Shown here: one piece after another, positions 1 to 64,000 of the stretch
How the letters are laid out: the number at the start of each line of letters is the position of its first letter
Position numbering within the stretch: the stretch's first letter is position 1
NCBI RefSeq assembly: GCF_020520425.1
Contig: NC_079491.1
Location: 930,001 to 994,000, forward strand
Origin: Spinacia oleracea
Taxonomy: Eukaryota; Streptophyta; Magnoliopsida; Caryophyllales; Amaranthaceae
Length of the DNA stretch: 64,000 nucleotides
Direction: 5' to 3'
Translations under genes and position numbers: made by a program
Notes under the pieces: generated by a model
The model's input: only the letters and a program-made list of their open reading frames with translations
Database searches by the model: none
Told to the model about the DNA's origin: nothing

Positions 1-309
1 AAGCACTTCAGCTCACAAAAGCATCTTATTTGAATCTCAACAATTTCTGCCAATATCAGTTCTTTCATCTCTTGTTTTTTTTTTCCTGTTTTGTAGTTTT
101 TGTTTAATTTTTATGTTGTTCTGCATTCTTGTTACAGAGTTTTATCATTGTTACAGAATATGATGGATAAAACTCATCACTACATCAATTACTTGTTTGT
201 TAATTAAGCTCTATTGTTAAGCATGAACACTCAACTGTTTTCATATACTAATAAGGCTCGGGATTTACATTGTACTTCGAAAATTATTTTTCTCTATCTT
301 GGGGTTTAA

Positions 310-440
310 CTAAATTTAGCGTCTTATGTCGTACCACGTTGAGTCGTGCCGTGCCTTGTTTTCCAAAAAAATGCGGCCCAGGCTTGGCTCACGACTTTGT
401 GCTCATGCCGAGCTGGGCCGAACCGAGCTTCTTTTGAGGG
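310..440 (+). repeat. GGCCCG-rich hAT-like MITE fragment
   Basis: This stretch is locally rich in GGCC, GCCG and CGTGCC words. It shares wording with the fuller copy at 38753-39040: both have a 'cgtgcc..ttttccaaaaaaa..cggccca' run followed by 'cacgattt/acttt gtgctc gtgcc'. I read it as a truncated copy of the same non-autonomous family. The family assignment to hAT is inference from the target duplication of the fuller copy. Confidence 0.5.
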
Positions 441-546
441 CAGTCAGAATTTTTCCATATTATGTTTAATGCGGAAATCAAGAGTCTAATGAGTTATTGC
501 AGGCACTACTAATCAGTCCTCCAATTGTTGTTTGGTTTGTTGCTAG

Positions 547-685
547 TTAACCAAGCAAAAAAGAGGTCCTCAAATGAAGAAACTGCACTGGTGCAACAAA
601 TTCTGAAGACATTACTACCTTCTCGGGCCTCAATTAGTTGTCATGAGAAACTCTGTTTGCAGCTCATTGTTAAAAATTCAGTCAG
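547..685 (+). CDS. possible internal exon of an upstream gene (partial, unidentified)
   Basis: One frame stays open between an AG acceptor just before 547 and a GT donor after 685. It reads as a coherent peptide starting NQAKKRSSNEETALVQQ and continuing ILKTLLPSRASISCHEK. Composition is coding-like and helical. No other exon of the gene could be joined with confidence, although the first 60 bases of the window might hold another. The family is not recognised. The exon lies between two GGCCCG repeat pieces in opposite orientation, so it could also be cargo or chance. Identity and strand rest only on the frame and splice signals. Confidence 0.3.
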
Positions 686-719
686 GTTCGTGTAAAATGT
701 CAGTATTATATGTGCACAT

Positions 720-1001
720 AATAGGGTAATATCTCTCGGCACGAAAAAGCCTGGCCCGAGCATGAAGTAGTGGGCCGTGGGCTGCAATTATTTTTGGAAA
801 AAGCACGATACGACTCGATATGGCACGAAAAAACTCGTTAAATTAGTTAAATTAAGCTTGGACACGACAGCCTGACCCGATGCAAAGCGGGTTTGGCATG
901 GGTCGGACTCTTATACACCCGCGATCAGTAGGCTTGACCAGAAGCCCGACCCGGGGCACGGCCAGAAGCCCGACCCGGGGCACGACCATCCTTAGCCATA
1001 C
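720..1001 (-). repeat. GGCCCG-rich hAT-like MITE, inverted relative to 310-440
   Basis: On the minus strand this begins 'ctaaggatggtcgtgcc', matching the terminus 'aaggatggccgtgggcc' of the copy at 38753. It contains a direct duplication of about 27 bp ('ccagaagcccgacccggggc') at roughly 938-990. The left boundary is unclear. Confidence 0.5.
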
Positions 1002-1208
1002 CAACGCTTAATCTTAATCAGACATCGTTTCCAGATTAGTACATTGCTTAGGAAGAAAGGAAAGTCAATTAGCAGTAAAAGTTAGATAAAAGACGACATT
1101 GGTCAACAAAAGTGTGCCTACGCCAATCTCAACTACCCAAGTATCAGTTGGATTTTCATCGCACTCAAAATCTCCTGCATTTTCCCAGTCTCTCTCCAAC
1201 AACAGAGG

Positions 1209-4200
1209 ATGTTATTGTTTCGTCCCCTTTTTGTATTACTTGTAGTTTTTCTCACGCTATTATTTGCACCCATAAACTCGCACAACGAATCGGGCGAGTG
1301 GAGCTGCGAGTCCTCCGAGTCGGGCACCCAAATCGCTGCTGAGTTCAGACCCGGTGTTGTCACTCTTGATGGGCACCCCGACGATTGGAAGGACATTGGT
1401 GGGTTTGATTTCTCTCTCCTACCTGCTCTTGACCCGCACGAAGATGATGCCTATAAGGGCGGAAAAATGACTGTTAAGGTATATCCTGATTCGAAATTTT
1501 CATTATTTTTTAATTTTATTTTGAGCTTGATGGTTTATGCATTGTGGGTTCTTGTTAATTTTTGGGTTTGTTTGATTAATCTGGTTTTTGATGTCAAATT
1601 AGGATTTTTTTAGCTGCTTAAAGTTGATGAAAATTGCAGGATTTGTGTGTGTGAGTGGGTATATGATGAACCAACATAGAGTTGGCTCAAGTGGTAAGCA
1701 GCTTGATGTCGCTTAAGGGAGGTCTCGGGTTCGAGGCTCGCCGTATGCAGAAACTCTTGTTGGGAGACTCACCCACCATAAGCAAGGTGTGCGACACGGG
1801 TCGGATCCGGATGTAGTCGGAGCTAAGCTCCGGTGAACCGGGTGTGCTATGCGTAAAAAAAGAGTGGGTATATGATTTGAGCTTTGATGATTAATATATA
1901 GTGGCCTTTTGTTGGTTTCTGGGTTCATCTGATAATTTGTGTTGGATTGGTTTTGGATTTGAAGTTCAGTTTGCTAAGCTGTTTGGTGTTTTGAGATTTT
2001 AAAACCCTATGGTTTTCAGGGTATTGATTTGAGCTTTTTTATGGTTTATGCATTGTTTGTTCTTGGGTTCCTTTGATGATTCTGATCGGAATTGGATTTC
2101 TATGTGAAATTTGATTTTCAAGCTGTTTTTTCAAGTTTTGACTGATTGCAGTGATCTCTCTGTCTAATTAATGTTTTGCAGGCTCTACATGATGGTAAAG
2201 ATGTGTTCTTTTTGCTGCAAGTTGATGGAGAATATGCTTACTCCAAAGGGTAACTTTTAATTGATTTTTCATACTCATTTGTTTTGTTAGAAGTATATTA
2301 GCATGGACATAAAACAATTTAAATACTGTTTGCTTGGAGGCTCCGATGAATAGGAAGTTGACATGTGTGGTGAACTATTCCCACATCTTTAGTTTAAGTG
2401 CTTGAGAAACTTGTTTAGTATACTGTAACCTTGAAGTTACTTCTTTGGTTCCTGGGAAAAGACATGGTTCTCAGCTGTTTCACTAACTCTCGTTAAATTT
2501 ATAATGCTATACGGTTTTTAGAATTGTGCGTAGTGTTGGACCATGACAAGAGGCTGGTCTTCCTTAGTTTTTTTTTATCAATGATATCACTTATAAAGTT
2601 ATAAGGCTTTAAATAACTACGTAGTAGTTAGGAGTCTTGTCTTGTTTTTGTCATGATTAGTTCCTCAGGTAATGCTTTGGTTTCAGCTGGGGTTGGGAGG
2701 GAGAAGGGTGATAGGAAAATATGTCCTTCATATTCTTTTCTTTGAGCGTTTAGATGATCTAAACTAAATGCTTCTTTTTATACGAGTATTTTTCATTTAT
2801 GCAGCCTTGTGGAATGTTTAAATGCTTTTCCTAAGAGGAACCCATAGGTCAGTATGAAACAAAGTAATTGATACTTTTACTGTTTGATGTAGTAGAATTT
2901 TAGGGCATCACCTGCATGGTTAAATGTTAATAGTAGGTTTTCTGTTTTACCCTGTTAATAAACCGAATCAGTATTTGATTATTATGGCTTTCTATGCTTC
3001 TAAGTGCGAACATTATCTAGGCGGATATGTGCTGATTATTTCCTTGTGCTAATGCAGCAATAGTAACAAATGTCCATCTGTTGCTCTTATGTTTCAGATT
3101 GGTGAGAATGCTACCTATCATAATGTGAGCATCTTTATTGACTTGCTATCCTTTTCCAACTTTTCCTTCTATAACGTAAAATAATCACCAAATATGTCTT
3201 CGTGATTCAGATGGGTGGTTGTAAAGAGTCTCCTGGTTCCTGTACCAATAAGAACTGCCGTGGTCATGAAGTTGACATCATGCATTTCTCAATAGGAACT
3301 GCTATCCCAGGACGTCTATATGGTGGAAACTTGGTAGATGCTGGGACTGGTACTGACAGGTTAGTACATTATATCCTGATGTTCGTTGTAAATAGCTAAG
3401 GGCTCGTTCGTTATCATTTTTTGTTTTCAGTTTTTTACAAAACTAAAAACCAAAATATGAAAACCACAAAAAGTGGTTTCCGGTTTTTTGTTGTCAGTTT
3501 TCAAATTCAACATGATGACTGTATGACTATTTTTTAGTTCATTACCCACTCTAAATCATATGGCTTTCAAAACAAATAAACCAAAAAACTGACAATGATA
3601 CCGAACGAGCCCTTAGCTGTTTGATAGGTCCCAGATTGAACGGCTCACTTTTTTCCTTGTGTAGGTTTGGTCACTTGGTTGATGTTTATTCTTGGAACCC
3701 ACACTGTCGATACCTTGATGGACTTGGGCCTTCAGGTTGGAAATTTATGTTCAATAATTCTTCGCATATGACTATGCAAGTTGTTTTTATTACTTGCTTC
3801 TGTCCTTTAAATAGTCCCTCCTATTTACATCCGATGGCTTCTGCTTTTGTATGTTTTCCGTTGATTCACTTGAATAGTGTTTGGTTGAACATGTTGTTTA
3901 ATGCTGACATTACTCAGGAACCAATAACACTGCTCAGAATGATTGGAAAGGAGCTTGGTGGCACAGCAGCCTCAATGTTCATTCAGGTTAATAGGTTCTC
4001 TATCTCAGTTATCTTCTCATCAAAGTTAAAGAACTTTAATTTATCTTGAACTTTAATATAACTGTAATACCGAATTGCCTGAAAGTTGATAAATTTGTCT
4101 TAAACTTAAATGTAGAATTGCCTGAAAGTTGGTCTGTTTTAAACTTTTATGTACAAGTATATCAATACTTTAGCTTGCATTGACAGGTTTTGTGGATGAA

Positions 4201-5429
4201 GACAGCCCATATGCATCAAATGGAAAGAAGGGCACTTATTATTTTGAATTTTCAAGGCCTTTGAGAACCATGGATTGGTTTCAACAGGTATTTTATCATT
4301 CTCTGTTATTATTTTTAACTAGGTTCTTGAACTTGTGATTTGACTCCATATACTTCGGGATGCTATAGCTACGTCGTGTGCATCCTTATTTTCCGTTCAT
4401 GATGGGATCCTTTATAAAGAGGCATCACATTATGTTGATGTTGTGGTTATTGAGATCAGTGGGGATGGTATGAGGAATTGAGGACTTTGTGCAGGCCTTC
4501 CCACTTGGCCATTAGTTGCACTACCTATACATGTGTAAAATATTTTATTGAAGTAGCTAACTTATTTCCTGTGGTATGTTTATGATGTAGATTATATTGC
4601 ACTAAACAGCACTAATTAATGGTACCCATTGTGTGTTTACTATCAGTTAGACCTGATCAAATTGCGGGCTGGGTCGGGTCATAACTTAAAAGTTCTGGCC
4701 ACTATGTCGGGCCGAAAATTTCTGCCCAAAACCCATACTTCGGGCCAAAAAAAGCAGGCTTAGGGCCAGGCCAAATTTTAAACTAAAAATGCAATTTTGA
4801 GTTGTCCAAAACCCACCCAAAAACTTAAAAATCCGGGCCGGGCCTAAATTTCTTCCCCAAGCCCGCTATTTTGGGTTGGGTCGGGCCCATGATGATCAGG
4901 TCCGCTATGAGTTTGTTTACAGCCTATTTGTGCTACAAGTTTTAGCACTCGCTCCGTGATTTTAGTTTCAATATCAGGTTCAAGTAAAAGTTGGATTTCT
5001 TGTGTAAAATAGCAACATGTGAAGTAAAACGTATTTCATTTGGAATCACCTCAAAAACTTTTTTTTAAAAATTTGGTGTTCATGTTCCCTACATAACTTG
5101 AGAATGAATTGTTCCTCTTGTAATGGCAGGATGCTCAATTCAAGATTGGTGACACGAGCAAGTTCTCAGCCGCTTTTTGGTACCCAGTAGACGGTAAACC
5201 ATGGCATGGTTCTGGACATTACACGGTCAGCTGTGATTGGCTACCACTGAATTTTATCTCTGGAGGATCTACGCTTACTGGATCCGGGACTGCAACAACA
5301 AGCTCCTGGGATGCAGCTGTTGCTTTCTCTCTCCTACTCTCGGTGGTTGCTTTCTGCTTGTCTGTTTTTGTAGGATACCGAGTTTCCATGCGGAGGGATA
5401 CACCCTATACAGAGATGAGCCATCTTTAG
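1209..5429 (+). CDS. secreted/membrane-anchored haem-binding-domain protein (cytochrome c-552/DMSO reductase-like)
   Basis: I model eight exons: 1209-1478, 2182-2249, 3058-3124, 3211-3359, 3665-3735, 3918-3986, 4187-4287 and 5130-5429. All phases agree and give 364 residues. The N-terminus is a strong signal peptide (MLLFRPLFVLLVVFLTLLF). The lumenal or extracellular part carries the plant ethylbenzene-dehydrogenase-related haem-binding domain, with recognisable blocks such as CPSVALMFQIGENATYHNMG, RFGHLVDVYSWNPHC and NDWKGAWWHSSLNVHSGF. A hydrophobic helix (about residues 324-346, FSLLLSVVAFCLSVFVGYRV) near the C-terminus is followed by basic MRR, predicting a type I membrane protein. The biochemical role in plants is not established; haem binding is a family inference. 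Introns carry a SINE and two MITEs. The start is the first ATG after a TATA-poor, pyrimidine-rich leader. Confidence 0.85.
1668..1861 (+). mobile_element. tRNA-derived SINE in intron 1, with intact target duplications
   Basis: It has Pol III boxes: an A-box-like TGGCTCAAGTGGTAAGC near 1683 and a B box GGTTCGAGGCTC near 1728. It ends in a short A run. A perfect 15-bp direct repeat, GAGTGGGTATATGAT, flanks it at 1653-1667 and 1862-1876. These are hallmarks of LINE-mobilised SINE insertion. The perfect duplication suggests a fairly recent event. The SINE family name was not determined. Confidence 0.9.
3399..3613. mobile_element. MITE with TA target duplication (intron 4)
   Basis: Terminal inverted repeats AGGGCTCGTTCG...CGAACGAGCCCT continue inward with few mismatches (TATCATT..CAGTTTTTT). 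The 215-bp element is flanked by TA on both sides (3397-3398, 3614-3615). It is AT-rich with no coding content. The TA duplication fits a Tc1/mariner-type mover, although the termini are not the classical Stowaway sequence. Confidence 0.7.
4648..4904. mobile_element. hAT-like MITE, GGCCCG-rich (intron 7)
   Basis: The ends are inverted (GACCTGATCA...TGATCAGGTC). An 8-bp near-perfect duplication flanks them: CTATCAGT at 4640-4647 and CTATGAGT at 4905-4912. The interior is made of degenerate GGGCCGGGTC-type words. The 8-bp duplication supports the hAT superfamily. Confidence 0.65.
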
Positions 5430-6420
5430 GTTGATTAGTGATTGTATGTTGTATTTATAATAGTTTTGAACTTCCATTTTTTGTTTTGTTAGTTTCCATT
5501 CTTTGTTATATTCAAATGTATTTGTCATAGTTCATGACTCGGATTACACTATATTATATTCTTATGGAATGAAAGGGGAGTTTTTTTTGACATAGTTTGT
5601 TTCTGGTGTTAATTGTGAGTTATTAATTACACTGTTTGAGTTAACTCTCTTAACAGTGGTCTGATTCGTCTGAATATTTTCACTGTTTGGCACTTTTTTT
5701 CTGCATGGAAAGCTTCCAATTTTTGTACAGGATATTTGTCAACACCAAGACTTGTGGTCTTGTGGAGACGGATGCATGGATTGTTGCTAGAAATCTTAGT
5801 AGCCGTTTGGTTGATATAAGCTGCACTTCCTGCGGAGTTGCTTACCTAGTCTCCAATAGAGGTAAGTAGAACTCTAATTCCAGGGAAATGTGACTGATAA
5901 TGTTCAACTAATTACCACTTAGGGTGTGTTCTATTCACCGATTTTCACTAATTTTTTCTGAACTTATCTTATCTGAACTTAACTGAATTTAACTGTACTT
6001 ATCTAAACTTATAAAACTTGTTGTAGTTATAAATTGTATTTGGTCAACCTTTATTTTTCCTGAACTTATCTTATCCGAACTTATCTGAACTTAACTGAAC
6101 TTATTTTTCCTGAAATGAGTGGAAATAAGGTGAATACAGCAGAGCCTTAATACTCGTATGTACTAGAATTTCCTGCCAAATTTTGCAGTAGCTTTCAATT
6201 CAGTTGATTCTCATCATAATAGTTACTACAGAAATTTCAGGCAATAACCTTCATTACTGGACATTTTCTGAACTAAAAATATATACACCCTAGTACCACA
6301 CCAGATTTCCCAAATGTAGGTAACAATAAGGAAAAGGAACACCCAATTCAGTATTTACATGAAATGTAGGGAAAATCTCAGACTTATTCATATGCTAATG
6401 AAAATAATCTTCAGATGTTC
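5430..6420. other. intergenic, between the convergent haem-domain and HIPP-like genes
   Basis: This holds the presumed 3' UTR of the haem-domain gene and the MITE at 5922-6146. An open frame at about 5687-5869 has no recognisable family or good splice context, so I do not call it a gene. Confidence 0.6.
5922..6146. mobile_element. Tourist-like (PIF/Harbinger) MITE
   Basis: The imperfect terminal inverted repeats are GGGTGTGTTCTATTCACC and GGTGAATACAGCAGAGCC. They are flanked by TTA on both sides (5919-5921, 6147-6149), the typical 3-bp PIF/Harbinger target duplication. The interior repeats the word TGAACTTA many times. No coding capacity. Confidence 0.75.
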
Positions 6421-7082
6421 TCATTGAATGGAGCACATCCCTGAATCATTACAGGAAGGAGAATACGCTACAGCAACTAGCTGGCACTCCTTGCAACAAG
6501 ACCTATTGCAGGGAAATGAGCACGGATACATAGGCGGGTCCCACCCCTTCTGCTGCTGATCATTGTATGATCTACACGAGCTGCAATTGCAGTAGGGCCC
6601 ACATCTTTGCGGTTTTGGTGGACCCACACTCACGATTTCCGGGGTCTGTCCAATCTTCTTGAGTGCCTTAAAGATTGGCACTGGCTCAACCTCCCCTACA
6701 ACTGTAAGTATACCCTTGTTGCCATCCATTTCCAGTTTTTCTACACCTGTTTATATATAGTTATAAACATATGTTTATGTTTTATCAGAGATTGTATGCA
6801 ACTTTTGTATTGTAGCCTTTGCAGGTGCTTAATCTACAATGCTACAAATATATTTATGTTCTCATGTTAGTATATTACCTTCAATTTTGGCGACTGCAGT
6901 AAGAATTTTTTTCTGATTCTTCTTGCTGCTGGTATTCACCTTTATAACAGTTCTCTGCATCCACAATGGTTTTGTTTCAACACATAATGTTAGGAATTAA
7001 GTAATAAAAACAATATAAATCCCTGCAAAAATTTCATTTAAAGTGTAATCTAGGGATCCAAAGTTTTTACCTTTTTGGCCAT
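6421..7082 (-). CDS. HIPP-like protein with degenerate HMA metal site and CaaX box
   Basis: Three exons, read on the minus strand: 7071-7082 (MAKK), 6879-6954 and 6421-6746. They give 137 residues with consistent phases. The fold is the heavy-metal-associated domain (RTVIKVNTSSKKNQKK, then VEKLEMDGNKGILTVVGEVE and PVPIFKALKKIGQTPEIVSV), normal for plant HIPPs. The loop that should carry MxCxxC reads NTSSKKNQK, so both metal-binding cysteines are missing. The tail is rich in cysteine (CGPYCNCSSC, CSFPCNRSCCKECQ) and ends CSIQ, a good CaaX prenylation box. Likely membrane-tethered. Metal binding, if any, would have to use the tail. The short first exon is inferred from splice signals and is typical of the family. 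Confidence 0.75.
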
Positions 7083-9554
7083 TCCTGCTAGTTAAGAATA
7101 GCAAGGCGCGCAGAAACCAACTGATATTGATATATTTCTGGTAATTTAAGAATCCAGAGAAGAGCATGAATTTATTTGAAAACTTAGTCCCAATTATTTG
7201 ACTTTTAGGTGAATTCTTCAAAACTTTTAAAACATAAAATAAAGAATGACTTGGGTGATTTTGACAGAGTGATTATTTAAATATTTCTATACATAGTATG
7301 ATCAATATAAATATGGCATTATTTCCTAAAAGAATATACGATGTGAAATCTCTTGCGTAAAAAATTCTGCTAGATTGATAATATAACTGAATTATATCAA
7401 GTGGAGTGTAAAATAATTAGCTTCTTTGAATGTTTCTTCTGATGTGTGTTGTAAAGAAGTTCCCTGAAAGGGATACTTTCCAACTGTTTACATGACCAAT
7501 AAAAGACCTTTCCTACTTCTTTCCTTTTCTGCCTTCAGGAAAGTAGATCTTAATGGATCCGAAAAGTACTTGAAGTTACCATTATTTTGGTGGAAATCAA
7601 AGGGTTGAATAACCTTGAATTTTCACAATTTTTAAGTTGATGAAACGAAAGCTAAAATGTCAGAGTGCTGACTATAATGCTCACACAGTAACATTGAAAA
7701 ATTCAACGAGTTCTTCGTTGTTTGCATGAAACAATTATATATGGAAAACTACTTAGAAGAATACAACGAAATATAACAAACTCCACTAACCTTACTATCT
7801 GTTGGACAAAACTGCTGTTTTTACACAGATGTTTCCATCAGCCGATTGTTGAGTATCAGATGATATTGTTTAACTAAATTTCTTCTAGTTCTGTTTCTTT
7901 AAACAGAAGCTACTCTACTTTCTGTGGATTCAACAACTGGCTTACTTTGAAGATGTTGATAAGCCAAAAGTAATTGATGTTCTGATGAACATGGAATATT
8001 GTCACTTGGTTGATAAAAAAAACAGAAGAAAAGCAGAATTTACTGAAAGAAACAGAATTGAGTTTATTCTGCAACAGTTTTAAGACTGCAACAGTTTTAA
8101 GACAGCAACATAGTTCAAATCACACTAACCATACATAACCGGGTTTCATAGAGAATGTTTTTCTGAGATCAGAACGAAAAGACTTGCTCGTTGTTATTCC
8201 AATGGACATTATTGCAACTAAACCCACTCCATTTTGCACACCATCAAGTGATTTTACATCCTTGACCTCAAAATTTAATTATTTATCAACTTTAAAGAGG
8301 TTAATTCATTTTCTGATGGCATATCAGTCACATCATAAGGCACTAGAGGGGCTAATCCATTTTGGATCCTGAAAATAGAACTATACTGCAAATCTGCAAT
8401 GCCTTTTAATTTCAGCGAGCCGTTTGTTTTAGATACTGGAAGTTGATGATCAACATAGTTTGTACAGGAGTCCTCATAGGGAAAAGAAAAGTTCAACAGT
8501 TGAAGCAAATGTAGAATGTTCTAAAGTCCAAAAACCAGAAACTTGATCCTCATTGTATATCAATTTCAGCTAAAAGCTGATATTTAGCCACAGAAATGAA
8601 GCAGGATTATTGAATAAGCATGACTGACAATGATAAGAAAAGAATATGACAGAAAAATAAATGATCAAAATGGTCAAATGTGGGAAAATTAGGAGTATTA
8701 TTATTGTATTTGTATAGTATTTGATACATTGTATTCCGTATATGGTACTTGGTGTAGTTGACCGGGGATGAGAGAGGATAATTAACTTGATAGGAACTTT
8801 AAACATCTACACTTCAAAGGTTGACTGTTAATATATCCCCCCATAGAAAGTAAACAAGAACAAGTCTTATGAGGACTACTAAAATGGTACTCCGTACGTC
8901 ATACGTGCAAGGCAAGTATGGTTTTATATGTACAAAATACTATATTGTGTACTATCTGTATCTCATAAAGTAGAATGATACATGAGTAGAATAAGTTTTG
9001 TGTAAGATCGTCTTATACTTATAAGACCGTAATTATTAACGCAAAAACCACAATTATTAATACGAAATCTATAATTATTTAACACAAAAATCATAACCAT
9101 AAGTCCTTATGCCCATAAGATGGGCATAAATAAAAGTTTGTAATTAAACAAGGGAGGAAGTAGAATTTGTGCATGAGTCAACATGATACAAACATGAATC
9201 CCCTATCCGATCCGAACCCGACTTGAAGTTTTTGAGAGAAGCTCGAACTCGACCTGAACCGAATCTGAATAACCAGAAATCGACTTGATTTGACATATTT
9301 ATCATATTTTGTAGTAATATTACGTTTTACAATATTTTCGATATCTTTTGACACAATCCGAAATCAAACCTGAACATGAACCATTAACCCGAATTGCATA
9401 CCCTAAATTACAGTGCACAAAAGAATGGGCCATGGCAAGCCCATGGGCCAACATTTTAGTGATTTTACAATTTGCAAAGGGAAAAAAGAAAGGAACGGAG
9501 AACTCGTTACCAATTTAAAATTACACGCTCTCTCCTCCTCTGTCAGAACTGTCA
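7083..9554. other. intergenic between the divergent HIPP-like and POP1 genes
   Basis: AT-rich; no open frame here looks like a gene. At 9180-9400 there is a CCCGAAC-rich island. Its end ('cattaacccgaattgcatacccta') matches that of a similar island at 62240-62320, marking a shared MITE family. The upstream regions of both genes must lie here, but no distinct promoter elements could be assigned. Confidence 0.6.
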
Positions 9555-12500
9555 ATGGCTTCCGACGCCGCCAAACAACGGCGGCCACCTCCATCAGCGC
9601 CGCCGCGAACCCTAGACGTCCGAAAATATGCCGAGTCACGAGCCACCGAGTTGGATTCTCTCCACTCAATCATCTCCAATCGTCTTAACAATGACTTCCG
9701 TTCTCAGCGTAACAAGCGCCGCCGTACTACCGGATTTGATTTCAAGCGCCGGCGTAAAGGGAAGTCGTCAAAATCCGGAGATAAGGTGAAAGAAAATGAA
9801 ATGGAGGAGAAGAAGGTGCCTCGAAGAGTTCGTAGGAGGATTGAGCTGACGAAGAACAATCTGGAAGTAGGGTTTAGTACCTCAGGAGATGGGACAAAGA
9901 GGTTGAGAACTCATGTTTGGCATGCTAAGCGCTTCACAATGGACAAATTCTGGGGATTTTATCTTCCCCTTGGATTGCATGGAAGGTGTTTGACAAAACG
10001 CCCCTCTGTTTTTCTTATTGGTGTTGCAGTTGTGTGTTGCTTGCTGTTTAATTATGTTGAGCGAATGGCTTTTACTGAATTCACTGATTGATGGCAAAAC
10101 CAAGTCAAAAGCAAAAGCATCTACATTTTTAAAAAAATTATTCTGTGCTTATTTCCTTTCTTTGTTGAATTAATTTGTTGGCAATAGGGTTTTCATCATT
10201 TCTTAGTCCTTTTGACTCCGTGTCTCCGTGCTTACCTGCATGGTTTTGTTTTGTTGATTGCAAAGGTCTTGGATTGTGCTGAATAATAGTGTTGATTGAA
10301 GGATGTGATTATCTGATAGTAGTAAAGCTAAATTGCATTGCTTTATTTGTGTATTCGTAAAGGGATAGGTGGTTTAGAACTTAATTAGGTTCTAAATTGG
10401 TTGTGAATGAATAAGCTGTTGGCTTTCTAATCCTATTGGCTCATAAGGGTTGTACTAGAAAGAGGTTGTGCATTGGACATAATAGTATGAGAAGGGATCG
10501 TAGCGTGTTTGTGAGATGGAGAGTGAAGTTCTTGCAAGTTGCAACATTTGAAAGCAACCAGCTTGTGTCTGTCTTTTGGTTTTAGTGTAATCTAAAGGAA
10601 GATAAGGAGGTAATACTATAGTTTTGTGTGATCTGGAACATGACTTTAAGATTGTGAAGTTTATAAGTTCAAACTTCAAAGTGAAATCATGATAAAAAAT
10701 TTACTAGTTTTGTGGTTTATCTCAGTTAGGATCTTGAGTGTTATGCCTTACCTTAAGGGTTTAACCTATGTAGGATTTATGGTAGACACACTTTGATTCT
10801 TTTAGCTCCTCCTGCCCCTTCTTGTCTTCAGAGAAAAAGACCATGGGTTTTTCTATGTGAGTTAGCGGTTTTTCTATATGAACTAGGAGTGTATGTAAAT
10901 GGGAATAATTTAGAATTATTTTTTTAGCTTTGGAGTTGTAATTTGTGTTTTAATGTGGTGTAGTGGAAAGGGGTCGAGGGCCCTTTTGAAGTGGTACAAA
11001 CAAGGGGCTGTTGTGCACGATGCGAGCTACTACAGTGCTGTTCAGTTGGAGGGTCCAGAGGCAGGCATTTCTCTTTTCCCTTGAACTGAAGTAGTTGGCA
11101 TTTATGTCATGGAACAAGTAATGATGAAAAAAAAATGAAGTTCTTATTATAACAATACTCCGGAGAAAAAATGTCAGCTAAGTAGAAACTATTATTACTT
11201 CGTCTACTGGATATTACATGATTACATCTTTTAGAAGCACATTATATCATATGAACTGTTAATCTTAGGTGTTTCACTGCCTTCTGAGTGATAAAACTAT
11301 AAACAGTTTCTGCTTAGGCTTTATATCCACATTTCTAAGCAATAATGTCTTTCCATTATTTTCCAGGACGCCTTGGTATCAATTCTAAGCATATTACTAG
11401 TTCCCTCCGCAATAGATCGTTCAGAAGATATATGCAAAAGATTGCTTTCTGGAGAAATATACGGACGTGCTATGGTTGGTAGGCTTTTACGTCATGGTAG
11501 CATAGAAATTTTATGTCATGGTCATGATTTGCTCCGTCTCCTCTGCAGCTTCACCATGCCAGGCAGGATGGTTATAAAGCAATTTGTCCTGTGACCTTTA
11601 TGTGGCGGCCATTCCATCAGCATGATAATGCTGACACCAAAGAAAGAGGAACTGATGCAAATATGGAGATTGAATCAAGCTCTCACTTACGTCAGCTTTG
11701 GATATGGATGCATCCCTCAGCTTTTGGTGAAGGGCTTGATTGTTTAAAGCTCGCTTGTCAAAAAATGGTACTGAGTAGTTTATTTTTTAGTAATAGATTT
11801 TTTTTCTTTCAGGTTAATCCGGACTTCTCATTCTTCGTTAAAAACTTCTGTTACTTTTAGATGATGCTGATCTGTGTTAAATGTTTTTGTTTCCTCCTAG
11901 GAGTTTTTAAATAAATGATTTGATATCCAAATATCACATTAAATTTAGGAATTGCTCCTGAGTTTCCATTTATGTTCTTTTCTGTAATGGAAGGTTCACT
12001 TAACTCTGACTTGTTATCCATCTTTTGCTGTATTTAGACGAATGAGAGGGGTGTTGCGGTTAGTTGCACGTCCCTTGATGGGCAGCTAGGAATATTAGAA
12101 GTCATGGGACTGCGAGCATTTCAGCTTCTTCAAAAGATATTGCATCCTGTTATTCTGTGAGTCATCTTTTGTCAGTGGTTCAATCTTGAACAGATGTGCA
12201 AAGTACTGATGATAGATTATATTTGCCCCTTGTTACTGGCAGTGATAAAGATGGATGTGAAATCAAGCAGAAGAGCAACCTTGAAAAGGAAGAATCCTTT
12301 TCTTCTGGTGCAGCTGTATTACTTACAGTTGTTGATCCACGTTCTTCATTTCACGAAAGGTCTGCAGAAGTTTCAGATGCGCATTTATCCAATGACCTAC
12401 GTGGCTCAATGGAAGACAAAAGTGAAGAAAACTCTACAGAGAACCTGCTTATGAAGAAAGAGGTATTTTCTACCTTGCAGACAAAATATGACAGCAATGC

Positions 12501-15500
12501 CTCTTTATCTAACTGCAAGGACTTGTGGGATGCCAGTAATGGGGTCCATCCACCTGTGGAAGAACATATACTCTGTTTGGAGAAGCATCAAAAGTCTTTG
12601 GATTTCTTTTGCCTAAAGGATACATCAAAGAAGTTTGTGTCTGCTGAGGGTCACTTCTCGAGATTTTGTCCAATTATGTTACTGAGAAGAGCCGATGAGG
12701 CAGGCCTGCTTAATGGGTATCTCTCCTTCCTCCATGCTCTGTTATGTGAATTATAGCTAGTCTTTTTTTTTTTTTTTGAAGTGCACAGATTGCTTACGAC
12801 TCTTATGTAACTAATGTTTTGACCAAAGTACTTCTACAGTTTACAATCCCTAATTGAATTTATCTTACCTCATGGACTTGTTGTGTCACTCTATGCTCTT
12901 TATTTGTACTGATTTTGATGGTAGGGTGGAGGTTGGGAAGAAGGTAGTGGGGAGGGTGATAGAAGGGAGATTAGTTGATCTATTACAGTGGATGGCATTG
13001 TTCAACTAACTGATAACTCACAGAATAATATGAACAAACACAGCAAGAATAGAGACGAGAAAGGTTGATTTGATTGGAATTGCTCAAAGGAAAGGTTACA
13101 AAAGTAGTAGCTTGAGGCTACAAATCTCCAAGTCAGCAGCTTTAGGCTACAAATCTCTATTCTTAACACCAAAATACCATGCCTTTCTCTTTCCTTTCTT
13201 CTTCTATTTATGCACTAGGGCTGTCCAGTACATTGCCTTTAATTAATGTTGCTCCTGCTCTTCTTTATCTTCTAGTTGGTTAACGGCTCTTCTCACCAAC
13301 CCCTGCTAGACTCGTGGTGTTGCTGTGGGTGTTCGCCCCTGCTTCTTGAACCTGTTGTAAACCAGTACAGGTGGGTCAGTGCTCTGGTGGTCCATGATAC
13401 TTGATTCATTACACATTGCTAGTTGGATGAGATGGTGGGGGTAAGAGCGTAAGAGTGGGAAAAATGTTTAGGGGCACATAACATATTAGTCTATTTAGGG
13501 GACTGCATTGCTGATTTTACTGCTATCTAATTGGATGAGATGGTGCTTGATGATTCATTAACATAATTACAACATTACAAGTTCTAGTAACAAATTAACT
13601 TTCCACTTTCACCACTATAACTGATAGATTCTCATAGGCTTTTCATTTATAATCCTGCCTCTGTTGGTATGCCTAACAGTATCCCACTTCCACTCTCCTT
13701 TCAGATGGTCTATTATACTCCCTATTTGTTGGGTTAAGGCTTTCTGGATTCCTCTCATTTCTGGTGGAGCTCATGCCATAGGTTTGAGAGAGAAACGTTG
13801 GATTTCTTCTGATGTATGTGCATCCCAAACCATTTTACTTAACTCTTCATGAGTTGTTCAACCATCTTATCTTTTGATCTTTTTCCGTCTATCTTGCAGG
13901 TAGGCTTGCCTATTTTTCCGTCAGATTTTCCAGACTGCAACGCAAACTCCTGTTCATTGGAAAGAGAAGCAGCAGCTGCTGACAAAGCATTGATAAATTG
14001 TCCTCCTGAAACAAGGCCCTTGAAAATTCCTATACAACTTCCTTGGAATAGCAAGTGGTTTTCTTTCAACAGAGGAGGTAGAGAAGGTGATGAAATTGAC
14101 TTTTCTAGTAGTATCAGGGGTGATAGAGATCATTCAGCTGATATAGAAAGAAAGCTTAATGACACTATGCTTGTTAATAATGGGAGTGATTCTGAAGTAT
14201 TTGTGGCAAGGACATCCGGAATGCTGACTTCTTTCTTGGAAGAAATATCTGGTGACAATTTACTATTGTTCCCCAAAGGTCTAGACAAACCGAGTTTATC
14301 ACATTTAATGATGAAAGATGCCAAGATTGGTGCCTCAAACCTGGCCACTTTGACGTGTGACAAAGAAAGATTGTGTTACCTCAGAGTTGTCTTACATGCT
14401 TTTAAGGAAGGTGTTTTCGAAGAGGGATCAGTTGTTTGTGCGCCTCGTTTTTCAGATGTAACATTGTTGAACTCCAGGTTATTGTCACTCACTGTTTTCG
14501 GCCTTGAACATACTCCATTTATTTTTTATTTTTTAGTGCTTATATGTTTCTTAACTTCTTGAAAACGTGTTTCTCAGCCGAGATTATTGTGCTGAATTCA
14601 TGCTTACTAATGCTACGTAGAATCTCATGATATTTAGTGATTGGTGATGGATTGGTTTTACCTATGGCCTTTGATTTTTATGGCTTGAATGGTGAATTTC
14701 ACAGGACAGAGAACAACGAGAGCCTCCAAGTGCCTCATGCTTTTGTTGGCTCATACTTCAAAGAGCTACCTTGCGGTAAGTGGGAATTTCAGTTGCCCGA
14801 GGACCCTGCTGCTAGGGAAGCTTATAGGCCACCGATAGGCTTTGTCACCACCGGATTTGTTCGAGGAAGGTTCAAAATTCTTCCCTTGGCTACTTTATTT
14901 TGCAACTTAGTTTTCCATTTGTTTAACGATTGCAGATTTGTGTATGGACTTTTGAGCATTGAATATATAAAACTTAAGGTGTCGTTTGGTTCACATAGGA
15001 AATAGAATTTCCCATGAAATACAAATTCATAGAAAATGAGTTCCTTAATTAAATTCATGAGAATTTTCTAAAGTTGTTTGGTTGATAATGTGGGAAGTAA
15101 CTTCCCATGGGAATTTCTACTTACCTAGGGGGGACTAGGTAAGCAAATTCCCCCATTTTGTTTCACTTCCCCCATCTCACCAAAATTTTGTCAACCAAAC
15201 AACTCACATACTTTGCAATTCCTAGGCATTCTAACTTCCCATGTTTTTGTATGCCAACCAAACAACACCTAAGTATCTAGAATAGGGGCTAATCCACCAA
15301 ACTCCATACACGAACTACAATCTATGTTTGTCAAGGAAAAAGTGTTTCTTTGATGATTTTGTTTGATTAATATCTACAACTTCAAGGTTATTACATTTGT
15401 GTACATGCAGCAAAAAGCCAGCAGCAGTGGCTTATTGTGAAGCTGTGCTACTTGCTCGCCTTAGACATGAACAATGGAGTCGTGTGACCGCAAAGAAGAG

Positions 15501-15609
15501 GAGGAAGGAGATATTCGTCTTGGTCAGAAATTTGAGGTCTACAGCATATAGACTTGCTCTTGCTACCATTGTATTAGAAAGACAAAACGAAGATGTGGAG
15601 TCTCTATGA
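9555..15609 (+). CDS. POP1: ribonuclease P/MRP protein subunit POP1
   Basis: Ten exons: 9555-9985, 10964-11060, 11367-11474, 11549-11767, 12038-12156, 12204-12716, 13705-13813, 13900-14477, 14705-14869 and 15411-15609. They give 845 residues, close to other plant POP1. POP1 is the largest protein of nuclear RNase P and MRP, which process tRNA and rRNA precursors. The N-terminus has the basic POP1 block (RKYAESRATELDSLHSIISN, then arginine-rich NKRRR and PRRVRRRI) and THVWHAKRFTMDKFWGFYLP. The POPLD region follows at LLRRADEAGLLNGWSIILP and CWVKAFWIPLISGGAHAIGL. The C-terminal block is PPIGFVTTGFVRG and AVAYCEAVLLARLRHEQW. The donor after exon 2 is GC, not GT (GAG|gcaggc). The exon 6 acceptor (gcaaag|T at 12204) has a poor pyrimidine tract but is the only one that keeps frame. 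Confidence 0.93.
12990..13430 (-). mobile_element. LTR-retrotransposon fragment in POP1 intron 6 (fossil)
   Basis: Read on the minus strand, this looks like the end of a retroelement polyprotein region followed by LTR-like sequence with a TATA-type motif (gcataaatag). It is a broken remnant; no paired LTR or target duplication was found. Family not determined. Confidence 0.4.
14978..15269. mobile_element. Tourist-like MITE in POP1 intron 9
   Basis: Terminal inverted repeats GGTGTCGTTTGGTT...AACCAAACAACACC are flanked by TAA on both sides (14975-14977, 15270-15272). The interior holds the wording 'aatttcccatg' and 'acttcccatg'. A related copy lies at 50610-50819. Confidence 0.8.
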
Positions 15610-15693
15610 GTCTATAACAAGGTGTTAACCGCCATGCAACTGCGTATGGAGTTCCGGTCTTTCTGGTTTAGAGAATTTCTGAGTTGTGTGATG

Positions 15694-15933
15694 TAATTTC
15701 AATTTTGAATGGGAAATAGTCTCATTATTTAGAGAAATGATTTATTATTTCAATTTTGAATGGGAGATAGTCTCATTATCTAGTGATATGATTTATTATT
15801 TCCATTTTGAATGGGAAATAGTCTCATTATCTAGTGAAATGATTTATAATTTCTATTTTGAATGGGAAATAGTCTCATTATCTAGTGAAATGATTTCATT
15901 ATTTCAATTTTGAATGGGAAATAGTCTCACTAT
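15694..15933 (+). repeat. 51-bp tandem repeat, about 4.6 copies, just 3' of POP1
   Basis: The unit contains 'attttgaatgggaaatagtc' and starts near 15701, 15752, 15803, 15854 and 15906. Copies differ by only a few bases. It begins about 85 bases after the POP1 stop, so it may be part of the 3' UTR or the terminator region. Confidence 0.9.
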
Positions 15934-17268
15934 CACCTTCTTGTTTCCTTTTTAGTCTAGTGAATGATTCAAATATATGTAGAGAGAATTAGAGTTGGCC
16001 AATTACAATGTTTTTGCAGAATGCAGGTTACTGTTATTCAATATGAAAGGAATGTTACATCAAGCAAAAAGCTTTTGAGAATTTATTGATTTAATTTTAA
16101 ACTTTTTGACTATTGTATAATATTTTATAACATACATAGATGATATACGCATACAAAAGAAAAGTTACTCCGTAGATTGGTTGTTGAAATCTTTTTCACC
16201 AAGTCGGAAAGCTTAAATTGTTCTGGATATGCAAAACTTGAATGCGCAAATGTTCAAAATTAGACGGGCCTTAGACAATACTTAGTACTTCGGTTTATAT
16301 CCATACTCAGCATGAGTGTTAAAATTGGTTTAGTTAACACGAGAATTTGATTTCCACCATGTTTTTGTAATATTATTTGCGCTCTTTAGAGCTAAAGAGT
16401 ATAGCATAGGTAAGCAAAAAATTAGAATGCGGAAATGATTATTGAGCAGTATAGGTAAGCCACAAAATTAGAATGCGGAAATGATAATTGAGCATAGGTT
16501 AGCCACAAATTAGAATGCGGAAATGCAATTGAGCATATGTAAGCCATAAAATTAAAATGCGGAAATGATAATTTAAGCACACAAACCCTTAACCTACAAC
16601 ATATTATGAGACTTTTCACAAGACGTAGCATAATTTTCCTTTCTTTTTGAGAAATTCCCTAGACTATTTAGTATTTACTCCGTAGTTACTATGTTTTTTT
16701 TGTCATATTTACCAAATTGCAATATTCAATTATTAATTGTTGTGCAGTCTAAAACACAAAAGATAATCAAATTACTTCGTAAATAATATTATCGAAAACA
16801 GAAACATTATCGACTTAATAAAAACGAAATCAGTAGTTAATTAATAATTAATAATTAATAATTCAAAGTTCAGACATTTCGAATATTGAAAAATACGTCC
16901 CAAACCCACATCCCTTCCCATGAAAGAAACGCAAACATCCAATAGACTAGAGAAACAATTAATTTTTGATTCACCCTTTTCCTTTTTCTTTTAGACGCCA
17001 ACTAATATCTCCTGTAGAGAGAGAAACCTCGCAACACAACTACTCCGTCTTCTTCTTCGTCTTCTTCTAGAGAGAGAAACATCAAAGTGAACAGATTCAA
17101 TTCAAATCTGTTCGATTCCCAAATTTCCGCTGATTTTCAATTGGGTATGTTTTTATATCTCTAATTTCTTTCCCCAATTATGGTAATTTATCTAGTTTTG
17201 CTGATTCTTTACTAATTTGATCTTCTTTAATTTTCTGGGTTTGAAGATTTTAAGGTAAATTGATAAAT
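15934..17268. other. intergenic POP1 to CYP21-4, including the CYP21-4 leader
   Basis: AT-rich. Besides the tandem repeat it has a TAATTAATAAT run near 16838-16862. A pyrimidine/GA-rich leader with two 'agagagagaaac' blocks (about 17013-17082) is typical of a plant 5' UTR. The presumed 5' UTR intron begins near 17143. Confidence 0.5.
16403..16579. repeat. tandem repeat, unit about 45-50 bp, about 4 copies
   Basis: The unit contains 'attagaatgcggaaatga' preceded by 'taggtaagccacaaa'. It lies between POP1 and CYP21-4. Copies carry small indels, so it is older than the 51-bp array. Confidence 0.8.
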
Positions 17269-19457
17269 ATGGCAAGAATAAAGCCACAAGCTTTGTTGTT
17301 GCAAAGCAAGAAGAAGAAGGCGCCAAGTAGGATCAGTCCCACTACTATCGTTTTGTTCAGCTTAATTGTTTTCATGGTTGTCTTCTTCATTTTCTCGGCG
17401 TACAGACATTTTTCTCACAGGTATTTTTTCTTCTTTTTTAATTTTCTCCCCCCTTCTATCTATTTATTATTTTTTTCTGTAATTTCAAGATTTTATACCT
17501 TTTTCGTTTGATTTTAGTTTCTTGGATTTTGAGGGAAAATGGAAAGAACCTTGATTTGGGTTTTATAATTTAGATCATTTGTTGACATTTGAGCTTTCTT
17601 TTACTTAATAAAATGCATGCTTTTTGATGAAAATGTTGAATTGAGTTTGCAAAGTTAGAGAAGCAGATTGGTTTGTTGTTGGGATGTTTCAGGTTTGGCT
17701 AAATTTTGGAAATTTTCAGCTCAATTTGTACGTTTTATGTGGTTTTAGTTGAGAAATACTAATTTAACATTGGTCTAGTTTGGGGATAGCAAAAATGCTC
17801 GCTCTTTGTGGCCTTGAAACAGTTTTTAAGCTGCTTTTGGCTCAAATTTGGGAACTTTCAGCTTCATTATGAATTTCCCAATACAGTTATGATTGGGAGT
17901 TTAATTTAGGGAAACTTCAATCAATTTGCCTTGTTGTTATAGGTTTTAGTTTGAGAAATCAAAATTGATCAACTTAAGGGAGTACATGGCAAGTGTGTTC
18001 ATTGTTGGTACATTATTTAAATATGATTCGTGTTCAATTTTTGTGACCTTTTTCAGCTTGATTTTGGGGGTGGATGTTTGATAAAGGGTTTCCGCAGTAC
18101 ACTGAAAGAGTGAAAGCTACTGAATTATTTAAATAGGGTTCATGATTGGTTTGTTGTTTACGACTTATGTTTTTTTGAGTTTTTTGTAATTTAGTGCATT
18201 TCTTGGTACTTGACAGCATTTTTTTGTCTTCTTTTTGTTAATAATCTCTGCTAGGTCAGTGCACCCAGAGGAGCAGATACATCTTGGAGGTCGCAAGGTA
18301 AAAATGTTAGTGTTTATTAATGATCACTGTCTTCTTGTTCAATTGATTAACAAGCTATGGGTTCATATGGACTAAGTAATACGTCAATTCATTAATGTAT
18401 CATGTGGCAAATGCACTTCTCTAGCTCAATTTCTTATAATCTGTTTTGTCCTATGTTTTAGGGTCTCAGTGAGCTGAATCTGAAGAGTACTGATGTTCCA
18501 AAATATGCGGTATGTACTGATTATGCTAATACACTAGTTTTCTCCTTCTCGTCCCCATTCCACCACTGTTTTTAAATTGAGTTATGTATGTGAATCTATC
18601 CAAAATCTATTTCTATCTTCGAAATGTGACTATAGTTTCAGGACATCCCGAAATAGTATATTTGACTTATTTCTAGATATAGAGAGATTATTGAGTGTTT
18701 CTTCCCCTATGTTTATCAGCCTGGTCTTGTTTTAGTCCTATCAAAACCTTGGTTTCTTTTTCCTAGCTATTTATCTTTCTGTCTTATGCTAGGTCATCCA
18801 AACTTCAAAAGGCGCTATCGCTGTCGAACTGTTCAAGGACGGATCTCCTGAAATTGTTGATGAATTTATCGAGTTATGGTGAGTACGAGAACTCTCAGTC
18901 CTGATGTTAATCTCATGCTTTAGTTGTTTTATGAGACATTTATTACACTAGAATCCGGAGTAAAATACAATTATTTGCCTTTTCTGTTTGTTGGACTGAT
19001 TTGATGCCTAAAACCTCTAAAGGTTCAAATACACGAGATGGCATCACAGAGTTATAGTATGCTATATGGAATTTGGCCCATTTCCGTGCCCATCTTTCTC
19101 ACCCTGTATTTTTTCTACTTACATGGCTCTGTTATGCCTAAAGGAGGGGAGAAAATGAGAAATATGGCTCATTCGAAGATTCAAAGGGAGTTTTGTACTC
19201 TCTCTGTAAATAGCTTTTGTGTGCCCTTAGTTTTCTTCTGTTATATTGGTATCCTTAATCCTAATGATATCCTCATATGGTGACTACTCCTACTAGGGAT
19301 CAAGTTATAATCTACTACGTATATCAAAATGTTGATCTCAAAGTCTGCCCCTAAAATTCTTAGACAGTGACTTAATTTTGTTCTGAAGCTGTTTGCTGAC
19401 CAATGGGACTGTGGCCTTACAATCTTTCTCTCTCCATGCAAAGCGTCACACGCAAGA

Positions 19458-19496
<39 letters not shown>

Positions 19497-21546
19497 TTTC
19501 ACTTTCCTTCTTTTCTTTCCTTTTATTGGTTTACAATCTCCAAAGCAAGGTAGGTCAACATTTAAACATATGCTCGTGTGAAACTAAAGTACTAAACTAT
19601 TGAGCAGCTGAGCCCCATTGAGTTGTGCACATGTTGATTTGTTCCACTTTGAGATAAAGGAGAGGAAATAACCACCTCTTTAAGTCCAGCGAACTACTCT
19701 GATTGTCAATTGGATTTAGGTTGTAACTTAGATTGTGTTATAGGTGGTTCGAGGAAACATTCTTCTATAATAGAACATGAATCTATGAGTTTCGATAAAT
19801 AACTATGGAAGTGTCTGATGAAACTAATTTTGCAGTCAGAAAGGGCATTTCAAAGGGATGCAATTCCATCGTGTGATAAAGCATTACGTGATTCAGGCAG
19901 GGGATGTCCACAGTATTGGACCTGCTGAACAATGGACCCTCAAGGGGAAGCACTACAGCCAACTCGATAAAAGGTTTACTAGCTTTGTTTTTTAGAATTA
20001 TGTTTTTTTTTATTGCACATCTATACAAATGATGTCATTTCCCCCTCAAAAAATAAAATATAAATGATGTCATTTTTATGCAGTGTAAAGCATGAGGCTT
20101 TTATGCTTGGAACCTCCAAGGCAAAGCGTGACAATAAAGGATTTGAGCTCTATATAACAACAGCACCCATACCAGACCTAAATGAAAAAATAACTGTTTT
20201 CGGAAGAGTTATCAAGGGAGAGGAGGTTGTTCAGGTAAAATTTGTGTCTTCTAAGTTCCAACTTCACTGTACATTTACTTAAGGATGCTTAAATTTGTGT
20301 CTTCCAAGGCCCTGTTCTTTAGTTCAGAACCGAACTGAACTTAAATTAAATTAAGTGAACTGAACTTAAATTAAATTAAGTGAACTGAACTGAAATTAAA
20401 TTAAGTGAACTGTGCTATACATCCACCTAAACAGCCCATACTACAAACATATACAAGGAGAGGTAAAAGGCAGGCAGCGACACATGACAAAGTGGAAACA
20501 GAAACAGAATCAGGACCTGACAAGGCAGAAGGGAGGGGAGGAACCGTGTAGTGGGTGCAGCCCTTAGCAGCAGCCCTTGGGATCATTAAAGCTTTTGTCT
20601 CATTGCAATTATCCTAGTACTGTATTTATGTCTTTTGTCTTATGCTAGCCTAAGAGGTATTTAAGAAGAAGGAAGAGAAATAGAAAGCCATCTGGAGAGT
20701 AATTTGGTTGTTCTGGGAGAGTGAGAACCTCTCGAATGTTCTCTGGTGTATTCAAGCTTTAAGCTTTATCATTAATATAATCAGATACCTTTTCTTCCCT
20801 ATTTGTGAGTTTACTGTAATCTGAGTCATTTGGTTGCTTGGAATATCTGAATTCTTTGCACTTGGTATACCTCAAACACTCAACGGCTAGATAATGTCGA
20901 ACTGACCATTGGAGAGGTGAAGGAGCAACTTGGTTCCTTGGAAGGAAAGTTTGAGAGCTTGGCTGAATCCATTGGCAGGATTGTAGCAGAAGCTGTGGTT
21001 CAACAAATGAATACCTTGAAGGAAACCCTCCACGAACAGTCCCACAAAACAGGGGAGACAAAAGCTTTAATGATCCCAAGGGCTGCTGCTAAGGGCTGCA
21101 CCCACTACATGGTTCCTCCCCTCCCTTCTGCCTTGTCAGGTCCTGATTCTGTTTCTGTTTCCACTTTGTCATGTGTCGCTGCCTGCCTTTTACCTCTCCT
21201 TGTATATGTTTGTAGTATGGGCTGTTTAGGTGGATGTATAGCAAACTGAACTGAAATTAAATTAAGTGAACTGAATTGAACTGAATGCTCCTAAACTGAA
21301 CTGGACTTAACTGCGAGATAAGTCCTGAAATTGCAGTTAAACCAAAAAAAACAAGGCCTTTCCAACTTTACTGTACATTTTTTCTTTTTCTTACAAGGAT
21401 ACACATTTACTTACAATGTTGCTAATGATTCTTGATAATGGGTTTTTGACTATGTTCAGGAAATCGAGGAGGTGGACACCGACAACCATTATGTACCTAA
21501 ATCAACCATTGGCATTATGGATGTGACCCTTGAACATAAGTTGTAA
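17269..21546 (+). CDS. CYP21-4: peptidyl-prolyl cis-trans isomerase CYP21-4 (cyclophilin)
   Basis: Seven exons: 17269-17420, 18255-18297, 18462-18509, 18793-18878, 19836-19973, 20084-20234 and 21460-21546. They give 234 residues. The N-terminus [17 protein letters not shown], then a single membrane helix ([20 protein letters not shown]), matches plant CYP21-4, which is a Golgi-anchored type II protein in Arabidopsis. The cyclophilin domain follows ([40 protein letters not shown]). It keeps the FHR arginine and the IQ.GD glutamine of the active site. The Trp of classical cyclophilins is not seen in the ITVFGRV region, so isomerase activity may be weak. The C-terminal [19 protein letters not shown] is diagnostic. 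Intron 6 is expanded by nested mobile elements. Confidence 0.93.
19463..19494 (+). repeat. (CA)16 microsatellite
   Basis: A pure dinucleotide CA run in intron 4 of CYP21-4. Likely polymorphic in length. Confidence 0.95.
20308..21358. mobile_element. Tourist-like MITE split by a nested insertion (CYP21-4 intron 6)
   Basis: The ends are inverted (GGCCCTGTTCTTT...AAAACAAGGCC). Inside are tandem words such as 'gaactgaacttaaattaaat'. The MITE itself is about 220 bp; the rest is the element at 20413-21243 inserted within it. A partial relative lies at 25491-25636. Confidence 0.7.
20413..21243 (+). mobile_element. young LTR-type element with inverted terminal arms (fossil, nested)
   Basis: The 831-bp insert begins TG and ends CA and is flanked by a perfect 5-bp duplication, AACTG (20408-20412, 21244-21248), as for LTR-retrotransposon integration. 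Its two terminal 188-bp arms (20413-20600 and 21056-21243) are inverted repeats that differ at about one base. Between them lie an LTR-like tract with a TATA-type motif near 20655 and a stretch resembling the start of a gag gene. The element is broken and lacks pol. The near-identity of the arms implies a very recent origin. A solo or truncated LTR would not give inverted arms, so an aberrant integration is inferred. Confidence 0.75.
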
Positions 21547-22534
21547 ACAAACTTTTTACCCTGCTTGAGTTCAGCAGCTGTACTCTTAACTGTAGATTTA
21601 TATCTGGGGTTTTATGGCAGAGTTAACAAATGCAAATACTGGTGAGCTTCTCAAACATTACCGCTGTTTGGTTGACAGTTATGTTTGAACCTAGAAGAGA
21701 TCTAGTCTGTTGTGTGTTTTTCTTTCCAACTCTGCTAAAAGAAAGTGAAACATAGGGGAAAATGAAAATGATGATATAGTACGAGAATTTTTTTCAGATT
21801 AGCAGTGAGCTTATAATAGTAGTAGGAGTTTTCTGTGTACGTATCTTGGAAAATCAGAAAATTTTCTGCTCAATTTTCTCGCTCTTTTTTCTTCAGTTTA
21901 ATGATATATCATGAGTTACTGCTGCTTGAACATATTTCTGGCTCTGCATGTATTTGTCTGCCAAATTCTTCAATGTTTTATCATGAGTTACTGCTGCTTG
22001 AACATATTGTAGCTGATTTTTAAGTCCATATTCTTCTATAAATGTATCGTTATATCCGATATACATATATTGTTACTAATACGAAGAACAACCAAGGATT
22101 TTTTTTATGTAATCATAAAAAAAAGGAACAAACCCCATATGTTTTAGCCACCTTTCTATCTTCTCCCCTGCAGTCCTTGGTCCATGTTCAATTGCTGCAT
22201 TATTACAGATTGATAAATTTTGTTGAAATCAAAGTTGATGAAATAACATGAAATATAAAATAAAACACCGTAAACAAAATACATAAAGAACAAAAAGAGA
22301 CGGAGGGAGTAGTATGCAAATCAAGTAAATTTTAAAAAAGGAGAAAAAAACTAACAAGACAAGAATTTAAAAGTACTGAAAGATTAATTTAGATACTGCA
22401 GAAGATAATAAGGACTATTATAGTTGGCTACATAACTTGATAACTGACCCTGAGTTCCTGAACATGTTTAAGTAAATTAATTTTCCATCATTAGCCCACT
22501 TCTTTCCAACACTAATCAATAATTAGTCCCATAA
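21547..22534. other. intergenic, CYP21-4 3' flank
   Basis: AT-rich. A 29-bp direct repeat ('tatcatgagttactgctgct..') occurs at 21907 and 21979. A Stowaway-like end ('gacggagggagtagta') lies near 22298-22316. No gene seen. Confidence 0.6.
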
Positions 22535-22846
22535 TTAAGATGCTGGAGTAGTAGCTTTGCCATTAGAGAAGTAATTAGCAGTATAGAAACAGATGAAAAC
22601 ACGACCAGTTGCAGCAAGAATCTGTTGTTGCAACAAATCAGCATCCCAATCACAAAGAGCATCAGCTTCACAAATACTCCTAGCCTCTTCAATATCCAGG
22701 AAATCATGTATTTTAGTAGCCGCGTAAGCCAAATCCAACAATGCATATCCCTCGAATGATCTGTTAACCCGAAACTTACTTAACTCGAAACCATTCCTGC
22801 ACATAATCCCATAATCCCTCTCCAACCCATCAAGGCTATGTAACAC
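22535..22846 (-). pseudogene. DEDD exonuclease-like copy A (C-terminal half only)
   Basis: The open minus-strand frame encodes the second half of the array family: SLDGLERDYGIMCRNGFELS, SFEGYALLDLAYAATK, then ADALCDWDADLLQQQILAAT and CFYTANYFSNG. The N-terminal half with motif I is absent upstream, and no ATG opens the frame. It is closest in wording to copy B, which lies head-to-head about 170 bases away. I treat it as a truncated gene. If an upstream exon exists it was not found. Confidence 0.7.
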
Positions 22847-23018
22847 TTCCCAAGTTGTCTATTTTTATCCTATGAACTCATTGGAACCTACTGAATATTA
22901 ATACCAATACCTGTAATATCAATTTCCAAGGCAAATTCTCAGATTTCTCACTATATAACTACTTTGAGCAAAATCTACCTTAAACATCCCAACAAAAACC
23001 TCTCTTAAACAGTTAAAC

Positions 23019-23777
23019 ATGTCAAGTATACACCAAATTCCATTAGGAAAAGTAGTGGTTACAACCAATGTAATCACTACAGAAGAACAACTTGATCAAA
23101 GCTTAAGAGAATTATTATGGCTAACAGCTCAACATGAGGGCTTAAAGCGTATAATAGCACTCGATATCGAGAAACATTACAGTCCTTCCTCAAGCATTGA
23201 AAAGGTCTCTACTGTAATGCTATGTTGTGGAAACTCATGCCTTGTAATACAACTACTCCAAATGGACTCACTTTACGCGTCTTGTTACCTCTCTGAATTC
23301 CTGCAACTACACCAGTTAACATTCGTGGGTTTCAGAATTCATCACTGTCTTGATGGGTTGGAGAGGGATTATGGGATTATGTGCAGGAATTTCTTAGATT
23401 TGAGTCAATTGTCAGGAATGTTGGGGTATAACAATGGAGATGAGTGTTTTGAGGGTTATGATTTGGTTGATTTAGCTTGTAAGGTTGCGAAAATGGAGAG
23501 GTTTATGGAGTTGAAGGTGGCAAGAAGGATCTGTAATGGTGCTGATTTGAGTGATTGGAGTGTTGCTGGTTTGTCTATACGACAGATTGAGGCTGCAACT
23601 TTGAGAGGTTATCTTTGTTTTTATGCAGGGAATTACTTGTTTGATGGGTATTGCAAGCGTTTTAGTTTCTGGGAGAAGAGTTATGATTACTATTTTACTA
23701 TGTCTAGGTGTCAGAAATTTGTGTATTTTCTGACATGCTGGTTTTGGTTTGTTGTTTGTTATGTTTTTATGATCTGA
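23019..23777 (+). CDS. DEDD 3'-5' exonuclease-like protein, copy B (intact, catalytic residues altered)
   Basis: A single-exon frame of 252 residues from a clear ATG. The fold resembles plant Werner-syndrome-like/RNase D-type (DnaQ-like) exonuclease proteins: IIALDIEKHY (motif I, D49 and E51 kept), STVMLCCGNSCLVIQLLQ, LTFVGFRIHHCLDGLERDYG, then NGADLSDWSVAGLSIRQIEA and ATLRGYLCFYAGNY. In active members motif II has Asp where this has C110. Motif III has Tyr and Asp where this has A192 and R196. The tail after about residue 210 is hydrophobic (YFLTCWFWFVVCYVFMI) and may be read-through of an original stop. Probably catalytically dead or altered; nucleic-acid binding is possible. Expression is unproven. 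Confidence 0.7.
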   Translation: MSSIHQIPLGKVVVTTNVITTEEQLDQSLRELLWLTAQHEGLKRIIALDIEKHYSPSSSIEKVSTVMLCCGNSCLVIQLLQMDSLYASCYLSEFLQLHQLTFVGFRIHHCLDGLERDYGIMCRNFLDLSQLSGMLGYNNGDECFEGYDLVDLACKVAKMERFMELKVARRICNGADLSDWSVAGLSIRQIEAATLRGYLCFYAGNYLFDGYCKRFSFWEKSYDYYFTMSRCQKFVYFLTCWFWFVVCYVFMI

Positions 23778-24070
23778 TCAGAATATTTGTTGAGTTTTAG
23801 CAGTTGTGTTTTTATGGCTTATATGACTTGCTATTGATCTCCAGACATGAAGGAGTAAAATCCATTGTAGGACTCGACATAGAAAAAGACTACAATCATA
23901 CTGAGTCTCGCGACAAATTTACAACACAAGTCACTGAAAATATTACTACACTAGTGGTCTGTTCCGGAAAGTTATGCCTAATCATCAGATTATCCAGTAT
24001 GATTGGTTCAAATGCATTTTGTGTTGTATCAAAATTCCTGCAACTTGGTGAGCTAACATTTGTAGGAATC

Positions 24071-24118
24071 ACATCCCCACATTTAATAATAATGACTACA
24101 ATTCATCCAAAAAAAAAA
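24071..24118 (+). mobile_element. 48-bp poly(A)-tailed retro-insert with 15-bp target duplication
   Basis: ACATTTGTAGGAATC occurs at 24056-24070 and again at 24119-24133. The 48 bases between end in about 10 A. This is the signature of a LINE-mobilised insertion truncated to its last few dozen bases. Insert plus duplication is 63 bp, so the host frame stays open. Confidence 0.75.
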
Positions 24119-24307
24119 ACATTTGTAGGAATCAGGATACAGTACTGTATCTCAGCTTTGGAGAAACAGTATGGGTTAAAGTGCAGAAATTCGTTCGAGT
24201 TAAGTCAGTTTCGACTTAAACTTAAAGACCATAGAAAGGTGACGTCATTTGAGGGGTATACATTGGTAGATTTGGCTGTTGAGGCTACTAATATACAACA
24301 ATTCTTG

Positions 24308-24707
24308 CCATATATAGAGCTATCAAAATTTCCATCAATGATCACAGAATAAAGAACCAGCAAATTGTGATAGAATCTGACTCGGTGAATGCAGTCAAGT
24401 GGTGCAACGATGATACAGGAGGGCCATGGAACCTCAACTTCCAACTAAATTTCATCCGTAATGCTAGGAAAAGGTGGCTGCAATTGGTGATCATACATAA
24501 GGGAAGGAGTGCCAACATGGTGGCTGACTCTCTTGCGAAACAAGGGCTAGTAAGAGACGCTGAGTTCATGGCTTGGTTATAATTAAATACTCCTTTGCTT
24601 TCTCAAATAAAATGTAGTCTCAAATGTCATAGCTATTCTGCGATTTTGCAAAATGTACTATGGCTCCCAAACTTTTGAATAAAACTCAACAAATTATCAA
24701 AAAAAAA
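24308..24707 (+). mobile_element. 5'-truncated L1-type LINE (RNase H 3' end)
   Basis: A perfect 17-bp duplication, ATATACAACAATTCTTG, flanks it (24291-24307, 24708-24724). It ends in a poly(A) run. The insert encodes the C-terminal RNase H domain typical of plant L1 elements: IVIESDSVNAVKWCND and GRSANMVADSLAKQGLV, then a stop and a 3' UTR. The perfect duplication and open RNase H frame indicate a recent insertion. Confidence 0.9.
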
Positions 24708-24745
24708 ATATACAACAATTCTTGGACACAAAAAAGAGTAGTGCA

Positions 24746-25847
24746 TAGTTAATTTGTAGAAGGGTTACCCATTTGTTTTAAAAAAAACTCAAAGGTCTTT
24801 GATTAAGGACTATGGACTACATTCATTCACAAGCATGGAACATTAATTGGAACTATGACTATTTTTGGGAAAATGTTCTATTAACCCTCAGGGTTGATAA
24901 CCCTGTGATATGGCAGCTGATGTGTAAGATGATATGGCATTAGTTTCTTAAGAAATAATAAAAAAAAAAATTAAAGCTTTTATTTTTCATCACCCAACAT
25001 TAATGGTCATTGGGAATAATGTTTACATATTTACCTTCTCAATTGGGAATAATGTTCACGTAAATCAAGACAAAAGTCAAACAAGCCTAGAAATCTAGAA
25101 TGGTACGGAGTACTTGAAGCTAATGTTTATTTAAATTGAGTAAAGAGCTTAACAAAACAATACTACGTACTTTGCTCCTTCAAATCAATAAGCCATTGCA
25201 CAATTGAAACTAGAACAACGTTAAATGGATGAAAATTTATGTCAGACAAAAATAACATTTGAATTCTTGTTCCTTTCAAATGGAGGAAAGTGGAGGTTAA
25301 CTAAAAGATGGATAATTGCAAATGTAGAAAGAAATTCGGGTGTTTAGGTTCGGATAAAACCAGATAAGTCACAAAATTTCATTTTTTTCAGGCCATTTCT
25401 GTATTAGGTTTCTGGTCGATAAATTTTTACAAGTCTACCTTATACGGTTATAGTGTTATAGTTTTATGAAGTTATAGACTTAATATTAGGCCTTGTTATT
25501 TTTTTTGTTAATTTCAGTTTCATAGCTTATTTTTTTTAGTTAAGTTCAGTTTACTAGTTTAGGAGCATTCAATTCAATTCAGTTCAGTTAATTTCAATTT
25601 AGTTCAGTTTTAGTTCAGTTAAATTCTGATATTGGGAAATGAGAAAAAATTTAATGTCCCAATGGAAAAGTGTGAGAGATTAAAGGACCTAATGAGTTTG
25701 ATTGGTTAAAATAATGATTTGACACAAATTTTGATAGAATACTAAGTTATTTATGTGATAATATAAAAGGAAATGTAAAGAACATTTTAAAATATCCAAA
25801 AAGAAAAACGTAAAAAACAAAAAGAGACGTAGATTTGGCTTTTAAGT
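24746..25847. other. non-coding spacer within the exonuclease-like array
   Basis: AT-rich, with the partial MITE at 25491 and one TACTCCGTA-type motif (reverse) at 25104-25112. No gene seen. Confidence 0.6.
25491..25636. mobile_element. partial Tourist-like MITE
   Basis: It begins AGGCCTTGTTATTTTTTTTG and contains 'aggagcattcaattcaattc' and repeats of 'agttcagtt', in common with the MITE at 20308-21358. No matching second end found. Confidence 0.5.
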
Positions 25848-26040
25848 CAACTACCATAAGTAATTTACTGGAAATAAAAAAGTGTAAGAGTATTTGTAAT
25901 GGTGATGCTCTTAGTGATTGGGGTGCTGCAACATTATCGAAGGAACAGATTGAAGGTTCAACATGGCGTGGTTTCCTCTGTTTCTATACTGGTAACTACT
26001 TCTGTGATGGCGTTGCCATCCCAACTAATTCAGGAAACAT
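25848..26040 (+). pseudogene. DEDD exonuclease-like copy D (C-terminal fragment)
   Basis: The open frame gives LLEIKKCKSICNGDALSDWG, then AATLSKEQIEGSTWRGFLCF and YTGNYFCDGVAIPTNSG, equivalent to the last third of copy B. There is no upstream half. It may be the severed end of copy C. The motif III position again lacks both Tyr (Gly instead) and Asp (Arg instead). Confidence 0.65.
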
Positions 26041-26095
26041 TGACTGGTCCTCGTCTCTGGTAAAAAAGGCAATTGGACTCCCTCAGGATATAAAG

Positions 26096-26222
26096 CCAAA
26101 AGCCTGTGGGCCTGGGCCCTATTTTGAATTTTCCGACCCGGCACGGTACGGTGTGGGCCCGACACAGTTAGGCTCACATCCCGCGGGCTCAGCCCGAAGC
26201 CCGATCCACGGCAATCTTTATG
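26096..26222. repeat. GGCCCG-rich hAT-like MITE fragment
   Basis: Dense GGGCC, CCCGA and GGCACGG words, ending 'ccacggcaatcttta'. This resembles the terminus 'gcagccatcttta' of the copy at 38753-39040. It sits between copies D and E of the array. Confidence 0.5.
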
Positions 26223-26224
26223 TA

Positions 26225-26608
26225 GTGGTGACTTTTGCATGATCATCCACATCTCAAATATTAATTAGAACACACTCATTTCGTTCTATCACCAATTTCC
26301 TCCAACACCCAGAGTTGAAATTCGTGGGTGTAGGAATCCAGCACTGCCTCGATGCGTTGGGGGAAAGTGGGATTAAATGCAGGAATGCGGTGGATTTACG
26401 CGATTTGGCGGCTACTATGGGGCTAAATCAGGTGGTGAAAACCTACACATTGGTGGATTTGGCTGGTTCAGTTACTCAAGTGTTTGATAAGGATGAGGTG
26501 TTAAGTAAATGTAATGGTTCAGCTCTTTATGATTGGAGTTCTGGTAAATTATCTGTTGAGCAAATTGAAGCTGCTACTTGTATGCTAGGGTTGGCCTTAT
26601 CTCTTTAG
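26225..26608 (+). pseudogene. DEDD exonuclease-like copy E (N-terminus lost)
   Basis: The fragment begins at a degraded SGDFCMIIHISN block with an in-frame stop soon after. It then continues open through LKFVGVGIQHCLDALGESGI, CRNAVDLRDLAATMGLNQ, VVKTYTLVDLAGSVTQ and GKLSVEQIEAAT, to a short divergent end. Motif I is missing. Motif II has Cys. It is nearest in sequence to copy G. Confidence 0.7.
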
Positions 26609-26954
26609 GTGTTTTGGACTTTCGGGTAAGAGACTGAATCTCGTTTACGTAATTATTTAATGAAAAAGTACAAATAAAAAAAGTAAATGCGGGGATGGGT
26701 TGGTACTTGTGTGGAACAAGCAAATTTGCCTATGCATCTCAATATAGTACTCCATCCGTCCCCTATTGTTTGCGTTATTTGAGTTTTTCTGGTTTTCATG
26801 AGACTTCATGCATGATATCAAAAAATTATTAGGTGTTGCTTTAGTTATAAGACATTTTTTCTGACACATTTGAAATGCGAATAGCTGATTTTATTAGCAG
26901 CAGATCGAAATGGTAGACTGCCTACAATTTCATATGAGAGAGTTTAGTTCCCAA
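26609..26954. other. spacer between copies E and F
   Basis: It contains a Stowaway-type end ('gtactccatccgtcccctat' at 26747) followed by about 70 bp ('gttatttgagtttttctggt', 'gacttcatgcatgatatc'). The latter recurs at about 30083-30131, so both are pieces of one MITE family. Confidence 0.5.
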
Positions 26955-27578
26955 TTAACAAGATGAGAAATGTGCAACAAGGCAGCACAAGTAAGCATCA
27001 CGAGTAGCAGCTTCAATTTGTTCTAAAGACAACACAGTAGCACCCCAACTTCCTACAGGTGCTACAGGACCTTTTAGCACGTTCAAAAACTTACCCGGTG
27101 TAAATAGATTCGTCAAATATTGCAAACCAAATGTTTTGAACTTTTCATTGATTAGTTTCTTCTCCTGTTTAACAGTTACAACCAATTCACCCAAATCAAA
27201 AGCATTCCTGCATTGAATCCCATAATCTCTATTCAACGCTTTAAGACAGTTATTCATTTTAACAGCAACAAAGGTCAGCTCTTGTCTTTGGAAGAACTCG
27301 GCCAGTGAACAAAGAGGTTTATTAATCCGCAACAGTTGAATAATCAAGCAAGTGTCGAAGAAACAGAGCTTTACTATAGCAACTTTTTCAGCAAGTTGGT
27401 GTTTGGTATCATCTTGATAATAGTGTCTTTCGATGTCTAATCCTACTATGGACATGTGGTTGTCGCTAGAGCTACGGATTTTTGATAGCAACTCTCCCAA
27501 GCTGTGGTTAAGCTCAATTGTGTTGTAAACTAATGTTGTAGTCACATTACATTCACCCACTAGGAATTGATACTTCAT
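26955..27578 (-). CDS. DEDD 3'-5' exonuclease-like protein, copy F (intact, catalytic residues altered)
   Basis: A single-exon frame of 207 residues from the ATG at 27578 (MKYQFLVGECNVTTTLV). Motif I is kept (MSIVGLDIERHYY; D48, E50). Motif II is LTFVAVKMNNCLKALNRDYG, with C111 in place of the catalytic Asp. Motif III is SLEQIEAATRDAYLCCL: Tyr is replaced by A190 but the Asp (D194) remains, unlike in the other copies. It is more divergent than copies B, E and G and lies on the opposite strand, suggesting an older duplication. The length fits the usual size of these plant proteins (about 200-240). Function is inferred only by fold. Confidence 0.7.
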   Translation of the reverse strand: MKYQFLVGECNVTTTLVYNTIELNHSLGELLSKIRSSSDNHMSIVGLDIERHYYQDDTKHQLAEKVAIVKLCFFDTCLIIQLLRINKPLCSLAEFFQRQELTFVAVKMNNCLKALNRDYGIQCRNAFDLGELVVTVKQEKKLINEKFKTFGLQYLTNLFTPGKFLNVLKGPVAPVGSWGATVLSLEQIEAATRDAYLCCLVAHFSSC

Positions 27579-27865
27579 TGCCGTGTTTGGGATTTGATTA
27601 GTACAAGTGTACAACTATCTGTGACAAAATGTTATATACGAAGTATATATATTTATCCGCAACAGTAGTTGTAAACTGTTGGGTTAATTAGAGAAGTGAA
27701 AGGGTGCAGGAAAAACTTTATGAAATTGACATTACTGATTACTACGAGTAACAAGTACTTGTGCCATGACTTTTCATAATTCTTGCGATTAAAAGACTTT
27801 AAATGGCTGTTAAAAGATGAAAAGACTAGTAGCCAAAATCAATCAATACCTAGTCAATACCTAGT

Positions 27866-28222
27866 ATTAAAAAAGGAAGTTCATGTTTTAATAAATGATA
27901 TATGTGTCATCCCATCTTTCCTCTATTAATTTGTTATTTTTTTCAATTTTTTCTTTTGTTGTTTGTTTCACAAATTATTTTATAGCTTTAATACCACAAT
28001 TCATCTTCCTCAATGAAAATAAATTCATCATTTAATTCACATAACTTTTTCCACCCCCATCTCCCTCCTTAACACTCGATATTGATCCACAATCTAATTT
28101 GTATATTTTTTCAACTTTCAACCCACTGAAATCACAATCCCTCAACAAAATTAACATTTTAAAAGACTACTTAACAACCACTATATAAATTACTTGTTCA
28201 TTAAACGGGCTCAAAAACTAGT
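27866..28222. mobile_element. possible Helitron-like non-autonomous element
   Basis: The left end has 'tcaatacctagtattaaaaaaggaag' type wording, and the right end is 'aaacgggctcaaaaactag' (CTRR-type end followed by T). The interior is AT-rich without genes. The 3' hairpin is not clear, so this is tentative. Confidence 0.3.
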
Positions 28223-28645
28223 TAAAATTAAAAGAGGGTACAATAGCTCGTTATTTTCCATGTGTTTTATATGGCTTGTAAACAAACTTAGCTCATGGAA
28301 ATCTTCCAACTTAATTTGAGTAGAATTGTCTTTCAAACTTCTACAACTTCCTTCATAAAGGCATGATTTTGTAAAGTCGTGCCACAAATTCAAATACAAC
28401 AAACCGTAAACCCCTTGGTTACCTCCTATAAATTCATGGTAACTACCTGAATAGCATCCATAATTAAGATTAAGATTCTAACTCTTGAATTTCCTAGACT
28501 GTTTAGATCCTAATAATGGACCGTTCCCATTCCAAAACTATTCATGCACTTGTCACTCCTTAATAGTTACGGTATAAATAACCACCCATGCGTCACATAT
28601 TCCTTACTCACTGATCAACCAAAGAGTAATTCAAATCTTGTAAAC

Positions 28646-29563
28646 ATGGAATCAAGTTTAAACCACTTTCAAATAGGAGGATTACAGGTTACCACCAAGG
28701 TAATCTCTCACACCAACGAATGTGAGCTCGATCAAACCCTAAAAGATTTGCTATCAACCGCCCAAAACAACGGTGAACCGTATAGTAGGGCTAGACATTG
28801 AGAAACACTACAAGAGTACTAAAAATCATGCCTTCCACCCAGTATCTTTCAACCAACTACTAGCCGTGAAAGAAAAGGTATCTACCTTAATGTTATGTAT
28901 TGGTAACTTTTGCATAATCATCCAAATCTCAAACATGAGTGCCTCCTTATTTCAATCTATGACCAAATTCGTCCAACTCCAAGAGTTAAAGTTCGTTGTT
29001 GTAGGCATGGTTATTAAAATCGCGATTCAAATCATAGAATCTTACGATTCTACGTTTCAAATATGGTCAACGATTCAATTTACGATTCTACACGATTCTA
29101 CACTTTTTCTTGATCACCTCGTAAATTTAAATCATGATGAGAAAGTTATAAATAGATAAATCTCGTTACTTATTGCTTATTTAGTTATTAAATAACTATA
29201 TATTTCAATTATTAAGTTTTTCACCTATAATAGAAGCACTCTAAATGAAATTTGAGAATAAAATCTTGATTATACTTGTTTGTAGAATCTTACGATTCGA
29301 CGATTCAAAGTAGTATCACGATTTTGATAACCTTGGGTGTAGGGATCAAGCACTGCCTCGAAGCGTTGGGGGAAAATGGGGTTAAGTGCAGGAATGCGGT
29401 GGATTTCCGCGATTTGGCAGTTAGTGTGGGACTAAATAAGGTGGTGAAAACCTACACATTGGTGGATTGTGATTTGAGTTGTGGTAATTTATCTGTTGAG
29501 CAAATTGAAGCTGCAACTTGGAGAGCTTACCTTTTGTATGCTAGGGTTGGCCTTATGGCTTAG
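28646..29563 (+). pseudogene. DEDD exonuclease-like copy G (frameshifted and MITE-interrupted)
   Basis: It starts with a good ATG (MESSLNHFQIGGLQVTTKVI) and runs to about 28785, where the frame shifts by one. RIVGLDIEKHYKSTKNH (motif I) and LMLCIGNFCIIIQISNMS follow in the new frame, to LKFVVVG. The MITE at 29009-29332 then splits motif II. After it the copy resumes with LGVGIKHCLEALGENGVKCR, VVKTYTLVD and NLSVEQIEAATWRAYLLYA. A short deletion has removed the region between VD and LSCGNLS compared with copy E. Motif II has Cys; motif III has A and R. Confidence 0.75.
29009..29332. mobile_element. MITE inside exonuclease-like copy G
   Basis: Terminal inverted repeats GGTTATTAAAATCGCGAT...ATCACGATTTTGATAACC enclose about 324 bp rich in 'cgattc' words. 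An imperfect direct repeat of about 14 bp ('..tgtaggcat' / '..tgtagggat') lies on both sides. The length of that repeat would fit a Mutator-like mover, but it also overlaps host sequence, so the superfamily is open. Confidence 0.65.
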
Positions 29564-30153
29564 TGTTTTGGACTTTTGGGTAAGAGATATAGATTGAATC
29601 TCGTCTACATGATTGTCTTTTGAAGAATCTCTCTAGTTTTTGTTTCTTTCTGCTATAGATTGAATCTCGTCTACATGATTGACTTTCAGGTGTCTTGGTC
29701 TTGTCTAGATTAAATCTAGTTTTAAATAATTGCCAAAGAGAAACAAATGAAACTTTGTTTTTGTTTCTTTTGGCTATTATTATTAAATCTAGTTTAAATA
29801 GTGTTCAAGTTGATTTTTAATTGCTTTCTATATGTTCAAGAAGCTGTTGTCTCACTCTTGAAATTTTGATTCTCGTCACGTGTATTGTAAAGTCAATCGA
29901 CCAGCGGATTATGTTGCTGGTCATCAAGTTTACACACATCTATATTGACCCTTACGTGGACCACAAAATTTCTTACTCCGTATTTTATTTCTTTAGATAA
30001 GTTAGACTATTCTAGATTGCGTGTATTTTCTTTCTAAACAAACAAAAAAACATGTTAATATTTATCTTAATTTAGTAGTCAGTTTGAGTTATTTGAGTTT
30101 TCCTGGTTTACAAGACTTCATGCATGATATCTCCCACTCAACACAGGTAACTA
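29564..30153. other. intergenic, array right flank
   Basis: There is a partial direct repeat ('atagattgaatctcgtctac' at about 29588 and 29655). A second copy of the 'gttatttgagttttcctggt..catgcatgatatc' piece lies at 30083-30131. No gene seen. Confidence 0.5.
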
Positions 30154-31119
30154 CAGGCCCGGCCATAGGGAGGTCTGGTCGGATCCACATCACAGGGCCC
30201 CAAAATTTGGGGGCCCAAAAATAATTTAAACACTGCTGGGCTAAAACTTAAAATAAAAAAAAAAAAAACTTCCCTTTCCCATACTTCTCCCTTCCCCGTA
30301 ACTTCTTGAAACAATGAAACAAGAAAACCAAAAATAACTCTTCAAATTCTCTCTCCTTCCCATGGTGATTTGACTGATTTCAAAAAATTAGTCAATTACA
30401 ACCTTCATCAACTACTCAACGGTTCAATCTTCGACCTACATTCCTTTTCTCGTTCCTTTGAGGCTTTGAATCTCACTTTCTCTCTCTTCCGTTCAATGCT
30501 CTCTACCAGGTAATTTTCTTATGCTAAAACCTCAAGATTTGATTGTTTTTATGTTATTGACTTGTTGCTCTTAATTGTAATTCTTCTATTTCAATTTTCG
30601 ATTAAATTAGGGTTTTGAAATCGAATTCTTCCCAGAAAATTTGTCGAAGTTCGATGGCAAAGCGGTGTATTTCGATGGATTGGAACTCCGAGTAGAAACG
30701 AACAAGGTGGAATTTGGTCAATTAAGTAGGGTTTGTTGAAGATTTGGGTTTAATTTTATTGATTTGATTGTTGTTCATGTATGTGGAATTTGGTCAATTA
30801 GGTAGGGTTTGTTGAAGATTTGGGTTTAATTTTATTGATTTGATTGTTGTTCATGTATGTGGAATTTGTTCATTTTAATTGAAAATTGAAGCGTGTAGTA
30901 TGTAAATTTGAATTAATATTGTTCATCTTTATTTTCCTATTTATTATCCATTTAATTAAATATAAAAAAAAACACATAAAAGTTATCCATGGAAGAGGGG
31001 AAATTTGATAGTTTCTTGTATCTGTATCTGACAGTTTATTATTGGAAGCAAAGAGGGCCTCACATGAACTTCATTGATAAGCTTAACACCGGGCCACCAA
31101 ATCGTCGGAGCCGGTCCTG
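30154..31119. mobile_element. possible non-autonomous hAT element
   Basis: The ends are CAGGCCCGGCC and the inverted AGCCGGTCCTG. The flanking 8-mers GGTAACTA and GGTCCTAC match only partly. Inside is a 76-bp tandem duplication (30707-30868) and no transposase. The interior also has a 'ggttttgaaatcgaattctt' stretch that may be captured host sequence. Confidence 0.45.
30707..30868. repeat. 76-bp tandem duplication
   Basis: The unit, starting 'gtggaatttggtcaatta', begins at 30707 and 30783, with the start of a third copy at 30859. The two units differ at about one base. Confidence 0.9.
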
Positions 31120-31634
31120 GGTCCTACAAAGTAAACTTTTTGAAGTGGCCTAAATTATTATGATTAGAAAACGTTAAGGGACTGAAGCAATATTAGTGTT
31201 TTGTCAGAATTAATTTTCAATTGATAATCGCAGAAACCATAAACGTAGCCCTAATTAAACTTAAGGCACGTAAATACATAGATTTTGATTACAAATATAT
31301 AATCGCCAAATTGATGAAGCTAAAATCAAATTAAACTATTAAAGCACGAGATAGTTGAAGCAAAATTAAATTGAAGTCAAAGATTTGCTGCAATAAATCA
31401 ATAACTAAATTTATTTCATCGAATTGTATCAAACTAAACCGATATTGTTTGCTAAATCTAAGCTGCTAATCAATAACTAAATTTAATTCATCGAATTGTA
31501 TCAAATTAATCCGATATTGCCTGCTAAACCTAATTAAGCTGCTAAATCAACAACTAAATTTAATTCATCTAATTGTATAAATTAATTAAACTACGGAGTA
31601 CTAATTTTTTTTCCCCAAACTAATTAAGCTCGTA

Positions 31635-32013
31635 CCTCTGACCTTCGAAACCTCTTCAAATCGCCTTCAACACACGTACTCTTCTCAGCCTCATTGTCCC
31701 TCGGACGACTTCGCGACTGCGTCGGAACATTTGAGTAACAACACTTGACGACGGAATTATCTAAAGAAAGACGAGGAGGAAAATTAGTACCTGCGGCGGA
31801 CGTGAAATTTGGTGAAGTAGTTGTGCTTGCAACGGAAGCGGTGGCGGAGGTGGAAGCGTCGGAGGTGGAGGTGGAGGTAGCGGTGGCGGTGAAGGAAGGC
31901 GGAGGCGGGGCGGCTTGTGTGCTTGACTCACCAACCTCATACGTTGAGTTTACGAAAAGCCGGTGCGGAAGCAGAGCTGGTTGCGTAGGTCTCCATTGGA
32001 ATGGTGGAAGCAT
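31635..32013 (-). CDS. possible first exon of an unidentified gene
   Basis: The minus-strand frame starts at an ATG (MLPPFQWRPTQPALLPHRLF) and continues through a Ser/Thr/Ala/Pro low-complexity tract. It ends in a basic stretch (GDLKRFRRSE) at a good donor (GAG|gtacgag). The region just upstream ('ttagggttttatagggagat' read on plus at 32094) resembles a plant leader. No downstream exon could be identified between 29.6 and 31.6 kb, much of which is a mobile element. Family unknown; could be a truncated gene. Confidence 0.4.
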
Positions 32014-32170
32014 GATTAAACGGACTATTTTGACGGACGTTAGAGTTTGATCGGAGCAATGGTGGATATCAAAGCCATGGGGTTTGTATTGAAGTTAGGG
32101 TTTTATAGGGAGATCGAGTAATCTCCGTAATCCGATCGAATTGCACTCGAGATATAACTCTTAACTCTTA

Positions 32171-33144
32171 GGGGGCGTTTGGTTCGTAAAGGGTAAAGGG
32201 AATGGAATCAACAAAGAGAATGGAAGAGAAAGGAATTAAACCCTTTGATATAGAAAAGTGTTTGGGTACTATAATTGTGTTATGTCTCTTCCTCCATATC
32301 TTTATTTGACGTGGTTGTTGGCCTCTACACCACCGGCCCCCCTCCCCTCCAATCATTGCCGCCCCTTCAATCATTGCGCCGCCGCCACGCTTCCCTCTCC
32401 TTATTGTCGCCGTCGCCGCGCACCCCTCCCCTAATTGTCGTCGCCCCTCCCCTCATTATCGCCGCCCCTTCCCTCACTGTCGTCGCCCCACTTTTTCCGA
32501 CCATAAAGAGACAAGTTTGATGCTTTGAATATTAAATTCGACTCTAAAAACTTCAGATCTTGAGTTTTTTTGGTCGAATTTGACCATTTAAAGCCCTAAT
32601 TATAAATTCGAAAAAGGTATTTTTTCATTCTCTTATTTTATATCGAAATTTTTGGGGTTGTGGTGGTTAATAATTGTTTCGATTGGTTGTTAGGGTGGCT
32701 TCGAGTTGGTTGTTTGGGTGATTTTCCGATGATTTTGGTGGTTAATAATGGTTTCGAACATTTGTTAGGGTGGTTTCCAGTAGTTTATGGTCTTTTTTTG
32801 CGGTGTGGGTAGTTTCCGGTGGTTTTTTGCGGTGTTTGTGGTGGCAGGTAGGGTGGTGGAACCCGCTGTTGGTGGTTTTGGTAGTGGGTCTGGTAGTTTT
32901 GCGGTGACATAAAATTTGGTCAAGCTCGTTGATAATGGTGGTCAATGTTCTTGGGAGGTGATGGGGGGAAAGGGAATGGGAAAGTCTAGGGGGGGTGGGG
33001 AATGAGTGTAGAGGGTTTAGGGGTTAACTCAAAAATAAAAAGGGGTAAAGGGAATGATAAAATACACATAACAAACAACAACAAAGGGAATGATATCAAC
33101 TCATTCCCTTTCCCTTTGATTATTAACCCCAACCAAACGGCCCC
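32171..33144. mobile_element. Tourist-like (PIF/Harbinger) element, 974 bp
   Basis: The inverted ends GGGGGCGTTTGGTT...AACCAAACGGCCCC are flanked by TTA on both sides (32168-32170, 33145-33147). Subterminal 'aaagggaatg' and 'cattcccttt' words extend the inversion. The interior is low-complexity (CGCCGCC-rich, then GGTGGTTT-rich) and has no transposase, so it is non-autonomous. Confidence 0.8.
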
Positions 33145-34896
33145 TTATTTTATGACATCTAAAATACTTCGTGTCGAAAAGACGTAACTACCCTTGTGAA
33201 GTGAATGTTGTAATTTTACCCAAATTCTTATTTATTTATAAGTGGTGTACAATAAATACTGTACATCAAAAGTAAAAGTTATAATTTTATGAGGGGCTTT
33301 CACTTCTATTCGCTGGATTAAACTTGAACTTATTTTAACTAATTGAACGTGATATGGCCTGATCGTATCTGATTGTAACTTTGGGGACCTGGTAAGACTT
33401 GGTTGTAAGAGAGTAAACTGATTTTTGGGCCCGGGCAATGCCTCAGATTACTACATTAATAACATTTGCATTTATTTATACTTCATATTTATTTTCGCAA
33501 TGATAACATGAAACATGTCATGTCTTAGTGGTAAAGCATTTTAGTGTTTAAATACAAGTTTGGGGGTCAAACCTTATACAAACCATATTTCCCGTTTTTT
33601 CAATATATGTGAAAATGACATAAAGTGAATGACTAATAAGCAGCCACATATCACGTGCACTTATTTAGAAACGTCTTTAAATATATAGTATAGATTTGAA
33701 AAATTGAACTCCTTATTGGAAATTATATTGATCAAAACGTATTGACCTGATAAAACCTCATTACAACTTATCTTAACTTACTAAATTTTATTTTAAGGCG
33801 AAGATAACCCACTATCAATGTGAAATTTAAATTCTCAATGTGTATTATGTCTCTTCCATTAATTTTTAGATGTGATACATTTATTCCCATGTTTCTCACA
33901 AAGCATTTCTTCAATTATTAATGTGCTTAATTGTCAATAAGATAGGATAGGATAAAATAAGGGCTATTAAATTCAGATAACATAAGATAAGAGTCAATAA
34001 GTTTTTTATAACTTTCAATAAAGATCAATAAGATAAGATAAAATAAGATAAGCTACGACAAGGGATAATAAAATAAGATAATATAAGTGCAAGGCTAATA
34101 AGATAAGATAATATAAGTTCAGGGTTAATAAGATAAGATATGATAAATAAGAGCCACTAAATTTAGATAAGTAAGATAAGAGCCACTAAGTTTCAAAGAC
34201 ACTCTTTTTATAACTTTCAATAAGGATCGATAAGATAGAATATGATATTATAAAATAAAATAAGATAAGCTACGATAAAGGGTAATAATATAAGATAAGT
34301 TCATGACTAATAAGATAAAATAATATAAGTGAAATTCAAGCGAAGGAGAACGATTCCGAAGTATTAATAAAAATGTTTGCAAATCCTTTGCTTAAAATGA
34401 AGTTGCTTAAATTACTTGTCCAAACCTAACAAGAAAGTTTTTGGTAAATAAATAAAATAAACATTTTCTTTTGATTCAAATAGTTAAAACTAAGAAAGAA
34501 AATATAAATTACAAATGGATAATAGAAGTTTGAATGTTTAACCTATCATAAACATGACATAAGTTTGTATAAAGTCCAAGAAAATCAAAGTTTACATCAT
34601 CATCATGTAGACATGTACCAATACTTAATGCAAATGGAAATCTCACACACCAAAACACTAAAAACCCAAAAACAAAAGAAAAAGCCCAAGTTTTACACTT
34701 TCCACTTCCTCCATAAATCAAAACCGCCCTTAATTTATTGACCCCACCTCATTTAAATTCATCATCCTTCACCTCCAATTTCCTCTCCTTAAACCCCAAA
34801 CATTTTACCAGTCTTCTTCTTCAATTCTACTCCGTCCTACTTTTCCCCTCCATTTTCCACACCCTTTCTCTTTCTCTCTCATCACGTGATTCCCTC
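33145..34896. other. ZIP6 upstream region with GATAAG-rich tract
   Basis: From about 33930 to 34345 the word GATAAG/GATAA recurs dozens of times in an imperfect array ('aataagataagataatataa'). A decayed tRNA-like A-box/B-box pair ('cttagtggtaaagc', 'gggggtcaaacc') lies near 33520-33575 and may be an old SINE. The ZIP6 leader is pyrimidine-rich (about 34795-34890). GATA-type words can bind GATA factors, but here they may simply be repeat sequence. Confidence 0.5.
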
Positions 34897-37800
34897 ATGC
34901 CGACGTGCGGCGACGTGGACGCGGTGGCGCGTGCTCTTAATTGCCGTAACAGCACGTCGGCATCCCACATAAAGCTCCTCTCCACAATCGTGATCTTCGC
35001 CACCAGCGTCGCCGGAATATCCTTCCCAGTCGTGCTTGCGAAGTCGTTCGCGGGAAAACCGGCGTACGACAAGGCTACTTTGGTAATTAAGTGCTACGCG
35101 GCGGGGGTAATCCTGTCAACTTCCCTCGTCCACGTCTTACCCGACGCCTTCGACGCGCTTAGTGACTGCGTAGTTGCTACGCGCCACCCGTGGAAGGATT
35201 TCCCCTTCGCAGGACTCGTAACTCTCATTGGCGCGCTGTTGGCTCTCCTCGTCGACCTCGCCGCCAACTCTTCCCACGCGGAGCTCCACGGCCACGGGCA
35301 CGGCGGGTACACGCAGCTCGACGAGCCTCAAATACAATCCCACTGCCACGGCGGAGGTGGCGAAGGGAAGGTGGAAATGATGGTGGTGGTGAGAGGAAAC
35401 GGTGACGTAGTGGAGGAGAAAGGAGCGGCGGTGGCGGAGACGGCGGAGGTGGAGGAGATGAGAGAGAAAATGAGGCAGAGGATGGTTTCACAAGTGCTGG
35501 AAATTGGGATAATATTTCATTCAGTGATAATAGGGGTGACAATGGGTATGTCTCAAAATGTTTGTACTATTAAACCACTTGTTGCTGCTCTGTCCTTTCA
35601 TCAAATTTTTGAAGGCATGGGTCTTGGTGGTTGCATTGCTCAGGTAATTAGTCTCTAATTACTTCTTAATTACTCTGTACTAATTAATTACACTAGGTGG
35701 TTGGTAGTTAATTTAGGTTGTGGTATCACTAATCGGAAGATTTTCTACACAACAGTTGCACAATTGCACGAAATACATTTTGATATTAACCAAAGTCTTA
35801 GTATAGTAGTGTTGGAATACATTTTGATATTAACTAAAGTCTTAGTGTAGTAATGTTGGAATACATTTTGATATAATGATATTAACTAAAGTCTGTGTAG
35901 TAATGTTGGAATACATTTTGATATTAACTAAAGACTTAGTATAGTAATGTGGTAATATTCTAGAATACTAGAGGTGTCAAAACTCGGGCCAAGTCGAACA
36001 CAAAAACTCATGCCTAATGATACGGAGTATTGATTTTCGGGCCAAAGCGGGCTTTTCGGGCAAGGTTCGGGATTTGGTCTAAAAATGCGTATTTAAGGTG
36101 CCCAACCCCGCACTTTTTCGGGCTTAGTATAATGTGGTAATATTCTAGATTAGAGGTGTCAAAACTCGGGCCAGGTCGAACACAAAAACTCATGCCTAAT
36201 GATATTGACTTTCGGGCCAAAGCGGGCTTTTGGGCAAGGTTCGGGATTTGGTCTAAAAATGCGTATTTAAGGTGCCCAACCCCGCACTTTTTCGGACTGG
36301 GTCGGGTCGGGCCAACAGGATGGGCTATAGTTAATCGGATATATTTTAAATGATTACTAATCAGTTAGTTTAGCTAGTAAAATCTTTGAACGCTGTCAGA
36401 TGATCAATTACATTCCACTTTAATTAGTGTTGATTACATGTTTTAAGATCACTAATTCACTGTATAGTTTGAAGTATAATTAGGGGACTATTTTAGGACG
36501 TTGATAGTGGATTGACTAGTCAGTAGACTACTACAGTACTAAGCTTGAAGTGCCGTGATTCATAAACTCACTTACTTTGACGACAAATTGGGGCCTTATC
36601 TTTTGGGGCTACACTAAGGAAATTGCGATTACATGTTTGTTATAAAGAATGACTAATAAAATTGACCTCTATTTTACCCGCATTTGACACATTGTAGTCT
36701 ATTTTTAACTTTAGGGAGTTGTTTTCTAATTTTGCATAGCTAAAAAAGGAAATATTAGGAAAAACAATTGATACTTTCATTTTTATATTAAGAAAAAGTA
36801 TTTAGCTAATGGACTATGGGTAGCTCCACTAATAAAATTGAGTGCTTGATCTCTTAGTCACACTTGTTATACCACACATTGTATGTTCGGAAAAGCTTTT
36901 GTCGGAATTATAGTCGCAAGTAGTAAATTACTATGGATAAGTCTCTTATAAGACCGCCATACGCATAAGACCGTTGATGTCACAAATAAAAAAATATACT
37001 TCCTCCGTCTTTTAATACTCGCAACGTTTGTTAGTTTCATGCATGTCAATGCACAACTTTGATCATTTATATCTTAAATTCTCTTTATGCAAAAATTATA
37101 AAAAGTTGATATTTTGAAAATACACATTGAGACGAATCTAACAAGATCCCACATGACTATGTTTTATCTTATATAAAAAACACTACGAATAGTCAAAGTA
37201 GATTATATGAATAGTGGCAAAAGTCCAAACGTTGCGAGTATTAAAAGACGGAGGAAGTATAATTTTATTAGAAAGCAAACTATTTGATTATAATGCGCAA
37301 GTATATTAGAAAATACAATCTTATACATGAGACCGTCATATAAGTATTTGTATTTTTTAAAAACATATCACACTCTTTAATAATGGAGGGTTGAGACTTG
37401 GGAACTTGGAGTGCCATCTAAAGAGTAGTAAAGAAGGCCCGGCCAAAGTTAGGCTCAAATTTTGACTCGAGCCCAAAGTTAGGCTCAAATTGACCCGAAT
37501 ATCACGGCCAAAGTAAAGCTCAAATTGACCCGAATATCACGGCCCGGCTAGGCTCAAATTTCGACTCGAGCCCAAAGTTTCCTAGGCAGTTACTCGTATC
37601 CCTTTCAGCCAGAAGTCAAGCCCAATGTGACCCAAAATCCCAATCCAATCTTACAACCCAAAATAGCCTGCAAATTCGGCCCGGATTGGCCCTATGAGAG
37701 GGACTCATAATGTAGGATAATGACATTTTGTTGAGTACTTTTTACTGTAAATACTTTATTAGGTTATGCTGGTTGTTTGTGAAAGTATAATGGACCATGT

Positions 37801-38420
37801 CATGTATACACTTTCCTCAGTTTGCATCATGAAGTGGTCCAGGTTGTTCCTCCTCTGCAACTCTGCATCATGAACTCTTCATGAAGATAATTTTAATTGG
37901 TTTTGAACTTTTATATTTGGTCATTTAATAGGGAGAAAATTACTAGTCTAGTTTAATTTGGTTTGGTTTGGAACTATCAATTAGCTCAGAAAGTCTAGGA
38001 TAATGTTGATAATGTCGCAAATTACAATAATCATCATCTTAATCCAAGTTTATATAACTAATAGCATTATGTATGTTAATAACATATGTTAATGGCATGT
38101 AACAGGCAGGATTCAGCTTCAAGACAACAGCCTACATGTGCTTCATGTTTTCAGTGACAACACCAGTTGGGATAATTTTAGGGATGATTATTTTTGCAGT
38201 GACAGGGTACGATGACAGCAGCGCTAACGCGTTGATTTCAGAAGGTTTATTAGGTTCTCTATCATCTGGTATACTCATATACATGGCTCTAGTTGACCTA
38301 ATATCTGCAGATTTCTTCCACAATAAGTTGATGAGTTCAGAAACAAAGATGAAGAAGGGTTGTTATATTGCTCTGGTTCTTGGTTCTGTTTCTATGTCAA
38401 TACTCGCACTTTGGGCTTGA
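34897..38420 (+). CDS. ZIP6: zinc/metal transporter ZIP6
   Basis: Two exons, 34897-35643 and 38106-38420, give 353 residues. ZIP proteins move Zn and other divalent metals into the cytosol. The sequence follows Arabidopsis ZIP6 closely: a short N-terminus ([16 protein letters not shown]), [20 protein letters not shown] and [19 protein letters not shown], and a cytosolic His-rich loop ([21 protein letters not shown]). The metal-path signatures are [20 protein letters not shown] in TM4 and [19 protein letters not shown] in TM5. The second exon covers TM6-TM8 ([33 protein letters not shown]) and ends LALWA, as in ZIP6. An in-frame extension upstream of 34897 lacks a conserved start and is taken as leader. 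Exon 1 is much richer in G+C than the surroundings. The 2.46-kb intron is full of repeats. Confidence 0.94.
35769..35950. repeat. tandem repeat, unit about 45-55 bp, about 4 copies (ZIP6 intron)
   Basis: The unit contains 'ggaatacattttgatattaa' followed by 'ctaaagtcttagt.tagtaatgtt'. Copies vary by short indels. Confidence 0.85.
35940..36305. repeat. tandemly duplicated GGGCC-rich MITE (ZIP6 intron)
   Basis: Two direct copies of about 182 bp, at about 35944-36126 and 36127-36305. Each has 'gtggtaatattctaga', then 'agaggtgtcaaaactcgggc' and 'aaggtgcccaaccccgcact'. Because the flanking 'tagtataatgtggtaat' is duplicated too, this is a segmental tandem duplication, not two insertions. Confidence 0.8.
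36997..37259. mobile_element. Stowaway MITE with near-perfect termini (ZIP6 intron)
   Basis: The terminal inverted repeats, starting TACTTCCTCCGTCTTTTAAT, match over about 33 bp. They are flanked by TA (36995-36996, 37260-37261). 263 bp, AT-rich, no genes: a classical Tc1/mariner-derived Stowaway. The intact termini suggest recent movement. Confidence 0.9.
37432..37695. repeat. GGCCCG-type island with internal repeats (ZIP6 intron)
   Basis: Words such as 'aaagttaggctcaaatt' and 'gacccgaatatcacggcc' are each repeated two or three times. No clean termini were found. Confidence 0.5.
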
Positions 38421-38752
38421 AAATGTTGTGCATATACGGAGTATGTAACACTGTAACTGATGTAAGAAATTATTACTGGTACTTGTTTACCAATTACTAT
38501 AATTGTATTAGAAATAGGTCTCCTTGGTTATGGTTGTACTAGGTTGTATGACACGGATGGACTTGTTGAATTGTTGTTGATCTTTTTGGAAGGTCATTTG
38601 GTAAATATCATAGAGCTTCCATTACTGTCAGGACTAATTAGTAATTACCAAGTTGTTTGGATTTAAACCCAAATGCTTTTGCATTGTACATGTCATGAAG
38701 AGTTCAGCTAATTGCCTAACAGGTCCATAAGCAACTACAAGGGAGGCAATGA

Positions 38753-39040
38753 TAAGGATGGCCGTGGGCCGGGCCTGGTTGGCCTTCGGGCCGAGCCCAT
38801 GGTCCTAAACTGCTCAGGCCCAAATCAGGCACGCTCTGTGTCGTGTCGGGCCGGGTTGAAAAGTTCAAAACAAGGCCCAATCCCACGGGCTATCATGTCT
38901 AAGCCTGATTTTACTAATTTAGCGTGCCTTGTCGTATTTTTTCCAAAAAAAATCAGCCCAGGCCCGGCCCACGATTTCGTGCTCGTGCCGGACCGGGCTT
39001 TTTTCGTGCCGGGTCAGTCCCGCAGCCATCTTTACGGGGA
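38753..39040. mobile_element. hAT-like MITE, GGCCCG-rich, downstream of ZIP6
   Basis: It starts 'taaggatggccgtgggccgg' and ends with the inverted 'gcagccatctttac'. It is flanked by 8-mers that match at 7 positions (GGCAATGA at 38745-38752, CGCAATGA at 39041-39048). It is the most complete member of the family seen at 310-440, 720-1001 and 26096-26222. Confidence 0.65.
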
Positions 39041-40778
39041 CGCAATGACGGTAGTCCCTTAACTCGAATCTAACTATTAGCTATTATCTTGTTTAGGATA
39101 TTTTCAGGAAAAGAAGTAGACTTCTAATTTTGTGGTCAATTAGACTACAAGCAGCTAGATCAGAACTTCTTCAGAGAAAAATTTTCTTTGCTACAGTTTA
39201 TTTTCACCACAATTCAGAAGAATGAGTTGCTAGAAGTTATCTTTTTGTTTTTATATCACGACGTCACTCAAAGAATCTCTAAATTTCAGTGTGTTTAGGG
39301 CAAAGAAATATGGCCAAGACTGCAGTCAAATACTCCGTAGTCCGTACATATTATACCATTTCCGGTTACAAAATGCATGTAAATAAACGGACACACAACT
39401 ATCGTAAATCAAAAGTATTTGGTTAACCTCACACTAAAGGAGAAAAACAGTGAAAAGAGCATATGAGGAGGAAAAAGGGTAAAATTCGGTGTGATTAGAA
39501 GTTTAGAACCAATTTCCTTTCCTCTTCAAGACAGTCAAACAAGAAATGAAAATGCAACAAAAATTATGCCACAACAATGACCAGGAACGGTGATTTACTG
39601 GTATAGAAATATTTTAGCCATTTTGGCAAGGAAGACAGAAAGACTAATTATCATTAATCTACGAGATTAAGTTTTCCCAAATACCAAATCATTTGAGATC
39701 ACGAAATATTCTAAGTCAAGGAACCTTCAACTCCTAATTCAGTTAAGGCATACCTTTGTGTACTTTGACTCCTTGTGTTCACTTCCGACAGTTGCAGCAT
39801 CTTCTTCCATCATCTTAAGTGTTCCAACTCGATCATCATGACATGTGTGCATAAGATGTTCTGCCTCTGATCTTCTAACCACATCACTTCACTCATTTAT
39901 GACCTTAATCCACTCATAATAAGAAGACATCAATAAGGAGAAATAATAAAGTAAAATCTGTATAATAAAGTACATAATAGAAGGCATCAATAAGGAAAAT
40001 AATTATCAGAACCTAACAAAGAAACAGTATATCAGAATCATATTCGACTCTCTTTAAGTTTGTGAAAACCCACCAACATGCAAGCAAGATGAACCCAATT
40101 ATTTGCTAGACAAAGCAGTACTAATGAATCAGTGAAATAAAAACAATAACATGTACACACAGTGAAAAACGTGAAAACAAATGGCGGACAGGATTAATAA
40201 ATTTAAAATAAAAAAATCCAAGTGTAAAAACCAGAACAGATACTCCGACAAAAATAATCAAATCACGAGAGCAAAATGAAAATTTACCTAAATTTCAGCG
40301 AAAAGGAAAAGTACCTGCAATAGGTGGAGAAGAAACCTGAATCTGCTTCCGTCCAACCTCAGTTTACTTCATTATCTTGTTTTTTACCAAGATAAAAAGT
40401 GTTGAAGGCTCGGCCGCTCGGGCACAATCCCACCAAGTCGTATCCAATAAAGAACCCAAGGTTAGGGGAGGATGGGCTAGTAATAATTTGAGAGGACCTT
40501 CATGCTTGAATGAATGGAGCTCATAACTCAAAATTCCAACCAGACAAAAGTTAAATAATTCAGTAACACCATTCACAAGCCTTGTGTACACACAAGCTTT
40601 CATTATCATTTTTTGTAAATTCTTGGTACTGAAGACAAAAAAATATCTAAGTGATGTCGCATTATAGAGATTACAATATGAGCATAAGACCCAATGATAC
40701 TTATGCATCATCATTGGGTCTTATGCTCAGATTTCTGGAATCCAAAATTCCAGAATTAAGTGTCAACACTGTTAGGGG
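39041..40778. other. intergenic, ZIP6 to its decayed copy
   Basis: Contains the perfect hairpin at 40679-40729. A minus-strand frame at 40364-40714 has no recognisable domain and begins in the hairpin, so I do not call it a gene. Confidence 0.5.
40679..40729. repeat. perfect 20-bp inverted repeat (hairpin)
   Basis: Arms TGAGCATAAGACCCAATGAT and its exact reverse complement are separated by 11 bases. There is no T-run or mobile-element context. It is about 50 bp before the ZIP6-derived remnant. Confidence 0.9.
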
Positions 40779-41040
40779 TTAGTTTTAGGGGATACTTTCT
40801 TTCATTGTAAGATGACAAGTTGAAAACAGCACTAATGCGCTGATTTTCAAAGGGAATAGGATTTACGTCAGGCATTTCTTATAGATTTCTCTAATAGAAA
40901 TCGAACAGATTTATTCCATGAAAATATGATGAGCTCAGTAGCTCAGACACAAAGATTAAACCTTGTTTTGTTACTCTGGCTCTTGGTTATGCATCAATGT
41001 CAAAACCTTTGTGCATAGTGTATACAGCTGATGACAGAAA
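40779..41040 (+). pseudogene. decayed duplicate of ZIP6 exon 2 and 3' UTR
   Basis: Alignable stretches follow ZIP6 exon 2 in order. 'ttttaggggatact' matches 'ttttagggatgatt' at 38176. 'gcactaatgcgctgattt' matches 'gcgctaacgcgttgattt' at 38221. 'gatgagctcag' and 'acacaaagatta' match 'gatgagttcag' and 'aacaaagatgaa'. 'actctggctcttggtt' matches 'gctctggttcttggtt'. 'ttgtgcata..' then aligns with the 3' UTR. Several small deletions, substitutions and frameshifts mean it cannot encode a transporter. It lies about 2.6 kb downstream in the same orientation, so a local tandem duplication followed by loss of exon 1 is likely. Confidence 0.75.
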
Positions 41041-42516
41041 CTACTACTATCACAGAGTGATCACATAATACAAAGACCCCCATCAGTAAAGCAATAGGCT
41101 AGTAATGTAGATCTGATCTTGTAGGTCATTAAGGGGTTATCACCAATGTGTATTAAGTCCAATACTGAAATGTATCACTGCCAACACTATCCTTATATAA
41201 TCGTGATGCTTTAAAGGAATATTAGGGTGTAATTATCAAGGCTTGGCCTCTGATAATCTGGTGACCCTTGACAATATATGTCCAAAGATGAGACAGCTGA
41301 ACAAAGAAATGATTTTAACACTCAGAAAGTACATTTAACACTCCTCATAACCACATTAACACCAGGTGTTGGAAATTAAGCTTCCGTAGACAGAAATGCA
41401 CAACATATTTCTGGAATTTTGGATGTGCGAAAATCTTCTGTCATGAACAGTTAGTTATCAATCCAGTGTTAAAGGATACAGCCCTGCCACTCCTTGAAAA
41501 ACAAAAAAATACACTTCACTTAAAGAGATTTTCTCAAAAGAATGCTTCCCAATATCAGGTATATATACCATTGGGAAGAAAATCTCTTTAATTGAACTGG
41601 AATAAAAAAAATGTGCTTATACAGCAGAAGCAAAAATATGCTTATACAGCATTAACTGCAAAATAAAACCTACACTATGTTTGGATAAGCAAAAACGGAG
41701 AGAAAGGGAAGGGAGGGAAACGGAGGAAAACAAGCTCCCTTGTTTCGATAAAAGGTTGAGGGAAGGAAAGGGAGGATCCATTTCCCCTCCCTACTCAATA
41801 AACACTATCCCTCCAAATTGGAGAGATTTGGAGAGAAAATGACGCTCACCTTCACCCTCTCTTTCTTTCCCCTCCCCTTCCTCCTCTTTCTCTCCCTTTC
41901 ATGGCCCTTCTATCTTGATATCCAAACACACCGCTAGTGTCTCAAGCCTTAATAGTATGCATGAACATCACATGAAGGTCTAACCAAGAAACATAAGAAA
42001 TGTTTAAGAGGTTTAAATGTACAGACTATAAGATTTCTAGAGATGAATGAACCTCAACTCAAGGTCACAGTATGTTATCTGCATTATTATTGGCCTTCTT
42101 GGATACATAGTAACCATTTAACCGCTGGAATGTACTACGGAGTATATGACTAAGATGAGAAAAAGGTGCTCATATTTTGGTATGCCTGTCAGATTCTCCT
42201 CCAAAATACAAGAAAATAAAGAAAACTGAGATACAACATTAATAAATCCCCATCACTAGTCATGAGTTCATAACCATTTATAAAGCATATCACTTTAAAA
42301 ATCTACCAGTCTGATTAACTCAAGGACATTGCACAGCTTGTAAATCTAAAACTCCTACCTCAATTAGGGTGCATACCTTATCAAGCAATACAAAAGTATT
42401 CAAGGATATTTCACAGCTTGTGAATCTAAAACTCCTAACTCAATTAGGGCATACCTTATCAAGCAATACAAAAGTATTCAAGGATATTTCACAGCTTGTA
42501 AATCTAAACTCCTAAC
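41041..42516. other. intergenic, ZIP6 remnant to PPR gene 1
   Basis: AT-rich, holding the MITE at 41673-41934 and the tandem repeat at 42320-42540. No gene seen. Confidence 0.6.
41673..41934. mobile_element. MITE with TATGTTTGGATA-type ends
   Basis: The left CACTATGTTTGGATA and the right TATCCAAACACACCG are imperfect inverted repeats flanked by TA. The interior is GGGAAAGGGA-rich on one half and CCCTTTCC-rich on the other, so the whole element can fold back. Confidence 0.6.
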
Positions 42517-42540
42517 TCAATTAGGGCATACCTTCTCAAG
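42320..42540. repeat. about 77-bp tandem triplication spanning the PPR gene 1 stop codon
   Basis: 'caattagggcatacctt' starts at 42361 (as 'caattagggtgcatacctt'), 42441 and 42518. Each is followed by 'caagcaatacaaaagtattc' and 'tttcacagcttgt' in the two distal copies. The third copy contains the real stop and last codons of the PPR gene. The gene end and its 3' flank were therefore duplicated twice outward. Confidence 0.85.
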
Positions 42541-44945
42541 CAATTCCTTATGCTCAGTTCCAATATTTGCTCCATCTTGCACCAACATCTGACGCAATTC
42601 AGGCGCTGTTTTCCCAGCCGCTGCATAAGTCCGAAGCAATCCCAAGTAGGCACTCGAAAGGAGGGGATGACCTTTCCCTAAAATTTGACAAAATTGTTTA
42701 GCGCTATAAACATCCTTCTCTTCTATAAAATACTCAATAAAAGGATCAAGACTTCCATCAAGTGGCTTCCATTGGTTAGCCATTGCCACTTCCAAATGCC
42801 TAAAAGCAGAATTAATCAGGCGTTTCCTCAAGAAGTAGTACATGAAAGAGACGTGTGCATTCCATACTTTTTTCCCAGATCTTTCTGTAGCATCCTTTAG
42901 CAGCTGTTCAGCCTCCTCAAGCATATCATGCCTCAGGTAAGCACCTATAACAATACTTGGAATCCTGAGATCATAACTCTGGTATTTAGACTTCCACTCC
43001 TCAAAGCAAATTTTCAGCTGCTCAATATTGTCAACCTTTGATAGGGCGTGAAGCATACATATATAGCTTATGTTGTTACAAGCTTTGAATTTTGACTTCA
43101 GTTTACCCCATGCCCGAGTAACAGACTCTAAATCACCAACACTAGCATACAAGCTAATCAGATGATGATACGCTATACGGTCAGGATATATTGCATCTAA
43201 AATTTCCTCTGCCTTTTTCAAAGATGGATGAGCTTTCTGATTCTGACCAGCCTTGATATATGCTGAGGCAAAGTTGGCGTATAATTTCCACTCATCTTTA
43301 ATCGATTCATGTTTTTGAGCCTCGTTCATCACTCGTTCTACACCTTCAAGATCATTACAACACGCATAGCTCTGCATCCATGTTTGATATGAGATACTAC
43401 TTAAAGGAATGTTTCTCCGTTTCATCTCCTCTATAAGAGGAGGCACTTTCTCAGGCTGTTCTACTTTCATATAGAGACACATAAGATTGCTAAAGGCCAC
43501 ATCATTCGATGCATATTTCATCTCATCCATTTTTTCAAAAATAGCCAATGCTTTATCAGTCATCTTATTAGAACAGTAGCAATTTAAAAGAGCTCCATAC
43601 AGGAAGCCTTTTTTCACACCAGGAGGAAGACTATCAAAGAACTTCTCTGCTTCATCAATACCCTTAACTTTACAAAGTATATTCAAGTGTAATCCATGCT
43701 CTGAATGGTCCATTTTACTCTTCTCCATCCATTCCAGAATCTGTATGAAGCAACATCACACAAATCATCAACTCAATTACATCATAAGCGATAAAATTCT
43801 TCTCCAACCATCACAAGCACACATAGACAATCACACAAGCACATATAGGCAATCATAAAAGCACACATAGGCAATCATATAAGCTGTCTACAACAAGAAC
43901 GAACTTGAAGATGTAGCCATACAAATGCTCTAAATAAACCTAGCACATATAGCATCTTTAATGGTTAGCTAAAATATCATTTGTAGCTAGGTTTGCCACG
44001 TCAGTTTTTCAAGCAACAACATTTTTTAGCTACAATATGCTCCAATGGTCAGCAACAACATTTTTCAGCAAGTTGTTTGAGATTTTTTAACTTTTAACTT
44101 TTTTATTTTGCATTGAATACATACATCACATACTAAAAACTAAAACTTTTTTAAATCTTTATTGCCAAGTTAGTTAGCTTGGTAGAGCTAATTTGCTTTG
44201 TCTAGCTAATTTAAGAAAAATGCTCCAATAGTTTAGCTACTTGCTTTAGGAAATTGCAAGCAAGTCCCTAAATTCAACCATTGGAGTTGCTCTAAAAATG
44301 ATAGTCACTAATTAAGTCACCATTCACATATTACAATCCCAACATCAAGTACCTAAAAAAAGGCAGGATCACAAAACCCCCAATACAAAAAAAAAATGGC
44401 AATAAGGGAAGAAACATTAAGCAATAATAATACCAATCAACTAGTGAATTTGTCATGGATTCATACATACTACTTAAAATTACTCAATCAAATTTCATGA
44501 CATTAGGGTTGAGATTATAATCAAACAATAAAAGCCTCAATCTTTAACTTACCCTAGCACCCAATTGAAAATGTAGCAACCCTAAACTACATAAACTATA
44601 AAATCATAGTAAAAATATAAACAAAAATTGAGCGAGCTAAGTTACCTCAAGGCAATTCTGGTAGCGGCGGTACTTACGGAACTTCTTAATGCAAAAAACA
44701 AGATCATCATTATATTTCGTCGATTTATTGCTGTTGTTTCTCGAAAACTGGTCCAAAATGTCGGGAATTTTCTCGCCGGTGGACCAAATAGACGACAATC
44801 TACTGTAAAGAGTATGTTTGTCGAGTTCCCGGGGAACTGCCGGCGGTTTCTCAGACATAGAGGTACAGAGACGCCGGAAAATCTGAGAACTACCGGAAAT
44901 CTGACGGCTGTTTGTGGTTAAGAGCTTGAATTTATGTATCACCAT
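42517..44945 (-). CDS. PPR protein gene 1, At2g20710-like, mitochondrial
   Basis: Two exons on the minus strand: 44646-44945 (100 codons, ending CLE) and 42517-43740 (starting ILEWMEKSKM). They give 507 residues. The N-terminus is Arg/Ser-rich without acidic residues (MVIHKFKLLTTNSRQISGSS), typical of a mitochondrial presequence. The rest is a chain of about ten degenerate P-class PPR helical pairs (FLYGALLNCYCSNKMTDKAL, AFSNLMCLYMKVEQPEKVPP, AYHHLISLYASVGDLESVTR). P-class PPR proteins bind organelle RNA and act in its stability, splicing or translation; the target is unknown. First of three tandem paralogs on this strand. The intron contains a MITE. Confidence 0.88.
43951..44293. mobile_element. 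MITE in the intron of PPR gene 1
   Basis: The left 'agcatctttaatggttagct' and the right 'caaccattggagttgctct' are imperfect inverted ends. The interior repeats 'tgctccaatggt' and 'tagctaattt'. It looks like the common plant 'gagcaactccaatggt' MITE class. Confidence 0.55.
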
Positions 44946-46253
44946 TTCGTGTTGATTTCTTTGGTGATAAACTGGGGTTTTGCCAGGGTTTCCACTAATG
45001 AAGAAAAGACTGGAGTATTGATTGTATTCCAACTTATTTTAACTTACTTAGATAATTTCGAACTTATTTTAACTTATTTAGATAATAAATGCATAACTAA
45101 CTTGAAATCATAATGGCTGAAAAATGTTAGCTTAATAGTGAGGTTACTACTTAAAAAGTAGTGAAAAATTAGCTAAAATTAAGCACTTTAAAAAAAAGAA
45201 GTTAAGTATAATTATTTAATTAGGTTATATATTTTTTTCAAGTATGGTCACGTGACTCTACTTAAACCCCTTGTATATGCCTCTGGTTGGTGGTGAGAGG
45301 TGAGCAAAGACCATCACCATGTAGTCAAGTACCAATGATAGGGGATTTGTACAAAACCAACTGAATCAGCAGAGATCAGAGGATCTATACAAACTCGAGT
45401 TGGAAGAAAAATTTGACTTTAAAAATTAGCTAAAAATGAAATATCTCTTCATTCAAAAAGAAGGGGTTTGAGCGATTTTAATAGCTAAGTAGGAGTTTCT
45501 CTTAATTTGATCGTTGCGTGAAATTATAATAAAATAGGAAATCAGTTCATGTACAAAAGGTAATTCAATGACAACAACTCACTAATCTATCAAAGGTTCG
45601 GTTCGTTTTTTAGAAGATAATTTCTCATATACTCCATTAATCAAGTCGTGTTAGTTGTTATTGTAGATTACGGTCAATTTCTCGGATCTGATCACTTTCT
45701 AGTTTCTAACAGTTGTGTAGAAGTGTAGAACATCATAAGTTAGAAGTTAGAAGTTACTAGAAGTTAGAAGTCAAGTTAGGCATAATAAGCTAAAAATAAA
45801 TATGTGTACTGTTGGGCCTTCATGCAAAACATGGGCTACAGAGAAATGGATTTACATTATGTGTGAATAAACTTTTGGGCCCATAAGGGCCTCAGTCAGA
45901 GGCCTGAACTTTATGCAACTAGGTTAAAGATAATTGCAACATAAATACTTCGTACATAATTATCAAATTACGATTGACCATTCCACCTCACCATTTTGAC
46001 CTTGGGGATCAAGTTTCTAGTTTAGCCAACTCCATATAAATCAAGGATTTGACCTAGAAACTATTCTCTACCTAAATTGGTAACATTGTGGAGAAAATGG
46101 TTAATTCGAGAGGGATACCAAAAGCGTATAATCACTCGTCTGTTAAATATGGGTAGCTTTGTCAAATTATATTAACATTTCGGAAAAAATAAGTGTATTA
46201 ACGTTTATTACTCCGTACTACACTAGGGGTTAGTGACTTGTCAGTCACAAAAC
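44946..46253. other. intergenic, upstream of PPR gene 1
   Basis: AT-rich, with direct repeats 'aacttattttaacttactta' / 'aacttattttaacttattta' at about 45030-45080 and 'tagaagttagaagt' near 45740. No gene seen. Confidence 0.6.
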
Positions 46254-46511
46254 ATAATGGCAAATAAGGGAGTGTTAATAGACTCTCATGTACTAGTTTC
46301 CTACACCGATGCCATCCAAGACACCATCACAGTCAATATCCACTACCGTGACCTCCGTGAAGGCGCCATTGCCGAGAAGGCGATGACATTCACGGATACG
46401 GCCCGTGGGTTCTTCCCAAAGTACGATGGGCCGGAGTTCCGGGTCGAGTCTCCCCTTACATGGAAGAAGATAGAAGGGTGGTTGTTACTTGTATCACATG
46501 GGAGTAGATAG
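46254..46511 (+). CDS. small hypothetical protein (85 aa)
   Basis: A single frame from ATG (MANKGVLIDSHVLVSYTDAI), with DTITVNIHYRDLREGAIAEK, then TFTDTARGFFPKYDGPEFRV. Codon use looks gene-like and it has more G+C than its flanks. After the stop an overlapping frame (46489-46713) also looks coding (SILKCSYYQVHDSASLSLDV), so a frameshifted longer protein of about 150 residues is possible. No family recognised. Downstream sequence has AATGAA-type signals. Could be a real small gene or a recently broken one. Confidence 0.4.
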   Translation: MMANKGVLIDSHVLVSYTDAIQDTITVNIHYRDLREGAIAEKAMTFTDTARGFFPKYDGPEFRVESPLTWKKIEGWLLLVSHGSR

Positions 46512-46713
46512 TTGTTCCCATGCTTATGTCATTGATAGTATTCTCAAGTGTTCTTACTACCAAGTACATGACTCTGCTTCCCTCTCCTTGGACGTCCACC
46601 TCGAAATCTCCGATGAATGCTCAAATGTTCCGAAGCAGTCGCGTCTTCATCCGAGGGAAGACGATTTGGAGGACAATGTGTGTATTTTAGCATGCAAGAA
46701 ATGTTGTTTTTAG

Positions 46714-47194
46714 GTGTTTGTATGAGTAGTTATTTCTAAGATGCAAAATGTTTAGTGTACTTGGTTAATTGTATAATTAGTGATTGTACTTGGTTAATGA
46801 AATCAAAATATCATAAGACTTCTCATTGAAGGTGACAATCTGCTCATCATCTACGCCACAAAGGAACTTGGGTTGTTCCATGGAAATTGCATAATATAAT
46901 TACAGACATCAAAGCTCTCTCCTACACTTCGAAGTTCGAACACTGAGAAATCAAGCATATCTACAAAGAAACAAATATAGCTGCAGACTAGATTGCAAAC
47001 GTCTAACACCTTGATTAACAATAACACCTTGGTATCAGGTGAATGTTTTCTGTAAGTGTTTTTAGCTTTTTCTGGTATGGTCTGGTCTAATAAGCAATCA
47101 AAATAAGGTGAAGAACATCGCCTAAATCAAAGGTACTGCAAAATAAAGCATTTCCCCCGATAAAAGGATGTCAAGACTCAAGAGCATTGCACAC
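46714..47194. other. spacer before PPR gene 2
   Basis: No gene or recognisable repeat seen. It probably contains the 3' UTRs of both neighbours, which converge here. Confidence 0.5.
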
Positions 47195-50100
47195 CTAGCA
47201 TATCTTCTGGAGTAACTCTTCATGCTCAGTACTAATATCTACACCACTTTCCTCCATCCTTTGACGCATCTTCGGGGCTGTTTGACCTGCAACTGCATAA
47301 ATCTGAAGCAACCACGAGTAGGTCCGCGAGTCAAGAGGCTGAACTTCCTCTATCTTTCGGCATAGTTCTTCAGCACCTTTAACATCCTTCTTTTCTTTGA
47401 AATGTTCAAAGAAAGGATCAAGCTTTTCTGACAATGGCTTCCATTTACCAGCTAATGCTGCTTCCATATGCTTCAAAGCAGAAGCAAGTTGATGTTTCTC
47501 CAAGTAGTAGTTCAGGAAAATGATATGAGCAATCCTCACTTTCAATTCAGCCATTTCTTCAGCTTTTTGCAACAGCTTTTTAGCCTCTTCAACCATTTCA
47601 TTCCTCAGAAAAGCACCTATTAAAACAGCTGGTAGTCTGTCATCATAGCTTATGCAACTCAACTCCCATTCCTCTAACAGCTTTTTGAGACCTTCAATAT
47701 CATCTAACGTTGACAAAGCTCGAAGCATTATAAGGTAGCTCATGTTCGGACAAACACTGAATTTTGACTTCAGTTTCTGCCATACCTGATAAACAGACTC
47801 TGAATCACCAATACTAGCATACATTGAAATCAGAATATGGTATGCTTTTCTGTCAGCTTTTTTAGGTTTATCAAACAGTTCTTCCACCTTTTTCAAGGCA
47901 ACATTAGCTTTTTCAGATTGACCAGCCTCAATATAAACTGCAGCAAGGTTGCTATATATTTGCCAATCTTCTTTTACAGAGTTTTGTTCTTCAACCTCTT
48001 GCATAACTCGTTCAACACCCTCAAGATTGTTAAGATATCTATGACTCTGAATCCAGATATAGTATATATGGTTGTGTAATGGTATGTTTCTCTTCTTCAT
48101 CTCTTCTACAAGAGAAGTCACCTTTTCTGGTGTGCCTGTTTTCATATAAAGACTCATGAGATTACTGAAGGCCAGATCATTGGACGTGTACTTCAGTTCA
48201 TCCATCTTCTCGAAAAGAGCCAATGCTTTATCCGTCATCATTTTAGTACAGTAGCAACTTAGAAGTGCTCCATATGTATATTTGTTCTTGGCTTCAGAAG
48301 GAATGCTGTCAAAGTAGTTCTCAACATCACTGATTTCCTTAACTTTACCTATTATGTTTATACGTAATGCATAGTCTGTATCAGAATTGCCGAATTTACC
48401 TTTGTTCATCCAATCAAGTATCTGCAAAAAGAAAAGTATATTCAACACAAAAAGAACAGCATCAAGAGTAGCAATTTGAAGCTAGAAGAGAGAGAACTGA
48501 ATGCAAAAACAACATTGTACTGGAGTTAAAAATTCTTATCTACTTCAAGAAAAGAAAACTAATCTACAAGTACTTCATAAATTATCAAGAATCAAATCAT
48601 CTCAAACAGAAAATCTATCCCTAATTCATTCGGAGTATGAATTGAAATATTTTGACAAGAAAATCAAAAGGAACGGAGCAGCACTGCAGCAGTTCTTCTA
48701 AAGTACAGAGGAAGAACTAAGAAGAGAAGGGGAGACAGAAAATAATGGTGATTTGGGTTTATTATCATGGATTTCCTTTTTACAAAATGGTTAGTTCTTT
48801 AAATGACTGTTATAACAGAATCACCAATCATATTTCGAAACTTGGATTAATGACTACCTTTACAAATCTACCATGGGATTCTACAAAAAAACTTTCAGCA
48901 ACCAGACTCCACAGTAGGCAGAGATCCATCAACGTCCGTAGGAATATGGATTTGTATTTTGGTCTTCTCCAGAAGGATTTATGATCATTAATCGTCTGAT
49001 TATATAATTAGGAAGTTCGAGGTCTCAAATTTCAGAACCAAAAGTGAAAACTATACAGTAATAAGTGAGGCCATGATCGGCCATGAGATAGGAATTTGAT
49101 TGATTTCTCTGTCAAAACCATTTAAGAGCTATTTATAGAAGGAGCAAGCCCAAAACAGCACATAAAGAAAGGGATACAATAGGAGGAAGGGGAGGGTAAA
49201 CAAAGGGAGGGAGGGAGGGAAAAAGTAAGCTCCATTTTGCCTCCTAATGATATAGTAAGCAGTATATTGACAATATCTTGAGCTGGTTGGGAAATCAGAA
49301 AAGGAACTCTGACAACTGTTCAATTGCTTTTGTGGTGCAAACAGAAATTCAAGGGATCTCAATTCAGGAAAAGGGTTCTTTCCTCTGCTCTAGATGCGGT
49401 TACATGCAAGATATGGCAAATCTAGGAAAAATGCTTTGTGGAACTCCTCTGTTTTCAGTGCAGGAAAAGTTGTAATTTGTAAAAGACGTCAAGTTTGATG
49501 TAAAAAATGGAGTTAAAAATGTAAACAAAAAGAAAATCAGTAGTGTAGATCAAAGTTGGTTTGATAATCTGTAAAGTTAGAGGTCATTTTTAGGCTTTGC
49601 GACCTAAGCCGTTTAGGTTCCCTTTAGGGTTTAGGGGACTCCTTCCTAGGGAAGGTTTGCCCCCCCTTAGAAAATTTAGGATGTATTGATTTTTGGTGTG
49701 AATACAATATTTTACTTACCAACAAAAAAAAAAGACAAAGTGTAAGACCTAATGCATGCTAAAGAGAAGCTGGGAGAAAAATTCCTTCCTACTCCGTATA
49801 ATATAGAGGATCACAAGGACAAAAGTGCAGCTAAACATAAATCGTCAAAGAACACACATTTTACAAGCTATCTTTCGAGAATGAACAATAGTGGGTAAGA
49901 TTGGACATTGTAGAAAGAGGGCTGAATAAAAAGCTTTTAATACTTGCCTTCCAAGACAAAGATAGATCTAAACTTGTTTCATAATCATGGGAAATAAAAC
50001 CAAGTTATATGCCCCCCTGCAATCGAGAAATCCATCACTTACATTACTCAAGCAATCCCTAGTTAATCCAACATAAATTTGTGTTCCTCATGAGAAATCT

Positions 50101-51445
50101 TAACACATCATGCTAATCACTGAAGATTCACAAGTTTCAAAATGGTGTTTTTATGATAAGATAGATGATTTTGGATCATCATATTTTTCCAACCCAAGTT
50201 CATTGAACCGTTTTGAGCCTTCCTATGCTAAAACCATTACATTTATGTCAAAATCTATCCATATTCATCTAACACATATAATCTATTACTCCATAGATAA
50301 AGAAAAGATAATCCAACTGCCATTTATCTTCAGGAAACCCTACCTCGACTTAGTTATACACTAGTTTGTTCAGCACTGTAAATATGTAATAGGATCCTCT
50401 CCCCTTTTTCCCCTCCGTTTCCTATCTTCAAATTATGACATCTACACTAACAAAAAACTAAAATTCGGAAAAAGCCCCGCATTTCCCTCTTCATGCATTC
50501 ATAATCTTCAATCTAAGAAATGATCATCCATATATTTGGGAATCCACCAAGGTTAAAGTTCTAGTTTATTCAAGGTTCATAGTAAAATCGGCCACTAGTT
50601 TGCCTCCTTGGTGATGTTTGGTTGACATTCTAATTCATTTCCTAGGAAGTCAAAAGTAAAAGGTTGTATGATTGACATGAGCATGGAAAGTGAAATTGGG
50701 AGGAAGTTGCTTACCTTGAGAATTCTACCTTTCTATGCTCAACCAAACAGGAATACACAATTCCTAGGAAGTTAAAATACATGGGAAATATAACTTCCCA
50801 AGTGCAACCAAACATCACCTTAGAGTGTAAAGCATTACAATTTGCAATTACACCATTTTGAGTAGCAAGTAGCAACCATCAATTGGACAACAGAAAAATT
50901 GTACACAGTTTATTCATACTAGTTCACAGGAAAAAAGAAAAATCAAAATAAATGTCACTGAAAAATGCAAACTTCAATCATTCAATCATACTATTATCCC
51001 CATTTCCCAATTTCCCAAATACACATTTCAGGATATTGCAAAATAAAATCTGGGCAGAAACCAAAAATCAAACTTTTTGCATAATTTTTCCCCAAAAAAG
51101 AAATGAAGCAAAAACAAAGTAGCTAACCTCAAGGCATTGATGGTAATGGCCAGACTTACGGAGATCTTTAAGGCAAGAAAGAAGATCAGTCCTCTTGACA
51201 TGCTCCCCATTATGCAATATCCTGTATAAAACGGCTGAAACCTTCTCCCCTGTATTCACTACCGCCCATATTTGCTTACGCAGAAGTTGTTTGTCGATTA
51301 TACGGCGGCTTTCCGACGGGTTTTCATACGGAACTAGCGGTGTGGCGGTGGAGAGTCGCCGGAGTAGTTGAGATTCTCCGGCGATGAGACGGATGGTGAC
51401 TCTTATGAGGTTCATTTTGTGTTTCAGTGATTGAATTTGGAACAT
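47195..51445 (-). CDS. PPR protein gene 2, At2g20710-like, mitochondrial
   Basis: Exons 51128-51445 and 47195-48421 are separated by a 2.7-kb intron. Starting at MFQIQSLKHKMNL the protein has 514 residues; the next Met (51415) would give 504. Basic presequence (MNLIRVTIRLIAGESQLLRR). The PPR array includes YTYGALLSCYCTKMMTDKAL, AFSNLMSLYMKTGTPEKVTS, QIYSNLAAVYIEAGQSEKAN and AYHILISMYASIGDSESVYQ. It ends STEHEELLQKIC. Very close to gene 3 and less so to gene 1. The exon boundary (CLE|ILDWM) is the same in all three genes, confirming descent by tandem duplication. The intron contains the MITE at 50610. Confidence 0.85.
50610..50819. mobile_element. Tourist-like MITE in the intron of PPR gene 2
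   Basis: The ends GGTGATGTTTGGTTG...CAACCAAACATCACC are inverted. Inside, 'atttcctaggaagt' and 'aacttccca' match the copy at 14978-15269. The 3-bp target site is not preserved. Confidence 0.7.
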
Positions 51446-51583
51446 GGTGTTGTTAGTTTGGTGGTGCTGGGGTTTATCAAGGGTTTTTCTAATTGGGGGT
51501 GTTATGGACATTTCACGATAGTCAAGTACCATCTAGTCAATCTTTGTTTGACCTAGGAAGTTAAAACTATTTGATCAATTGAT

Positions 51584-51707
51584 TTTTATTTTTATTTTTT
51601 GTGAACAAAGCCATAAAAAGCAAGGAATAAATGATATAGACGAGATTCGATCTCAAGTCTGGGTACCACCTCTCAAGACTTTTATCAACTAAGCTAGTTG
51701 ACATTCA
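51584..51707 (-). mobile_element. tRNA-derived SINE, copy 1 (minus)
   Basis: Read on minus: A-box-like TTAGTTGATAAAAGTC and B-box-like GAGATCGAATCTC, then a tail rich in A. Flanking 16-mers (51568-51583 and 51708-51723) match at 14 positions. Same family as the copy at 52053. Confidence 0.75.
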
Positions 51708-52052
51708 TATTTGACCATTTGATATTAGTATATGTTTTCAAATTTACTACAAAAATGTCACTTTCACTAACTAAATTTGTCAATCATCGAGATCAATTAG
51801 CAACTTCTCTTCGACAGACCTAATGTTCCGATGGGTGTTTTAAATCTCATAACCTCGAGGTTTTAAAGGACATGTATATGCCCTAACTAGTAGCCTACTA
51901 GGTCAAACTAAATAAGTACTACATGGTCCATAATTAAAATCTTACGAAATAAGAATATATTTAGTATTCGACTTAGTCGACTATACATAGTTTGTGATTG
52001 GTATTACGAGTTTGAGAATACTAAATACCTGACTATACTAATCAACAAATTT

Positions 52053-52171
52053 GTGGATATCAATTAACTTAGTTGATAAAGTCTTGAGCGGTGATACCCA
52101 AGACCTGGGATCGAATTCCGTCTACATTATTTGTCGCCTTGCTCTTAGTGGCTCACTTTACACCCAAAAAA
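52053..52171 (+). mobile_element. tRNA-derived SINE, copy 2 (plus)
   Basis: A-box-like TTAGTTGATAAAGTC and B-box-like GGGATCGAATTCC; ends 'cacccaaaaaaa'. Flanked by ACTAATCAACAAATTT (52037-52052) and ACTAATCAACGAATTT (52172-52187), one mismatch. About 119 bp. Confidence 0.85.
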
Positions 52172-52304
52172 ACTAATCAACGAATTTCAATAATCTACTT
52201 CTCTCACACAAATCTAAATTGTCCATAACAAAGGGGTAGTTGTGGGAATTTTCACAAGATTAAATTTCCCAAAACATATACTCCTAAAAATAAAACAAAA
52301 AATG

Positions 52305-55300
52305 TCAAGTACTCAAGCATATCTTCTGGAGCAACTCCTCATGCTCAGTACTAATATCTACACCACTTTTCTCCATCCTTTGACGCATTTCCGGGGCGGT
52401 TTTACCAGCATCTGCATAAGTCTGAAGCAACCACAAGTAGCCCTTCGAGTTAAGAACCCGAACTTTCTCTAATTTTCTGCATAATTCTTCAGCACTGTCA
52501 ACATCCTTTTCTACTTTGAAATGTTCAAAAAAAGGATCAAGCTTTTCTGTTAATGGCTTCCATTTTGCAGCCATTGCAGCTTCCAAATGCTCCAAAGCAG
52601 AATCAAATTGATGTTTCCCCAAAAAGTAGTTCATGAAAACAACGTGGGGCGACCTTATTGGCCGTTCAGCTTTACCTTTAGCATGTTTCAGCAGGTGTTC
52701 AGCCTCTTCAACCATGTCATGTTTCAGGTAAGCACTCATCGCAACAGCCGGTAGCCTGTCATCATAGATTTTACAGCTCATCTCCCACTCTTCTAGAAGC
52801 TTCTTGAGGCCTTCAATATCATCTAGAGTTGACAGTGCTCGAAGCATAGAAAGGTAGCTTACGTTCTGACAAATTTCGAATTTTGACTTCAGTTTCTGCC
52901 ATGTCAGATAAACAGATTCTGAATCACCAGTACTAGCATGCATAGAAATCAGATAATGATATGCTTTTCTGTCAGCATTTTTAGGGTTGTCAAAAAGTTC
53001 CTCTGTCTTTTTTAAGGCATCACGAGCTTTCTCAGACTCACCAGCTTCAATATAAACTGCAGCAAGGTTGCTGTATATTTGCCAATCTTCTTCAACAGTT
53101 TTGTGTTCTTGAATCTCTTTCACCAATTGTTCAACACTTTCAAGGTTGAAGACATGTCTATAGCTCTGAATCCAGCTGTAGTAAATCGGGTTGGTTAGTG
53201 GGATGCTTCTCTGCTTCATCTCTTCTACAAGCAACGGCACCTTCTCTGTTTCACCTACTTTGGTATATAAACTCATGAGACTGTTGTAGGCGAAACAATT
53301 AGACACGTAATTCAGTTCATCCATCTTTTTGAAAAGTGCCAATGCTTTATCCTTCATCATTTTAGTACAGTAGCAATTTAGAAGTACTCCATATACAGAA
53401 TCGTTCTTGAGTTCTAGAGGAATGGTGTCAAAGTATTTTTCAACATCATCAATGCTTCTAACTTTGCACATTAGATTTAATCGCAATGCATAGTCTGCAG
53501 CTGAATAGCTATGTTTACCTTTATCCATCCAATCAAGTATCTGCAACAATAAAAGATAGGATACAAGTGCCTGAAATTAGAAATGCGGTCACTCAAAAGC
53601 ATCTATCCATATATCTCTACCTATATTATTAGTACAGAGTACTATACTTAGAGCATGTTTGGTATAGAATTTTTAAGTGATGGAAATGGAATCAATTCCA
53701 TTACCTAATGTTTGGTATGAGAGGAGTGGTAACACAATGGGAAATAAACCAAGTTATATGCCCCCATGCATTCTATACAGTCCTTTGATCAAATGGGAAA
53801 AAAATGAAGCCTAACTCATGTAAATGTAAAGCTGTTTGCTTTAATTTAATATAAAGGTTCAGATGCATATAAAGATGCATATAAGTTGCTGAATAAGCTC
53901 GGTAATATTCAACACTCACAGGTAACATCAAGGTGTCAGCAGGCAGACCGGCAGAGCATGAAAATCAAGCTCCAACCAGTACTTGTGATTTACGAGCTAG
54001 CACGAACGCAAATTTGGAAAGTGGAAACATATCGGTCAAAAATTGTAAATGAGGATTTTGTGAACTGTACATACATTTGCCTAAGTTATGTATCGAAAAT
54101 ACTACTTTGTGCCCCCTATTTCCACCAACTAACCAACCAAACACTAAACACCTACAAAGGAGCATTAAATCATATTTCACAAACAAGTTGGTTTCTCAGT
54201 CATTTTGGACAGCAGAAATTAGGGATGTTTTATCAACTTGGTTCGTTTATATGATTGATTTCAGTTAATTAACCATATCGCACCTCCAGTTCTTTCCTTT
54301 AAGCCCTTCTATTCGAAGATAAACAAAGAGTGTTCAACATACATAGCTAAAATCCATGACGCAAAGCTGTCGAGCTTCCAAAAAGAACAGGATGTTTTAG
54401 GACACTACATTCTCCCTTATTTCCCCCGAAAGCATGAGAATACTACACCAGTAAAAAGTCATCAGTCTATCAATTCATAGTTGATCCAACAAAAACAAAA
54501 GTCTCAATTGATGAGCCTAATGACGAAGCTTAAGACAATGCTGAGGACTAAAGATTCACAAGTTTCAGAACAAACTTCTAGCTTTTTATGCTATAGTATA
54601 ACCGTATAAGCCTTCGAAGTATTATACTGCAAATTCTTCTCTCCTATGCCAAAGCCATACATTTATGCCAAAATGACGAATCCCCATTCTCATTACTTTA
54701 ACAAACAAAATTTACAAGATTAGAACCATTAATCCCCTTCCCTGTTAGTTGTTCCCTGGTTTGTTCCTCAGAATGCAGTATTTTCTACATTAGCCATGCA
54801 AATATGAACTAGGATTCGCTCTATTTCATTTTCTCCACTTCCTATCTTAAAATTACAACACCTAAGCTAACAACAACAACAACAACAAATTCCCGGAATA
54901 TCCCCTTTTGTGCATTCACAATCCTTAATTCAAGAACTAAACCATCCATTTCGGGGTCCAAACTCCGCAAATACACCAATATATGAGTATCAACGAGGTT
55001 AAACGTCAAGTGACTTGTGACCAAATTGGATACAAGTCACATGTCAGTACCAATAACGCAAATGACGCGTATTGGTACTCCTTAGCAGTGTATTGGTAAC
55101 CAATACCACAAGTCACTTTTGACGTATACTTCCTTGAGTGTCAACCATAGTAAAATTGGCCACTAGTCTGTGTCTTATAGTCTAGTATATGCTTCATTAA
55201 GCATTGCAAATACCCTTTCTTAGCAACAACATCAATAGCTTAGTCAATTCACACACAAAAGTAAATGCTAACTAGCTTAGTTAATTAGAGTCTCAAGGTG

Positions 55301-55740
55301 GTATACTCAAGAACAAATATTCACAGAGAAATGAAACCAATAATAAATGTCACCCAAAAATGCAAACTTCAGATATTCAATTAACATTTGTAAAAAATAA
55401 CAAATGAAATCGGAAAAAAAAAGTGAAGCAAAGTAACCTCAAGGCAAGGATTGTAGTGGCCAAACTTGCGCAAAGTTTGTAGGCAAGAGAGAAGGTCAGG
55501 GCTAAGGAACTGCTCGCCATTTCGCATAATCTGGTACAAAACATCCGAAACTTTTTGGCCTTTGTTCAGCACCGCCCATAATCTCTTCTGCAGATCCTCT
55601 TTGGAGATAGTACGGCGGCTTCCCGGCGGATTTGTAGACGGGACTGGCGTTGTTGCGGTGGATATTGACCGGAGGAGCTGAGGTTTGCCGGAGATGAGAC
55701 GGACGGTAGTGATTGTGAGCTTCAAATTTTGTTTCAACAT
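52305..55740 (-). CDS. PPR protein gene 3, At2g20710-like, mitochondrial
   Basis: Exons 55438-55740 and 52305-53540 give 512 residues with a 1.9-kb intron. The presequence is MLKQNLKLTITTVRLISGKP. PPR blocks include VYGVLLNCYCTKMMKDKALA, AYNSLMSLYTKVGETEKVPL, QIYSNLAAVYIEAGESEKAR and AYHYLISMHASTGDSESVYL. The end, STEHEELLQKICLST, extends gene 2's end by three residues. High similarity to gene 2 suggests the most recent duplication in the trio. Role as for gene 1: predicted organelle RNA binding, target unknown. Confidence 0.88.
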
Positions 55741-56116
55741 GGTTTTAGGTTGGTGCCTTGGTGGTGGGGTTGGGGTTTATGAAGGGTTTGGCACTTTGGC
55801 CTTAAGGGTTATGGTCTTATTGGAGGGTGAAAATTATTATGGGAGGGATGATTAAAATTTATGTTGGGTTTTTTATGATACAAATATACAATATCTGCAA
55901 AATAAATTCGAAAATAACAAATGCTTATTATTTAGAATTGTACTGAAAATAAAAACTAATTCGCTCTAGTATATGAAATAAATTTTTAGAAGATAAAATT
56001 CATACTCCGTACATATATTAACTTTATTTATCCGAATAAACCAGAGACGCGTTGTGAATTACAAGAGGGGAACGGGGGAATTGAAATTTTGTACATAAAC
56101 CTCGATTTTTCTAAAC

Positions 56117-56884
56117 TTATATGCCTATTTTAGTCAAGCTACTCGATTGACAATACGGGCATGAATTTTCCTCCGAAAGCCACTCGAATAAGCAATGAGC
56201 ATGGAAAGTATGACAACAATGGATTAACTTGGCTAATCGTTCTTCGCTTTGCATTTTCTTAAGGCATATAGAACATGAATTTTGTTCATCTTCATCATAA
56301 CTCGTGTTATCTCTTGCATGTGAGAGCTCTAAGGTGGATTTCACTTCAACAAAGTACTTTGTTCCCCATTGAATTTGATTGCGGCTGCCTTCAGATCATC
56401 GTTATTATCATAACCACCACCCCACGTAATATCATTTTCGCTATTATCACACAAGTCCTCTTTTTTCCCTATAGATTGTCGGTTCATCAACTTCTTGAAC
56501 AAGAGTGATATCCGCGACAAAAACAACCTTGAATTTTGTACTATATTTGACAAAGTTGAAGTCGAATTCAAAGCAACTCTTAATATAGTCACATACCTGT
56601 TGCGCAAGATTTTGTTTGATAGCTTTGGTTTGGTAGTTAAACAAGGTAGGGCAAGCAAGAGTTTTTAGTGTCAAATCATAGAATTGACCATAATAGAGGT
56701 ACTTATGGCTAAAACTCATTACATCTTGAGATATCTTACTATGAACTTTGTGACCCTTGTGTTGTTTTTCAAAGGTGACATTAAAGAGAAACAAACCGCG
56801 CGTGAGAGGAACGGATGGTTCTTTCCATCGGAAGATCCTTAGGCTTGTATGTTGAGCTTCGCGGTTTCTCGTAATACTACTCAT
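56117..56884 (-). CDS. RING-H2 finger protein, probable E3 ubiquitin ligase
   Basis: Two exons, 56451-56884 and 56117-56384, with a 66-bp intron (gtgata...ggcag), give 233 residues. The C-terminal RING-H2 is complete: CSICLKKMQSEERLAKLIHC, then CHTFHAHCLFEWL and CPYC, matching C-x2-C ... C-x-H-x2-H-x2-C ... C-x2-C. The N-terminal 150 residues (KEPSVPLTRGLFLFNVTFEK, VFVADITLVQEVDEPTIYRE) match no domain I know. An acidic linker (TSYDEDEQNS) precedes the RING. RING-H2 proteins recruit E2 enzymes; the substrate is unknown. Without the short intron the frame would break twice, so the intron model is preferred, but a pseudogene cannot be excluded. Confidence 0.7.
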
Positions 56885-57578
56885 CTTTGTAATTCTTAGC
56901 TTCGTTTTAGGTGTGTTAATATAAGTTTTAGGATGCACAAGTTTGATTTATAGACTTCAAAAATCCTAAACCGATTTGTAAAGTATAGCAATGTCCCCCA
57001 ATTAGTCCCAAGTCCTAAACCATGTTGTAAAAGGTAGCCGATTATTATCTATTTAAAATTTGGTTAAGATATGGCACATTCATTATTTAATCTTCCAACT
57101 AATTACATTTAATTGTTGCCAATTACTCCAATACTCTACGTATAACAAGAGTACAAGATTAAGAGAAGTTTGGTTCAAACTCACTAGAAAGAAAATAGAA
57201 AATCTATTTAGAATTGGTAAAAATGTACTCCTTACTGCCTACTAGTGTTTTTTTTTAAAAATGCATCACTTGCATGGACACATACGAAGTAGTTTCAGGA
57301 ATCTCATACAAAATTATTATTAAATGGTGCAAGTGAACCAATCTTTAATTTATTTATTAAAGAAAAATAACAATGGAAATTCGAGACCATTAAAAAAAAA
57401 AAAAAAAAAAGTGAGGACCATAAAAGAGATTTTGAATAATATATTAGTCTATTAGGGTTTACTTACCATATTTTAATAGAATCACTTCAAGCCATCACTT
57501 GAAGCCCGTTAGCCATATGTGTTTAAGGTTTGCTAAAAAAAGCCCACCAATTAGATGGAGTAGCAAGAAGCACCTATA
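56885..57578. other. intergenic between divergent RING-H2 and 57579 genes
   Basis: AT-rich bidirectional upstream region with an A18 run near 57392. No gene seen. Confidence 0.5.
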
Positions 57579-60500
57579 ATGGAGTTACTCAACACAACAC
57601 TCACCAATTTGACATTTCTGCCGCCCCAAACCACCCACCTGACCTCCCAAACTCCGCCGCATTTGCTAGCGGCGCAACCGTCCTCATCCTGTTCTATTAA
57701 CTCCCACTCTTTCTCTCTCTTTTCCGACATTGCTGGGGTTCGTTTGCTTCCCAGATTAAAGCTTGGTTTAAGGTAACTTTCTCGTATTGCTTGATTTCTT
57801 CTAGGTTTGGATTGAAACTTGATAAATATTGTTTCTTTTAATATATTATAGTATTAGGCATTTGGGTTTGTGATTGAACAAAACAGATTGAATTAGACTT
57901 CTGGGTTGTTTATGGTATCCAATTAGCTAGTTAGTAATAACGATATAGAATGATTAAAGCTTGGTTTAAGGTAACTTTCTCATATTGCTTGATTTCTTCT
58001 AGGTTTGGATTGAAACTTGATAAATATTGTTTCTTTTAATCTATTATAGTATTGGGCATTTGGGTTTGTGATTGAACAGATTGAATTAGACTTCTGGGTT
58101 GTTTATGGTATCCAATTAGCTAGTTAGTAATAACGTTATAGAATCTAAATAGAGAATACCCAATTCAATCTTGTTTGAGGTTTTCTTATATTTTAGGATT
58201 TCTGGAAAGTTTTTTAATTTGGCTGAATTTGGGTTCTTAAGAAAGTCCATAACTTTTGAGTGTTCTTTTGGGGATTGATTTAAACTTTGATCTCTTGAGT
58301 GTAGCCTCCTTACTGTAACTTTTATGGTATTTAGCAAATTTATAGCCTAATTGATTACAGGAGCAATGTATATATATGTGCTACATCAGATAAGAATCTA
58401 TTGTTGTGCTGCTACTTATTTTGCAAAGTTTTGATGATTGAAATTATGGAACAGGATTGAATTGCTTGGGTGTTGAAACTGAAAGAAAAAAGAAGCTGAA
58501 GTGAAGTGTGAGGGAAGAGAGTCTATTCTGGCTGAACTGTGTCGAGGCTTAAATCGACATGGTAATGATCCCAGTTGCAAGTGTTATTGCATTCCACACA
58601 GATTTGAATGCATGATATGATTTGCAGTTTTGGCAAACACCGATCTGCCTACAGAGCTCTTATATCCAGATTTGTTAAAGCAGGACTTTTAAATCAAGCG
58701 ATTGAAACTTTTGACGAGATGATTAGTTCAAACTGTAGAGTTTTTAGTGTTGATTACAATCGGTTTATCGGGGTTCTTATCAAACAATCCCGTCTCGATT
58801 TAGCTGAGCATTATTACAACACAATGATCCCACAAGGGTTTTCTTTGATTTCTTTTACATATTCGAGATTTATATGCGCTTTATGTGAGGTGAAGAATTT
58901 TCAGCTCATTGACTCTCTTCTTGAAGATATGGAAAAACTTGGATCAGTGCCGGATATATGGGCATACAATATATATTTACATTTGTTGTGCCAGGAAAAT
59001 CAAATAGATCTTGCTCTAGGCTTATTACAGGATATGATTCAGAAAGGTAGACTACCTGATGCTGTAACTTATACTATACTTCTCAGTGGTTTGTGTAAGG
59101 TAGGGCAATTTGACCATGCTGTTGAGATTTGGCATACTATGATAAAGAATGGGTTACAACCAGATGATAAAGCTTGTAGGGCTCTGGTTCTTGGTTTATG
59201 TAGCGGTGGTAAAGTTGATTTAGCTTATGAGCTTATAGTAGATATCATGAAATGTGGAGCAACTGCTGGTATACTGGTTTATAATTCCCTTATTAGTGGG
59301 TTTTGTAAGGTTGGTCAGATCAGTAAAGCACTTGCTATCAAATCTTTCATGAAGAAGAATGGATGCGACCCGGATTTGGTCACATATAATATACTGTTAA
59401 GTTATTGCTGTGATCAGCTTATGCTAATAGAAGCTGAGAAACTGATGGAAAAGATGGAAAAGAATGGACTCAAACCTGATATATACAGCTACAACCAATT
59501 TCTGAAGGGTCTTTGTAAAGCTAAGCGTCTGGATAAGGCCTACTTGTTGCTTGATGTTATGGAAGTGAAAGGGTTATGTGATGCTGTCTCTTACAATACT
59601 ATTATTAGGGGACTATGTAGTGGCCATCACACTAAAAGGGCTTACAAGCTTTTTGAGGAAATGGTTAGGAAAGGTATCGTACCTGATACTACGACATTTA
59701 CCATCCTAATAAAAGCTTTTCTTAGCGAAGGTAGTTCCAATGTTGCCAAGAGTCTTCTTGATCAAATGACAGGAATGGGGATTTTTCCTGATTGTGTTTT
59801 GTATACCATAATTATTGATCATCTTTGTAAGACGGGGAAGATTGATGCGGCTCAGGGTGTTTTCAATGACATGGTAGAGAACGGGACAACCCCGGATGTG
59901 ATTTCATACAATGCTCTCATAAATGGGCTTTGTAAAGTTTATAGAGTGAATGAGGCTATGAGATTGTACACCAATATGCAAAAGGAAGGACCTTGTCCTG
60001 ATGAGGTGACTTTCAAATTGATAATTGCAGGGCTGATACGGGAAAAGAAGATTTCAGTGGCTTATGGCTTGTGGGACGAAATGATGGAAAAGGGATTTAC
60101 TCTGAATAGATCAATCTCTGAAAAACTAATTAATGCACTACATTCAAAAGACAGTTCATAGTTAAGTGATACACTATTTGATATTTTGATCCTGTTGTTG
60201 AGGCGCTAACTGGCTGCAACCTCAATTAATTTCCAAGGGTTGCATGAATTCCGGGCCAGAAACACTTTAAAATTTCCTTTTTTTTCGTAATTTTGGCACA
60301 AAGAGATGTTGCAGATACACGTATCTTGTTTAATTCACCATCAGCAACTTGCAACCTTAGTATGAGAAGGTTGTACGGGCTTGTGATTTTTCAGAGAACT
60401 TACAGCAAACAAGTTAAGACAGAGCAATGGTTAGAATCTCATCTCACGTTGTCATTGTTATCATAACCATATTTGACGGATTTGGTTGATTGTTAATCAG

Positions 60501-63113
60501 GGTGCTTTTTTTATTGACAAAATTGTTTCTATTGACATTTTTAGGTTTCGTTGCTCTGGGTTTATAGTCAAGGTTAGTAGCAAAGAGAATTATGCTTGCA
60601 GACAGGGACAAACTACATCATTGGCAGCAAATAGCTATGGTAGGGTGTTGTTTTTCCCCTTTACTTATATACCTTGTGAATTGTGATGTACTTGTAGATT
60701 TGCTCAGTTGACAACTTTGACTTTCTATATAGGAGTATTCAATAATGTGGTTCTGTGATCAATTATATATGGGGAAATCAGTTGTCTGTCTTTGCAAATG
60801 ATGTTTTATTGAATTGTCATTTGCCATTTGAAGGTGTTAGATCATATCACATTCTTTGAACCCAGTTATTTTACAATTGCAACGTTCCAGTCAAGTTCAG
60901 TTTCTTTGTGGTCATTATTAGTATGTTCCTTATGGAAACTTCTTGAGCCCAATCAAGAAGGAAAAACACTACCTCTTTATTGTAGGGAAATCACTCGATT
61001 ACAACCTATATACCCTAAACTCAAGTTCCTCTCGAACTCAAGTTCCTACTTTGATTCCAGTTAATCACAATGCTACTCTTGCTCTCACAATGCAACGACT
61101 TAACTCTAAGTCTTTTAAAAGTTCACTCAAGTGCTCAACCCTTTGAACCCAAATCACAACTCCATAACTTGAAACTCTAGTGTTTTAGAAAGTTTAACAG
61201 TAATAGGAACACTCTTAGTAAAGTGACTTTTTGGAAAAACTGTTCTGTACTTGGAATATGTACACTTATCAGTTGTGATTTTTCCAGATGAAGAGCCTGC
61301 CTTTAATAGAGGAGCTCAACTAGGGTTGTTCCACTAAGTTCTCAACTCGTCTATTGTGACTTCTCACTTCAAGAAATTGCTAATTTGTGAGTGCTAAATT
61401 GTCGGTTGATTTTTCTAGTATTATATATTTTTGCCAGAATTTGTTATGTATTACCCTCTTGGATTCACAGCTGGATTTTGATGTACTATAGGAGTAGGAC
61501 TATGTTAAAAGTCTTTGATCTTTATCATAACTTTTTCCAATTGTTAGTGGAAGAGACTCATCCGCTAGCATGTTGCTTTCACATTTACTAGTGTCTTAAT
61601 TCCCATCCCAAGCATTGCACCTGCTATTTTACACCACTCTTTCTTACAAAATCTCTTCAATGTGCTTAGTCAACATGGACAGGAGTAAGCTAATTTAACT
61701 ACTTTACTAGTACCTTGTGTAGTGTATAGGTTTAGTAAGCACATGAACTGTTCTAAAGCCTATCATTCTTCCAATGTGGTGAATATTAGCATGGTAAAGG
61801 TTCTTTTCCTTATTTTCAAATTCTCTGTACTTTTGACAGTATCTAAATGTGCCATAACTCGTGCGTACTTCTTAAGAAAATTTTAAAAAATGGCAGTATA
61901 GGATCTCTTTAGATCCACATTAGACCAGTGTGTGAAAAATGGCACAGTCGATAGTGTCTCTCTAGATCCATACTGTAACTCATTCAAAAGGCTTTGTTTA
62001 TTTGGTTCCTGTATGGATGTGTCTTCTGTGAAAGCAGTGATATAATTTTGGACATGATCGTGTAATCATGACAGTAATATGACCATTTTACCCCTAACTT
62101 TTTTGCAGAATGAGTACAAATCAAAGGCTTGGATTGAAATGGACTCTGACAAAGTCCATTTGGAGCTCGTTGCTGAGTAGAAGGACCAAGTGTAAGGTCT
62201 GAGGAGTGCTTCCAGTATGTTCTACAAGCTATCTAGCTGCTAATGGACACAACCCAAAATCAACCCGAAACCCTAAACCCGAACCTGACCCATTGACCCG
62301 AATTGCCACCCCTAATTCTAGCACCAGTTCATCATCCCCATCAACCTAGCTCCCAACTCGAAGAATGCAGAAGGATTTCTGGTGAACAGCCAAAGAGTGA
62401 GAGCAGAGTAGAATGGCTACAGTTACAGACTTGCAGTGTTACACACAGAAAAGTTGAGAAAGGAAACTACAGATGGATGAAGGAGAGAGATGAGCATTCA
62501 ACATGCAATGTTGCTGGAATTCTAGAAAAGACATTCAGGGATACTTGCAGTACTTCTTTCACCCCAAGTCAGTAGATCATTTTCAATGACTGTACTGTTC
62601 TCTACTGTTTTTTGTAGAGTTATAGTCGTTTCTAACATCTGTATGTAAAGAAAAAGTGAAGCGTTGGAATAACATAAGTCACCTTCTTCTTTCATTCTAT
62701 GTTTTTTTTTATTGATACTTTTGTGAATGTTGAGAAGTTTAGTTCTTGGATAAACGTAGACACATAATACATGATTACTTATATGAAGTGCAGAAGCAGG
62801 ATTTTGATAAGCTGACTGCTGAGATTGAACAGTGGTTTAGTTGTAACATTCAGATAGTATTTCTCTGTAAGTTTGTAAGTTTGAATAATTAGTGGCACTT
62901 AAATGTTTCATTAAGTTTTTCTGTCAATGTACTTGATATTAGCAAGGTTACAGTAATCATGTCAGTCACAGCCACATTGAGGTTGCAGTGAGCCGTACTG
63001 GCTTGCTGCGGCCTGTAGAAGTCGCGTTTCTATTGCAGGAGTCGGGTGCACAGCAAGCCCTAGATTATGCCATGCCGGGATCGAAAGACAGGTCAATCTT
63101 TGGAGTACAATAA
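57579..63113 (+). CDS. unknown protein, possibly plastid-targeted; host of a nested PPR gene
   Basis: Three exons, 57579-57772, 60545-60639 and 62947-63113, join in phase (AG|G and G|GT) to give 151 residues. The first exon is rich in Ser, Thr and Leu and poor in acids (MELLNTTLTNLTFLPPQTTH), like a chloroplast transit peptide. Exon 2 reads FRCSGFIVKVSSKENYACRQ, GQTTSLAANSY. Exon 3 reads GYSNHVSHSHIEVAVSRTGL, then FLLQESGAQQALDYAMPGSK and DRSIFGVQ. I do not recognise the family. An additional symmetrical exon in the last intron is possible. Another AG at 62109 opens a frame with NEYKSKAWIEMDSDKVHLEL that could belong to an alternative transcript. The exon joining is inference from splice signals and phase. 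Confidence 0.5.
57754..58145 (+). repeat. 198-bp tandem duplication covering an exon 1 donor site
   Basis: Copies start at 57754 and 57952 ('gattaaagcttggtttaagg') and differ at only a few bases plus a 5-bp indel. The unit contains the last 19 bases of exon 1 and its GT donor, so two equivalent donors exist 198 bp apart. Confidence 0.9.
58608..60161 (+). CDS. P-class PPR protein, At1g13040-like, mitochondrial
   Basis: An uninterrupted 517-residue frame, about the length of Arabidopsis At1g13040 and collinear with it. Examples are VFSVDYNRFIGVLIKQSRLD, GFSLISFTYSRFICALCEVK, PDIWAYNIYLHLLCQENQID and GFTLNRSISEKLINALHSKD. At least a dozen 35-residue P-type motifs follow one another (VTYTILLSGLCKVGQFDHAV, LVYNSLISGFCKVGQISKAL, ISYNALINGLCKVYRVNEAM). 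No DYW or E domain. Such proteins bind organelle RNA in a base-specific way. The start ATG follows a leader that may be spliced from an exon at about 58456. It lies wholly inside intron 1 of the gene at 57579-63113, on the same strand. Confidence 0.92.
   Translation: MHDMICSFGKHRSAYRALISRFVKAGLLNQAIETFDEMISSNCRVFSVDYNRFIGVLIKQSRLDLAEHYYNTMIPQGFSLISFTYSRFICALCEVKNFQLIDSLLEDMEKLGSVPDIWAYNIYLHLLCQENQIDLALGLLQDMIQKGRLPDAVTYTILLSGLCKVGQFDHAVEIWHTMIKNGLQPDDKACRALVLGLCSGGKVDLAYELIVDIMKCGATAGILVYNSLISGFCKVGQISKALAIKSFMKKNGCDPDLVTYNILLSYCCDQLMLIEAEKLMEKMEKNGLKPDIYSYNQFLKGLCKAKRLDKAYLLLDVMEVKGLCDAVSYNTIIRGLCSGHHTKRAYKLFEEMVRKGIVPDTTTFTILIKAFLSEGSSNVAKSLLDQMTGMGIFPDCVLYTIIIDHLCKTGKIDAAQGVFNDMVENGTTPDVISYNALINGLCKVYRVNEAMRLYTNMQKEGPCPDEVTFKLIIAGLIREKKISVAYGLWDEMMEKGFTLNRSISEKLINALHSKDSS
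60162..62946. other. 3' flank of nested PPR gene and last introns of the unknown gene
   Basis: Apart from exon 60545-60639 no secure gene is seen. A CCCGAAC-rich MITE end lies at 62240-62320 ('cattgacccgaattgccacccctaattc'), matching 9370-9412. A 90-codon frame at 62303-62575 has no recognised domain. Confidence 0.5.
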
Positions 63114-64000
63114 GATGAATCAGACGGAAATCATCTTCATATCTTCATCGTGGCTACAACAGATTTATATATAGACCTCGTCGGCAAAGAAGGCTGTAAA
63201 TGAGTAAATCACAGCGATACAAAAGATGGCATACAAAAAGTTCGATATACTACGATCATGGCTTTGTTGAAAGGAAGTATTTATTTGATTTAATTTGTAC
63301 TACGTGTGTATTTATTAGATTCAAATCTGTTTGTAGATGCGTATGTCTTTTCATCAAAGAATTAATTTGTAATAAAAATAATAATAATAAAAAAAAAATT
63401 TAAAGAAAAAATAAAAGTTGCAAGCTGGGGTTGACTAGTTGTTAGTGGTTTGTATTAGCTAGTTTGACTTGCTATTTAAATTAGTTCTTTGTGTAAAGTT
63501 TTTGGCAAATTAGTTGTTAGTTGTTTAATGTATAAAATGACCATTAAGTACATTAACAGAAGGTGATATAGGTTGAAAAGGGTTGTAAAGTTGTCAACAT
63601 AGGATAAAGTTATAATTTGAAACCCACTTCTTCAAACTTCTAATGCCAAAACCTCCTATATTCGGCTTTTTTATTTCAAAACTCTATATCAAGCCTCTGA
63701 TAACCAAACACTCACATTAGCTTTTGAATGATTAAACCACTAACACATCTGAAAAAAACTTTTTTCTCCGCAAACCTCTCGTAGCCAAACAACCCGCGAC
63801 GTTTTAGATTTGCAAGAAAAGAAGATAGGTAAAATAAAAATTACGCTAGCCCGCTAAATCCCGTTAATATTCGTTATCCATAGTGAAGAAGAGTATATAA
63901 GGCCAGCAAAGCAAAACCAGTCCTTTTAACTTGACCCTTCTCAAATTTTCCCTTTTGATTCTTACAAACAATCCAAGTAAAATTGCTGGAAAAATGCATA
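63114..64000 (+). promoter_or_regulatory. promoter region of a gene cut by the window edge
   Basis: A TATA-type box TATATAAGG lies at 63894-63902. About 90 bases later, after a pyrimidine/A-rich leader, there is an ATG at 63994 in the context 'aaaaATGCAT'. TATA-to-ATG spacing and leader style fit a plant gene starting at the edge. The product cannot be judged. The segment 63114-63880 is AT-rich with no gene seen. Confidence 0.5.

Follow-up and report, generated by a model that had tools for sequence, protein, structure and literature searches.

In the window (the whole 64,000-nucleotide stretch of spinach DNA that was analysed), seven gene copies with the DEDD exonuclease fold, A to G, lie at positions 22535-29563 on both strands. 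An earlier note on this DNA had described seven such copies within 7 kb, and both the listing of open reading frames and tblastn confirm them. As that note also said, two copies in the window are complete and open. Copy B (23019..23777, plus strand) encodes 252 amino acids and has a hydrophobic tail at its C-terminus, and copy F (26955..27578, minus strand) encodes 207 amino acids. Only the C-terminal half is left of copy A (22535..22858, minus strand), and copy C (23801..24352, plus strand) is truncated at both ends, lacks motif III, and has an in-frame insertion ahead of motif II. Copy D (25814..26016, plus strand, end approximate) is a C-terminal part; copy E (26255..26608, plus strand, start approximate) lacks the N-terminal half and has an altered C-terminus. 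Copy G is split beside motif II by a MITE-like inverted-repeat insertion of 324 bp (29009..29332, assigned to no strand, with its ends placed by eye), which has 184 matching ends in the genome. The first part of G (28646..29008, plus strand) has the start codon, motif I, and a frame change upstream of the insertion; motifs II and III are in the second part (29333..29563, plus strand).

A genome search found four further copies, H1 to H4, at C5:764849-771728. This is about 180 kb upstream of the window copies, so the family forms two clusters on the same chromosome. H1 and H4 are open, and H2 and H3 are broken. Overall, B, F, H1, and H4 have open frames, and the remaining seven copies (A, C, D, E, G, H2, and H3) are truncated, frame-shifted, or split.

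The earlier note had compared the array to Werner-like and RNase D-like exonucleases. The DnaQ/DEDD fold family holds, but the nearest solved structures are Arabidopsis RICE1 and RICE2, with WRN after them. (The RICE enzyme takes part in gene silencing by clearing away RNA debris.) When we compared a profile of six copies to 177635 PDB sequences, which include few plant DEDD proteins, the best matches were RICE1 (7.7e-12) and RICE2 (1.2e-10), and then WRN (5.3e-8); our family comparison covers the PDB and this genome. In a search with the exonuclease family PF01612 (cut-off 23.6 bits), F was recognized (29.3 bits) but B was just under the cut-off (20.7, E 0.0004). Taken singly, the frames of A, C, D, and E and the two frames of G were not recognized in this search. 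Outside the window, H1 (32.4 bits), H4 (37.6), and H2 (26.8) were above the cut-off. In the reverse direction, searching the genome with RICE1 gave H2 as the best match (30% identity, 4.5e-7) and H1 as the second (1.3e-4). A WRN-like sequence, L003, came third (0.001), before H4 (0.0016); F reached only 0.22, and B was not among the matches listed. With an 86-residue piece of RICE2, the four best matches in the genome were H2, H1, F, and H4 (3.4e-4 to 0.0145).

Phylogenetic trees also put the array copies and RICE together, both with 16 rows (support 90/91) and with 12 rows (93/93). Because the support is under the tool's mark of 95/80, and because the RICE1/2 branch in the 16-row tree is very long (2.78), the placement of RICE1 and RICE2 may be an artefact. 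Structure predictions for F and B, from the window sequences only, had mean pLDDT of 39.7 and 46.3. The two best chains that Foldseek found for the poor model of B were RICE1 (5v5f) and RICE2 (1vk0), at a TM-score of about 0.35 and an rmsd of about 15 Å, which supports the relationship weakly. The models are too poor to read where the residue at position 114 lies relative to the metal site.

We then read the active-site residues from a profile alignment of the copies with RICE1, RICE2, and WRN. (We use the RICE1 residue numbering.) The DxE of motif I is kept in B, C, F, and G, as had been claimed, and Asp52 and Glu54 are retained in all eight copies that reach them, counting both clusters. In motif II, the earlier note reported cysteine in every copy that spans it. 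This is correct for B, C, E, F, and G, but copy A also reaches the site and has serine there. All of H1 to H4 have the cysteine, so position 114 is cysteine in 9 of 10 copies. The seven other WRN-like sequences that we compared all have aspartate. The alignment places the cysteine on Asp114 of RICE1 and on the motif II aspartate of WRN, which agrees with the claim that it sits at a catalytic position.

The tyrosine of motif III is replaced, as described, by alanine in A, B, E, F, and G and by glycine in D; among all nine copies that reach position 183, seven have alanine and H4 has serine. The replacement cannot be read as a catalytic loss specific to the array, because RICE1 has Ala183 and is nevertheless an active ribonuclease (PMC5451212). 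The last acid of motif III is arginine in A, B, D, and G and methionine in E. It is retained as aspartate in F, which thus keeps three of the four acids; across the open copies this position is Arg, Asp, His, or Gly. Glu187 is found in none of nine copies. So the full set of DEDD acids with the motif III tyrosine, as in Werner-like DEDDy exonucleases, is absent from the copies, and just Asp52 (8/8) is left of the RICE active-site set (D52, Y54, D114, E187). The array shares the fold family, the Pfam family (PF01612), and the DxE of motif I with WRN and the seven WRN-like sequences of this genome, but differs from them in having cysteine for the motif II aspartate, mostly alanine for the motif III tyrosine, and mostly no final aspartate.

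Three cysteines of copy B (Cys69, Cys74, and Cys110) are invariant in the six-copy alignment, and Cys110 corresponds to position 114. We considered whether other cysteines co-vary with Cys114. The first two lie in an LC...C stretch that is mostly common to WRN-like sequences, and Cys126 also occurs in two WRN-like sequences that have Asp114 (L002 and L082), so we do not claim co-variation. A contact between Cys114 and position 126 of a neighboring subunit is doubtful, because neighbors along a strand would face opposite sides and because other members have isoleucine, valine, or leucine at 126.

RICE1 forms a hexameric ring, and none of its salt bridges (R47-D166, K102-D52/D114, K119-E113, and R127-D114) is intact in B, F, H1, or H4. 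Arg127 is the sole salt-bridge residue that is kept throughout (9 of 9 copies that reach it, and all four open copies). Among the open copies, Arg47 is found in B only, and none retains Lys102, Asp166, or the pair Glu113-Lys119. B and H1 have His113 together with Glu119 or Asp119. In RICE1, the D114A mutation disturbs the hexamer, and the protein is unstable in plants (PMC5451212).

The array proteins thus resemble RICE1 (At3g11770; 5v5f) and RICE2/AtDECP (At5g06450; 1vk0 and 2q3s), their best PDB matches in sequence and in fold. All are small single-domain DnaQ-like proteins with Asp52, Arg127, and mostly Ala183. They differ in that the array has Glu54 for Tyr54, Cys114 for Asp114, no Glu187, and no salt-bridge pairs. 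Also, the identity is about 30%, and the array is a tandem family with many broken copies.

A relative of copy F has been spread by a transposon. The stretch of F at 26892..27547 (minus strand) matches a segment of a Mutator-like element at about 87-89% identity over 656 bases (39 places listed besides F), and the match is present in all 60 element loci that we fetched. The element has terminal inverted repeats (TIRs) of about 283 bp at 95%, with both ends in 54 of the 60 loci, and a 9-bp target duplication with at most one mismatch in 52. With long TIRs, 9-bp target duplications, and a captured segment of a host gene, these dispersed copies resemble Pack-MULEs, and are unusual only in their passenger, a RICE-like gene with a common stop codon. 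The same stop is found in 59 of the 60 captured copies. The exception, L070, is the earliest branch when 59 copies are placed in a tree with F as root (L067 was omitted for its length), so the common stop may have arisen after capture. By eye, we had suspected a GRF-type zinc finger in the other internal part of the element, but Pfam found nothing there.

F is probably not the direct recent donor: it differs from the captured copies by about 10%, while they differ among themselves by about 2%, and the changes that separate them look constrained. For these reasons, the gene that was captured by the element and multiplied as its passenger is more likely to have been a sister copy of F than F itself. 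Among the best-scoring candidates listed in our genome searches, no locus was closer to the captured copies than F.

The captured copies allow us to estimate selection on F. Compared to 46 of them, F has a median dS of 0.260, dN of 0.059, and dN/dS of 0.23 (per-copy Fisher tests: median p 3.9e-7, at most 4.3e-5), so the F lineage has been constrained. About 26 nonsynonymous and 28 synonymous differences separate F from the median captured copy, as against 109 and 41 variants among the captured copies (p 0.0015, with per-copy medians entered for F). This indicates a constrained split and a later, more nearly neutral spread. The captured copies are also not perfectly neutral (N:S of 2.7 versus a neutral 3.6; pooled dN/dS 0.63). 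When the differences were polarised, the medians were about 6 synonymous and 7 nonsynonymous on the F branch, 6 and 8 on the captured branch, and 25.5 unplaced. Because these counts are small and most differences are unplaced, the constraint since the split can be assigned only to F and the donor taken together. The earlier note had named a dN/dS near 1 with no expression as a result that would refute its reading; F does not show such a ratio, and for B there are only saturated comparisons. The ratios between paralogs (0.15 for B-H2 at dS 1.8; 0.34 for H4-H3 at dS 0.67) are rough, because dS exceeds 1 in 18 of the 19 computable pairs (2 of 21 pairs gave no value).

We place middling confidence in the following reading of these sequences: that these are diverged tandem genes allied to the RICE (DECP) clade, whose metal site has been dismantled, and whose proteins probably bind RNA or a silencing complex, with little or no nuclease activity. 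With Asp52, Glu54, and Cys114 in the active center, Ala or Ser as residue 183, and the last position varying, the site would not bind the normal pair of metal ions in the ordinary manner. If so, the proteins most likely keep surfaces that bind RNA or Argonaute, and their exonuclease activity would be weak or absent. Expressed in Arabidopsis, catalytically dead RICE1 tunes how cleaved RNA fragments are cleared, and the family would act likewise. (Such dead variants still bind AGO10, by data that the authors did not show, and lower miRNA levels; PMC5451212.) Of the earlier note's interpretation, the fold family, the change from Asp to Cys shared by diverged copies, and constraint, in the case of F, are supported. 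The broken DEDD set is not in itself proof of a non-nuclease role, because RICE1 is active without a canonical DEDD set and EDTA has no effect on it (PMC5451212).

RICE1 itself departs from DEDD (D52, Y54, D114, E187) and shows no metal (PMC5451212). This, together with the retention of Asp52 and Arg127 in every copy that reaches them, gives some plausibility to the idea that these are active, metal-independent RICE-type exoribonucleases with a site altered still further, doing the ordinary RICE job in the plant, with Cys114 and Arg127 taking over the role of Asp114. But we think that this is rather unlikely, as Glu187 is missing, as are Lys102, Asp166, and the Glu113-Lys119 pair in the open copies (the His113 pairs of B and H1 soften this point), and as the array has lost Asp114, which matters for the ring and the stability of RICE1 (PMC5451212). 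Somewhat less likely still is that the array is decaying, that the cysteine was fixed in a single founder, and that B, F, H1, and H4 are the last open copies on the way to loss. In favor of decay, 7 of 11 copies are broken, G is split by a transposable element, and B may have lost its stop codon and acquired its hydrophobic tail. Against it are the low dN/dS of F relative to the captured copies, which differs from the pattern among those copies, and the retention of motif I and the cysteine although pairwise dS is mostly above 1.

Alignments of DEDD proteins may slip by one turn of a helix, which would allow a canonical WRN-like family with its motif II acid elsewhere in the helix and an incidental cysteine. 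We consider this very improbable: the motif II aspartates of RICE1, RICE2, and WRN align with the cysteine with no gap nearby, positions 112-113 of the aligned copies, just before it, have no acid, and the last acid of motif III is gone from most copies. It is conceivable, though we give it little weight, that Cys114 is functional and that a thiol-based contact replaces the one between Asp114 and Arg127 of the adjacent subunit in the ring. The result would be an RNA-processing site that is metal-free or uses a thiol-bound metal, or else a redox-dependent ring, in what are apparently the plant's only RICE-clade genes.

The captured copies serve as an outgroup, internal to this genome, against which selection on the gene can be measured. 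Loss of Asp114 disturbs the ring of Arabidopsis RICE1 (PMC5451212). Provided that they are expressed, the open copies would be natural changes at this same position, and would test whether evolution needs the acid and the ring, and whether the clearing step of RNA silencing can be carried out in a plant by a family without the classical nuclease residues.

The seven gene copies with a DEDD-exonuclease fold (A-G, window 22535-29563, both strands) lie where the earlier note placed them, as judged from an open reading frame listing and a search of the 894-Mb genome, in which the window is C5:930001-994000. Copies B (252 amino acids) and F (207 amino acids) have complete open frames; A, C, D, and E are truncated. 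A 324-bp inverted-repeat element (29009-29332, boundaries judged by eye) splits G, which also changes frame; genome-wide, the pattern at the element's ends is present 96+88 times, versus 0+1 times for the reversed pattern. F is above the cut-off of the exonuclease family PF01612, and B is slightly below it. (The last 20 or so residues of B, at window 23715-23777, are hydrophobic and may form a tail anchor or reflect translation past a lost stop codon. By eye, the open frame adjoining copy C, at 24292-24582, resembles a retroelement's RNase H region, and similar pentatricopeptide-repeat-like open frames lie in tandem on the minus strand at 42517-53576.)

Searching the genome with the first 218 residues of B identified a sister cluster of four copies (H1-H4) about 180 kb upstream (C5:764849-771728). 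H1 (305 amino acids) and H4 (225 amino acids) have open frames, H2 loses its frame near the C-terminus (the missing end is present in another frame), and H3 is truncated. H1, H2, and H4 are above the PF01612 cut-off, and smaller relics lie near C5:752 kb. A tree pairs B with H2 (support 99/98).

We then asked which exonucleases these proteins resemble. A profile built from B, F, and H1-H4, searched against 177635 PDB sequences, matched the Arabidopsis DnaQ-like proteins RICE1 (7.7e-12) and then RICE2 (1.2e-10), followed by WRN and a WRN homolog (5.3e-8 to 3.3e-5) and EXD2 (0.001). In the reverse direction, RICE1 residues 14-198 (taken from the profile-search output) matched H2 (4.5e-7) and H1 (1.3e-4) best in the genome, followed by the WRN-like locus L003 (0.0011), H4 (0.0016), and the WRN-like loci L004 (0.0018) and L002 (0.021); F reached only 0.22, and B was absent among the matches listed. 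The four best matches to an 86-residue piece of RICE2 were H2, H1, F, and H4. No RICE gene closer than the cluster was seen in these genome searches, in which split genes are matched exon by exon. Trees of 16 and 12 sequences both put the cluster and RICE together (90/91 and 93/93), with a very long RICE branch in the former; this grouping of sequences is suggestive, not settled.

We compared the residues of the active site (positions are in RICE1 numbering). Asp52 and Glu54 are present in 8 of 8 copies. The earlier note described a shared Asp-to-Cys change in motif II, and position 114 is indeed Cys in B, C, E, F, G, and H1-H4, but it is Ser in A. It is Asp in all seven other WRN-like sequences compared: L078, from the search with B, and six of the 19 Pfam matches (L002, L003, L004, L080, L081, and L082). 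(Cluster or transposon copies make up six of the other Pfam matches, and the remaining seven lie outside the alignment.) Two of these sequences, L080 (C3:14455600-14456250) and L081 (C3:14491950-14492600), have the reverse pattern: they retain the motif II Asp, and Gly-Val-Gln replaces Asp-x-Glu in motif I. The motif III Tyr is replaced as described, mostly by Ala (7 of 9 copies at position 183, with Ser in H4 and Gly in D), but this is not specific to the array: RICE1, an active ssRNA exonuclease, also carries Ala183 (PMC5451212). Position 187 is Arg in A, B, D, G, and H2, His in H1, Gly in H4, Met in E, and Asp in F, so F retains three of the four acids.

About 60 further matches are dispersed across six large contigs, with 33-44% protein identity to B and, in 39 listed places, 87-89% DNA identity to F. 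We fetched 60 such loci (24 from the protein search with B and 36 added; at least two more listed places exist). In each, a captured segment corresponding to window 26892-27547, which takes in most of F and some of its 3' flanking sequence, sits inside a roughly 1.93-kb element that has inverted repeats of about 283 bp (for example, L024 638-2568; the 59 others are among L013-L077). Both element ends are present in 54 of 60 loci, and a 9-bp target duplication, with one mismatch allowed, is seen in 52, as is typical of Mutator-like elements. A stop codon at F residue 94 is common to 59 copies. In the remaining copy, L070, this codon is a sense codon; L070 branches earliest in a tree of the captured copies and may mark an earlier stage of capture. 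The Cys codon is retained in 59 of 60 copies, which is little informative because the copies diverge by about 2%. The 22-base end of the inverted repeat occurs 546+554 = 1100 times in the genome, so it seems that a small minority of this element family carries the RICE segment. A 2019 survey gives 167 MULE-MuDR elements in spinach (PMC6337768).

The captured copies serve as an internal outgroup for F. Against the 46 of 60 whose full-length frame is unbroken except for stops, F has a median dS of 0.260 and dN of 0.059, for a ratio of 0.23 (range 0.18-0.38; Fisher p ≤ 4.3e-5). Variants among these copies are 109 nonsynonymous to 41 synonymous (2.7, with 3.6 as neutral; pooled dN/dS 0.63), whereas F differs from the median copy by about 26 to 28 (p = 0.0015). 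This contrast implies that the lineages separating F from the donor were constrained and that the transposon copies are evolving under weaker constraint. The ratio for F is thus not near 1, the value that the earlier note associated with decay. Polarising on H3/H4 gives small counts: about 6 synonymous and 7 nonsynonymous changes on the F branch and about 6 and 8 on the captured branch, with 25.5 differences unplaced. Among paralogs, 19 of 21 pairs gave dN/dS values, from 0.15 to 0.68, with dS > 1 in 18 of the 19; the highest ratio, 0.68, is for the broken copy C versus H4.

What might these proteins do? RICE1 is reported to be active with no bound metal and to be unaffected by EDTA (PMC5451212). 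The array proteins, above all F, may instead remain metal-free nucleases. RICE1 shares Asp52 with the array and has Tyr54, Asp114, Glu187, and Lys102; the array has Glu54, mostly Cys114, and no Glu187, and Lys102 is replaced in B (His), F (Gln), H1 (Asn), and H4 (Gln). Because of these residues, the array's site differs from those of WRN and RICE1 alike. In RICE1, Asp114 bonds with two residues of the adjacent subunit, Lys102 and Arg127, and the D114A protein, which is unstable in plants, exists as a mixture of monomers, dimers, and hexamers (PMC5451212). Arg127 is kept in all nine array and sister copies that reach it. Structure models of F and B were too poor to show where the Cys lies.

Titles and abstract openings of open-licence papers on WRN-like families, At5g06450, DnaQ-like/DECP proteins, RICE, and spinach Pack-MULEs or gene capture (best matches only for some topics) contained no report of the array, its Cys, or its transposon passenger. 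The fold and motif I are kept and the F lineage is constrained, but the DEDD site and the contacts of the RICE1 ring are both incomplete. The simplest reading is that these would be RICE-related proteins that still handle RNA 3' ends or Argonaute, and cut poorly or not at all. Catalytically dead RICE1 in Arabidopsis, which has an effect without catalysis (PMC5451212), is the precedent.
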